NCBI GenBank assembly: GCA_030052745.1
Contig: JANBVO010000001.1
Span: 1,550,001 to 1,614,000, forward strand
Reading direction: 5' to 3'
Length of the DNA: 64,000 nucleotides
Source of the DNA: Pleurostoma richardsiae
Taxonomy: Eukaryota; Ascomycota; Sordariomycetes; Calosphaeriales; Pleurostomataceae
A program made the position numbers and the translations under genes. Positions 1 through 64,000 of the stretch are shown here, piece by piece. Position 1 is the stretch's first letter. The number at the start of each line of letters is the position of its first letter. The notes under the pieces were generated by a model. The model saw only the letters and a program-made list of their open reading frames with translations. It had not been told where the DNA came from and did no database searches.

Positions 1-2192
1 GTCCCTTTTCCATGAACTCGAGCATGTCGTCAAGCTTGATCTGGTAGGTCCCGAGGACTTGGTCACCGGCAATGTCACGGTCATCTTTGACGACAACGCC
101 TAGTTTGGCGTTCTTACGGTCCGTAATGAGGATCTCCTTCGAGCCGTTATCCCAAATGGGATTATTCGTTCGCTTGAGTTTCTTTGTCGTGTGGATCTCC
201 TTACCGTTGAGAAGAAGAACAGCATACGGGTTGAGCAGGCCGACGAGACTCTTCGTACCGTCGAGATCCTTGGCTTGCTCGACCGTGAATCTAACGATAC
301 CGGTGTTGGTCTCTGGCGGCGGTTCCTCCTTGCTATCTTCCGTCTTCGTTGGCTCCAAGACAGGAAAGAAACGGATATCACACGAGAGTGCGCCACGGGC
401 CTTTCCAGCCGACATCACTTCCAGGCGTTCGTTCTCGAACTCGTGGACCTCCTCCAAGGTTTCCAGAGTGAAAGAGGCTGTGCCAAGCTCCTTGTCCTTC
501 CTGAAGTCATTGTAGTCGAAGACCTGGATATCCAACGAGTCATTGAAAGACGTGACAATGATATAGTGCGTCTCATTCCATCTCGGGTTGGGCGTATCCT
601 TCACAATCTTTGTCTGAGCTAGCGGCGCCCTTTTATTTAGGGTCACCACAGCATAGGGGTCGGGGTTGCCAGAGAAGTTATCCGGATTCTTCAGACCTTG
701 AGCCCCATGAAGGGTGATAGCAACCACGCCGATGGCTTGGTCGACTGGGGAACCTGCCAACATCTTTGCGACCTCGATAGGGAATACATTTGGAGCATAC
801 ATCATCGGAGCCAGGTTGCCATGGATCTGCTCCAGAATGAAGCTCTCGAGTCCAGGAATAAAGTTGATATCGAAGCCGAACGTCTCGCCGCCGAGAGGCT
901 TGCAAACGTAGTCGATGCTCGGTCTGTCGAGGAAGCAGATTTCGACCTTCTCAATGTGGGGGAAAGGAATCTGAAGCTTCATCTTGACGCGCATAATGCC
1001 CGAGAACTGCATATCTTCAACGATCACGTCGAGGCCCTTGCTGATCATTGCCTTTCCGAGGCGGATCTCGAGGACAACTTTGGGGTTGACCTTGCTCTTG
1101 ATTTGGCGGGCAGTCATATCGGCGGTATCGTTGGGAGTGAAGCTAAATTTCCAATCCATGATGACGAGATCATCCTCGGCTTTAGGGTACGTCTTGACGT
1201 GCTCCATACGCGGTGGTTTCGACCCCAGAGTAAAGGTCTTCAGCTTTAGACTGTCTAGAAAGGCGGGGGTCGCCGAGCTCAGGACCTGGTCGACGGAGTT
1301 GATGACTGTCTGCGCGAGAACCGGCTGGTAAATGGGCCAGAACTTGACCAAGAAAGAATTGATCCATTCCAAGGACTCCGTGTCAGTTTCAAGTCTCCGC
1401 AAGGACATCTCACGATTTAGGTCATCGCGGAAGTTCCGCCGGACTCGTCGAAGAGAGGTTCGGTAGTAGGTCGCACAGACAGCCATGATAATGAAGATCC
1501 AGCCCAGGCCGCCGCCCAAGATGGCCACGAGCCATGAGGAAATGCAGGCGAAGACTATGACCCCGGCATTATAATACCAATCTAGTATCCAAAAATATCA
1601 GCAATTGCATGTCGTTGTAGCATCCGTGAACGGCCTACCTCCATAGAACTTGTCGGGGAGTTGTCCCTCCAGCCAGGTCGTGTGGTCCAGCAAGCTCTCG
1701 CCCTCCTGGACAGGCTCTGTAGGCCAACCAAATCTCGGCGACCAGCCTGTCTTGTCACCGAATGGCTCGTCATCCGCGGCAGTATCTTTGATGGGCTTGC
1801 CTTCCGCATCCTTGGCTAAAGCTATCGCACCAGCTGTGGACGGGGCAGGGAGGTCGTAAATGGGTTTGCTGCCGTCATCGATATCCGTGATAAGCTCGAC
1901 GCCTTTGGGTCTCTTAGAGTGGAAGCCGGGAGGGAGAGCCTGGAGATGGTCAGTAGACAGCCCAGACCTGGACGTGTCTGCTGTACGTGGGCGAACTCAC
2001 AGCTCTTGCTTGAGCTCTCTTCTCCTCAGGGCTGGCATCTGGATTGAAGGTGAATGCAGCGACTCCGGCGCTCTTGCTTTCCTCGACGATCTTCTTTTCA
2101 GCGTCTTCGGCTGACACTGAGCTGTTCGGGTCGCGAGATGCCTCGATGGCACCTTGCTGCTTGAGCTCGTTGGCTGCCTGTGCCGTCGACAT
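1..2192 (-). CDS. Tricalbin-like ER-plasma membrane tether (SMP + C2), 3' end outside window
   Basis: Exons 2192-2001, 1939-1639 and 1581-1 (continuing out of the window). The start is the ATG at 2192; both introns have GT..AG ends and the frame is kept. About 690 residues are visible. Residues 1-165 are a polar N-terminus; about 169-200 form a long hydrophobic hairpin-type segment beginning after DWYYNAG; about 225-420 match an SMP lipid-binding domain; then come C2-type stretches, including NPDPYAVVTLNKR followed by KDTPNPRWNE. Tricalbins anchor cortical ER to the plasma membrane and move lipids; C2 domains bind phospholipid, often with Ca2+. Family assignment is confident; which tricalbin paralogue is not decided. 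The C-terminal C2 domains lie beyond position 1. Confidence 0.88.
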
Positions 2193-4550
2193 CTCGCCTC
2201 GCACCCAGCTGCGGCAAGCAGCCTCGAGTCGGATGGCTCAAGTGATACGCGACCGCGGCCGAGACCAATTGATGTGGGAGGGAGGGAGCGAAACTATGCC
2301 TGAGGCGATATTATGTGTCGCGCGCTCTCAGAAGCCACAAATGGAACCAATGCAGCTAGCTTGGGGAGCGTAGCACAGCCGACCGGAGTGAGGAGGTGGG
2401 AGCGGAAGGGGGAAGAGAGATGGCGTAAAAGAGTGAATGAAGGTGTGGCTGAAGCGGTGTCCGTATATGAATTCAATGTGTGGGATACAGGTGAAGGAAA
2501 ATGACGGGGAAAAGCAGGAAAAATGGAGGTTGGCTGTGAAGCTTGCGTGTGCGTCCGGATGCGAGGCAAGGCAAGGCACGCAAAGGCAGCTCACAGTAAC
2601 ACAGAGCTGGCTCGGACTGGCAGTCGCTTGGCCGCGCTACGTCAGTCCACCTGAGGTCTGAGGTACGTACTCTCGTCAGGGTAGCACAGCTGGTGTCCCA
2701 AGGTGCCTTAGCTTCCCTTGCGAGATCCCTGTGCTGCTGGCCTTTTGCTCGCTAGAGACGGCCGGGGGCGGGGCATTTAAGCTCGACAGGGATTATGGCT
2801 GCAAGGATGCACAGCGCGACAACAAGGAAAATGTCATTCGAAATATCTTGTCTTGAGCCATTTCCTGCTTCCAGTGCTGCAAATGTTGCATGACTTTCTC
2901 TTTTTTTATCTTCTCGTGTCCCGCCGCCACGCGTAGTCCTCGCGACATCCACTCTACCGTCTCCTCGTGCAACCAGGCCCCGATGAACGAAGGGAAGGCC
3001 GTCCTACTAATACCAGCGTCTATCCAACTCGGTCTCCCGTCAAGCGGAGGAGGGACACTGTGGAGAAAGCGCACACCAAGCTACGTTTTGGTGTCGGTTG
3101 CGTACCCTCAAACTCAGCCGGAAACGTCGACCGGCATGCCTCCCCCTCCCACCAGCCACCTGGGAACTGCATCGTGCTGCGCCGCTACATCATCTCAAGC
3201 AAACCAAGATTCGACTTCGGACCCTGCGATAGTGGTGGAGTGGAGGCCAGCAGGGTCTTCGACGGGGAGGCCGCCCTCTGATTACCGTCGAATCGGAACT
3301 ATTGGGCCGACCCCTGCAGCCATCTGGCACCAACTGAAGGGTACTGGGACTTCGGAGGGTTGCGCGATAACAGATCTGGCCCGGGACTCGGGTTCGATCG
3401 TCATTTCGCGGTTCCTGTCTCCCCGATCGTCTCTCGATGATGACGAGTTTCAAAGCCTGCTCTAACGTCCGCTGGGCAACGATACGCCGTTCTTGTGAAA
3501 CCGGCAGCTTGGCCGCACCGGTGCTTCCTCCGGGCCTGTGTCAGAGGACCGCATTGTTGCGTGCGCCGGTTCGGGTATCCAGTTCGATCCACTCACCTAG
3601 TTTCTGTCCCGCCACATGCCGATGGCGTGTCAGCCTCTTGTGAGCTCCTCGCTAACCTACGCTACTAACTGTAGTGTATGTGATTCTTGCAGCTCGGCGA
3701 TACCAAGATCAGCGTCTTGGGTCTCCGTTATCCGGCAGTAATCACAGCAAAACCGCAGGGCCTAAGAAAACAACGCAAGTTCTCCACGTTCAGCTCGGGT
3801 GTCGGCGCTTGTCTTACGTTTGCCTCTCCTGGTTTGACTGCCGACTGTTACTGCGTAGACTTTTGGCAGCGAGATATGTGGCGCGTGGACACGACCTTCT
3901 GGGAACCGTGGTGATTGGCCGAGATGTAAACTCAGTATCCTTGAAAGACATATTTTACATGGAACGGGAATGTGCTCGAGCACATTAAACCTCTCAATAT
4001 ATCGTCCAGGTTGTCTTGTCCATGGATCTGCACTCCGAAAAGGCAAGCTTAACGTGCGGAGATCAGCACTTCGGATCCGGGCTTCATCAGGTGAAGTTGT
4101 AGTCTCTATACCCCGGTGACATTGCCCTCTCCTCAACGTGATCCTGTGCGCCTTGTAGTGCCAGTATCTCACATGAAGAATTGGAGACCGTGAAGATGAA
4201 AAGTCGCCTGAGCCGTTGAATAGATCAACGGCTACCACACAAGCGGAAGTACACATGCACTAACAGATTTGGCGCGCTCCTCCCACTACGAATGCTGTTT
4301 CCAAAGGTATCGCCCCGTGGCCGCTTTCTCCAGCGAAAGCACCTTCCAGAGGGCGCTGGCCGATTTGAAACGAGCCTGGCCCCACCGAGATGATATACAA
4401 CCAATCATAGAAGTACAGCCCGACGCCACACATTTGTCAGCCTCGCGCCACATCTATATTTCTTCTGGTCAACCTTCAAGATACTGGCAGAAGACAGACA
4501 ACGACATCGCCAAAACAATCATCTAGGGACCTGACAAAAAGAACAGCAAG
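2193..4550. other. Intergenic region between divergent tricalbin and U2AF genes
   Basis: This 2.36 kb holds the promoters of two divergent genes. Open frames exist (the longest is 191 codons at 2890-3465, +) but I recognise no family in any of them. The one clear signal is an intron-like element at 3640-3692, listed separately. No tRNA, repeat or transposon could be supported. Confidence 0.5.
3640..3692 (+). other. Orphan spliceosomal intron-like element
   Basis: The 53-nt segment begins GTGAGC, carries the ideal branch sequence TACTAAC at 3663-3669 and ends TTCTTGCAG, the layout of the verified introns in this window. No flanking frame gives a protein I recognise, although frames are open for some distance on both sides. 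It could be a 5'-UTR intron of the U2AF gene starting at 4551, an intron of a noncoding transcript, or part of an unrecognised small gene. Confidence 0.4.
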
Positions 4551-5252
4551 ATGGCTAACTATCTCGCATCAATCTTTGGAACCGAGCAGGAGTAAGTTTG
4601 CACGACATCCCCCTCTCACTGTCCCATTTCTTTGCTGAGGCACGCAGCTAACGTTTCCCGCAGCAAGGTCAACTGCTCCTTCTACTACAAGATCGGCGCC
4701 TGCCGGCACGGCGACCGCTGCAGCCGCAAGCACGTCAAGCCCTCGTACTCGCAGACGATCCTGATGCCGAACCTGTACCAGAACCCGGCCTTCGACCCCA
4801 AGGGCCGCATGAACGCCTCGCAGCTGCAGAACCACTTCGACGCCTTCTACGAGGACGTCTGGTGCGAGCTGTGCAAGTACGGCGAGCTCGAGGAGCTCGT
4901 CGTCTGCGACAACAACAACGACCACCTCATCGGCAACGTCTACGCCCGCTTCAAGTACGAGGACTCCGCCCAGCGCGCCTGCGACGAGCTCAACTCCCGC
5001 TGGTACGCCGGCCGCCCCATCTACTGCGAGCTCAGCCCCGTCACCGACTTCCGCGAGGCCTGCTGCCGCCTTAACTCCGGCGAGGGGTGCGTCCGCGGCG
5101 GGTTCTGCAACTTCATACACCGCAAGAACCCCTCCGAGGAGCTCGACAGGGAGCTCACTCTGTCCACCAAGAAGTGGCTCAAGATGCGCGGCCGCGACGA
5201 GAGGAGCCCTACGAGATCGCCCAGCCCCGAGCCTACGAGGCGGAGATATTGA
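4551..5252 (+). CDS. U2AF small subunit (U2AF35/U2AF23), 3' splice-site recognition factor
   Basis: Exons 4551-4591 and 4664-5252 give 209 residues, close to the fission yeast U2AF23 size. The first coding exon is only 41 nt. The order is: first CCCH zinc finger (CSFYYKIGAC..HGDRC..KH, about residues 18-37), a central U2AF-homology RRM with the long first helix (YEDVWCELCKYGELEEL), a second CCCH finger (CCRLNSGEGC..GFC..H) and a short arginine/serine-rich tail ending TRRRY. The protein reads the AG of the intron 3' end as a heterodimer with the large subunit. The RS tail is much shorter than in animals, as usual in fungi. Confidence 0.97.
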
Positions 5253-5824
5253 GCGATATGCATTTTTTCGGTGCTAAGGGGACAAGGTTCCTTTTGCAGA
5301 CCATGACCTGCTTGGCTCGTCGTATGAGGCTGGGAGGATGAGCACTTTTCCGTGTGACACGATAAAAGGGTTGAGGATATCCAGGGTTGGAATCTTGGTT
5401 CAGGGCGTTGGAGGCGTCATCTGCGCGTGTTTCTGCATGCTCAGCATACATGTGACGATAACTGGGGTTCTTTTTTCCGTCTTAGGGCTACCTCAAAATA
5501 CAAAGCTGTTATTGAACCAGCAGCGTTGAGCTGCATAATACGTGTTCTCCTAGGGTTGAAAATGAGAGTGGTGATGCTTGCGCAGTCAATATGCTGTGAG
5601 TACCAGTCCCATGGAGAACATCCCAATATCTACGAAGGTATCGTTTCTAGGTAATAAGTGTTCGTCATTACCACCGCGTCCGGCTCGCATTTTCCTTCCC
5701 CCTCCCCTTGAACCAGGTGTCAGCCTGACACTCAACCCCGAGCTGGAGAGCCGATTCCCAAACGGAGCCAAGAAATGAAAAGAAACAGGATATCTACCCA
5801 GTTGCATGCAGCATACGTATCTTT
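5253..5824. other. Convergent 3' intergenic region
   Basis: A 572-base region lies between the stop codons of the U2AF and Osh genes and should hold both 3' UTRs. I see no gene, repeat or RNA in it. Confidence 0.5.
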
Positions 5825-7827
5825 CTACTCCTGCGCATCAACGAACTCGTCATGGGATGATTCAGTGTCCGATCTCCTAACGCCGGGCAAGTTCTTCTTT
5901 ATGTCATCATGAAAGTCCAGTAGCGGTCCGTTGGGAGCCGGATGACCGGTCTCCTTGAGCATCGACGAGATTTCGCCCGTGCTCTCAGTCTTCCGGGGCT
6001 CCGGCTTGCTGACAGTGGCCGGCGTGTCGTGCTGCCCAAAATCGATCAGATCGTCTTCTTGCTGAGCGGGTGGCTCCTCGTGAGAAGACGACATCGGCCG
6101 ACGACCACTGGTTCCGGAGAGAGACGATCCCCGAGGAGGGATGACGTTTCGCGGATCGGGTTTCTGGCCCTTCACAATCGGGTATATCGCCAGTATCTGC
6201 TCTACCTGCTTCTCCGGGGTGTCGCTGTCGCTGGTATCGCGTCAGCAAGACACTTGTGAGGTAGGTATCCAGGATCATCATACATATGCGCGTTTATGAT
6301 CCATTCCAGATCTTCTTCGCCTTCGTCGATGCCGCCCGGGCCCCCTTTCACTCTCCTAAATAGTCTGGGATGCCACTCAATGCCCTCCTGTGCTCGCTTG
6401 GCAGCTTCTTCTCGCTGCATGTCTTCGACCTTGGTCTTTTCGTCTGTTGCGAGTTCGTGATTGCGTTCTTTCACCGCTTGCGCTGTCTTTTGCCATAACC
6501 TCTGAGACTCTCTCTCCTCCTGCTCCTCAATCGGTCTGACAAGGGGGCGTGTAGGCTTAGAGCGCAGCCCATTGAAGAACATCTCCTTCTTACCGGTCTG
6601 CTTTCCGTCAGGATGGCGAAGATCGATATGTCCCTTCTGGAGGCTGGCTTACCTTGATGTTCTTGAGATACATCTCCTCGCTCCAGAGCCCAGAGAGCTC
6701 ATAGAGTGTCTCGCCCGTCCGCTCGTTCTTGATTGTACCTCCAATAGCATTGTAGGTGCCTCCAACCCACCCCTTGGTCTTGAACTCTATATCGGCCACG
6801 AGGCCTAACTCGGGGCACCGCACAAAGCTGTGGTCTCCGAGCTCATATTTCATCTTCCCGAACAGAATGCCTCGCGCATACATATTTGGCTGCGTAATTA
6901 TACTGGGAGCGTGTCAGCCGGTTGGAGCTTAGCCAGGTGCAAAGGGAAAGCTCACTATCGTTCTCCCTTGTGAGGGTCCTTTCCCTTGTTAAGCACTGTC
7001 AGAATGGCAGTACCCTCCATAAGACTGGCTGCAGAGTTGCCCAGGAACCTGCTCCGCGGTTTCAGGGTTCCATCAATCCTTATATTATGGTTGGGTATCA
7101 TGTAGAAGTAGCTCGACTTTGGTGGATGGTGGGAAGTTTGCTCGGAGATGTAGAAGGCGCGGGTGTTGTCTGGCAAGTCCCAGTAGCAGGTGAATATCTC
7201 GCCGAGAATGGGGTTGAGCGGCTTCTTGACCCCTTGGGGGCGGATATGCCAGCCACTGAGTGAAAACTTGACGACAGCTACAAATCTCTCGAGCGGGTCT
7301 TCAATCTTAGGTATCGGTAGGAGCATCTCAGGGTGACACATGGAGCTTGAACTAATCAGCTACCGTATTCAAAACTCAGGAGAGCTTGCCATGACGAACT
7401 TGGTTATGCGTTCCAACATACTCCGGGGTTCAAGGATGAAGGTCGGGAGGACAACGCGGCTGAGATCGGCGCCGGGACGCAGTTGGGAGATGATGTGCAT
7501 GAGCACTACAGCATCAGTTAGAGGGAAATGTTGCAGACTGTTTTACACATTGCATGGACGAACCATTGCCCTGTTCGGGTTCGACAACGGTCTCATCTTC
7601 GTGATCTCGGCTCTCGTCGACGGAGGATCGGCTGCCTAGGATACGGGTGGACGGGGTCAGCTCAGCATGGAACAGTTTCCGCAGAGCTTAGCTTGCCCAC
7701 AAGCTCCGGGCCCAGCAAAAGCTGGCGAGGGAAAGGGCATGGCCGGAGAGGCCACGAGCGAGAGCGGCGAAGACGTACTTGCTGTTGAAGTCGCCCTGCG
7801 GCGTGCGCCGGATACCAAGCCCATCAT
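5825..7827 (-). CDS. Oxysterol-binding-protein homologue, Osh6/Osh7 type
   Basis: Seven exons on the minus strand: 7827-7779, 7635-7564, 7505-7400, 7345-6956, 6902-6653, 6597-6284 and 6230-5825. The ORP core starts with [14 protein letters not shown] (lid region), then [13 protein letters not shown] and the fingerprint EQTSHHPP that grips the phosphoinositide headgroup. Osh6/7 exchange phosphatidylserine for PI4P between ER and plasma membrane. There is no PH domain or ankyrin repeat, which fits the short Osh class. An acidic, Ser-rich tail of about 130 residues follows the core and ends DEFVDAQE. Two introns use the less common donor GTTCGT (7399 and 7563). The first exon and start at 7827 are the least certain part; a start further upstream cannot be ruled out. 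Confidence 0.88.
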
Positions 7828-10281
7828 TCTGGGAGCCCCGCTGAACGCCGCCGGCTTGGCGGTGCGGTATGTCTAATCTTTCTGTGTCCGGCAGGTGACA
7901 GCAGCGATGGGGACGCTGCATACACGGGGATCTGGGGAACTGGGGGAGGAAGCAGAGACGTGCGTCTCTCGAATTTGCGGTCTGGGCAACTGGCAGATAA
8001 GGTAGAAAGTGTAGGGCAGTGGATCCTGATGAGGAAGTTTTGATGGCTGCCGCCTTACCTTACGTAGGTAGGGCAGGTTGGCGAGGCGTGGAGGGGAATG
8101 ATGCGTCGGCCTGTAGGTGCGTATAAGAACCCGAGCGAGTCGGAAGGAGGGGAGCCCGACGGTCTTCCCAACAGCAGCAGCACAAGCACCCACGGCGGGG
8201 CAGCTTCTGGCGCCGAGGCGAGCAGGGAATGACGTTTTTGACCACCCCTCCGCAGTGAATGAACGCCACAGCAAGCACACAGTACGGGGTACGGCCAATC
8301 ACAACGGCCGGTCTTGAATCAGAGAGCACCAAGTGAAGAGAGTGTGTGTCCCTTGATGATAGTCATTCATCACGGGGTTGAATCATTACTGGTTTCCTAC
8401 TGTTGATTCCGCCGCAGCGTAACTCTTAATACCCCTCAGTAGAGACAAGCACAGAAAGAGAGAGAAACGCTTCTCAACATTTGCAGACCCCGCATCTCAA
8501 GTGAGAGCCGGGGTCGGAGCTGCCCTATGCGGATTATGCTGAAGCGACAGAAAAATCGGCGTAAAGCTAGACCAGGCCATCAGGGTAACGAGAGAACAGC
8601 GGCGGACAGCCGTATCCTCGTATAATCGTATTGGGTGCCTGAGTGCGAGCGGACCGTCTACCAGACTTGGTATCTCTACCAGAGACAGGGAACCCATCAT
8701 GATTCGAGGGTCTCGCAGCTGTTGTCTGTTGTGCAACAACCCCGCCAGCCGTCAACGACGCCTGTGCTGCAACCTGAAGTGACAGCTGACGTCGTCGACT
8801 GCCCTGGCCAAACAACCCCTCGCGGGCGGGGGGCAATATAAGACCCCCAAACAGGTGGTATCTTACCTAAGATTCTTAGCTGAACTCAAGAGGATCGTAG
8901 GGTACCAGGTGGAGTGTGGAGTGTAAGCCTGATATCGGACGTGCAATTGCCATTGATAAGATGTCTCAGAGCCTTGTCGCTCTTCAAAGGCCTTTGCGTG
9001 CAATCGATCGACTACTCGAGAAAGGCGATTGACCTTGAGCATGGAATTGTACTCCGGAGAACATCATGGGGAACTGAGGCTCTGGTGTTGGAGAATTGGC
9101 TTCCACGCGAAATGAAACGTCGCCAACAACCGTGGGAGAAGATCGACAAGAATGTTGCTGTTGCTTTTCGGTTCTTGACGGAAGAGGAACAGTAACGGCT
9201 CACTATCGTCAGATTACGGATTGCTTCTTTAGCAGCCAGGCCCCCAATCCAGGTAGGATGGAAAGCTAACTTGAAGGATTCCCGGGGGGGATTTACTTTA
9301 TAGGGAAGAGATAAGGATGGTCCTGAATTCCACTGAAGATTATTACCCGCAACACCAGAGGCTACCTAGACAACTGTGCATGTACTCCCTGATCCAGGTT
9401 GGCTGACGAACACACTAGCCCTCCAGGGCACGCACTGCATACCACCGGAGATAGCTTCAACTGCTCTTGTCAGCCAGCTGGTATGGACAGATCGATCTAG
9501 ACTGGCATCGAGGAAAGCATTACGCACAGAGGAGCGCTCCCCGCAAGGCATGGAGCAGAAACATGAAAGGGTTCCTGTCTGCCCTGTGCCCATTTGTTAG
9601 CGTGGACTCGTGGTGGGGTAGGGATTCAAGGGAGGGGCCGACTCTGGAGTGTGGGCGACCCTGAAACGCGCGACGCCATCCGTGACCGCTGATGAAGTGG
9701 CATCAGCCTCGCCGGATCTCGTACCGCTCCTGAGGAAAAGAAGGCCCAGGTACGGGACGTTTCCTGCGCATGGCCCGCTAACACGAGGACCAAGAGATGT
9801 ACTCGTTTCCTCAAGTAGTCAATTTGAAGTTGGAGTTCTAGCTCCTCGGCCCGCTGCTTCCAAAGATGGTCTTTCGGCTTTCCCTATAAAGCTCTCGTAC
9901 CTCTTCCAGCCTAGCGTGTGCCCTGAATTTCGCCCGTCTCAGTTAGGTGCGGGTGCCTGTGTCTAAAGATAGGGCGGCTCCTCCACACTGGTACAGGGAG
10001 AGCACCCAGAACTTACGTAGCTACCTCCGGGTACCTGACTCTTATCGCCCGTTACTGCCCTCACATGCTTGTGCGTTCAGCCCACCAAGCGACAACCGCC
10101 TCCCTGATCTACAGAGTAATTAATTCACTTCGTCGTGTGCAGGCATGCGACTCGACTTTCCCGCCTCCCTTTCCCCCTTCTTCACTTGACCGAGTTTCCA
10201 CTTCACCACGCTTCTGCCCGGTGCCTGTCAACCCCATGACGACGACGGCCGTGCCTGTTGATTGTGCACCTGGCCGCCAGC
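7828..10281. other. Intergenic region between divergent genes
   Basis: This 2.45 kb lies between the Osh gene and the large orphan gene. Open frames of up to about 140 codons (for example 7873-8298, - and 8914-9195, +) show no family and no consistent splice structure. I see no repeat, tRNA or transposon. Confidence 0.45.
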
Positions 10282-13200
10282 ATGGAGAACGATCCGCCCT
10301 CCTCGAAACGGGGCCGCCTCATGGGCAAGCTGTTCGGCCGAGACAAGAAAGCTCCCATTGAGGAGCCGTCAGGGACCGCAGACCTCAACGACTTCTTTCG
10401 AGGCTCCTCCGACCGGCTGCAGGTCGCACACGCCGCTCCCCCCATGCTGGCTAAGCTCGACACCTCGAGCGCCCCGCGATATCCCAATGCCCACGATATT
10501 GGCGGCAACGACCAGTCCCGGCAGAGCCTCTCTCTGCGTCAACGGCCACACACGACACGGGCTAGGAAAGGCCTGGTGGTGCGCTTCGTGGAAACCTTCC
10601 CTGATATCATTGGCGAGGGCGGAGATGAGTGCGAGATGCCCACAGTGGAGATCGCCAGGCGGAAGAGGGCTCAGAGGGCTCAGCCCAAGCCTCAACCACC
10701 TCCCGCTCAGATACCCGTTCAGATACCGGAACAGGGTCCGCCATATCCAGATGGGCAGCAGGACGAATTCGTGCCCACGCCGATTAAGCGAACCCAAACC
10801 GGCTATTCGTCCATCTACGACCCTTCGGAACCCTCTGAAGGTCCCCCCCCGGTGCCCGTTGTCCCGGCTGGCAATCCTGTGCCCTCCAAGTTTCTCGACA
10901 GCCCCGTGGTATCGAATGATGAGCAGAGAAGATCATTCATTGAGATCCACCAAGCTGAGATGAGGGAAGCTGAGGGAATGGCATTCGCTAAAGCGGTCCG
11001 AACCACCGACGACGGCCCTGAACAGCAGCCTGAGGAGACCAGCAACGCACCACCAGAGACGCCAATCGAACCCCCCGTCTCTCCGTCCACAACTCGACAG
11101 CTTGAGTCCCCTGAAACTCCTTCCAAGCATTCTAGTGTTGAGGAGAGCCCATCCTCGCAATACTCTACAGCATCCCCGGCAGCCCAGCGCTGGGCTGCCG
11201 TAAGGCAGAATAGTAGACTTTCTGACCGAGACACTGCCTCACCCTCTTCGCCCACCCCTGCTAAGGCCTCCCTGAACCTGCACGATGTGGTCTTAGCTGC
11301 TGGGGATGATGCACTAGATGCCTTCCAGGCTCGCACACGCCATCTTTTTGAACTGTTCCGCCTTCATGCAGAGACTGTGCAGCCATTACTATCCTCTGCA
11401 CCTGATAACCTTGCCAGAGCTTCTCTTTGGTGGTTTCTCAAAGGAAGAATGGCCTTGGAATCCGTCATCCGTGGACGACCATCCAGTCCCCAAGACCAGC
11501 AACAGCCAGAGATGGCCAGGCAACAAGCATATGCTGATTTGGCTAAGGCTCTGTGGCTGTGTGAAGAAGTGATCCCTGATATTCTAACCATCAGAATGAG
11601 CCCAGTTGATACAGAAGTCCAGGAAGTGCGGCAGACACTTACGTCGGCGCTTCGAAAATTGACGCTGTCAATGAAGCGGAACGGCTTCCTTCCTCCAGAG
11701 GAGGCTTTTCTACCACAGACCATCGACAAGTCCGTATGGATTCAGTATCCCCACCTGAGTCAGGACGTTATATCTCTCCTTCACGGCGACTGGGGTTCCT
11801 CATTAGCAGCTCCGCAACAAACATCCGCCATGCGCCTTCTGGAAGCGTTACCCCTAGGCGATACAACCGAGCACTTCTGCTTCGGCCGCTTCCCTGCCGA
11901 TGTGTTCCTCATGGAACAAGGCCGGGAGTCAAAACAGTTCTATATCCCTTGCTTTCTTTCTATCCTGCGCCCGGTGAAGCAGCGCAGTCTGGAAGTCCGT
12001 GTCGCCAGTCAAAACGGGGCCGTCCAGCTACGGATCCAGGAGAATAGAGATGCAGGAGCAACCTGGGAGGATGTACTATGGCGCTCTGACAAGTGCGCAC
12101 TCGAGATCAAGTTACCTAGAGGGTTCTTACTTGTTGCCCAGTGTGTGCAGCGCGACTTCAAGTTCCTCTGGAGCATGCAGGATTTCAACGCCAAAGTCCA
12201 GTCCACGCTCTATCCTCGGAAGGACGAACATATGGTGTTCCGCTCTACCCTACGGTCCTTTCAGTACTTCGACAATAATCCTCAGTCATTCGGATTCCCC
12301 ACCGAGGCAGTTAGAAATTGTGAGCTCGGCTTGTTCGAGAGAGTCTTGAAAGAGGGTGCTGCACAGGGCCCGCGACATTTCCACCGTGGCTTTCGCATCG
12401 CTGTGGTTACCGGGCCAAAAACCAAGACTCTTGGAGGGATTAACCATTCTTATCTGCCGCATACGCCAATCCAGTTTGGATTCTTGCGTGGAGACCAGGA
12501 CGATCCAGCGCTAGTCCTGAAGTTCGACGAGGGCAGATCTAACGGCGGCATGGTCATGTCCTTCAACGATGACGTCGAGCGCTTGCGGTTGCATAACCTC
12601 CTGATTGGAACCGCTCTGCACCAGGGGGAGAAGGTCTTCTCTGAGGTCCCCTTGGTGGACTTCTCCATATCTCAGAATATGTCTGATGCATGCATACCGT
12701 GCCTGAAGAAAATCCCCTGGACGCGGGCGAAAGTCATCAATGGAGAATATGGCGGCGATGTTACGCCAACGGTCTTAGCAGAGAGACTCAGAGTCATTGT
12801 GGACTCCGACAACGGCTGCATCACTGACAGGGTCAATATTGGGCCAGGGGAACTCAAGATACGCCTGAGCGTCAAGGAGAGGAACAGCCTGTTCGTACTA
12901 CGTCATCCTCAGCAGGATATGACAGTCGCGTTGCCCGAGGCACACGTCCCGAAGGAACTACCCCAGGAAATGGTCGATGCCCTTACCATCGTCAGAGCAT
13001 CGCAGACCGTGCGCAAGTACACTTTCACGAGCGTGCGGGACCTCCACGACTTCGAGTCCGCCCTGACGGGCTACAATGTTCTCTTCGACGGCATCGCTAG
13101 CACCTTCGCAATCTCGCGGCGGCGCATGGTGGTGCCGATCCACAAGAAGTGGGAGGCGGGCGCGACGCGCATCCAGGTCGTGCAGCAGGAGACCCAGACA

Positions 13201-13577
13201 CAGCTGCTCGTCTTCTTCGAGGACTTTCATCACGGACAGAGCATGAGCTTCGCGCTCAAGGGCACGGATGTGTATGAGGCCTTCGGCCGCGGCCCAAAAT
13301 CGGGCGTCAAGCTCGACGACGCAAAATTCCCCCTCCCCAGGGCGGCTGAGCAAGGCACCGGTGACGACATGGCATTCGTGTCGCTCGACCTGCCGGAGCT
13401 GCCAGGGGAGCATGACGATATATCGATCTTGTTCAGCAATGAAGCAGGTGCGTGGCATAATCCCTTTCTCTTTCATCTCGAAGGACCCAGCAAACTAACC
13501 GCCGAATTTTGCCAGATCGAGACAAGCTCTGCTCGTGCCTTCCAGCTCCTGTCAAGAGCTCGAAGCTCAAGAGATGA
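10282..13577 (+). CDS. Large conserved-looking fungal protein of unknown function, 1075 aa
   Basis: Exons 10282-13447 and 13516-13577. The ATG at 10282 is the first in the frame; an in-frame TTG lies upstream. Splicing the small intron (GTGCGT..GCCAG) replaces a frame-shifted read-through tail with a short end rich in Cys and Lys (DKLCSCLPAP..KLKR). Residues 1-330 are low-complexity, Pro/Ser/Thr-rich and probably disordered, including a PPQ/PPAQ stretch and many SP/TP sites. Residues from about 340 to the end look globular, with alternating hydrophobic segments, but I recognise no domain, catalytic motif or membrane span. Long uninterrupted coding and clean splicing make the gene itself secure; no function is offered. 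Confidence 0.85.
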
Positions 13578-14161
13578 TAGAGAAGATGGTCGGAGTGGAT
13601 CGACACGAGGCGGGTGTCGCGCATCAGTGGGGGATTTGCATCTTTAATGAACAATGACTTGATGTTCACGACTAGCTCCAGGCTCCTGCATTTCGAGGCA
13701 TGAGATACCCCCTCGCTCGTCGCATGTGTGTGATATTTCTTTTTTTGGAAGGGAGAGCGGCCTGGACGACTGTCACACCTGAGGAAAGCAAGCCGCGTGC
13801 ATTTGCTGCTTATGATAGGGGTCAGTCATACATGAAACGACGTGGTATATAGCAAGGGAGCACTGCTCATGGGCCTGGCGAGTGTCGGTGGGAATGAAAT
13901 GCTATATGGTCCTGACCACGACAGCAGCAGTGTTTTTTTCTTGCTTCTTATTCTTCGTTATTCGTGACAGTGAAGACCGTGTGATGCATCGCCGCGAACA
14001 GCTTGCTTCTCGGGCATTCTTCCTTGCTTCCTATACACCTGATCCAGAATCAAGATCCCTGGATCAACCAGAAGGGGGTATCCTAACAAACCACATCCTA
14101 CAGAACGCCGGACCCTCAGCCGTCATCACCTACCCATCCACCCATTCCCCGATTCGCTCGC
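13578..14161. other. Convergent 3' intergenic region
   Basis: The 584 bases lie between the stop of the 1075-aa gene and the stop of the GRF zinc-finger gene. They should hold both 3' UTRs; no other feature was seen. Confidence 0.45.
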
Positions 14162-15609
14162 TCAATCCTCCCGCGACAACCTCGCCAGCCCGGAGCTCAG
14201 CTCCCTGAGCCGCTCCCGGTCCACCCGCCGGCTGTTCTCCAGCGCCGTCACCCGCGCCTGCAGCTCCGCGATCCGGGAGTCCCGCGTTTCCAGCCCCGCC
14301 CGCGCGATGTCCCGGCCCCTGGCGACGCCGCGCGCCCGCAGCGCGTGCCGGTTCAGTGCCTCGCGCACGGCCCGCCGCGCCGGCTCCGAGACCGGCTCGC
14401 CGGCCAGGATGCCCAGGACCTCCTCCGTGATGTCGTAGTCGTCTCCCGCGCTGGCGCCGGCTGTGCCCAGTGCATCCCTCGTCCGGGCCGGCGTCGGCGT
14501 CGTGTTGGCGAGGGACTCGGTCTCCAGCTTGAAATCCGGCAGGACGCCGGTGCTGCTGCCCCGGCCCATGGAGACAGGCTCGTCTGCGAACTTCACCTTC
14601 TTCACGCTGCTACTGCCGCTGTCGCGGTCTCGCGCCTCCGTCGCGATCAGCAGGCTATTCCTGCTCACCGGCGTCGGCAGCCCCCCGTCCCCGGCGTCCC
14701 TGGCGCGCTGCGCCGTCGGCGTAACGACCGTAGCCTCGCCGCCACGCGGTGGCCCGGCGCCCAGGAGGCTCTTGTGCTCGAGCGGCTGCTTCCGCGCGCT
14801 GTCGTCGGCGATCTGCGCCAGCTGCCGCTCCATGTCGGAGTCGAACGCCGCGTCGTCGAAATCCTCCTCGCCGTCATCGACGTCCATGGCATCGCGCTTG
14901 CGCTTGCCGGGCGACTGCTGCGTAGGCGTGAAGTACATGTCCAGCGTCCGCGAGCTGGCGGTCCCGCTGCTGCGACTGCTGCTGCCGCGGCGGGACGGCG
15001 TGGACGGCTCCTGCGCCGGGGCGGCGGCTTTCTTCGTCGCCATCCTCTGTGCCGCCGCCATCTCCTCGTCCGTATCGCTCAGCTCGCCCGCCCCGGCGCC
15101 CGGCTCGCCGCGGAAGATGCGCTGGCGGGGGCCCGGCGTCGGCGTAGACGGGCGCGGCGGCGGGAAGCGGTCCGCGCCACCACCGCCGTTGTCGTCGTTG
15201 TCGTCGCTGCGGCGGGGTCCTATGCGCGATGTGAAAGACGGCTCGGAGCGGGAGTTGTTGCGCAGCAGGGCGTCGCGCTCGCGGGTCTCGGCCTCCTCGG
15301 CGAAGAGGAAGAAGCCGCAGGCGCGGTTCTGGCAGGTGTAGAACCACCTGCCCTTGTTCGCAGTGCTCTTCTTGACCTGGAGGTGGAGGGCCGGGAGCCG
15401 GGGCTCGCAGTTGCCTGTTGGTGGGGAGTTCAAGGTCAGCACGAGCGGTCTGGCTGGCTGGGGCGGGCACACTCGGTCCTACAGAGCCAGATGCCGTCAT
15501 TGAAGAAGCCGTACAGACGGACGGGAGTCGCTGGGGTTCTGGGTGTCGCTGGGGTTTTGGGTGTGCGCGGTGTGCGGGGTGCCCGCCGCTTGCGAGGAGT
15601 TGAGGACAT
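14162..15609 (-). CDS. GRF-type zinc-finger protein with coiled C-terminus
   Basis: Exons 15609-15483 and 15414-14162 give 459 residues. The N-terminus has basic TP-rich repeats (PRTPRTPKTPATPRTP). It is followed by the GRF finger spanning the intron, with CNCEPRL, then KSTANKGRWFYTCQN and the closing CGFFLFAEEA. GRF fingers bind single-stranded nucleic acid in DNA repair and topology proteins such as APE2, TOP3A and NEIL3. The middle is Ser/Pro/acidic-rich and probably disordered, with a basic GKRKRDA motif resembling a nuclear localisation signal. About the last 60 residues (ITEEVL..LSSGLARLSRED) form an amphipathic, leucine- and arginine-rich coiled coil. No nuclease or helicase domain is fused, so this is a stand-alone GRF adaptor. 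Its role is inferred only from the finger. Confidence 0.8.
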
Positions 15610-16175
15610 GGTGGATCGGCCTGACCAGCGACGCAATACTTTCTTCATACGCCTTAAATCATGTTTGTCTCTTAAAAAGATCTGTGAGTTGGGATGAATT
15701 GCCTTGGAAGTCAATTGTCCAGACATAAATGGACGAGGCTGGGCGTGGCCGGGCAGCCGGGGAAGCGGGATGATGTCGCCAGGCTCCACTTGCAAGAAGC
15801 TCCATTGTCCGCTAAAGAGAACGGTCTGGGGTACGTACCTTAATTACCTGAGACTGCAGTGAGAGACCAAAATCAAAGAGGAGGAGGAGGGGGCATCGCG
15901 GCTAAGGGAAACAATACACTGGCAACGCCAATTTCTTTCAATGTACGGCTAGAATATTGTATACACTATGACATAGAACACTTCTCCAACATGCCGCTAT
16001 GCACCAAACCCGTCTTCGAGACTTCCAGAGCACACCCATTCCAGGGGCATAAGGGGGTATATAGAGGTATGGTATAATGGTGGTATAAAGCAAGCAAAGG
16101 AAAGTTGCCAGCCATCCTGCATGGGCAGAGGCGTAGGAAACTGCAGACGGACGCAAAAAGCACGGAAATCGTTCA
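15610..16175. other. Intergenic region upstream of the GRF gene and downstream of the ELMO gene
   Basis: The 566 bases hold the GRF gene promoter and the 3' end of the ELMO gene. Some small open frames occur, none of them convincing. Confidence 0.4.
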
Positions 16176-18347
16176 TCACACTTCGTAAAAGTAATCATCA
16201 TCCAGGCCGTCCCGGCTGGGGACCACTCCCGCTCCGGGCGGAGGCCCCTGGTAGACAGCCTCCAGCCTAACATTCAGCAGCCGGATCTTCAGCCCGTACT
16301 CGCTCACCAGCGCCACGAGTTTGTTAGTCTCAGCTGTGATAGGCGCTTGGTTCAGCAACATCAGCAGCCCGTCCAGCCACTCCGACGCCAGGGAGTGGTT
16401 GAGCGGGTACAGCGTCAGGATGGCCTCCTCCTTGGCGTCACCGCCTTTCTGCGCCTCCTCGGCACTGAGGTAGCTGTAGATGGTGATCTTGGTCGTTGAC
16501 CTGGGCGGCACACTCGAGGTGTTCTTCAAGGTGGATGCACTGGACACGCTCTGACCGTCGTCGTTGGGCGCCGAGACATTGGACACGACCGAACTGATGG
16601 TACTCAGGTCGACCTTCTCGGTCAGGACGTCGAGGGTGGGGTCCTGCTGAGTCTGCTCAGCGAAGTCGGCGTAGTGGAGGAACCGCCTGTTGTGGGACAG
16701 CCTGGCGAACCGCCATGCCTTGGGCTGGTACAACCGCCTCTTCTGGTAGCTGTCCTGTCGCTGGTGCTGGTCCCTCTTGGGGATCGGCCTCGAGAACCAC
16801 GAGCCCTGGAGGAGACAGCGGATCCGCTGCTCCTTGACGAACTGGAGCGCCTCATGCTTGAGCTCCTCCCGAACCTGATAGAGATGCTGGCCCCACTGGT
16901 CCTCGAAGGAGAGCTCCAGCAGCTCCATCTGCAGCTCCCGTAGCCGTCCACAGTCGTACTCTTGCAGATCTTCCTCCACCTCGACGACGTCCTTCGTCCG
17001 GCTGGCTTGACCGACGACCTGCTCTATTAGGATCCGAACAAGCTCGGCCACCTTGTCGAAGTCCTCTCGCTCAGCACCGGTCGCCTTCCACATCCGGAAG
17101 AAGGCATGCAGTCCAGCCGTGTGCAAGCGTGACCACTGCAAGAGCAGCGGACGGTACAGCTTGTCATTGCTCTTGCCTCCATCCAGCACTTGATATCCCT
17201 TGATCTCTTCAAGGTCTGACTTGTCCACCTCAAAGTGCTCGTATAGAACCATGGTGACCGCCAGACTAGCCCGGGCAATCGGACATCGCTCATTCAGAGG
17301 CCTGGTTGACTGCTCGAGGAGCAGCTTCTGAAAGCCATCCTCATTCTTCCGCACGTAGTCTGTGAGGTCCATCATGCCTAAGAAGCCGGCCGTGTCAAAC
17401 TCCAGCGCAGGGCTTTCGGTCTCAAAGCCCAGCCTCCGCCACTTCTCTGGGTTGTGCCTCCTGCTGCCCTTTCTCCCGCCGTCGTCGTCCCTTATACCAT
17501 TTGCATGGTGCCTATCCGGTGCGCTAGCGAGGTGCAGGCCCTTCAGCGCTCTCCTGTGTTCTGGCCGCTCGAGATCCACGCGTACCTCTCTCCACTTGCG
17601 CAGAAGCACTTTCGTCAGCGTTTGGAACTCGAGCAGCGGATGGGCGAGGTCCTGCAGCGCTGAGCTCTGCATGAGGTTGTAGACAGCTTTGATCAGCCCC
17701 AGATCCTGCAGTCTCTTGATGAACTTGGACCACTCCTCCCCGGCGCTCGTCGACTTCACTGGTGTGCCATTGACGGTGCTGCTGTCGCTAGACACCGCGT
17801 CCCGGATCAGCGCGTTGATCAGCATTAGTGCGTTGGCGCACAGCGCGTGGTCGGCGGACTGCAGCTGCGCGATGACCAGCTCGAAGAACTGCGGGTACAC
17901 GGCGACGGCGGGCTTCAGGGCGCGGAACCCGAACGTGCCCGGAGTCGCGCGTGCGGCGGCGCTGCCGGGGGGGCTCGCGGACTGGGAGTGGGAGACGAGG
18001 GCGACGAGGATGGACATGGCGCCGCGCAGGATGTTAACGAGGGGGTTGGTGACGACCAGCTCGACGACGCGCTCGACGAGGTCGCCGGCGGTGGGGCCCT
18101 CGAAGATGTCCCAGCCCATGTCGACCTCGAGCAGGCGGCTCAGCGACTGCAGCGAGTAGGCGAGGGTGTTGCCGCCGGTGCTCATGATGAGGCGGCGGAG
18201 GATCACAAGCCCGCCCGAGGAGATGAAGACGTCGGCGAAGGCTGGGTCGTTGATAGACGACTGCAGCTTGAAGACGGCCATCTTGCGCGCCGCATCCTCG
18301 TCGCTCGCCAGGCGCGATAGCAGCGCCGGTATGTCGGCTTGGTCCAT
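16176..18347 (-). CDS. ELMO/CED-12 family protein with PH-like domain
   Basis: A single uninterrupted exon of 723 codons starts at the ATG at 18347. The N-terminal third is helical and armadillo-like (LLSRLASDEDAARKMAVFKLQ..LVILRRLIMSTGG). A central ELMO domain covers about residues 340-460, including NERCPIARASLAVTM and the LLLQWSRLHTAGLHAFF stretch. A C-terminal PH-like region follows and ends in a proline-containing tail (QGPPPGAGVVPSRDG) before DDDYFYEV. ELMO proteins pair with DOCK-type exchange factors to activate Rac GTPases in actin-driven polarity. A DOCK partner is not in this window. Lack of introns is unusual among the neighbours, but the frame is clean. Confidence 0.88.
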   Translation of the reverse strand: MDQADIPALLSRLASDEDAARKMAVFKLQSSINDPAFADVFISSGGLVILRRLIMSTGGNTLAYSLQSLSRLLEVDMGWDIFEGPTAGDLVERVVELVVTNPLVNILRGAMSILVALVSHSQSASPPGSAAARATPGTFGFRALKPAVAVYPQFFELVIAQLQSADHALCANALMLINALIRDAVSSDSSTVNGTPVKSTSAGEEWSKFIKRLQDLGLIKAVYNLMQSSALQDLAHPLLEFQTLTKVLLRKWREVRVDLERPEHRRALKGLHLASAPDRHHANGIRDDDGGRKGSRRHNPEKWRRLGFETESPALEFDTAGFLGMMDLTDYVRKNEDGFQKLLLEQSTRPLNERCPIARASLAVTMVLYEHFEVDKSDLEEIKGYQVLDGGKSNDKLYRPLLLQWSRLHTAGLHAFFRMWKATGAEREDFDKVAELVRILIEQVVGQASRTKDVVEVEEDLQEYDCGRLRELQMELLELSFEDQWGQHLYQVREELKHEALQFVKEQRIRCLLQGSWFSRPIPKRDQHQRQDSYQKRRLYQPKAWRFARLSHNRRFLHYADFAEQTQQDPTLDVLTEKVDLSTISSVVSNVSAPNDDGQSVSSASTLKNTSSVPPRSTTKITIYSYLSAEEAQKGGDAKEEAILTLYPLNHSLASEWLDGLLMLLNQAPITAETNKLVALVSEYGLKIRLLNVRLEAVYQGPPPGAGVVPSRDGLDDDYFYEV

Positions 18348-19748
18348 CGCGAGACGGGAGCGAGCTCGTCGCGGGTGTCGAAACGGTCTACCGCTGCTGG
18401 AGCTTGCTCGTGGGCGTGATCAGGGACGGGGGGGTGGTCGTTGTGGGTTCGACACGGGGAGCGGCGCAGTTCTTCCCGTTGAAGTAGCAATTGGACTAGT
18501 CGGTTGCTTGTCGTCGTCATTAAGTGGACATCGTGTCTGCGCAAGACGCGGCCGTTAGTGAAGCAGCATCCTCTCTCGATTGAAGCAGAAAAATTCAGGA
18601 AAAGCACCCATTTAGGGGACGAAGCGCGACCGATTTGGGGAAGGAGGATCTGGACTTGGCGCACGGATGTTGAATTGCGTGGGAGGGTGGGCGTTGCTGA
18701 CCAGGGTTCGTTTGCCTGCGCCGATCGGCAGCGGCCTGCCTTTGCCTGCTTCTCCTGATGCAGTCAACCATTGCGTGTCCGTCTCCCCTTGTCGCCTCTT
18801 ATATAGATGAATGTGTGAGGAGAGCATCACTGCATCCAATGAGGCGGCCGCAGTCAGGAGCGCTCGATCAGGTCGCCTTGCTTGGATTGGCCAATTCAGT
18901 CGCATGCCCGTCGGCATTGCTTCTTCCAACTGGCCAACTCAATGACGGAATCGTTTGTTTGGGAGTATCCTCTCTCTCCAGGTCGAGCCTCACCATGACT
19001 GGCACTCAATTGGATGATGACTTGGACTTTCCGGACCATAGAGCCGGCCGAAGGACCATGGCAGAGAGAAGACATCGCCTTGCATTTCGATGCTGGTCGT
19101 GTCGGCCATGTCCAGACCGGGAACAAGCCTGGACAGCCGTCAAGGGGAGAGAAAGTCTACCAAAACTCGAAAGGACATCATCATATCATCAGTCCTACCA
19201 CTCTTCCGTGCAACAAGGTGCTACCAAGCCTAAGCAGCGGTGTTACAGCAAGGTATCTAGTTGGTACTCTTTCCGAACTGTCGACTGTCAAATGTCAATG
19301 ACGGCAAGCCTCTTGCTGCGAGTTTGACTAACGCAGATCGACATCCTTATCTCTCACCTTATCTGCTGCAGGCTGCGAATGACATACTCGAGCGGCGCCT
19401 CGGAGAAGCACAGTTTTGCCTGGCATCGCGCCGGCAGACACGCCACAGAGCGATCCAGGCAAGTCTCTCGGCCGCCCAATGCAGCTGGAGCGAGCGTCGG
19501 TAGGGAAATAGGACAATCTTGATTGGATCTCCAGTCTATCATTCCTTGCTCTGCGTAGAGGCATTATGCAGATCCGGCCAGAGCTTGTCAGTAGGACGGC
19601 AACCTCCAGGACTGCTCTAACTTCACATCTCCGGGAAGCAAGACTCCCCCTCCTGTATTTTTCTATATGTTCGTTCTTTCTTCAGTTTCATAATATCCTC
19701 TCAAGTACCTAAACACCCAGTGGACCTCCTCCATAGCTCCGTGGTACT
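18348..19748. other. Intergenic region between divergent ELMO and SDR genes
   Basis: A 1.4 kb shared promoter region. The longest open frame (18758-19327, +, 189 codons) shows no family or motif. I see no repeat or RNA gene. Confidence 0.45.
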
Positions 19749-21066
19749 ATGGATATCACTGAGGATTTCAGTCCCTATAGGGCTGATGGCAAGCTTGTGA
19801 GCAGTAACCCGTTCTTCGATTGAGAAGAGGCACTTCTCTGACAATGTCGTGACTACTAGTATGGCTTCGTCTGTGTTGTGACCGGAGCTTCTCAACCCGT
19901 AGGGCAGGCCATAATACAAGAACTGGCTGGTCAGTGTTCTACTCGAGTGATGCCCCCGTCAAGCATTCACTGATCTAGCTCACAGCACACGGTGCCGCAT
20001 CCATCTACGGTACGAATAAAATGCAGCGTGCATGGACATCTCGAACAGATACACCATCCCATGTTCATAGTCTAATGGCTGAATGTTGACGTGACACAGC
20101 TTGCGACAAGACTGCCAGCGCAGACCTGTACAAAGACCTCGTTGAGATACTTGGAACGGAACACCCAAACACCAAAGTCATCCCCTACCCCTTCAACGTC
20201 CACAAGGAGGACGAGACAGTGGTCCTCATCGACGAGGTCCTGAACGCCTTCGGCCGGCTCGACGTCTGGGTCTGCTCGTCGGGGCTGCTGGGGCCTCCCT
20301 CCATCCAGGACACCACCCCTGAGCATCTCTACAGGTGCTTCGAGGCGCACTCCATGGCGCCCTTCTTCGCGCTGAAGTACGCGCCTCCGGCCATGGCCAA
20401 GCTGGCGGAGAAGGGGATGTACCCCAACGCAGCGCCCAAGTCGCAGAAGTACGGCAGCATCATCGTCATCAGCAGCGTGGCGTCTACCTACGGCGGCTGC
20501 TGGGGTCCTGCCTACACGATGACCGCGCACGCGGCGCTCGGTGTGGTCAGGGCCGGAGTCGCGGGACTAAAGGGAACAGGCGTCCGGATCAACTGCATCT
20601 CCCCCGGGCAGGTCGACGTGGGCGTCGATCTGCAAGGTGTACGTCTCATGACTACCATCTGTGCTCTGCCAAGATCTGTTCGCCGTCGCTGACATTCTGG
20701 TCCAAGTTCGATATGCGCGGGATGACCGCCCAGTTCCCGCCCTCGACTCTGCAGTCTAAGGAGGCAAGTAGCCATTACCTTATCACCGTTCCCAGCGTGC
20801 CTGCTGTCGTTTTGCTGACATATCCTCGCGCTGAAGGTCCAAGAGCAGATCATTGGGGTGGAGCGAGCCGGACGGCCCCAGGAGGTGGCGCGAGTCGCAG
20901 GCTTCCTCGCCAGCGGCTTCTCTTCCTACATGACGGGCGCCAACCTTGTGGTCGACGGAGGAGCCTCGTATGTGAACTGACTTTTTAATTGTGCGGGGGG
21001 AAGCTGGAGGTGTGTGCGTGCTAACGGGATAATAGAGTTATGAACCCGCTGACGGTTCCGATTTGA
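19749..21066 (+). CDS. Atypical short-chain dehydrogenase/reductase
   Basis: Seven exons: 19749-19796, 19860-19929, 19986-20009, 20100-20638, 20707-20763, 20837-20967 and 21036-21066, giving 299 residues. The Rossmann fold is clear: a nucleotide-binding TGASQPVG at 24-31, CSSG at 106-109 in place of NNAG, Ser173 and Tyr186 at the normal spacing, and the INCISPGQ and VDGGAS motifs near the end. The YxxxK motif reads YTMTA, so the catalytic lysine is absent, and the middle glycine of the TGxxxGxG loop is proline. The intron after 20763 begins GC (GAG|GCAAGT) rather than GT. The last junction is supported by a GCTAAC branch; without it the protein would end GGASYVN. Substrate unknown; catalysis may be lost or altered. 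Confidence 0.82.
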
Positions 21067-21463
21067 CATTTCTGCTTTCAAGGAGAGTGAAGGCAAGACG
21101 GAAGCACCGGGTTGCCTTTGGGGTTAGGACCGCAGCATGTTTAGCGTTCTACTTGGAAAACAATTGCTTCGACACAGTTGCCTGTGCTCTGATTACCGTC
21201 TCATCGCGTAATAAGACATTGCCAAGCCGTTCTATCAAAGTTCCAAGATGTTGACAGTAAGAATCTCGATGTAACAGGGTGGCGGATAACGGGTGTACAA
21301 TAGGCGGGGCCGGTACTCCTTGATAAGCTCCTTTTTTCCTTTGTCTCAAGTCGAGTTCCGGGCGCACCAGCCCGGCTCTTCAGAACTCCGCACACCGAGG
21401 CATATCAAGCCATCAGAGCTCTCTCAAGGAGGACGCACGGCTCTCCGGAATAGTCAGGTCACC
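21067..21463. other. Short intergenic region
   Basis: The 397 bases lie between the SDR stop and the cytidine deaminase start on the same strand. They presumably hold the SDR 3' UTR and the deaminase promoter; nothing else was seen. Confidence 0.45.
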
Positions 21464-22266
21464 ATGGCTCCCGTGTCGCCCAAGATCCACTCCAGCGCGG
21501 ATACGCACCACGTCGACGAGGCCTGCCGGACCTTCGGCCTGACCTCCGAGGAGTTCCACCACCTCAAGAGGCACGCCAACGCCGCCAAAGCGAGCGCGTA
21601 CTGCCCGTACAGCAACTTCCGGGTCGGCGCCGTGCTGCTCACGCGCACGGGCAGCTACGTGACCGGTGCCAACGTCGAGAACGCGTCGTACCCCGTCGGC
21701 ACCTGCGCGGAGCGCGTCGCCTTCGGCAAGGCCGTTACCGAGGGCCACCGCGGCTTCAAGTGCGTCGCCGTCGCGACCGACATCAGCCCCCCGGCCAGCC
21801 CGTGCGGCATGTGCAGGCAGTTGTCAGTGGCTCTTCTTCCTTTCTTTTCCCCTTTCGTATAGCCTGGGTCCTCCCCCCGCCTCGGCTCCGAGCTTCCGTG
21901 CTGAATCCTCCCGTCCTTCTTCCCCCGCCTCCCTAACTCCAACATCCCCGCACCAGCCATGGCCCCCTGGCGTCCCCACGCGTAGCTATCCATGTGCTTG
22001 TGATTAGTTCTGCTATGGAGAAAGAAGAGGCGCTAAAACGGTCACAGTATCCGGGAGTTCTGCGACGTCAAGATGCCTGTACTGCTGTTCGACAAGAACA
22101 ATGATTTCGTGGCTGTCCGCCTCGAAGATGTAAGCGAGCCTGTCAAATGTGAGGAATACCCTGGAAACTAAACGCAGGTGCGCAGCTACTTCCACTATCA
22201 TTCGGCCCCGAAGCCTTGAATGTCGAGACAATGTACACGCCCGTCATAGAAAAGGACGACCCATGA
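21464..22266 (+). CDS. Cytidine deaminase (pyrimidine salvage)
   Basis: Exons 21464-21822, 22048-22129 and 22186-22266 give 173 residues. The enzyme hydrolyses cytidine and deoxycytidine to uridine and deoxyuridine. The zinc site is complete: TCAER supplies the first Cys and the proton-shuttling Glu, and PCGMCRQ supplies the other two Cys, typical of the small homotetrameric class. The substrate-binding region before it reads SNFRVGAVLL and GANVENASYPVG. All zinc ligands lie in exon 1. The first intron is 225 nt, about four times the local norm. The C-terminal LLPLSFGPEAL motif is conserved in the family. It sits 398 bp downstream of the SDR on the same strand, with no evident functional link. 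Confidence 0.95.
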
Positions 22267-23040
22267 CAGATACTCTCTCTACGGAGTGCTTATGGAGGAG
22301 AGCGGGCTGCACCGTGTGGGAGAATCCACGACAGGCATTAGGACGAGAGAAGGGGCCGGCTCGGAACTGGAGCTCCTTGAATGGATATCGGGCCACCTTT
22401 GTGCTCGTCTATCAGTCCGCGAAGCGGCATACACATTCGAGCCATCTTGGGCTGCTGCTTCTTGTCAGGAGACTTGATCCAATCTCTGGAAGCGTATCTA
22501 CCTTATACGACGCTGCTGATGGTGTGATGCACACTAGGCGGCCCGTTCACGGGCAGCTATCCTAGCTGAGTTAGGTAATCACGGAGAATTTGACAGAGCT
22601 GGTTTGACGCCTCCACCTTATGCGAATATCAGGAACAGTTCCATCTGGATGAGGAGCATGCATGACCATGATCCCAGCTTTTGAACTACACGCAAACTCC
22701 ACGTAGGTAAATTATTGAGGTAGGTGGGCGGGTGGAATCCTCCTCTTCTTCAGAGGTCTATGCCTGGTCATCTTTTTGAGGAGAGAGGCGTAATAATGAT
22801 GAGCACATATCTCTAGCCAAGCGTACCCATAACATGATCTACACTAGGGTGGTACATTTACGGTAGTGCATATAGTAGGTACCTACATGGCCACGTACCT
22901 CTCCAGCACTTAGGACAGACAGACCCCTGGAATAGCTGCTGTCCGAAACATAACCTAGACGGGGAGCTTTGTATTCGCATAGCCAGACACACAACCCAAG
23001 ATTAGACGGCAAGATAACTTTCGTTGCCAGAAAAAAGACA
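22267..23040. other. Intergenic region
   Basis: The 774 bases between the deaminase stop and the end of the uncertain minus-strand gene hold several short open frames, none persuasive. Confidence 0.4.
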
Positions 23041-23565
23041 CTAAAGCACGGAGTTCGATCCTGCACTCTTAACTGCACGGCTGGCTCCATCTTCCTCCCC
23101 TTGGTAGTGACCATTTCCCCACAGCGGTAGGGTTGCAATAACACCCGCGACTCTTCGGTACTTCAAGGCGAGAGCTTCACGAGCTTCTATGTGCTCCAAT
23201 CGGGAACGAGGACGTCAGACCGAACGACCAGGCGAAGATCTCACTGAATTTCCCGTTTCGTCGGTTCTCCATTCCCCTCTCTCTTTGCCCTCCAGTTCAA
23301 CCAGCCTCCGCGCATCTTGCGGAGACATACCCGCAGGCGCAGACGGCAGAGGAGATCTTGGAGTTTCCTTGTCGTTGCTGCTTCGAGCCATTCTGATTAG
23401 GTGTCCTTGGAGGTTGTGGAAGGGCTCCGCTTCCCTGCTGGTGAGAACCCAGCGCTTCGAGAAGGCATCGCCGGCGGGAATGACCAGGAATCCAGCTTCC
23501 CGCGCAAATGAAAGCCCGGCCCTGCTTGCAGCTCTCGACTCATCGAGGCAGTCGACCGGCCCTCG
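23041..23565 (-). CDS. Unknown protein, 3' exons of a possible spliced gene (5' end unresolved)
   Basis: Two exons join in frame: an upstream one open from 23565 down to 23245 and a last one from 23193 to the TAG at 23041. The 51-nt intron between them has donor GTGAGA, a CTGAC branch and acceptor TTGGAG. The combined peptide reads like protein, with segments such as EAGFLVIPAGDAFSKRW, GMSPQDARRLVELEGKERGE and HIEAREALALKYRR. The only in-frame ATG is at 23391, in the middle of the well-behaved stretch, so further 5' exons (a GTAAGC donor-like site lies near 23567) or a truncated gene are likely. I do not recognise the family. A 170-codon frame on the plus strand overlaps and is judged a shadow. 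Confidence 0.35.
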
Positions 23566-24594
23566 CGCTTACTGGTGGCAAGTGCCCATGCCTCGCGCGG
23601 AACATAGACCGGATCAAGCTACCTGCTATCATGGGCCTCAGCAACCCATGGTGATCAACGTCGTAGACGTGCTACTGGCAACCGGCGCAAGGGGACGGTA
23701 GGGTTGCGATGCAGATGGCAAGCTGTAGCTCCGTGCGTAACATTCTGTCGTGGAGAACGACGATCACCCAGAGGCATGCGGAAGGTGATAGCTACGATCA
23801 CTGCTGATATAGATAGAGAAGAGGTAGGATAGGACAAGAGGGAAATGGGATGCGGAGTCCACAAGTAAATGGTCTCTGCTCTCATACCAACTCTATTGCA
23901 ACGCTAGGCCTCCTAAACGGATCACTCCTCCCATGAGGCCTCATCCCTGAAACTGAACGCTTGACTAGAGTACACTAAGCGAAAGTGCTCGACTTTTGGA
24001 ACAGATCCACCCATGTGGACAAGGCAGCTCCCCCAAGCTCTGTGTCCGTGCCAGTGTCTCGAAAGCATCTACTGCCTCCCCGCTCTTGTCACGACTTCTC
24101 TCAGTGCCCTATTCTCCCAAACGAAGCCCTTTACGAGCACCTCGGCTCTCCCTCGGTCCAGACCTTCCTGGAGTGTTGAACGTCAAGGTCAGGAAAGGCC
24201 ATGAAAGCTCATCCAGCGTCCTCTCCTCTGGTAATTAGAAACATAGAACCTCAACTCCCGAACGCCGCCCTGCAAGATGACAACCATGGTGCTATTTACA
24301 CATGAATCCCAAATAAAACGCCGTGAAGATCCCTTCGTATGCCAATATTGAAACGCTCGCCGTGAAAGAAGTGTCGCGGGGGGTAGGTGAGTTGGTAGTC
24401 CGCGTGTGTTCTGTAGTCTGGAAGTGATAGGGTGTGATAGATGATTTCGGGTCTAGTAACAGCATGGTGTTGCCAGTGCGATACGGCCTGCAGGTTGCTG
24501 TGTCCTAGCGTATATACGGTGAACAAGGTCTCAGCGGGTGGCTCCCTTCCAATACTCTCGTGAGTTCGGTCCGGTATCGTCGGAGACTGTGTTC
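23566..24594. other. Intergenic region, possible 5' part of the unknown gene
   Basis: About 1 kb in which the upstream exons of the 23.0-23.6 kb gene would lie. I could not fix any of them. No other feature is supported. Confidence 0.35.
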
Positions 24595-25839
24595 TTAATC
24601 AAGGCCGAGCAGGGCAACATCGGACCTGCATTCATCATCCTCGGAGCGGCGACCGTGGGTAGGGGGAGAGAATGCACCGGTATCGAGAGGGCTAGTGATC
24701 CTTGGGGAGAATGTGAGGGGCGAAGTGGTCCGGCCGCGGAAGAATGTCCTAGTCAAGAAGTCCCAGGTTTGTCGAGTTTGTCCCTGAACCTGCGAGAGGC
24801 TTACTCCTGTCCCATCAGAGCTGGACTGGCCCGAGTACTGTGACCTCGGGCCCTGCATGAAATTCAGAGAGAGCCCCTCTGGATCCTCTCGTCCTCGTCC
24901 TGCTGACCAAGAGCTGTCCAGATCGGTTTGCGGCTCGTTACGCCGCCGGAGAAACGTCGATAACGCGACTGTTGCCAGACTGACAAGGACGGCGTAAAGA
25001 GGCAACCATGGTATGAATTCGGTGAGAGTGGTGCCGCCCGGAATCCAAACGAGGAGCAGGAGGAGGAGGAATGCTAAGAAGACCGTGTGCGGTCCATACC
25101 TTGTTGCAAGGTGAGCACGAGGTCACAGGTCATGACTGGATGATGACTTACTTGACGTAGCACTCGAGATGTAAAGTATGGAAGACGAATATTGACCAAA
25201 CAAAGACCGAAAGGAGGCTAGGAAGCCCGGATTAGCCCATACCTGTGGACCGTTTCCGAACCCATCCAAAGAGCAGCTTACAGCGAGGAGTAGCGGTATC
25301 CATCGGCTTCTGCGATGGGGAACAGGACAGCACAGCCAGTCATGCCTCCGCAAGACGCGACCTTGCTTGCCTGGCAGGCAACACGATAGCGGGCTTGGAA
25401 CCGCTCGATGGAGCATAACACCTCCTTGAGGCCGTGCATCGTCTCGGTGGCTGGTTTTCCGCGACGTATATTATCAAGGGAGCATCGTTATAGCCAAACA
25501 GACGAGATACCTGAGGGTATCACGGACCTCAGCTCTCTAGAACAGCTGGACGTTGTTTGGGTGAGCGTTCTCCAGTTGTCTTTGAGGTGAGGCAAGAGGC
25601 AAAGTCAAGAACTAAGTGTTAGGCCGCAACGGAGGCCTGACGCAGTAATATACCAGAGAACTGGCTTGTACGAGAGGCAGCTGCCAATCAATAGAGATTT
25701 TGGCCGATCTTAAGAGATCCGTGTTAAGAGAGATCGTGAAACCAAGTTCGTGGAGCGAGGCTTGAGCCGGGGAAGAAGAAATCTCTCCGAAGAAAGATTG
25801 TCCAATACATGCTAGCAGAATGATCAAAGGTGGAATCAC
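24595..25839 (-). CDS. Predicted multi-pass membrane protein of unknown function
   Basis: Model with exons 25839-25662, 25579-25511, 25450-25282, 25217-25152 and 25099-24595, 328 residues in one frame. The three downstream introns have good signals: GTATCT..CCAG, GTAAGC..CCTAG with a GCTAAT branch, and GTAAGT..ACAAG. The first junction uses a weak donor (GTTCTC) and the start is tentative. A hydrophobic N-terminus (MIPPLIILLACIGQSFFG) could be a signal or first span. A Cys- and Ala-rich segment follows, then hydrophobic spans LLLSVFVWSIFVFHTL, TVFLAFLLLLLLVWIP and YAVLVSLATVALSTFL, then a Ser/Thr-rich, probably cytosolic tail of about 110 residues. The family is not recognised. The spans and the phase-consistent junctions argue for a real gene. 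Confidence 0.5.
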
Positions 25840-26569
25840 TGGAACTCACTATCGCCACGTCGTCGGGGCCATAACATGGGGACGCAAGGCGGACTGCGTC
25901 TCCCGCAGGGACGGGGAGCGCGAGGCTGCGGGTTCACAACACCGGATTGGCTGCTCTCCTCGGTGAGCAGTCAGCCCTGAAAACTGCCTCGCTCACACCG
26001 CGGCGTGTTCGCCTCGTTCAAGCGCCGTTGGTGGCTGCCTCGGGCAATTGTGCAGCGTCGCCTGGCTATCTCTCACCGAATAGGGACGCGCGATCAGCAC
26101 TCCAGATTCAGCCACCGAGAAGGCTGTTGCTGCAGTCCGCCTCACTTGAAGGGATACGCTGGAGATGCTCCGTCACGTCTGCATCGTAAATCGAGTAATG
26201 ATCTTGGAGGCGAGGCGTATTAAACTTGAAGATGTTTCCGACATAAGCTCTCCATGTCCATGCGATTGTCTGACGAGCAACCATCACTGATGAACGGGTA
26301 TCGCAGGCCGCATATGCCTCTTCGTCCACAAACCCTCAATGTCAAGCGGGCCATGTGTCTTCTTCCGGCCGGTCGAGGAGTGCGCCCACCAGTGGCATCG
26401 CTTGCAGTGGATGGGTGAAATCGCGGAGGTGATCCCTGCAACCTTGTGCTCTTTCGTCACTTCCGAGTATACACTTCAACTCGAGTCCCGCACTGTCAGT
26501 CCAATCGCTTCCGAAGACACGCTTCAAGTAGCTGACTGGTGTGCTGCATAGCAGAGTGGTCAAGCCCTG
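25840..26569. other. Intergenic region between two putative membrane-protein genes
   Basis: The 730 bases lie between a minus-strand and a plus-strand model and would hold both promoters. Nothing else was recognised. Confidence 0.35.
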
Positions 26570-26908
26570 ATGAGCCCTCCTTTCATCCATATGCCCTTTG
26601 AGCTTCATCCAACCTTGATGGTTGTCTCATGCTTGGGTCTGGGGTGCTCTGCAAGTTCTTTTGTCTACCGAAGGCAGGACAGAGATGCTTTTCAAGCTCC
26701 CATATTTCTGGCGGTAACCACATGGGCCGTTGCAGTAGGTTATGCGGTGGGAGCGAGTGCCAATCTTATCTTGCTAGGATGGATGCCATGGGGTCTTGTC
26801 GTCGCTATGATATTGAGTGTGATGTGCCACGCACTGGTAATATGGGTCAGAGGGAGACGGCTCCTGCGGTCAGAGCAGGGAGAGAAGGCTGATGATCTCC
26901 TCATCTGA
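26570..26908 (+). CDS. Small predicted membrane protein, about 112 aa
   Basis: A single open frame whose translation has three hydrophobic stretches (around TLMVVSCLGLGCSASSFV, APIFLAVTTWAVAVGYAVGA and MPWGLVVAMILSVMCHALVI), then a basic and acidic C-terminus (WVRGRRLLRSEQGEKADDLLI). The alternation of hydrophobic spans and charged loops is unlike the random frames around it. I know no matching family. The start could also be the second Met, eight codons in. Without splice evidence or a family match this remains a hypothesis. Confidence 0.4.
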   Translation: MSPPFIHMPFELHPTLMVVSCLGLGCSASSFVYRRQDRDAFQAPIFLAVTTWAVAVGYAVGASANLILLGWMPWGLVVAMILSVMCHALVIWVRGRRLLRSEQGEKADDLLI

Positions 26909-27921
26909 TACCAGGTGGACGGCTCCCGAGGCTTGAAACCTTCACTACGTTCTTCGGAATCATGCTGTTGATTCCTTCGTATCTGGTAGCGCCGTCCGCT
27001 GCGGACTTCCACGCCAGAGCTACGGATCGATCAGCGTGATCGGATCCGAATGGTTCTCAGATTCACGGGTGGAAAGCGGGATTGCGTGTTTGAAATTCGC
27101 TTGCCCACATCGGTCACGCTTAGAAATTGGTTCCTCGTTGTTGTAGTAGTATTCTTAGCACTCATTCCCTCATGATACCCCCCAAGGGCTAGTCAAGCCT
27201 GCTGATTGTGCTGAACTGTATGAACACCCCGGCGGGGGAATCAATCCTGAACCCTGGACATTAGTAGATCCGATCCGCAGCGATGTGCTGCTTGCCGAGC
27301 TTCCATTCGAAGTTCTGTATCTCTCTCCTGCAGACAACTCTCTTCTCTAATACCACTAATGCAACCAACATACTATGGCACTCGTATTCCCATCTCCCAG
27401 CGGATTCTTCTTCTACGATGGACAAGTCCGATCGCATCGCTGTACAGCAGGAGACGTCTCACGTATGGATAAGCCCGTACAGAGGTCCGGACTACAGACT
27501 GCACAGCGCCTTGTACCTTTCTGTTCAGACTAAGGAGATCGACAACAGCCGCAGACTGGTGGAAATATTCTGCGAGGTTCGCCTAAGGTAGTATATCCTA
27601 GTTTTTGGCGGTCAGTTGCTTCCTGGGAATTAAATGGGGACCCATCATGTTATGTCGAGACCTTCTGATAGCCAAAAGTTCTCTTGTTCAACATCGGGGA
27701 TGGCGGCACCGGAGTGTCAAAATGCTGGTGCTGGGTCCCACCAAGGTTCGCCGCCTGTATCCCGACGCTTGCCGTGTTTCCGTGGCCATGAGACGCCATG
27801 ATCCCGGATGTAGATGAACAATATATATTGGCCTTCGCCCGTCAGTGTTCAAGCAGTGTAACAGAGAGTCAAGGAGGCTCCGTTGTGGACATCGATGCAC
27901 TTTATCAGCTAAGATCGAGCT
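26909..27921. other. Intergenic region upstream of the GH115 gene
   Basis: A 1 kb stretch with short open frames only. It should contain the GH115 promoter. No carbon-regulator site is claimed because I could not test for enrichment. Confidence 0.4.
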
Positions 27922-30900
27922 ATGCAGTTGCGCTTCTGGTCTTCGTGGCTCATATCCGCGCAGCTATGCTGTGGCTTGCTCGAGGAGAGCTTTGTGACAT
28001 TTACTCCCGTCGAGGGAGCCATCGCCATTCATGACGCCGCTATTGTTTATGATGCCAGTGACCCTGTTGGCGTGAAGATCGTTGTCGAAAGCCTTGCTGG
28101 GGATTTTGAGGACATCACCGGGAAGCGTCCATCGAACATCTCGCTTCAGATGGGGGATGACAACTCAACCAGCCCTGCTGTGTTCGGGACCGATGTACCA
28201 AAAACAGTGATTGTCGCTGCGACTGCATCGTCAGCCTTGGTGCAGCAGCTGATCAATCGCCAACTGTTGAATGTTTCGGACATTCAGGGGAAATGGGAGG
28301 CCTTCAAGACAACTCCGATTAAAAGCGGTGATCGAAGCGCTCTCGTCATCGTAGGTAGTGACAAAAGAGGCACTATGTTTGGCGTGTTCACCCTGGCGCA
28401 GCAAGCTGGCCAGTCGCCGTGAGTAGCCTCTCCTCCTTCTCCTTGGCAGACATCTGATCTGATCAACAACACATTAGATACCACTGGTGGGCAGATGTCC
28501 CGGCCACAGAGCACAGCACAATCTACGCCTTGCCCAAGACAACAGTCCAAGGGGAACCCAGCGTCAAGTATCGGGGTCTCTTCATAAATGACGAAGCGCC
28601 CGGTCTCACAGGATGGTGGTCAAACTTCAACAACGTCACTCACCAGCCTCTGGACTCGGAATTCTACCGTCACGTCTTTGACATGCTGTTGCGCCTGAAG
28701 GCCAACTTCCTCTGGCCAGCTATGTGGGGATCTTATGTTCCCAAACCTGGTAACATTTTCTTCACCGATGATCCGTACAACCAACAGCTGGCCGATGATT
28801 ACGGGATCGTTGTCTCAACGAGCCACCACGAGCCGATGCAGCGGGCGACAAACGAGTGGAACGAAACTGTGACTGGCTCTTGGGACTGGGTCAATAATAA
28901 AGATAACGTCACTGCGTTCATGGAAGAGGGTGTTCGTCGAGCCGGCAACAATGAGTCTTACTTTACTCTGGGCATGCGCGGACCGGGTGACTCAGCCATC
29001 CAGGCGGATGATCCTATCGCCGTATTGAGGGATGTCTTCTCTACGGAGAGGGAGATCCTAAGCAAGTACTACGGCAGTCCCAGTACGGCACGGCGTAGGT
29101 CAATCCTATCTACCTCGCTACGAAGAACACTTACTGATGAGAACTAGAGCTGTGGACGGCATACAAGGAGGTCGCCACATACTATGCCGCTGGACTCGCT
29201 CCGCCGGACGATGTGACCCTCATGTTTACCGATGATAAGTAAGTACTTGAGGGCGTTGGTTCAGTGGACAGCCTTATTGATGCAATGTCTATCCAGTTTC
29301 GGCAATATTCAACGTCTACCCGTTTCCAACGAAAGCGAAAGGTCCGGTGGCATTGGTGTAAGTCTGCTTACATTTCTGATGTGACTTGCACTGATTCATT
29401 GCGGTGATAGTTGTACTATCACCTCGAGTATGTCGGCTCGCCTAAGAGCTACAAGTGGCAGAACACAAACAACCTGGTAAGCTTGCGGTGAGAACTCTGG
29501 CTAGGATTTGTTTTAACTCTGTCTCAGGCCAAGGTGTATAAGGAACTGAGCCAGGCTCTTGAGCGCGGTATGGACCGAATCTGGGTCATCAACGTGGCAG
29601 ATATCAAGCCGATGGAGCTGCCTTTCGGCTTCGTGATGGACCTCGCCTGGGATTCATCCAAGCTGTCCTTCGAGAATATTCCGGACTACTTGGAAGCTTT
29701 CGCCACTCGGGAGTTTGGAGAAGCATATGCAAAGGATATTGCCGACATCTTACTGCAGCACAGTCACCTAATAGGGCGCAGAAAGTACGAAAGCACATCG
29801 CCTACTACCTATTCAATCCTCAATTACCGCGAGAGCGAGCGCGTCCTCGACGAATGGGCCCAGCTTGCCAGTCGCGTCTCAGAAGTAGGCGCTCAACTTC
29901 CTGATGCGGTGCAAAGCACAATTTTTCACCTCGTGCGTTATCCCGTACAGTCAGGATACCTGTACCATGCCGTTACGATAGGGCAAGGTCTGAACAGCCA
30001 GTACGGCTATGAACGACGCAACTCGGCGAACGCGATCGCCCAGCAGGTGTTGGATGACTTTGATGGAGACTTTGACCTCCTTGACGAGTACGATTCACTC
30101 GTGGGAGGCAAATGGAGAGGAATCCTTTCCCAGCCCAAGTATGACATGTCGTTTGACTCTGCCTGGAGACAGACTTCCCGAGACGTTGTCGCAAACCTAT
30201 CTTACGTTCAGCTGCGGCAAAATGCGGACTATGAAGTTGGCGCCTTGGGGATTTATGCTGAGGGCTCGTCGAGCGCCGCCAATCTTGCCCGGTTTTGCGC
30301 TTCCATCGATCCCTCGCAGCCGACCGAGTCCGTCTGGGCACCCATCTTGGCTACCCTGACCCCTTACGGTCCAGCTGTGCACATAGTTGATATCTTCCAT
30401 CGGGGCGATTATCGTGTACCATTGTCCTGGTCTCTCAGCATCCCATCCGAATTCGATTCATGGCTCATCATCGTCCCCTCTGAGGGAGTGGTGAGCGCAA
30501 CACAACCACAGCAGCGCCTGAACGTTTCTGTCGACTGGGACGCCGCTCCGCTTAACTTCGACGGCACGATCGATGTCCGCGTGGACTTCAACACATCCCC
30601 GTCCTGGGACTTGCTCCATGTCCCTGTCCAGGCAGAACGGGTGCCCGATGACTTCCACGGCTTTCCTGAAGCCGCCGGTGTGATCTCCATCGAGGCGCCG
30701 CATTTCCAGCGCTCAGATCCCGGGAACGCTGAGAACGTCAGCTTCGCACTTATTCCCTACCTGGGTTCACGCTCGGAGTCCGGCTCGATCGCCCTGAGGC
30801 CTTATGCCGCCGCCCGTGCAGCTAACGAAACATCACCTGCTGACGCGCCGGCTGTCGAGTATGACTTCTACTTGTTCAACGACACCACTTCCTTAGCCGC

Positions 30901-31222
30901 CACGCTGTACGTCACCAATGGGCTGGATACGGACCCCTATACACCAATGGGCTTCTCACTCACGCTGAACGACGCGGGAGCGAAGAATTTCACCCGTGTC
31001 CTGGCTGCTCCCGCGACAGCCGGGGATTTGCCCTCGGTGTGGACTGACCAGGTCAGGGATGGTGTCTGGACCTTGCACGTGGCCCTCGGCGCCGCCAAGG
31101 CAGGAAAGCATACACTGAGGTGGAGTGTTAGTTCGCCGGAGGTTTACCTAGAGAAGATTGTCCTAGACGCCGGGGGCTTGAAGAGCAGTTATCTAGGCCC
31201 GCCTGAGACGGCACAAGTATGA
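27922..31222 (+). CDS. Secreted GH115 xylan alpha-1,2-glucuronidase
   Basis: Exons 27922-28418, 28478-29094, 29148-29238, 29297-29357, 29411-29476 and 29528-31222 give 1008 residues, the usual GH115 length. The N-terminus (MQLRFWSSWLISAQLCCGLL) is a likely signal peptide. Landmarks of the family run in order: GTMFGVFTLAQQAG, YHWWADVPA, RGLFINDEAPGLTGWW, LWPAMWGSYVP, STSHHEPMQRA, LMFTDDNFGNIQR, GGIGLYYHLEYVG and WVINVADIKPMELP. The enzyme removes (4-O-methyl)glucuronic acid side chains from glucuronoxylan, including internal ones, during plant cell wall breakdown. It is followed on the same strand by two further secreted or wall proteins. Confidence 0.93.
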
Positions 31223-32803
31223 GACAATTGAACTGGCCTCGGACTCTTGTGTCCAGAAGCAGTATGAGCTTTTGCCGCTCGTTTGCTATCATGCTCCTGC
31301 TCCACCGCGGTCGAGAATCGAGTTCCGCCTCAGTCGTTGCTGCTCCTATCTTTGCTAATCCTCCTTACTCCCTGGAAGACTCACTGACCAGCTGAGAATG
31401 TCGCAATGATAGTCTTGCGTCTCAATACAGTGTCATAGGCGCGGGGGTTATCGTTATGACGGGGATGGAGACAAGCCCGCGCTGTCAAGCCGTTTCACTC
31501 CTCCCTGTCTGCACATGTCAGATCATCCCGGGTATGTCCAGGTGCACGACCAACGTCAACGTTGATCGTCAGGTCCATTTGTTGTAGGGATGAATCGACG
31601 AAATGTTCCACCAACCACCAGCCTGTTTTCTACGGTAAAATTCGATCCGCAAATGGGACAGTCGGTGGTCCTGCATGACACTAGACCTGAGCAGAGCTTA
31701 TTCTGTACGGTGGGGACCTGCCTTGCAAACTGCAGGGATATACTCGGATTTAAGGTCTGTTCGTTCAACGACGAAACGGGTCGCTGCTGGACGAGACACG
31801 GCGTGATCATTTTCTTATCAGTCACGCTTGTTCAGCTAGAACTCGTAGCTGGAACTTCCACCTATGATATCGCCTACCTCGATCAGAGAATGATATGCCT
31901 CGCCAGGGGCACGTCTTAGTAGACGAGCTTCCTCTCGCCGGCCCGCCTTGGCTGCAAGTTGCCTCAATGCTATGCGACTATGCTAAGAACGAACTTCGTC
32001 ACAAGGGGACGCAAAGTTTACTAGTGATTTATATGCCATCTCCATACAGTTGTCAAGGTATTAACATGAACGGATTATTCAGCGTATAAGAACTGATCTG
32101 GACTTCTCTGACTCCCTTCACTTCAGATCTAGCTAGGAGACTCACTGCATGCAGAGGCGAAAGCTGGAGAGTAGTTAGATGCCAGCGTTCCGTAGAGTCG
32201 GTATTATAGGACTGGTTCTATCATGAAGGACAGATAGAGTGATGCACGCGACCCGAACGCCCCGGAAAGTGATCGGCAGTGCAGGTGGAGATCGTTCATT
32301 CGAGATATCACGCTGCAAGTCAGGTCGTTCAGGTCTCCCTGGCGTAGCCAGGATCACCGCTCCTCTCCTTTCAACAATTTCATCTCTCACATTCTGGTCA
32401 CAAAGTGCACGAGCTGTGTAACCCGGCCTAATCCTCTGTCAACGGAGCCTGGACGCTGGATCCTGGACCGCTAGACGCCTGGGGCTCCAGGCCGCAGGTT
32501 TCCGGGTGGAAATAATGACCGGACTGCGTGGCCGTATGACAGAGAGCGAGGAGCTGGAGACATGAGATTTTGAGCCGTGGGCTCACGAGACTATATCAAG
32601 CTGCCTGAAGCATCTAGTCGGATAGTCTCGGGGCTCGGGGGGCCGGAAAGCACAGGATAATGGCCTTCAGTATATTTGTATATGTATGGACGACGAACCC
32701 GCCGCTCATCTACCGGTCTTCATCCCGTCTCTAACCTACGCTCTCCGCGACGCCTTGCTCCTGTTTTAGGCCTTAAGTATCATCTCGGAAACCAATCATC
32801 AAA
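31223..32803. other. Intergenic region
   Basis: The 1.58 kb between the GH115 gene and the secreted-protein gene contains only short, unconvincing open frames (for example 31590-31919, +). I see no repeat or RNA gene. The last part should hold the promoter of the next gene. Confidence 0.4.
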
Positions 32804-33738
32804 ATGCTTGTACCGTTGGCTCTCGTTACCCTCCTCTACCTGGCCGGTCCGGCTGCAGCAGTCTCGTGGTACTTCCTTCGGTTCCACACTCAAGCCAGTG
32901 TCATATCAGTGAATGGAGAGATGGCCGTTCCTCCTATTCCCCAGGCTGCGACCTACTATCTCTAGCCCGGCTTGCAGCCTACCGACACCAGCGGTATCTA
33001 CCAGAATGTGCTCGACGGCCGCACCGGCACCTGGTCGTTCAGCAGTGGCTGGTACTGCTCTGACCTATCTTGGGGCCAGTACTTCAAAACCGCCGGTTAG
33101 TTTAATCTTTCTCCCGCTCCGACACTCGCAATTCTACAAGCTTGGTGTTGCTCACTGTCTCCCGGCTATAGAGGGTGAGAGCGTTTACTTCCACAACTTC
33201 TTGCTTGATGATGGTTCTGCCTGGAATTCCACCATTGTGCGCGAGGTGAATGATGATGTGAAGAAGGACTCGTTCCCCTTGAGTAAGTAAACTCTTCCTT
33301 CCTTCCTTTTGGCAGGAGGTTTCCCCCGCTGACCATTCATCGCAGCTGACAAAACTTTCGACCAGGTGGTCTTTGCCATTAAGCTGTAAGCCGAGTTACG
33401 ATGTCCTCTGCACTTGTTTTCTAACTCAGATTAGTTACGATGTTGATTGGGACTTCGGTGAGCTCGTGTTCAAGAACGTCAAGATTGTGCGAATATATGC
33501 CAAGCTCCTAGGCAATCCCGATCTACTTTGCCAATACAATCACACCGAAGCTAGAATCTGATACTGACGATGTCTATAATAGGTTGCGGAAGGCACCACG
33601 TCGACATGCTGGTGCACGGAGGATCCTGAGAACTACAACGACAACGCCGAATACTCTATCACCAATGCAAAGGCAACTGTCAGTAGCACCACAGTGACAT
33701 GCACCTTCGAGGCCATTACTCTCATCGGGCCAGCGTAA
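32804..33738 (+). CDS. Small secreted protein interrupted by one in-frame TAG (editing candidate or pseudogene)
   Basis: Exons 32804-33095, 33172-33282, 33346-33385, 33435-33486 and 33583-33738 make 217 codons in one frame with intact splice sites. The only defect is TAG at 32963-32965, codon 54. The N-terminus (MLVPLALVTLLYLAGPAAA) is a clear signal peptide. After it come SWYFLRFHTQ, VNGEMAVPPIPQAATYYL, the stop, then PGLQPTDTSGIYQNVLDGR and a Cys-containing C-terminal part (TTSTWCTEDPENYND). TGG would give YYLWPGLQP, the pattern I recall from homologous fungal secreted proteins; that recollection is unverified. No function is known to me. The sequence after the stop shows no further decay, so the nonsense change is recent, read through, or corrected in the mRNA. 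Confidence 0.65.
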
Positions 33739-34731
33739 TTATCAGCTCACGGGTAACGTCGAACAATTATATTCACATTTCCTGAAGAGAGGGCATGAAT
33801 CCTCCTTGAACCATTGACTGGCCAGTTCCAGCTTGTGGGATCCCCTGAAGAGTCTACTTCTTGTCTGGTTGAGTTCTGAACTAGGTAGATAGGTACTTTT
33901 TGTTAAGGCCAGATGAGCGGAAGCCAGATGTTTTTTTAAGTTCTCAAGTTTCACAATCCTTGCATAGGCCTAAATTTAAGCTTGGCATGTCATCCACTCG
34001 CTGCTTTATACAATTGTTGATGGACCATGTCTCCTCGACCTGAATTGCATCTGTGATCGGGTCCAGATCAAGGTTTCTGAGGTCGCCCCATAACAGAAAA
34101 GGAGAACGAGGAACTCTAAGGTTCCGCACTATCAGCTCATCCTTAGAAAAGCACAGCTTTATCTGCTTTAAGGAGGCAATATTGTTAGTGGAATACGACA
34201 TGGTTGGACGCTCTTGAGGCTCCAGCCACCTGCACCCCACCGATTTAGCGCGGACCAGCCACCGGACCAGCCACCTCGGCGCAAAACACCGGACTCCCAA
34301 CCTCCCGGCGACGGCATGTCGTGCAACCACCCACACGCGTCCGCCGCCGATTCGTCTAACGGCATCGTATTGTCTCCAGCGAGATTTTCTTGGGCTCGTG
34401 TAAATCGCACAATGGACTCCACCAAGCCGGATTGGACCCTTGAATCTTATGACGCTGCATGGAGGTTGGGTAGTGCCCGTCCCGAGCTGCATTTAGCCAT
34501 AAAGACGGAGCATGGCTTTCATGCGCCTTCCCGTCCCATTCCACATTCCTGATATATCCATCCCATTGTATCATCCAGACCACCATTCCTTGGAGAACAC
34601 AGTCCGGTTCTCGAAGGCCTTCACTCAGCTGCCCTTACTGCATTCTTTGGTCTTTGTTCATAGCGCCAGCCCCTGTTGACCGAGGGGGTATTCATACCTT
34701 GCGCTTGTATTGTATTTTCGTGCTAGCCGAT
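33739..34731. other. Intergenic region with an AT-richer possible relic and a 12-bp tandem repeat
   Basis: Nearly 1 kb upstream of the Crh-type gene. A 182-codon minus frame (33944-34492) runs through a stretch that is richer in A+T than its surroundings and has no recognisable domain. It crosses the tandem repeat at 34252-34275. This may be the remains of an inserted element. The last 300 bases presumably hold the promoter of the next gene. Confidence 0.35.
34252..34275. repeat. 12-bp tandem duplication with a third dispersed copy
   Basis: GGACCAGCCACC occurs twice back to back at 34252-34263 and 34264-34275. The core CCAGCCACC occurs a third time at 34222-34230. It may be a simple duplication or the end of a decayed element. 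Confidence 0.7.
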
Positions 34732-36296
34732 ATGATTGTCTCACGGTCAGTGCGGACGGCCGTAACGGCGGCAGCATTCCTGGCGAGTTCCGCCAGATCA
34801 CAGACATGGACATCGTGCAACCCGCTCTCCTCAAGTAAGTCGCGGGACCCACCCGTCACTGCGAAACGAAGACCGCTAACAGCATTCCAGCCGACTGCCC
34901 GGCCGACACCGCTCTCGGGATGGCCATCAACGTGGATTTCACTCAGGGCGAAGTCAATTCTTTCGTGGCCAGCGGCGGGACGCCGACCTACGGCTCTGAC
35001 GGCGTGACATTCACGGTGTCGAAGTCCGGCGACGCGCCACAGCTCAACAGCGTCTTCTACATCATGTTCGGCAGGGTCGAGGTGACGATGAAGTGCGCCC
35101 CGGGAAACGGCATCGTCAGCTCGCTGGTCCTGGAGTCGGACGACCTGGACGAGATCGACATGGAGTGGCTGGGCGCCGACGACTCGACGGTGCAGACGAA
35201 CTACTTCGGCAAGGGTCAGACGGGCGCCTACGACAGGGGCCAGTTCAACCCAGCGGCCAACAACCAAGCCGACTTCATCACTTACACCATCGACTGGACG
35301 GCTGACCGCGTTGAGTGGATCGTTGCAGGCACTGTCGTGCGTACCCTCACCTACGACGATGCCAACGGCCAGTACCCGCAGACGCCAATGCAGATCAAGT
35401 TCGGCGCCTGGTCGGGCGGCGACTCTTCAAACGCTCAGGGGACGATTGACTGGGCGCACGGCCCCACCGACTACTCCCAGGGCCCATTCTCCATGTCTGT
35501 CAAGAGCGCGAGCATCACGGACTACTCGACAGGCAAGGAATACAAGTACGGCGACCAGTCCGGCTCCTGGCAGTCGATCGAGGCCGTCGACGGAGAGGTC
35601 GGAGTCAACTCCGGCTCAGCGCCAACGGCTACTGCGACCGTCGAGTCAGCCAGCGCGACGTCGCTGTCCCCTTCAGTGCCGGCCGGTGGCATCGGCCAGG
35701 GCAGCACTACGACCCAGACCGGCTGGCCCTGGGTGGCCACGGCGAGCAGCGCCTCCAACTCCATCCCAAGCGGCTGGACCATGACACCCGAGGGCAAGAT
35801 TGTGCCGTCAAGCTCGACAGTGGTTAGTACGTCCGAGCGAATGCTTTTCTTCTTTTATTTCTTAGACTCCTTCCTCATCCGTACTTGACCAAGCATGTCG
35901 GGCTAACATGACCTGCTTCAGAGCCCAACCCCCTCATCCTCGCCGGCCCTATTGTCCTCGGCTTCCTCCTCGGTGCCGTCGGCGGCCGCAGGCGGTGAGG
36001 TCACCCTGACGACCTGGGATGGACGCGGATTCCTGACCACCATGACCGTGCCTGTGGGCTGGACCACGATGGTTAAGAGCTACGACCAGCAGGGTTTCCT
36101 CATCACCTCGACGCCCACCGCGAGCGTCGCGAGCGCGACGGCCGCGCCGCCAGTGGCGCAGGCCCAGGCTGACACTTACCTGAAGGCCAAGGCGTCCTCG
36201 AGCAGTGCCGCGGGCCCGCGGCAGCCTAGGTGGCTATGCTCGGCGCTAATGACTGTGATACCCATGATGATGTTGAGTCTCGGGCTCGCGCTCTGA
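34732..36296 (+). CDS. GPI-anchored Crh-type GH16 cell wall transglycosylase
   Basis: Exons 34732-34834, 34891-35822 and 35922-36296 give 469 residues. Crh enzymes transfer chitin chains onto beta-glucan in the cell wall. The order is: signal peptide (VTAAAFLASSARSQ), short Cys-containing N-terminal segment (TWTSCNPL..DCPADTALG), GH16 domain with the catalytic motif DEIDMEWLG, then NYFGKGQTGAYDRGQ and IDWTADRVEW, conserved in the family. From about residue 245 a long Ser/Thr/Ala-rich linker, probably O-glycosylated, leads to a hydrophobic C-terminus (MTVIPMMMLSLGLAL) preceded by small residues, fitting a GPI-attachment signal. There is no N-terminal chitin-binding module. Which Crh paralogue it is cannot be decided here. 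Confidence 0.92.
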
Positions 36297-37111
36297 GAGG
36301 TGCGTCTTGCAGAAGACCTCTTGGGAGTCGATGAACATATGACATGACATATGGCTTGGTTGTATAGACAATAAAATCTGGACTAATGACGGGAGATATG
36401 GTATATAGCATGGACGGATGGGTATCGGGACGGGATTTTTGCATATAGTTGGCGTTCGGGACTGGGCTGCTTTGTTGACGTGGATAGATCTGACGACATC
36501 ATGTACATGCAAAGAATAGCTATAACGAGAGAGCAACCTGGCGCGCTGCCAGCGTAATGCATACATATCTACAACTCACATACAGGACGATGAATTCATG
36601 TGCGCGTCGTACATAGGTCAGGTCGGCAATGCCCTGCCCCTTTTCTTCAAGTAGGTAAATATGTTCATTGCCTTACCCTCGATGCTGGGGATAGATAATA
36701 CTGTCACATTCTCGACACGAGTCTCGAGGGAAGCATGAAGTACTTGGAACGATCAATTCATGTAACTCATCGCTTCTAGTCTAGTCTGATTTTCCGATTT
36801 GTTTAGCCGCGTTTCTATCCGCATCTACGCAACTGACCGCAGTGCGGACGCCGAGCAGACCCCGTGAAGAGCCGCCGTCGCAGTCCCCGCAAACCTGCTC
36901 TCTTGTCAGCCTTGTAGCCCCGCGGCTCGGCAAACGTGTAGCAGCAAAGCCAACGCGGTACCCCTGCGCCGATCGGTTCGTCTTCGCGAATAGAAATCTG
37001 TCTGATGATGTCGATAGGTTATTCTCGATATTGTTACAGATCGGTAACGTCTGACTGCACTTCGTCTACGACTGGATTCCCTTCTGAGTCGAGTCCGGGA
37101 TATCCCTTCCG
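36297..37111. other. Convergent 3' intergenic region
   Basis: The 815 bases lie between the stops of the Crh-type gene and topoisomerase I. Apart from the AATAAA at 36370 I see nothing definable. Confidence 0.4.
36370..36375 (+). terminator. Putative poly(A) signal of the Crh-type gene
   Basis: AATAAA lies 74 bases after the stop codon at 36296. Fungal poly(A) signals are loose, so this is a position-based suggestion. Confidence 0.4.
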
Positions 37112-40100
37112 TCAGAACTCCCAGGTCTCGTCGTCTCCTACAGACTTGATGGCCCAGTTGAACTTCTCGCGGAGCGTCTTGGAGAAGAACTTCTCGATGG
37201 GAACATCGAACTTCTTGGAGAAGACGACGGTGAGCCGAGGATCGATATAATTCTGTCTCATGTTAGTTTGAAACGTCTCACGAGATGAGACAGAGACGAC
37301 TCACGATCTTGGAAGTACCCAGGGCAACCTCCTTGTTGCCCTCACGGTCCGCAACCTGAAGCTCGAGGGTCTTGATGCGCTCGTCCAGCTTCTGGACCGC
37401 AGCCTCAAACTTCTCTACAGAAGGAGACTTGCCCTCGGCCTCGACCTTCTTCGTCTTGTTCTCCTTCTTGAATTTCGCCTCCAGTTCGTGCGCGGCCTTC
37501 AGCCGCTCCTTCAGCTCCTTCTCAGGCAGCGGCTTCTCACCCTCAGCCTCGCGTTTCTCGTTATCCTTCTGGAACTTCTTTGTGATCTTCTGCCGCTGCT
37601 CCTCGACGAGGAAGGTCTGGTGTTCCAAGATCCACTCATCAGTGAGGTCCTCGTCTTTCTCGAAATACGCAGCGCCCTTCTTCTTCTTCTGCTTAGGATC
37701 TACGTCGAGCATCATCATCTTCGTCCGCCACTTCTGGTATTTCAATCCCTTTATCTGCGAGGAGCTTAGTATGATATCCTAAATAGTGCGGGGTTCATGC
37801 ACTTACTCTGTCACCCATCTTCTCCATTTGGACCTCATGGCTTGCGCCAACAGTTCGCTTGTGGTTGCAAAGAATAGCGACTTGGCGATTGCAATCGTTG
37901 TACAGCTTGATCTTCTCGGGCATAGAAAGATTGTTCTTCGGAAGGTCCTGGAGAAGTTTCGACATAGTAAACGAGGCGTTATAAGTACGGAACACCTTGG
38001 CAGTCAGGCCCTTCATGTAGGTAGACAAGTGCTTGTTGAGTTGGGCGGTCTGCGCGCGTTAGCATTTTTGGCCACACTTCTCACACTTCCTCGGAGCGAC
38101 TTACATTCAGTCTGTCGAAGATGTCATCTCCGTCCTCCTTCGGAGGCTTCTTGAACATCTTGAGGTTCTTGAATACCTGTCGGTCGACCGTCACCTCATC
38201 GTAGTATCGAATGCTGTCCTTGCCGAGGAAGTCGAAGATCACTGTGTTTGGTTCTCTGAGCGTGACATGCTCGTATTTAAGAGAGCAGCAGCCGACAGTG
38301 TCAGCCTCGTTATCCGTATCTTTCTCATTTCCTGCTCTGAGAGCGAACTTGTCGATCAGGTACATCGCAGTGGCACGTTGGCGCTCTGCCATGACCTCGC
38401 TCTTGAGCTTCTCGGTGTAGTCCTTTCGAATTCTGTCGATGTGCGTCTTGAGCTCACGGGCCTTCTCGAACTTATTGAAGTCTGCTTGACCCTTGATGGC
38501 GCTGTTCGCAGCAAGCATGACATATTTGTACGAGCCGTTGATGTTCTCCTGCCACATAGCTAGCCAGGTAGCCTTGTTGTCGTGCTGAACGGCCTTCCAC
38601 TTGTGTCCTGCTGGAGGGTCGGGAACCTTTGCATCTTTGCCAATATTGATGGTGATCTGCTCGGGCAGAACCCGCTTCTTGACCTTGCCGGTCTTGGGGT
38701 GCTCTCCTCGCCCACGGAACAGACCTGGGGGTTCGACACGGAAGTTGCCGACCTTCTCCTTCCGGCCGTCCCACTTGCAGTACATGAAGGGCGCCTCGAG
38801 CTCAGTCCTCTGCTCTTTCTCGGCCTTCTTCTCCGCAGCAGGTCGAGCCTTCTTGGCGTCACTTATGCCCTTGTAATGCTCGAAGATGTGACGGAAATCC
38901 AGCTTGGAGAACTCCTTGATATGGACCGGGTTACCCTTCTTGTCCTTTGCTCCGCCAGTCTTCTCCAGTATTTCCTTGAAGTCGGTGAAGAAATTCTTCT
39001 GGAAGACTGGATTCTCAACGTTCTGTGTAGAGTGGAGCATCGAGCCAAAGAACGTTGCCACCTCCTCCGCCTCCACATGCAAATCGACAGGCGTGCCGTC
39101 GTAATGCAATCTGACGTGCTTTGGTAGGGGTTCATATTCGGGAGGGAAAAGGACGCCATTATGCTCGAGGGTGTTCCACTTAACGGAATCGTCTTCCTTC
39201 TTGGGCTCGGCCCACCACGCATACTCCCCATCATCCTCGTCATCAGATTCCTTCTCAGTCTTGGTAGCGGAAGTAAACCCGACCTTCTTCGAAGTGACTT
39301 TGCCCTTGGGTGTGCCTTTTTCGGACTTCACCACCCCATTGGTCTTCCTGGCTGACGCTGTGCCGTTCGACTGCCGCTTCGCCGGCTTAGCCTTGGCGAG
39401 AGGCTCATCATCAGATTCATCCTTGACACGCTTCTTGGGCGTCGGCTTCTTGGCTTTTGATTCCTTCGCCCGGATAGCCTTCGCTTCTCTATCAGCTGCC
39501 TTCTCGATGCTCGCCTTCTTCTTCGCCAATTTTGCGCCCAACGGCTTCTCATCATCGGACGAATCTGGCAGAGCAGTCTCTTTGTAGGAAGGTGGCAATT
39601 TCTTCGCCTTTTTTGCCATGATAGGTTCATCGTCGCTATCAGACTCCGCGGCGTGCTTCGACTTCTGCCGCTTTGCCTTCATTGCCGGACAAGTCAGCAT
39701 GTGTCACGATGAGTAAGGAACACAACGCTGCCTGGGCCGTAATCTTGACATACCAGTGGCGCACCGTCACTATCGTCCGATTCATCCTTGTAGACAGGCT
39801 TGCTAATCGAAGTGCGCGCCTTCCTCTTTGCAGTGCCGTTCGGCCCGTGATCCAGATCCATGGCGTCGCCCTCGACGGGGCCATGGCGAACTGAAAGACC
39901 CGCGGGGGCGGGCTTCCCGTTGGAGGTGGCCTTGTCCATAGCTTTGTCTTCGGCCTTCGAGATCGTGGGTTTTGAGACTGGTGTAAAAACTCGTTAGCAA
40001 GGCACAAGTCGCGAGGCGCAAGGCAAAAAAAGGCATGTGCGCGCCTCAGGTCAAGGAATGCGGAAAGTGCGAGCCGCACCAAATGACACGTTCAAACAAG

Positions 40101-40220
40101 GCTCCCGGTAGAACGAGCCGAGTTGGGGGGAAATGAGAAAACCCCGCGTTGGCTAAACGTACCGTGATGGCCGTTGGCTCTCGCCAGAGGCATATCGTCG
40201 TCAGAGCTGTCGGAACTCAT
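37112..40220 (-). CDS. TOP1: DNA topoisomerase I (type IB)
   Basis: Six exons: 40220-40163, 39977-39754, 39676-38105, 38049-37807, 37754-37305 and 37252-37112, giving 895 residues. The enzyme nicks one strand, lets supercoils relax and reseals. The first 240 residues are a charged Lys/Asp/Ser tail with SDDE repeats and nuclear-localisation-like KKRVK. The core follows ([33 protein letters not shown], then the RxGNEK motif in [20 protein letters not shown]). A Lys/Glu coiled-coil linker (about residues 720-820) leads to the C-terminal domain with [12 protein letters not shown]. The active-site Tyr851 is the second codon of the last exon, so correct removal of the last intron is required for activity. 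Confidence 0.97.
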
Positions 40221-40792
40221 CTTGGGCGGGTGTTGTAACTCTGGCACGGAAGAATGGTCCGGAGCGGGAGGCTTGATAGAGTCGCCTCGATATGGCTCTG
40301 AGCGAGAGGGAGATAGAGATGAAGCCCACGAGGGGGGAAAATGAGGGGGAGAGGTGAGTTGTTCGCGGAAGAAAGTGGAGGGCGAGGTGAGGGCACTCCC
40401 GATCTATACGCTACCCAAAGAAAGAAGACAATAACAGAGGGAGAGGAGGGAAAAATGCCGTTCACTTGGAAGGAGTTCGGGGGGAACGAAGTTATTTCGC
40501 TGCTAGTAGGCGATTAGGCCGCCCCACAGGCGTCGCTCTAGCAGGAGTCAGCTGCGCCGCTCCGCCGCCGCCGCACGTGACCGTGCCGCTTAATCCCGAA
40601 CTGAGAAGAAGTTGGTTAGCCGGAAGCGAAAGCCAGAAAAGATCCGGACCGACCTCACAATCGACCTCAAGCAACAATAGCCTCACTCAACCAATTGCGG
40701 CCGCTTCCATTGATCAATTGGATCTTGGAAGCTCGTCACGCACCCGATACCTGCTGGCAGAGGCTTAAGTTCGCCGGAGAGTCCTAGTCACG
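40221..40792. other. Bidirectional promoter between topoisomerase I and ATP synthase gamma
   Basis: Only 572 bases separate the two divergent start codons, so the genes probably share promoter elements. No specific site is claimed. Confidence 0.5.
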
Positions 40793-42005
40793 ATGCTGTC
40801 AAGAGCTGCCCGACCGGCTCTGCGAGCTGGAGCTGCAATTCCCGCGCGGTACGTTCCCTCGGTTGAAGTTTGGTGAGGGTCGGGAGAGAAAAGGAGGGAG
40901 GCTCGGATGTTATGGGAGGAACGACAAGTAGTGCGGGAAGGGGGAGATGCATTGGTGCTCAGGAGAAGAGGGAAATAACGCAAAGAGGAAAGACCTTGCC
41001 GACTGACGAGTGAAACAGAGTCGCCGCCGGCCCCAATGCCGCTGCCACGTTCGCGACGCTCCGTGAGATTGAGGGCCGCCTCAAGTCGATCCGCAACATC
41101 GAGAAGATCACCAACACGATGAAGATCGTCGCCTCGACCAAGCTGAACCGGGCGCAGCGCGCGATGAACGACTCCCGCAGCTACGGCCAGACCTCCAACG
41201 AGGTGTTCGACGCCGCTGAGACCAAGCCCCTCGAGGCCGAGGAGAAGAAGACTCTGCTCGTCGTCTGCAGCTCCGACAAGGGCCTCTGCGGCGGTATCCA
41301 CTCCGGTCTGTCGCGTTACGTCCGCCGCATGTTCGCCGAGAAGCCCGGTGCCTACGAGCTCGTCATCCTCGGCGAGAAGGCCAAGGCCCAGCTGTCACGT
41401 ACCCAGGCCAAGGAGATCCAGCTCAGCTTCTCCGGCGTCGGCAAGGACATCCCCACCTTCGCGGACGCCCAGGCCATTGCCGACCAGATCGTCCTGCTGC
41501 CCAACGACTACGCCGAGATCAAGATCATCTACAACAAGTTCCTGAACGCCCAGAGTTACGAGGCCACCACTGTCGACGCCTTCTCGGAGGAGGCCATTGC
41601 TGCTTCCCGTAAGTTTCCGCCCTTTTAAGGCTGTCGTAACTAGTTGCTAACTCGTAACTTAGCCAATTTCTCTGCATTCGAGGTCGACGAGGAGGTGCTC
41701 CCCAACCTGCGGGAATACGCCCTGGCCAACTCCATCTTCTGGGCTCTTGCTGAAGGCCACGCCTGCGAGCAGTCAGCTCGTCGCAACGCCATGGACGTAA
41801 GTGACCTGATGATCCTTCCTCCTTTCGTTTCGAAACGTAGTTTCTGGATTCATTGCTGACCCCTTCGCCGCTCTAGAACGCCTCCAAGAACGCCGGCGAG
41901 ATGATCAACAAGTACCAGATTCTCTTCAACCGAACCCGCCAGGCCGTCATTACCGGCGAGCTGGTCGAGATTATCACCGGTGCCACCGCCTCCGCGGACA
42001 TGTAA
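40793..42005 (+). CDS. ATP3: Mitochondrial F1 ATP synthase gamma subunit
   Basis: Exons 40793-40848, 41019-41608, 41663-41796 and 41877-42005 give 302 residues. The gamma subunit is the rotating central shaft of F1 that couples proton flow to ATP synthesis. The first coding exon encodes an Arg/Ala-rich mitochondrial presequence ([19 protein letters not shown]) and ends at the first intron, separating import signal from mature protein. The N-terminal helix [19 protein letters not shown] and [13 protein letters not shown], the central [12 protein letters not shown] and the C-terminal helix [19 protein letters not shown] are hallmark sequences of the family. It is transcribed away from topoisomerase I. 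Confidence 0.97.
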
Positions 42006-42688
42006 GCGGGTTGCCGAGTATATGGGTGGAAAGGGCGCATGTGGAAGGGATATCTGTCTCGCCATAATTCCCTTTGTTGTATCAAAGCACGAACGGAAAA
42101 GCGGCCTCGTCTGCTTTGTGTATTAAAGTGAGGTTGTAGTAGAATAAAACGCTTTGAGAAACCCCTCGACCAAATGCGTCGACCCCTTTGTCTATAGCAA
42201 TGTACGGGCCAGAGGAGACTATCAGAGCATATAAAACAGTAGGCGCGGTTCTGTTCTGGTATAGGTTAGTGCCTAGGTCCTCTAGAGCCTTTACGGAGCG
42301 ACGCCGTCGCTCGAATGATTCACCAGTACGGGAGAGGGCTTTAGTTCGCAAACGTATATATATGCAACTCAAAAATGCCCACTGTAGAAGGCAACGTCGC
42401 ACAACCTCCGAGTATACTACATGCCGGCGACGAGCCAGATAGGAAGTATGCTCCCCGGTCCAACCAATGCGTACATATGCTCCGATAACGCAGTGGTGGA
42501 AAAGCAAAAAAGACCGCTACTCCTCGTGCCCGAGCAGTCCAGCCCAGGAAAGGACATGCATCCTCCCCAACACCAATGTCATGCCCAGAGGAGAAAGGCA
42601 AAAAGGAGTAAAGCAAGACGATGCGCCAGGCCCAGTGCAAGCACCTATATACAATGCACAGCAGCAGAAAAGCAAGCGCAACAACTCT
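42006..42688. other. Convergent 3' intergenic region
   Basis: The 683 bases lie between the ATP synthase gamma and LSD1-like stops. Apart from the AATAAA at 42143, nothing definable is seen. Confidence 0.4.
42143..42148 (+). terminator. Putative poly(A) signal of ATP synthase gamma
   Basis: AATAAA lies 138 bases after the stop codon at 42005. This is suggested by sequence and position only. Confidence 0.4.
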
Positions 42689-45600
42689 TCAGTCCAGCAT
42701 CTCGACATCGCTCCCCTCGGTCTCTGCGTAGCTCTCCACCCTCTTCGCCCTCCTCCGGTCAGGGTTCGCCGCGGCAGCGAGCTCCTCAGGGGTGGGCACG
42801 CTGGGATGCTCGCTCACGTACGCGGCTCGCAGCTCAAGCGCCTGTTTGTCCCATGCGGCGGCGCTCTCGGTCCACGCCTTGAGGGCGGCCGCGTGCGCCC
42901 GCTTCTGCTCCTCTGCCTGGTCCTCGTACGGCCTGCGCTCCTCGGCCGCCGCCTCTTTCCACATCTTGGACGTCATGACGCGTACTTCGTTGGGCGACGG
43001 CTTGCCCTTGCCGGGACGCCGGCCCTCCTCGCATCTCTTTCGCCCGGCTTCGTAGGTGGCCTTGTTGTAGAGGAGGTAGGCATTGCCGGCGACCTTAGGC
43101 GGCTTCAAGGGCCGGTATCCAATTTTAGCTTGAATATGTTCCCAGATCTCCATCTCGTAGGCCTCCAGTCGTGCCTGAGTTGGGTCTCGGTTCTCTTCTT
43201 GAGCCTTCCGCTTCAACGAGGACGACGTTTCTCTGGGTATAATCAGAGGAGTCGGTATCTCGATAGGACCTAGCATGGCATCCAGAACTTCGGAAGCCGC
43301 TCTTAGGCCAGACAGGTAAGCGCCGTGCACCGTCGCCGGGTGCGTGACGATAGTGTGCTCGCCGGCAAAGAAGTGATTGCCAATCGGTCGTGCCATGATG
43401 TCGTAATCGTCCGATCTCATACCAGGTCCAGCCGAGGAATAGCTTCCCCTGGCGAACTTATCGGAGCCCCATCTTGTAACTACCGCCTCGAGTGGGCGTG
43501 GTACACCTGGCCCAAAGCGGCTGCGGAGCACTTCCGTCGCTTCCGTGACCAGATCATCATTGCATGTCTGCTCCGTGTCAAAACCGGCGTTACCCGCCAT
43601 CAGGGCGAGCAAGCAGGGCATTCCGGTGGTATTTGTGACGTTGAACCACTGGAAGAACCGACCGCGTCTAGAGGCATAGTCCTTCTGATTGAGGCTTGAC
43701 CGGTGGGACGGTGTCTGAAGCATGCCGAATATATCTCTATCCTCGTCCCAAAAAGCCTTCTCGTACACGAGGATGACCTTATTCAGAATCCCATAGCCCA
43801 ACCGCTCGATAGCACCGGTTTTCCACGACGGCAGCGGAGGCTCAAATTCGACGCTACCATGTTTCAACACGCCTAGGGGTATCGTGTTGACGACGTAGTC
43901 CGCGTCAATGACAGATGCGTCTTCGCAGGTTATTTTCGCAGGATCAGAGCCATCGTCGCTGTATTCGATCTTTCGAACTGCCGATTTCTGACGCACATCT
44001 AATGGCGTCGGGCAGAGCATGAGACCTCTGGGAACAGCCTGATAGCCACCAGTAACCATGGTGTGCTTACCCTCCCATTCGTTTCCGGCGTCGATGTCCC
44101 AGCCTTGGAGACTGAGGTTGTTGTAGTTTGTTGCATTGCTATACTCCAGGTTGGCAATGTGCCAATTCAGAAGCCTGAAGTCTTGAGCATTCAGATCTAC
44201 GATATCCTTGCACTGCTGGATGGCCACATCCATGACAGAGCCCAATGTTGCGCTTTCTTCTGTGGTGGCAGCGTCAAGGTCGAAGTCCTTCTCATCACTG
44301 ACACCCGCCTTAAGAGGCCAGCCAATGGACCTCGCTTTGTGGGCAGCCTTGGTAGAGCCCGGAGTTCCTGGTTCCATAATGACGCGTCCAGTCAGCTTGT
44401 CCGACGATATGGGAACGAGATTGACCTGAGGCGTGATATTCTGCTCCGACACAGGTAAGGCATGAGGTTGAGCAGCTGTGGTCTCCTCAACTTGGGCAAT
44501 AGTCTTGTGAACCTCGGCGGAACTGTCCCGCCCCTCGTCAATGAGATCGCGATTTCCTTCGATAAGCTTGGAAGACGTTGTTTTGAACTTGTACTCGCTC
44601 ACACGATCAAGACAAGCATTGAAGAGTTTCTCCACCATCTGATCTCTTTGTAGATCAACGGCCTTTCCGTTGGTATCGTATAATGTCATGTCGGCTCTCA
44701 AAGCGTGGTACGGCAGGCTTAGCTGCCCTCTGAGCAGGATGTTCAGCGGGTTACCCCTGTCGAATCCTGTGATGATCATGCCGCCCATTTCTGCGGTGAA
44801 GCGCCTGCCCCGAAATATACCAGGCGCGACATCTGGGAGACTGTGGAAGGCACGGGAGTAGACCCGGCCTCCGACTCGACTCCTCCCTTCCAGGACCACG
44901 ATCTTGGGAGGCTCTTCGCCCATGTCTCGAAACCGCTTAGAATACTGCTGAAACAGACCATCGAGCTGCCTCGCACACCCGAGTCCAGACATTCCCGCCC
45001 CAATGACCACAATGGTCTTTCGCTTTGGTGGTGGAGAGCTCTTAGCTCCGTTCTTGCGAGAAGATCTGATCTCAACGCAACCAAAGTTGATATACCCGCG
45101 ACGGACGAGCCAGTCATAACAGACATTGGCAACGTCGAACCAGCGGCCGTCTTTGGCGCAGCCGATACCCTCCTCGCGGGTGATTGCAATCCGCGGGTTC
45201 CTCACCCATAGTCTCAAGATGCCATTCCTTATGTTCAAGTACGTTGTGACCTGTGCATGACTGATGTGATCCCGAAGCATGATGTACTCCTCTTGGTGCA
45301 GCGCATACGGGCTTAGCCGCGACGCTTCTGCTGCAGCAATGCACTGCATGGCATACTCCTGCGGGGAGATGTCTGTGGGCACCGAGACCTTCGGACGCAC
45401 GTCATACTTTCGGCGTGGTATCGATCGGGATTGGATCGTGGCTATTGGTGCAGAAGGAGTAGAGACCTCCTTGGAGCTTTCCGGATCAATAGGGGTTGTC
45501 GCCTTACTAGATACGGTGGATGGTAGTGATGATAAGTCAGACTGATCCGTCAGGACTGATGTCGATGAGGTGAACGAGGCTACGGGTTCCTTTGCTAAGC

Positions 45601-46050
45601 CGGTAATAATAGGATTTGCGATAGGTTGAGCCTCGGGAGTCGGTCTATGAGAACGTTAAAGAGCGCTCAAAAAGAAATGTTGGTTTCAAAGGAATAAAAA
45701 GAATACAGATGATGGGGTGTGCAGGGTAAGTACACCTACCCGGGGCTGTCCTGCGGTGTGGGCACCGCCGAATCTGAATTTGCCATGTCGATGATTTCCA
45801 TACCATCTGTACTAACAATTATCTCCGGAACGATATGGTCTGTATCATCGACTGACGAGAAGTGGGCGTGTCGAGTTGCGGTATCCAGACCGGCTATACT
45901 AGTAGGTGTGGGCGGTAGTAAGGTCTTGTGTGGGACGGCAGCTGATGAGGCGTATAACGAGATATGTGAGCCCAGCTGCTGGCGGCTCTTCAACAGCCCT
46001 TTTCCAAAGCCACTATTTTGTCCTGCCCGAGTCCGCACACTTGTTCCCAT
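42689..46050 (-). CDS. LSD1-like histone lysine demethylase (SWIRM, amine oxidase, HMG box)
   Basis: Exons 46050-45740 and 45644-42689 give 1088 residues. After a disordered N-terminus, a SWIRM domain spans about 195-295 (SPYALHQEEYIMLRDHI..WLVRRGYINFGCVEI). The FAD-dependent amine oxidase begins at the dinucleotide motif VVIGAGMSGLGCARQL near 315 and closes with FFAGEHTIVTHPATVHGAYLSG. The lysine facing the flavin is present in GYGILNKVILVYE. From about 955 an HMG box follows (KPPKVAGNAYLLYNKATYE..KMWKEAAAEERRPYEDQAEEQKR), then an acidic tail ending EGSDVEMLD. LSD1 enzymes oxidise mono- and dimethyl lysine on histone H3. The fused HMG box is a feature of fungal LSD1 homologues and should add DNA binding. 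A variable insertion of roughly 130 residues interrupts the oxidase domain. Confidence 0.93.
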
Positions 46051-46924
46051 TGTGCAGAAGCCCGGCTTCCCTGGTGTTGTGGCGGGTTCAGTTGACTATG
46101 AGCTGCGGGTCGGGCTGCGATCGGAGCTGACGGTGGTCATGGTCCCATCGAGTGTGACGAAGGCCCAGAGACTCATCAGTCATGGATCAAACAACATCAT
46201 CTCCCTTGAATCGATGTTGAATCAGCTGGGAAGCGGGTTAGTAGATGCTCCACGCTCGTCCCTGTTCATGATGCAATATATAAGAAATGCTCTCTATCCG
46301 TCCCGCGGAGAGGGAGGCTCAACTACAAGGATTGGTTATACACACCTGGCCAGCAGTTTCCTCCTCAAGGAGGCTTGTCAATCCCCCAATAGCAGGCTTC
46401 AGTCACAATTCCTGGAGGATTCGCTGTTTTTCTGCATCAATGGCTGCGACTTCTAGTCAGGCCATATTATCATGTACGGCAAGACTATGTCAAGGTCGGT
46501 TCGCGATTTACTCGCTCGCTCCCCATTCTGGGGGGAGGGTCACGTGCCATCACTTCTTGCCCATGACAAGAGACAAGATTGACTTTTTCCCGACGTCCTT
46601 AGACTCGCCAGACGTGCCATATCTGACGGCCGTGACCGCAAAGCAAGCCCGCGCAGCAAATTAGGGCATTGGAGTTGTATTGAAATATCTTTCTGTATTG
46701 CTCTGGCCTATATATGTGAATTGAGCCCTCGCCCCCGCGAGGCCCGACGCAGTGCAGGAGCGCAGTCTCAAATCAGATCATCGACCCGGTCTGCACCGGT
46801 TCTCTGCATCGATGGCAATGCCTTCCCAAATTACAGAATGCGCCAGTACTGCGGGCATCTTGGAAGCTGGCAGCTTTCAAGAACAATAGTTGCTTCCTCG
46901 TGCCGGGTATCTTCTAATGTCTTA
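46051..46924. other. Intergenic region upstream of the LSD1-like gene
   Basis: The 874 bases contain the LSD1-like promoter and the 3' UTR of Vps33. A 245-codon plus-strand frame (45719-46456) enters from the LSD1 exon but is antisense to it and shows no family. Confidence 0.4.
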
Positions 46925-49324
46925 TCATGCCGCAACAGGCGCCTGCTCGGCCTCTTTCGCGAAAGACTCTTTCTCAATTGCTGACGCCATCATTTTATTT
47001 CCACTAATAATCGAGGTCGTGCAGATGACAATGTTCCTCCGACCTGATATCGTGGTGGTTCATTAGCAATAGTTGACAACTACGGCCTCAGGAGCGTGCT
47101 CAGCCACATACCTTCTTCCTTCTTTGCGATGAACCGCAAAGCAGCAATCTCCGTAAAGGTGACGCCGCCGACAAAGGCAATGAAGACCGTTTTCTTCTCA
47201 CCTCCTCCAGAGAGCAATGCGCGTGCCTTCACGGCCTTATCTTCTCCCTTTTGCACCTCGTCGAATGCCTGACCCCGAGCATGCTTCACTGCCTCGTCGA
47301 ATCCTCGCCATCCTTGAGCGCCTCCGGCTGCTGCACCAGCCGCAGTAACACCATTCCCTCTTGTGATGGACAGAAGATACTGTTTCTGCAGGATACACTG
47401 CACGAGCCGGATCGAGAGCGGCGCGTATCCGCTATATACATAGGCGATGTCGTTCGGATCGTGCTCGTTTACTTCATCGACGATCAGTCGGAGCTGCTTG
47501 CGCAAATAAGTGTAATTGGTCTTAGTGCCGGCCGCGCCGATGGCTCCGGGGATCGGAATCATAGACGCCAGCGGAGAGGATCTCGACAGGAATAGCTGTA
47601 ATTTTTCCAGATTATGCAAGGTAAGCAGGTGCTGGTAGCCATAACCTTCTAAGATCAGCCGCCGAAAGTGTTCAAACTCTTTCGTCTTGATCCCGCCCGA
47701 AATACACGAGTATATGCATAGAAGCCGTAAAACTTCTGGTAATGGCGTGTCCCGTGCAATCAGCTCCTCAATGGCATCGAATTGCGAAGAAGGGTCGGCG
47801 CCCGCTGCTAAATTCTGCTGGACTTCAAGCAATTTGCTGAACTCGTCAGTTCGGGTGTATTTTATGATTTCTTCTGCCAGTCCTGTGTGAATCTTTAGGC
47901 TCTGCTGTTCCGCTTGATATCCTGGCAACTTCTTCACGAACTCTTTCAGTTCGGCGGTAGTTTTCGTACTGTGTCGGCTCTCATAATCGCTCTGCAAGCG
48001 ACGCGCAACCTTGTTTAACAGGGTCCCGACTATCGCAAAGTTTGTATCGCGAAGCTGGTCGAAGAGCCGATCGGAAGAGTCGAGTTGGATCTTTCGCCGC
48101 CGTGACTGGTTGCTAGTTGCTGGTGTTGCCGAGGTGCTCTGGGCAGATTGAGGCGCAGCACCGACAATAGTAGAGTCAACCTCGGTCTGATTATTCTGGA
48201 TACCCCAGACTTCGTCGATGAGGCCCTCATAGGTTAGCTGTGTGAGTAAGGGTGTGACGAAGTCGACCTCTCTATCGATTATGATCAAGCTTTCCGTTGT
48301 CGTGCTAGGCGACAGGCCTGTCTTCCCCGTTTCGTTACCAGTTTCACCAGCGAGGAGCTCCTGACGCATGCGAGAAAGGAGCTCTGCGACCCTCTTAGCA
48401 TTGTCGCCCTTGCCGATGATGCGTGGAAAGAGGCCATGCTTCTGCTGAATACCCATCAATGCTTTCGCGAGCATGAAGGTCGGTGTTGGGTCTCGGGATA
48501 GGTAGAGATCCTGGAAGGCGTCGTCGAGTTCCAAGGAAAGGACATCTCTCTCTAGGGGAAAAAAGAGAAGCGGCAGCTCTGCAATGTTGGCGTCGCCCAT
48601 CACACCGGCCTCCTCGAGGATCTTATCGGATACCAGGGTGCGGCGAGGCACCCAAAAGACGTGGAACTCATGGCCTGTCTGGCTCTCACGCTGGAGCCGC
48701 CTCATCTGGTCTAGAAAAATGGAAGGTGTCAGCACGTTATGATGGCATCCACTGCAAGTCTTTAAGACGTTAAGTGACGCTATAGGATCGCGTTGTTGAT
48801 CTATCTAGGGCTCAAATGACTGACAACGAAGCGGGGAATGCGACTCTTCGCCATCTACTGAAGGCCCGTGGTTCCGACATGAACAGCGACGAGGTATGAG
48901 GTATGAGGGACAAGGGAATGGAGATAAGTTGGCGCATTAAGGAAACACACGAGGGGTTGCGCCAGCATTCGCACTCACCTGCGATTGCCTGCGCATGTCG
49001 ACCACACTCCCCGCGAGCGATGAAGACGACGTTCCGCTGGTTTGTGCCGACATTGTTGCTCTCAAGAAAGTAGAATTTGTCGACGCCGTAGTCCTGCAGT
49101 GTTGAAACCTTGACGATGGTTCCAATTGGTCCGGCGAGGCTCTGTTCAATGACGAGGTTCTTCTTCCCTTGAACCTACGCGCGGTCTCTCGTCAATACCT
49201 CTGCTGGGACTGTCTCGAGGAAGCAGGATAGTGTCGCCTTACTCACCCCCGAGAGAAGATATAGCAGATCTTTTCGACCCTTGTCTCTTATCTGCTCCGT
49301 ATCAAAACCGGCATGAGGAGCCAT
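46925..49324 (-). CDS. VPS33: Vps33, Sec1/Munc18 subunit of HOPS/CORVET
   Basis: Exons 49324-49247, 49174-48979, 48710-47112 and 47043-46925 give 663 residues. Vps33 clamps SNARE bundles and drives fusion at endosomes and the vacuole as part of the HOPS and CORVET tethers. The N-terminal domain reads KNLVIEQSLAGPIGTIVKVS then LQDYGVDKFYFLE. The central part has ESLIIIDREVDFVTPLLTQLTYEGLIDE, a Sec1 family hallmark, and LRLLCIYSCISGGIKTKE. The last exon supplies RRNIVICTTSIISGNKMM, typical of the Vps33 C-terminus; without that splice the protein would end early in an unrelated tail. An insert rich in Ser/Thr/Gln (TIVGAAPQSAQSTSATPAT) is likely a flexible loop. Confidence 0.95.
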
Positions 49325-50214
49325 CTTGGGCTCTCCATGGGGTCTGTGACGACGGTTGCCGCTTGAATTTCTTGGGGAACGCGGGAGCTGGAGTGAACAG
49401 GCGGGAAGCTGGAAGCTGGCAGCTCACAGGCCAAGATCGGTGGTCGGCATTTGCTGCCCCGCTTAGGTACCCGGTCGATATCTCTCGAGACTCGCCTTAC
49501 GTAAGCTACCTAGGTAGGCAGCTGCTTTTGATGACTACCTCTAGCGAGACCCCCCGGGCATGCAGATAATCACGATGGTTCGCTGTCGCTGATTCAACTT
49601 CGCGGCTGATCTCAGATTATCATATATCGAGGCCTGAAGAACGGATGGCGCTAGGACTGACAAGTCTACCCATCCTTCGACAGCGGGGTCATATCATTAG
49701 AGACGCATCTGTCTTGGGTTGTTTGCTGATATACAAGCACAAACCTATTAAGGCACATGGAAGTGCGTGTGCGTCCTCAAAACGCGCTCCTTCCATCTAT
49801 CTGTCCCAGTGGCATGCTTTGTCCGTGGTGACAAGTCCATGCCGGCTATTAACGACCATTGTGTCTACTCCGTACATACCACCGATCAAGACAAGTCAGA
49901 GCTTCCTTCCCCCCAGCTCAGGAAGCCAGAGTGGAGAGCGTAACATCTGATCCAACGACAGCGATCGATTACGACTCTATCTCCAAGGCTTTGCTTGTAA
50001 GTATGACCTAAAACATGATGCAGGCAATTTCGAAAGACGGGCGGCGAGCCTCCTGATCCGGTGTCATAAATGTCCGTCAAACTCCAAAAACAATTAAACT
50101 GTCCGGTGGCTTCTCGATGCAATCCCAAGTTTCCAGAGCCCGAATCTCAACGCCCAGTCCCGACATATCCGAATTTCTTCGGCGAAAAAGCGTGGCTATG
50201 TTGCCGTAGTCTTT
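49325..50214. other. Intergenic region between Vps33 and the E2 gene
   Basis: The 890 bases contain the Vps33 promoter and the 3' UTR of the E2 gene. No further gene, RNA or repeat is supported. Confidence 0.4.
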
Positions 50215-50856
50215 CTAGACGTTGTTATCGTGGTAGTAGAAGTCGATGTCCTTGGGCCGTAGTCTGTTCCCGCGCACGAATTCTTCATCGCCGGGGGGCC
50301 GCTCGTTCTTAGAGTTGCCCGTCAGCATGCTCTGTATACTCATGCAGACACTCTCGACGTTCTGCACCGGACTCCATCCCTGCTGGCCCAGAAGGTCGAG
50401 GCAGATAATGCCGTTCGAGTAGATGTGAGGATGGATCGGGATGGGGCGGTCATGCTGCTTGACAAAGACGACCTCGGGAGGTTCTGTTGCTGTCTGTTAG
50501 CTGGCCAGGACGTCCATAGACTGCGCAGATAATGTGGGCGGCAGCGGAGTGAGATCATACCGATAGGGTACGAGGAGCCGAAGCGGAACTTCAGCCGGTA
50601 AGTTTGGTTGAGGTAGAGAGGATTCTTGTCGAGGACGCAGATGTCTAGCAGCCACTCCTCGAAGTTCTCGGCTGAGACCAGCTCGATGCCAGGCGGGAGG
50701 CTATTGTTGATCTGCGGCCCGTTCCCGGTCAGTATCAGTCAACTCTGCGCGCAGCGTCGCCTAGGTGGGGTATGAGCGAGGACGATTCAAAACGTGTCTG
50801 TCACAGACCTTTGCGAGCTCCTTTCCCAGGCGCTTAGTTGCGAAATTGACCGCCAT
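50215..50856 (-). CDS. UBE2W-like ubiquitin-conjugating enzyme
   Basis: Exons 50856-50809, 50711-50561 and 50483-50215 give 155 residues, a single UBC fold. The N-terminus is KRLGKELAK, then PPGIELVSAENFEEWLLDI, and the active centre is HPHIYSNGIICLDLL with catalytic Cys94. The usual HPN triad is HPH, as in UBE2W, which ubiquitinates protein N-termini rather than lysines. The middle (GWSPVQNVESVCMSIQSML) and the end (DIDFYYHDNNV, like the WWYHDD ending of UBE2W) also fit. The first intron uses an unusual GTCTGT donor. Assignment to the W class rests on motif comparison from memory. Confidence 0.88.
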
Positions 50857-52755
50857 GATGCCTCTGGTCAGGATTCTAGTCGGTATCGAATTGCTAGGAG
50901 CTGCCTTGTACTGGGGGTGTCGGCGTCGCAAGATACGACGGCTATGTGGAGGGGCACTCGACGAACAACTGATTCGACTGCGGCGGCCAAAGCGTCATAC
51001 GCCCGGGGGGGAAGAGGCGCCCAAAACAGCCTCAGGCGACTAGAAGTAAAGACTTGGGCTGGAGGGAATGCCGAGAAGACTGTGTGGCAGTCAGTCTTCT
51101 CTCCCGCTTTTTAAACCTGCCCAGGAAAGCGGCAGCGAAGTTTTGAGGAAGAGATGCAAAAGAAGCGTTGGGGTGGTGCTGATCACAAGCGAGCGGGAAG
51201 GTGAAGTGAAAAGGTACCTCACGAAGGTACTCCGTACCGGCGCAGAAGAGCGGGCGGCAGCACATCAGCTTGAAGCGCCGCGCCCTGGCTCTCCCGCAAA
51301 ATTGACTCGTTATTGGCCGCCTGCCAGCCCAAGAAATTCCCTTCCAAGGAATAAGCAAGAATGGCATCTCCTTTTCTACGAAATTTCCTCTTTAAGCGCC
51401 TCACTGCAACTTGTCAAGGAGTACGTTATCGCTCTACCATTGTGGGTGAAGGAGTTCTACTATGCAAGTAAAGGAGCAGCTAAGATAAGCTTGTGATAGT
51501 GCCAATGCCAGCAACATCAACACAAGGAGTTCAAAAATATACGCAGACGGGATATCCAAAGATACCAACCAAGTCCTAGGACTCTGGAGTTTGGCAGTTC
51601 CAACAATTTACAGACCGTGTCAGGCACCAAGCGCACCGGACTTGCCGTTACTTTGAGGGAGCCGAGGGCGGCGACTTATACCTAACCAAGCATGACAGCA
51701 CGGTGTCCGGAGTTGGCGATGCACCCAAGGATGCCTTCTTTTGGTTCTTATGACTACATCGCAATCTTACCCGTATTGCCCAGAGCGGGAATACGCAGTT
51801 TGTTCCTTTAGCAGGGTCCCTGTTTTCAGCTAAGCCACAGGCTCTGTGTCCTCCATCAGGCTCATCAGGCCAAACAGGCCTCCAGCCCTCGGCCGAAGAG
51901 GGGCTGTGCAGAAGTGAGAGCCGCTCGTCGGGTGTGCAGCATCACACAGTACTTCACCAAGAACAACCTGAGTACTGACACTGTAGGGACAAATGAACAT
52001 GGCGCACACAGGGGTGGTGGGCCACCAAGCCGCGTTGCCCTTCACGTTAGAACGGTGGGATAGCGGCCCCCACAGCGAGGGGTCAAGCATGGATGATGCC
52101 CCTCACGTCCCTCCTTTGTGATGCTGTGCCGGCCTACGGCGTACTCTACGCGCAGGCAAGCTGCGGCTGAGCACACCAACAAGCGCTGCTAGCTTCCACA
52201 TTCAACCCAGCCTCTTCTTGTTCTTTCACTTCCACTTGACTCGTTTCTGGTGGGCAAGGCTTCTTTTCTCTCCCTCATTGCCTCCCTCCTTGTCACCTGG
52301 CAAAACCTGACGGTCTTTGTGCGCCTCCTCACGCCCATCAGCTTCAGGCAAGGAACTAGACTGTAGCGCCAGTGTTGCCTCTCTGCGGTCTGTTTCTGCG
52401 GTACTTATTACCCTGATCGCCATTCGCGCCTCCTGGTAGCGGGCCCCTCCTCTTACTGCCTTACCAGCAACGACCGGACCCCTCATTTGCTGTCGACGAC
52501 ACTTCAGGGGCTGTCCATTCCTCCAAGACAGCTGCCCAATTCCTCCGTGAGCGCCTCATTTCCAGTCGCTCGTCTCCTCGTAACTCCCCTCCATCTCCCC
52601 ATCTGGTGCTTCTGCTTCCAGGTTGCGTCCCGTCGTCTCATTCTGAAGAGCCGAGGGAAAGCACCAAGGATCTCGCAGAGTGCACTACGGCCTTTGAGCT
52701 CCCCGCCTCGTCATACCCCTCGTTGTTTCCCGGCCTATCACAGCCGAACGGCACG
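50857..52755. other. Intergenic region between divergent E2 and kinase genes
   Basis: A 1.9 kb stretch. Several frames of 60-140 codons on both strands show no family. The part near 52200-52750 is pyrimidine-rich on the plus strand, as expected of a long kinase 5' leader. Confidence 0.4.
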
Positions 52756-54428
<1,673 letters not shown>

Positions 54429-55181
54429 ACTCCATAGTGCAACATACTTTCCCCTTAGTACAAGTACTTGGGTTCGCCGGGTGGCATCTTTCGCTGGACG
54501 ACAATGGGACCGGGCGGGCTGCTCAGCTCGGTGCGTTTTCCTGTGTCATTGTTTTCTTAGGCCTCAGTTTTAGTGTTCATGTTTCGCGGTCCCTTCCCAG
54601 TGGCGACAATTGAATTGGCGGAGAGACGGGAATCAAGCCAGTGACGGCTGTCGGTTGCTTTACATGTCGGACTTTGTCGCGTTAAGATACCTACCCGTGA
54701 AGTAAACGGAAAAGTTCACCTTGATACTGAGTTTCTGTTTGTTGGCATTCTCGTAGAACAACGCGAACTGATCTGCACTCTTCATCATTCGATATCTTCC
54801 ATTTCCAAATTCCTATTCTTATCATGATTGTACAGTTAAATTTGCGCATCTGTACACGTCCGTGACAACCACTCGTCGTAACTCGTCCCGCGTCGTCCTC
54901 GTTCTCGTAAGAGCATATATACATGAATGTAGCGTGATGATGCAAGGTATCGCGTAAAGGGAGAAAAAAAGAACCCGTTCCGTCGAGGAAGTGCTTCCGC
55001 TTGGTGTCTGAAGAGGCACCAGGCTGGTTACAATGATGGAAGGGAAAGATGGCCGTGAGGGCGTCGATGCGGTTTAAGTTTTGTAAAACAGACTAGGTGA
55101 AGAGACATGCGTCGTCCCACAGGCGACGAAGTGAGGCACGGCCTCTCCTCCATCTCCGTGGAGCGGAAGGAGGTCGTGACT
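54429..55181. other. Convergent 3' intergenic region
   Basis: The 753 bases lie between the kinase stop and the stop of the next minus-strand gene. Nothing definable is seen. Confidence 0.4.
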
Positions 55182-56521
55182 CTAGAAGTTCAGCTCAGCC
55201 ATGACGGCGTCGCACAGCTCCTCGTACCGGCGCGCGTCGAACCGCTTGCGCTTCCAGCCCTCTCTGCGCAGCCGCTCGATGCGCGCCGCCCGCTCCTGCA
55301 GCTTCTTCTCCTCTTTGCTGCTGCTGCTGCTGCCGCTGGCCGTGCTGCTGCTCGGGGTGCTATCTTCCGCGGCAGCTTGTGGCTCGCCCTCGGCTTCCGA
55401 GGGAGCAGGGGAAGGAGAAGATGGCGGGTCGAGCAACTCCCCGAGCGAGGCGATGTGCCGCCTGACTTGCATCTTTAACGCCGAGAGGTGACCGTAGTAG
55501 CGGTCGACGGAGGGCGAGGGCGGTGCGGCAGAGGACGCGGGCGCTGAGGCGTCGTCGTCGCTCTCGCTGTCCGAGACGTCGCTGCTGCTGGCGGAGGAGG
55601 GGACGTCGGAGGGGGCGTCCGGAGCGGCGAGCAGCAGCGGCGCCGACGGCGCGAGGGCAGGCATGTGCTGCGGCAGCGGCGGCAGTTCCTGGCGAGCGGC
55701 GGCGGCGGCGAAGTACTCGTCGTCGAAGCCCAGCGTCGGCGAGTCGGGTCGGATGAGCGGCTCGCTGATGGGGAACGACCACCCGTCGGCCTCCTTCGCG
55801 GTGCCGTGGGGCAGCTCGAAGGACACCTTCTTCTTGGGCCTGTTTGGCTGCTGCGAGCGGCGGGACGGCGAGCACAGGATGCTGCTTGTCCAGGACGAGA
55901 CGGAGGAGACGGAGCCCGAGGAGGAGTGCAGGCTGGAGGGCGCGGTGGGAGAGGAGAGAGAGCCGCGGCGGGAGAGGGTGCCCATCGACTGTTCCGCCTG
56001 CTGGATCAGGGCGGCGGCGTGGCCGTAGTGCGTGTGTGCCTGCTGCAGGAGGCTGGTCCTGTAGTTGGAGGCCGACCCGAGGGATCGGGCACACATCTCG
56101 AGGGACGTCGCGGCGTAGAAGCGGAGGTAGATGAGATAGGTGGTCTCCACGCCAGCCTTCAGACGGATTATCAGTATTGAAGACTATTTAGGAGCAGCTC
56201 TCAGTAGTATCTTACCGTGTCGACATTGCTGAGGAGCTCGTTGCACCTGGCTGCGCAAGCGCGGTGCTTGCGGCTGATGTGCATGCGCTTGACCTCGGAT
56301 ATGGCCTTTCTCCACCCAGCAGAACTATTCGGCAGAGCAGGCAGCGAAGATGCGGTCGGATTTGACTGTCGTCTTGCACTTCTCGAGCTCGGCTGCGCAC
56401 GCGGTGGCATAGACCCCGTGCTGTAGTTCCGTGAATGAGCCTTGACAGTTGGAGGAAGGATGACGCTGGTCCGGTCGCCCAGAGCTTCAGGTCGTAGCAG
56501 TAGCGGGATGAGTCCAGCCAT
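55182..56521 (-). CDS. Conserved-looking fungal protein of unknown function, 426 aa
   Basis: Exons 56521-56216 and 56156-55182; the intron has donor GTAAGA and acceptor CTGAAG. The start is the ATG at 56521. Residues about 70-155, across the intron, are strongly helical (WRKAISEVKRMHISRKH, then VETTYLIYLRFYAATSLEMC and HTHYGHAAALIQQAEQ) and loosely resemble a microtubule-interacting-and-transport-type bundle; this is a guess from pattern. The middle is Ser/Pro-rich with a basic RPKKKVSFELP motif, the acidic run SDSESDDD and polyserine, probably disordered. The C-terminus is a charged coiled coil (KEEKKLQERAARIERLRREGWKRKRFDARRYE is the core). No enzyme motif is visible. Confidence 0.78.
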
Positions 56522-59500
56522 GGTCAACGAGGAATATGTTGAAGTGGTTTGAATGTTTGTCCGATCCTCCCGTCCGATATTTATAGCCAGGACGAGAAAT
56601 GCAGGAGCGTAGGAAATCCCTTTTGTCTCTACTGTACAAGAACAGACAGGTCTCGCGCCTCAAAAATTGGGATAGCTCCGGAGAGCGAAATGGCAGTAAC
56701 TCAAATGGTCACTTCGCTCGGGTTTCTGGTTTGCTGTGTTATCCCGTGCCGGATAAGGCTGGTCTCCCAGAATCCGGGGTTGAAGATGCGGCTCGGAAAC
56801 GGATATTGGTGTTGAGTTATTAGGCTGATGGCCCTTCAGGGTCCCCGAGTGCTTCGGATTCCGGAGACGTTCAGCAACAATACAGGGAGACTATTCGCAA
56901 ATGTAGTTCGGCAATTGATGGGTAAAGCACGTCCGGTAATGCAAACCAAACTTTTGAGTTCAAGTTTCTAGCAACCAGAGAGAAGGAGAGGAGAGCCAGA
57001 GACAAGGCAAGGTTGGTGGTCGAGGAGATGATACCGGATGGGCCAACCCGAACCCTTTTCTCTCTGGCAAAGCTGTTGACAACGATGGAAAGGCAACCGA
57101 CAGGCTTGTGAGCTGCGGGTAACAGACAGACGCACACAGACAGAGAGAGACGGAGTTGGGGGAGCAGAAGCTGCAAGGCAAGAGAGAGAGAGAAGCCCTG
57201 GAGATGCACACAAGAAGCGAGAGCTGCGAGACTAAAAAGGAGAATTTTGCTTCTTGCCTGCCCTTACCTCACCACACATCCATTGATCGACACCAAGAGC
57301 CGTTGCTTCTTCGTTTCTGTCCGAGCCGTCGCCAACCTGCATATTTTTTCTCCTTAGAGCGGTTCCTACATGACGCCAAAAGGGTCCAAGCTGCGAGGGC
57401 CATGCAGCGCGATGGAGAAGGTGAGCCCTGCTGCAGCGAAACGGATTGGAGGCTGGGAGCTCCGGCTGGTGGCTTTCGTGCAGCGGAAGAGGCTCGACGC
57501 CGCTCAGATCCTGGTGGGAGCGCAGCAGCCCGTCCGTGCTAGCGCCTCTCTTAAGTAAGACCTCCAGGGATGAGGCCCCGTCCCTTGCTCTGCTCCCTGT
57601 ATCGGATCTGGTGTAGTGCCTGAGAAACCAGGAATCCAGGCAGGTGAGGCGGGTGTCTGTTGTGAAACGAGACGGAGTCGTCTGCAAGCGAGCAGCAATA
57701 ACCTGCGGCGCACTGACGATGCAGCGAGCACTGACCCTCACAAAACTGCCACCTGCATGCCGCCAATGCTCGAAACATCCTTCACACCCGGCTCGCCCTC
57801 CTATCAGTGTCGCACTCGACCAGAGGGAAGCAAAAACGCCACGTCCGTGTGCCGCGATGCCCTCCTCTGAGAGGCTGCCGGCGCTCGCGGGATCTCCATG
57901 GCGAATATCGCGATGCTGCTGTGCGGGTGTGTTGACATGGGACGAACTCCACCACTGCGACGCTGCCAGCCTCCCACATGCGCCTAATTGCCTCGACTAT
58001 CTTGATCTCATGAGCTCAGGTGTCATCGTCAATGGCAACGATAAGCTACCCCGCTCTTGCAACTGCCGTTGCCCCCGCCGCGAGAGTTGCGTTGCAGAGT
58101 GAGCGCAGTGGGATGCCTTGACCGCCAGAGGCAGCCGGTTGTCTGGTCTTCCTCGAGCTGCTATGTTTATGTTTACCTTCGGGGAAGCCTCCATGCTTAA
58201 GGGGTGGTGTGTCCGGCCTCCGGTGCGATGTTTGCTTCTTTCATGCATAGACAAGTGGCTATGCAGGTTGGGATGTCGAACTCAATACAAACACCTGGCT
58301 GGGCCACTCACCTTCACGTGGCGGATAGTGCGGGAGTCCCGCGAGGCATCCTGCAAGCACTTCCGGACGAAACGTACAGCGATGCTACGTGCGCACTGGC
58401 GGTTGTCGCGAGCAACAAGGCCGAAATTGCCATCGACATCCGGAGCTTTCTTCTCCCATGGTTCCTCGGGCACGGACAGTTTCTGTACACAAAGTTGGTA
58501 GAGCGCAGGTGGCCCGGGGTCCGTGAGCGAGATAGAAAGAGAGCAAATGTGGGATACCCTCCCCCTTCATTCCGCTTGCTCCAGCATCATCTTCCTACTC
58601 AAGAAGGAAGGCAAGTATGCTCTCTTCTTTCCTACACAAAAATAGCTTGGAAGGAGTCATTGCTTCGCGAGCCTACGAGCCTACAAGACTTGTCTAGACT
58701 GAAGATACAGCTGTCGGGTGGACAGATGTCTTTCCTTTCTCAATTCCTCCAGGCTCCTGGTCTGGATGGGCATGACCTCTCACGAGTATGAAGCCCGCCT
58801 ACTGTGTACTGTGGAAATTGGGCCCATGAAGGGTGGATCGCAGGACAGTTCTTACGCCGGTTATACTCTAGGACCCCGGTGGTGAGGGACTGAGCGAACG
58901 TCTCCGAGTATAGCCCGGAGGAAACGCTTTGAAGTTTTACACACCTGTCAGGTCCACCCCGGTTTGTCTGACATCAGGTACATTGCTTGGGCCCTCGTGG
59001 TCGAGGACGGCTCCTTTGTCCAACGGCCAAGTGGGCAAGGGGCCTTGATTGCTCGATGACTGTTTCTACTCCCGGATATCTGCCTGCCAGTGCGTCTCTT
59101 CGTCCTATCAACACTTTCGCCCGTTTGCATCCGTACTCCCGTGGGCGGCCCGGTTGGCGAACCTTGACCTTGGACCCGCTTGCCCCCTTCCTGCCTGAAA
59201 CTTTACTGTCTGGGGATGTTGTGCCGCAAATATCTTTGCCAGCTTCAGCGAAGATTAGTATTGATTCCACAGTGTGCGCAGGAGGCCGGGAAACGGTCAG
59301 GTTTTGAATGATACAAGCTGGGCAGCGATAGGATGACGGTGAAGGGATCGATAAGTGTGTAGAATAGGTCCGATGGTCCATGGGCCGAGCAAGTGATCCT
59401 GTCTGGGACTCTTTTCCATAAGACTCGGTGTCATGGGAGTAGGACAGAAGGGGACTCGGCTCGGAACGTCAGACCTTACCCGGCCGCGAACCCCGAAGCC

Positions 59501-60888
59501 GGCTTACTACCAGACCGGAGAGGCGAGGGGCCGGTATCTATCCACGGAGAGAGGTGCCGGGGACGGGAGCAGGTGTACTAGCCGTACGGCAGTCCCGTAT
59601 CAATCAAGCACCGCCAACCGCAACTGCTGGCGTCGATCAACTTAACCAATGCGCAAGCGGTGAGAGGCCGTGCAAGCCTTCTACCATTACACTAACAGCC
59701 TCATGCAATTGACCCGCGCGTATATGCTAGTAGCGCAGTAGGTGCGTTCATGCTGCGAGACATTCTGCCACTTTTCTTCTTTTGCTGGGGGTGGGCATGT
59801 AATGATGACGACGGTCCCAAGACTTAACGCGTGGATAAACACCACCTCCAGGAGCTATTCTGCGAAGTTACGTACATGTCCGATGCCCTAACGCCCACAA
59901 GAGTTCATGTTTAAATGCGTGATATGATGATGCATTACGGCCCCATCTTACATTGTAGATACTTGTACGGAGTAAGCAGTCATCCGATGTTCGGCAAACG
60001 GAGCGATGTGCAGCGTCGTGGGACAGGCGGCACTGAGAACAGCATCGTCACAAGCGGCAGCTTTTTAAGGTTATCTCTGATCTTAATTACTCTCCACCAA
60101 GGAGGGCGGCCTCCACCAAATCATGTGCGTGGGACAGAATACGAAATACGGCGTACGGATACGCGCCGCTAGGTAATTGCCCGTAAGCAGGTTGCCTACC
60201 TCAGGCAGGTTAGCAGGCAGGGCCGCCCGGAGAACGGAGGCGGCGGGTGCTCGGAGGAATCTAGTAGCCCGGCTGACGGCTGTGGGGTTCCGGCCGAGAC
60301 ATTCCAGGCAGATAGGAGCCATTGTCCGTTCACTTTTTACACATTGTTCGAAGCTTGTCGCTAAGCATTATCGGCTTCGAACACCGCAGGCAGCCTGGGC
60401 GGGCATCATAGGATTTCCATGAAAATCCATGTGGAAGCTGCCACTCGACTTCCATCATAATAGAGACGGTCTCTGGAGGTGGACAGGCGTGTTCCGCCCC
60501 TTGGCATTCTTCCCCAAGCCCACCCCCCGTCCACGAGATTAGACGTGGGCGGGCCGTCTATTGCAAAGCACGCGATATCATTCGCGTGTTTGGTGGCGTC
60601 CAAGCACACCTCAAAGAACCGGCCGATACCATCGACTCTCCACACGACGAGCTCGTCGTCACGGCTTGCCCAGCGGCGTCTCTTCTCTGTCTCTCCTTCG
60701 CCCTCTCGGAGTACGCGCGTCTTTGGTTTCTTTGTATCTTGAGCTAGCGAGCATATCAGCATCTTCTGCTTCATTGACCGCGGCACTCTGCCCTGTTTTA
60801 CCCTGCTTTACTCTTCTTGCTCTTCTGCCCCCTTCTTCTTCCCTCACATGTCGCACTCATCGACCATCATCAATTCTCGTCTTTGACA
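56522..60888. other. Long gene-poor region
   Basis: The largest gap in the window, 4.4 kb. Frames of 100-195 codons occur (57232-57741 -, 58204-58791 +, 58974-59381 -), but none has a family, splice signals consistent with extension, or hydrophobic patterns of interest. A degenerate tRNA-Glu-like sequence lies at 59624-59700. The last 500 bases are pyrimidine-rich and look like the promoter and leader of the ABC transporter. Confidence 0.4.
59624..59700 (-). pseudogene. tRNA-Glu(CUC)-like sequence, probably degenerate
   Basis: Read on the minus strand from 59700, TTAGTGTAATGGTAG matches the D-arm and A box of tRNA-Glu. CGGCCTCTCACCGC follows at the place of the anticodon loop with CTC. The 3' half is poor: the T-arm position reads GGTTAAGTTGATC instead of GGTTCGATTCC, and the anticodon and acceptor stems pair only in part. 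A functional tRNA is unlikely; a decayed copy or chance match are the alternatives. Confidence 0.3.
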
Positions 60889-63800
60889 ATGGCGACGGAT
60901 GTGGACGAGAAGACCGATAGGTCGACACCATCTGCAGTCGTGCAGTCGGAACAACCGCCAGAGACTGACCAGGCCGCCAAGGCTGCTCGGCCAGAGAGAG
61001 AAGCTACAGCCAAGGACTATTTTCGCATCTTCTCTTATGCCAGAAAATGGGATTTTGCCTTGATCGCTGCAGCGGCCCTTGCCTCCATGGGTGCTGGCTG
61101 TGTAAGTCTCTCCAAGTCGAGCGGGCTTCTGCCATTTGGCCCCAAACTGTATGGACCGCAGCTGACGTGTCTCGAAAAGACCCTGCCTTTGATGAACGTT
61201 GTATTTGGGAAGCTCGTCGGCACCTTCAACGACTATTTCGTGCCGGGTACCACCACCACCAAGGTAGTATTTTCTGCGATTTAGAGGCCATGTCCAGCCC
61301 GCTGATCTGCCTGGCGTCTAGGCCGAGTTCATGCGCATAGTCAATAGGCAGGCTCTCTACATCTTTCTCCTTTTCATCGCCCGTTTCGTGCTGAACTACA
61401 TCAACAAGGTAAGTCCCACATGTTTGCCGGACGGCCCTCGCTGTAACTGACCGATGCCTGCGTACAGTTCTCCTTCCGTATGATTGGTATTCGGATGTCA
61501 GCAGCCATCCGACTGGCCTACTTGCGGAGCCTCTTCGCACAATCTATCCATGTGCTTGACTCGATGCCCCCAGGGGCTGCGGCCGGGACGATTACCACTA
61601 CCGCAAACACGCTCCAGCTCGGGATCTCTGAGAAGCTGGGGACGTTCACCGAGTTCTCAGCGACCATTGTAGCCTCCATCATCATCGCCTTCACCTATTC
61701 CTGGGCTCTGACGCTTGTCACCGGTAGCGTCATCCTCTTCATATTGCTTGTCATCAGCATTTTGCTTCCCTTCATTATCAAGGGCACTTCTCGACTTACT
61801 AAGGTAGAACCCGCCGAGACTCCCCCAATTGTGCCGCATTAACTGAATCGTGCTCTCAGGCCGAGCAAAAAGCAAGTGCCGTCGCCAGCGAGGCTTTTGG
61901 AAGCATCCGAATGGTCACTGCATGTGGTGCCGAATCCCGAGTGACGGCGCGATACACTGAATGGGTCAAGATCGCAATGCAGCATGGACAAACGACGGCT
62001 CCCCTCCTCGCTCTTCAATTCGGGCTGATTGTAGGTATAGTCATGCCGCATTCGACTTTCACTAGACTGACCATTAGTAGTTCTTCGGCCTCTACTCCGC
62101 ATTTGCCCTGTCCTTTTGGTACGGGAGCAAGGCATACTCAGAGGGCAGCATTCACAGTGTTGGCACCGTTGTCATGTGAGCTCAAGATTGCTGTTGTTGA
62201 GATTAAATCCACTGACAGAAAGGTAGTGTTCTCATGTCAGTCATGCTCATGGTGATATCGCTGGAGCGTATATCGACACCCCTCATTGCTGTCTCCAAAG
62301 CTATGGTTGCCGCAGCCGAGTTCTTCGCCGTCATTGACGCCCCGCGGCCGGACACTGGCCACCTTAAGGACCCCGATGTGTCTGCTTCAGAAGATATCGT
62401 GTTCAAGGGGGTTACGTTTGCCTATCCTGGTCGGCCACACGTGAAAGTTATCGACAACCTGGACCTGACGATTGAGACGGGAAAGGTTACGGCCATTGTC
62501 GGACCATCTGGTTCGGGCAAGAGCACCATCGTTGGGCTTGTGGAGCGATGGTACACCCTCCACGACCAATATGTCATTGCAAGAGCCGTCGCTCAAGACC
62601 CCACAAAGAAGAAGAAGACCACCCAGGTTGATTCAGGAAAGGATAGCGAGAAGAAGACGTTCTGGTCCAAACTTACGAGGAAGGGAACAAAGAGCGAAAC
62701 AGATGAGGGAGATGAAGACGACGATCCTGTAGGACTAGCCGAAGAATCCGGACCACCCGTTCAACTTGAGGGCACCATCGAGGTGGCGGGCCGGAAGCTG
62801 GACGACGTCGATCTGAAATGGTGGAGGTCCCAGATTGGACTGGTCCAGCAAGAGCCGTTCCTCTTCAATGATACGATCTATGCTAATGTTATGCACGGCC
62901 TGGTTGGGACGCAATGGGAAAATGAGCCCCTGGAAGTTAAGAAGGAGCTTGCCCGAGATGCTTGCAAAGAAGCATTCGCGGATGAGTTCATTGATAGACT
63001 TCCGGATGTGAGCTCCAGAGGGACCCCCACCCGCTGTCTTTTTCTCATACTAATTGGTTCCTAGGGCTACGATACACAAGTTGGAGACTCTGGGACCAAG
63101 CTGTCTGGTGGTCAACGTCAGAGATTGGCCATTGCCCGAAGCATCGTCAAGAAGCCCAAGATATTGATCCTCGACGAGGCTACGTCTGCGATCGACGTGC
63201 GTAGCGAGAAGATTATCCAGCTTGCTTTGGATAAGGTCTCCCAGGGAAGAACCACCATTACCATCGCCCATAGACTGTCTACGATTAGGAAGGCAGACAA
63301 GATAGTGGTGCTGCAGAAGGGCCGGCTTGTAGAGCAGGGAACCCACGAGAGCCTCCTTGAGAATGAGGGAGGAGTATACTCTGGCCTCGTGCAAGCTCAA
63401 AGTCTGGCCCTCGGCGCTGATGACGACCACGAAAGCGGCCCTGAATCTGACGAAGACATCGAGACTATACTAGCTCGTGAAAAGAGCGCCGCCAGGTCAG
63501 AGACTGAAAGCACGAGACAAATTACCAAGTGGAAGAACCGCGGGTTGATCGGCAGCTTCGGACGCCTCCTGTATGAGCAAAAGAGCAGGTGGCCCGTCTA
63601 CTTCATCATCGTCATCTTTGCTGCGTGTGCTGCAGGTGAGTAAAGGAGCTGCTGTCCCGTAGGACTTAGGGAGATGTACGCTGACCAAGATTAGCTGGAA
63701 TTCCTCTACAAGCCTACCTGTTCGCCAAGATCATCGTCGTCTATCAGTACACCGGGAGCAAGCTTCGGCACGAGAGCGAGTACTGGTCTCTGATGTGGCT

Positions 63801-64000
63801 GGTCTTGGCAATATGCTTGGGCTTCTCCTATCTCGTCTTAGGCTTTGCTGCCACGCAGCTACAACATGTACGTGACATCCCAGTTTGCTCTTGTCCTAGA
63901 CTGTTAATGCTAACTTCGCCAAAGTACATCTGTGCCGTGTACAGGCAGCAGTACTTCAGCGCCATGCTCTATCAGAAGATCGATTTCTTCGACGACGAAG
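60889..64000 (+). CDS. ABC-B multidrug/peptide exporter (MDR type), 3' end outside window
   Basis: Exons 60889-61101, 61180-61263, 61322-61408, 61468-61803, 61860-62030, 62081-62175, 62227-63007, 63065-63635, 63695-63867 and 63925-64000 (open). The first transmembrane domain spans about residues 60-350. The first nucleotide-binding domain has Walker [10 protein letters not shown] (about 420-428), Q-loop VQQEP, signature [12 protein letters not shown] and Walker [11 protein letters not shown], followed by the H-loop AHRLST. The second transmembrane domain begins ([17 protein letters not shown]) and the window ends inside it. The organisation is that of full-size P-glycoprotein-like exporters of drugs, lipids or mating peptide. 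Between Walker A and the Q-loop lies a charged insertion of about 65-70 residues. Substrate cannot be told from the sequence. Confidence 0.92.

What the first reader, a model, noticed from the sequence alone, without database searches (positions are those of the whole stretch)
32963..32965. Single TAG where TGG is expected in an otherwise intact five-exon secreted-protein gene
All four introns, the signal peptide and 163 codons after the stop are intact, so the only lesion is one G-to-A difference at codon 54. Sordariomycetes are known to recode UAG to UGG by A-to-I mRNA editing during sexual development, and the site has the favoured neighbours, U before and G after the A. The gene may therefore be read only when edited, which would make this an editing-dependent secreted protein. 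The alternatives are a recent nonsense mutation, strain polymorphism or a sequencing error.
Basis: partly seen in the sequence, partly recalled or inferred. Interest (0 to 1): 0.75.

Follow-up and report, generated by a model that had tools for sequence, protein, structure and literature searches.

The report
Secreted-protein gene with one stop codon
A fungal gene for a small secreted protein is intact except for one internal stop codon; the fungus seems able to correct such stops by RNA editing, but this site looks a little more like an ordinary recent gene loss than a programmed editing site.

Summary
TAG at 32963-32965 is codon 54 of a five-exon gene (32804-33738, +) with four GT-AG introns and no frameshift. 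Three paralogs without internal stops lie in the same genome, with the same intron positions; 3 of 3 encode tryptophan at this column. The 'favoured neighbours' U and G belong to any TAG and add nothing.

The genome looks editing-competent: one DUF726 copy carries the Sordariomycete Ame1 MV motif, and an NDR-type kinase has TAG-TGG in subdomain IX, as published for the edited PUK1/stk-21 stop.

At this site the evidence leans the other way. The A is predicted paired (p unpaired 0.15, against 1.00 at the kinase site). CCC follows. About half of the one-step nonsense routes in the paralogs give TAG anyway. The copy differs at 25 of 131 residue columns invariant in the other three; its dN/dS is 0.21 against 0.07, p 0.046.

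Best reading: a recent nonsense mutation in a fast-diverging duplicate (0.55). Editing-dependent expression stays open (0.25). No RNA, second strain or fungal orthologue was available.

The parts
32804..33095 (+). exon 1, with start codon, hydrophobic N-terminus and the internal TAG
   Evidence: 3' boundary shared with three paralogs
32804..32860 (+). likely signal peptide (19 residues, judged by eye, no predictor run)
   Evidence: translation; alignment
32963..32965 (+). internal TAG, codon 54; 3 of 3 paralogs encode Trp here
32944..32979 (+). predicted RNA hairpin around the TAG; outer stem strong, the A itself paired in a 3-bp inner stem
33096..33171 (+). intron 1 (GTTAGT...TATAG)
33172..33282 (+). 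exon 2
33283..33345 (+). intron 2 (GTAAGT...CGCAG)
33346..33385 (+). exon 3
33386..33434 (+). intron 3 (GTAAGC...ATTAG)
33435..33486 (+). exon 4
33487..33582 (+). intron 4 (GTGCGA...AATAG)
33583..33738 (+). exon 5 with terminal TAA

Best explanation
The TAG is a recent nonsense mutation in one of four copies of a family of small secreted fungal proteins without a Pfam match or a convincing PDB match. The copy was already diverging under weakened or altered constraint, and three intact relatives remain. Shown: the TAG, the intact exons and introns, the Trp in the three intact copies, and the faster replacement of this copy at conserved columns. Inferred: that translation normally stops after codon 53, that the transcript is probably degraded because the stop lies before four introns (nonsense-mediated decay, recalled, not tested), and that the mutation is young because no second stop or frameshift has accumulated.
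For: Three paralogs without internal stops. This copy differs at 25 of 131 columns invariant in the other three; the same measure gives 5 of 110, 11 of 116 and 10 of 115 for the paralogs. Its base changes at columns invariant in the others fall on codon positions 1+2 versus 3 as 42:13 (the TAG change included), against 72:65 for the three paralogs together, Fisher p 0.003. Branch omega 0.21 against 0.07, likelihood ratio 3.97, p 0.046. Half of the weighted one-step nonsense routes in the paralogs lead to TAG (56 of 104, 51 of 105, 49 of 98), so TAG needs no special cause. The A is predicted paired (p unpaired 0.15). About 18 neutral substitutions give an even chance of another stop, about 80 give 95%, so a single lesion is what a young loss should look like.
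Against: Omega on this branch is below 1 (p 0.035 over all codons, 0.09 for the post-stop codons alone), so the protein was constrained for most of its history. The post-stop part taken alone is not significantly faster than background (p 0.11). The genome appears editing-competent and holds one published-type internal UAG, so a lone TAG here has a better than usual chance of being corrected. The RNA around it is more stable than most synonymous recodings (2.97% of 3000 fold as well).
Confidence: 0.55

Rival explanations
1. Premature-stop-correction editing. The Tad2-Tad3-Ame1 deaminase edits the UAG so that it is read as Trp in perithecia, and full-length protein is made only during sexual development.
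For: A DUF726 copy with the MV residues that PMC11087585 ties to editing in Sordariomycetes. An NDR-type kinase with TAG-TGG in subdomain IX, as published for N. crassa stk-21 and, as TAG-TAG, F. graminearum PUK1, with its A fully unpaired. A stop that falls exactly on a Trp conserved in 3 of 3 paralogs. Everything downstream intact. A MAT1-2-1-like HMG gene suggests a sexual cycle (by eye).
Against: A paired with p 0.85 in 41-, 51-, 61- and 81-base folds, whereas 62.4% of known sites lie in hairpin loops (PMC4817773). The +2 to +4 bases are CCC, where G at +2 and A/G at +3 and +4 are preferred. A member of a fast-diverging family with three other copies. No RNA evidence.
Confidence: 0.25
2. 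Strain polymorphism: a segregating nonsense allele present in the sequenced isolate only.
For: A single lesion and no other sign of decay; all that supports the best explanation fits.
Against: Cannot be separated from a fixed mutation without other strains.
Confidence: 0.08
3. Sequencing or assembly error.
For: One base only; reads were not available.
Against: The base is not in a homopolymer and lies in a 2.4-Mb contig. The copy differs from its relatives in far more than this base.
Confidence: 0.05
4. The stop is by-passed otherwise: stop-codon readthrough, removal within a small intron, or use of the 53-residue product as a short secreted peptide.
For: C follows the TAG, a mildly leaky context (recalled, not tested).
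Against: 15 in-frame GT-AG pairs would remove the TAG, but none passes a donor pattern with purine at +3 and G at +5, and no CTRAY-like branch site lies in 32804-33000. Such an intron would delete part of the conserved core. Readthrough and the short peptide were not tested.
Confidence: 0.05

Closest known systems
PUK1 and about 70 other premature-stop-correction genes of Fusarium graminearum, with stk-21 of Neurospora crassa
   Same: An internal UAG in an otherwise intact gene, where the intact protein has Trp, in a genome with an MV-type Ame1.
   Different: No RNA evidence here; the A is predicted paired rather than in a loop; unfavourable bases after the TAG; a duplicated, fast-diverging secreted-protein family, whereas the characterised examples act in sexual development.
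CHE1 of Fusarium (conserved premature stop, edited in hyphae)
   Same: A single UAG in the middle of a coding region.
   Different: CHE1's stop is conserved in related Fusarium species and lies in a hairpin loop (PMC11169179, passages). Conservation could not be tested here and a loop is not predicted. No in-frame Met follows the stop here, while F. graminearum CHE1 has one.
Young duplicate pseudogene (single nonsense allele)
   Same: One nonsense lesion, intact splice sites, intact paralogs, raised dN/dS.
   Different: Nothing observed that separates it; age unknown.

Membership tests
Premature-stop-correction (A-to-I edited) genes | in-frame UAG in an otherwise intact coding sequence | tested here: met
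Premature-stop-correction (A-to-I edited) genes | organism has the editing cofactor Ame1 with the Sordariomycete MV residues | tested here: met
   of three DUF726 loci the C2 copy has MV, one residue off the published spacing; the C82 copy has RN there. The published E, R, D, H positions fit in both the C2 and C82 copies, so only MV tells them apart. The whole C2 gene was not modelled
Premature-stop-correction (A-to-I edited) genes | same genome carries a known edited internal stop (PUK1-type UAG in kinase subdomain IX) | tested here: met
   CD(TAG)WS in an NDR-type kinase; orthology judged by class, motif and codon pair, no tree built; editing itself not seen
Premature-stop-correction (A-to-I edited) genes | edited A in a predicted hairpin loop | tested here: not met
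   p unpaired 0.15 at flanks of 20 to 40 bases; 0.67 and outside any loop at flank 15; weakly paired in a 21-base fold. A preference (62.4% of sites), not an absolute requirement
Premature-stop-correction (A-to-I edited) genes | weak base preferences beyond the UAG (G at +2; A/G at +3 and +4; U at -2; G at -3) | tested here: not met
   0 of 5 met (+2 to +4 C, C, C; -2 C; -3 U). The PUK1-like site meets 2 of 5, so the test is weak
Premature-stop-correction (A-to-I edited) genes | selection to keep the protein after the stop | tested here: inconclusive
   post-stop omega 0.20 on this branch; against 1, p 0.09; against background, p 0.11
Premature-stop-correction (A-to-I edited) genes | A-to-G mismatch in RNA (mostly sexual stage) | not testable with these tools
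   no RNA reads
Premature-stop-correction (A-to-I edited) genes | stop conserved in orthologues of related species | not testable with these tools
   no fungal genome but the window's own could be searched; one search searched prokaryote contigs only
Young duplicate pseudogene | nonsense lesion with intact relatives present | tested here: met
Young duplicate pseudogene | relaxed constraint relative to intact copies | tested here: met
   (branch model p 0.046; Fisher p 0.003; post-stop part alone p 0.11); a functional shift would look the same
Repeat-induced point mutation (RIP) damage | excess TpA, depleted CpA/TpG, positive composite index | tested here: not met
   composite index -0.31 for this coding sequence, -0.17 to -0.41 in the three 1-kb windows starting at 32-33 kb. 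Of 24 C>T or G>A changes in this copy 9 are of the RIP type (CpA to TpA on either strand), the TAG change being one. One paralog (C115) has a positive index (0.55)

The most novel reading that the evidence does not exclude
A duplicated secreted protein has placed one of its members under editing control. It is made in full length only when perithecia form, and its RNA has gained, partly through silent changes, a stable stem around the UAG that the two paralogs folded lack. That would be recruitment of stop-codon editing as a sexual-stage switch for a secreted protein.
Probability: 0.2. Interest if true: 0.6.

Novelty: new member of a known kind. Interest (0 to 1): 0.3.

Why it matters
If edited, it would add a secreted, fast-evolving protein to the editing-dependent genes and show that young duplicates can be captured by editing. 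If not, it is a clean nonsense allele in an editing-competent genome, useful as a negative case for telling programmed stops from gene loss. In either case the by-product, a PUK1-type internal UAG and an MV-type Ame1 in this genome, says that internal TAGs here should not be dismissed automatically.

Tried and rejected
Chance frame: rejected, since three paralogs reproduce the exon structure. Prokaryotic relatives: 110 stretches matched one of two peptide patterns, none encoded a relative (one scan). Pfam at E up to 10: no hit for 5 of 5 queries, namely three paralogs and two window pieces. PDB profile search: 9 hits, best E 0.22, not meaningful. Cryptic intron removing the TAG: rejected. RIP: not supported. 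MATalpha: no match, but the control rang nowhere either. DNA methyltransferase family: two matches; one region looked at, a RID orthologue not settled, the other (L069) fetched and not looked at.

Base rate of internal stops, all read by eye; the match lists are capped lower bounds. Kinases: 34 of 141 matches held stops, all 34 were read: 32 I judge to lie in introns or at exon edges, 2 are internal, both TAG (L066, L065). P450: 16 of 98 matches held stops; only the 4 whose sole stop was one TAG were read, and I judge 4 of 4 intronic. MFS: 10 matches, from 9 scored of 818 candidates; 5 held stops, none read. The L065 kinase has no relative in the genome at E up to 1e-5, so its expected residue is unknown; a weak PDB alignment (12 bits) has Val there.

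The 41-base fold with the best z-score (-3.3) was cut by me to begin at a stem already noticed; the 61- and 81-base folds give -2.4 and -2.3, and 14% of 1093 window TAGs have a 61-base fold as stable.

No structure prediction was attempted: the spliced proteins are not letter for letter in the DNA.

Full report
What is there. The window lies in a 39.4-Mb assembly of 136 contigs. On the + strand, between open frames that match glycoside hydrolase families 115 and 16, a five-exon gene runs from 32804 to 33738. It begins with a hydrophobic N-terminus that looks like a signal peptide (by eye). All four introns are GT-AG. The only in-frame stop before the terminal TAA is TAG at 32963-32965, codon 54, followed by 162 sense codons.

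Is it real? A search of the same genome with the post-stop piece found three other loci that match in two places each (a ninth match, at E 0.6, was not followed). Spliced by hand, they give proteins of 220, 220 and 219 residues without internal stops, with exons 2-4 of the same lengths (111, 40, 52 bases). Trp stands at the stop's column in 3 of 3. The frame, the introns and the expected residue therefore rest on relatives. The family has no Pfam match, no convincing PDB match and no prokaryotic relative found, so its function is unknown; that it acts outside the cell is inferred from the N-terminus.

Is the genome capable of stop-codon editing? The published system is Tad2-Tad3 with the cofactor Ame1, a DUF726 protein whose MV residues (500-501 in Fusarium) replaced KN in Sordariomycetes (PMC11087585, passages). 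Three DUF726 loci were found. The C2 copy reads MVRADK upstream of GYSLG, with M at -30 from the serine where the paper's numbers give -31; the C82 copy reads RN at the same place, the C78 copy LD. The published E, R, D and H positions (+15, +17, +58, +98) fit in the C2 and the C82 copies alike, so MV alone singles out C2. A published edited stop, PUK1 in Fusarium and stk-21 (NCU03242) in Neurospora, lies in kinase subdomain IX as UAGUAG or UAGUGG (PMC4817773, passages), and stk-21 is classed AGC/NDR (PMC3591445, one passage). Here a kinase at C1:1792052-1792234 (minus strand) reads CD(TAG)WSIGVILYECLYG, with TAG followed by TGG; its best solved relatives are STK38 (NDR1) and CBK1, both with W-W there. 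I take it as the PUK1/stk-21 orthologue; no tree was built. One HMG-box match is of MAT1-2-1 type with an intron in the box, by eye.

Does this site look edited? For: the stop sits on a conserved Trp, and the 63 bases around it fold more stably than 97% of 3000 synonymous recodings. A 41-base stretch has z -3.3 against +0.7 and +1.4 in two paralogs (the third was not folded); 61 and 81 bases give -2.4 and -2.3. Against: in that fold the A is paired (p unpaired 0.15 at flanks of 20 to 40 bases), whereas the kinase TAG is unpaired with p 1.00 at all five flank lengths. In the synonymous null, 29.5% of recodings leave the A at least as paired; among 1093 TAGs on both strands of the window 33% have the A in a hairpin loop, 38% in a stem, and 14% fold as stably. 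So the state of the A is unremarkable. Of five published weak preferences beyond the UAG none is met, but the kinase site meets only two. U before and G after the A are fixed by the codon. Half of the weighted one-step nonsense changes in each paralog yield TAG, so TAG rather than TAA or TGA shifts the odds by about two at most.

How has the copy evolved? A codon model of my own on the four copies (best of three topologies, pairing this copy with the C48:144-kb paralog) gives omega 0.21 on its branch and 0.07 elsewhere. Equality is rejected at p 0.046 and neutrality at p 0.035; for post-stop codons alone the values are 0.11 and 0.09, for the mature part before the stop 0.34 and 0.21. The copy differs at 25 of 131 columns invariant in the other three, against 5 of 110, 11 of 116 and 10 of 115 for the paralogs. 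One change removes a cysteine of the conserved pair, but another cysteine has appeared near the C-terminus, so four remain. Synonymous sites are near saturation and only four sequences were used, so these values are rough. The absence of a second stop says little: about 18 neutral substitutions give an even chance of one, about 80 give 95%. RIP indices are unremarkable, although the TAG change is itself of the RIP type. No plausible intron removes the TAG.

How often do internal stops occur here? Of 141 kinase-domain matches 34 contain stops. All 34 were read by eye: 32 lie in introns or at exon edges; two are internal, both TAG, the PUK1-like gene and a second kinase (C60:327449-328003, SPES(TAG)ARARQ). 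Of 16 P450 matches with stops, the four with a lone TAG were read and look intronic; twelve were not read. Two of two being TAG is suggestive and far too few for an estimate.

Verdict. I put 0.55 on a recent nonsense mutation in a relaxed duplicate, 0.25 on editing, 0.08 on a strain polymorphism, and the rest on error or by-pass; these are judgements, not computed. Either outcome belongs to a known kind. Also seen: PMC11156358 (parts 1 and 2 of 3) and PMC11169179 (passages). Paper searches were made; none was aimed at this gene or its family, so I make no claim about what is in print on it.

Noticed in passing
L066, G000:C1:1792052-1792234 (-): NDR-type kinase with TAG-TGG in subdomain IX, very likely the PUK1/stk-21 orthologue with its published type of edited stop; the A lies in an apical loop, p unpaired 1.00.
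   Followed up: partly
L065, G000:C60:327449-328003 (+): A second kinase-domain gene with one internal TAG (SPES(TAG)ARARQ) and open frame on both sides; no relative in the genome at E up to 1e-5. In folds of 41 and 51 bases the A is in a 9-base loop, in 61 and 81 bases it is mostly paired.
   Followed up: partly
L013/L016 (C2:678 kb), L012 (C82:538 kb), L014/L015 (C78:271 kb): Three DUF726 genes: one with the Ame1 MV residues, one with RN at that place, one more distant.
   Followed up: partly
L029, G000:C60:248701: MAT1-2-1-like HMG box interrupted by an intron (by eye); no MATalpha match, so perhaps a heterothallic MAT1-2 isolate, though the MATalpha search had no positive control.
   Followed up: no
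window 32804-33738: This copy has lost one cysteine of a conserved CC pair but gained another (TCWCT), so it still has four; also two in-frame two-residue deletions.
   Followed up: no
window 32944-32979: Stable stem around the TAG not seen in the two paralogs folded; it may be chance (3% of synonymous recodings fold as well).
   Followed up: partly
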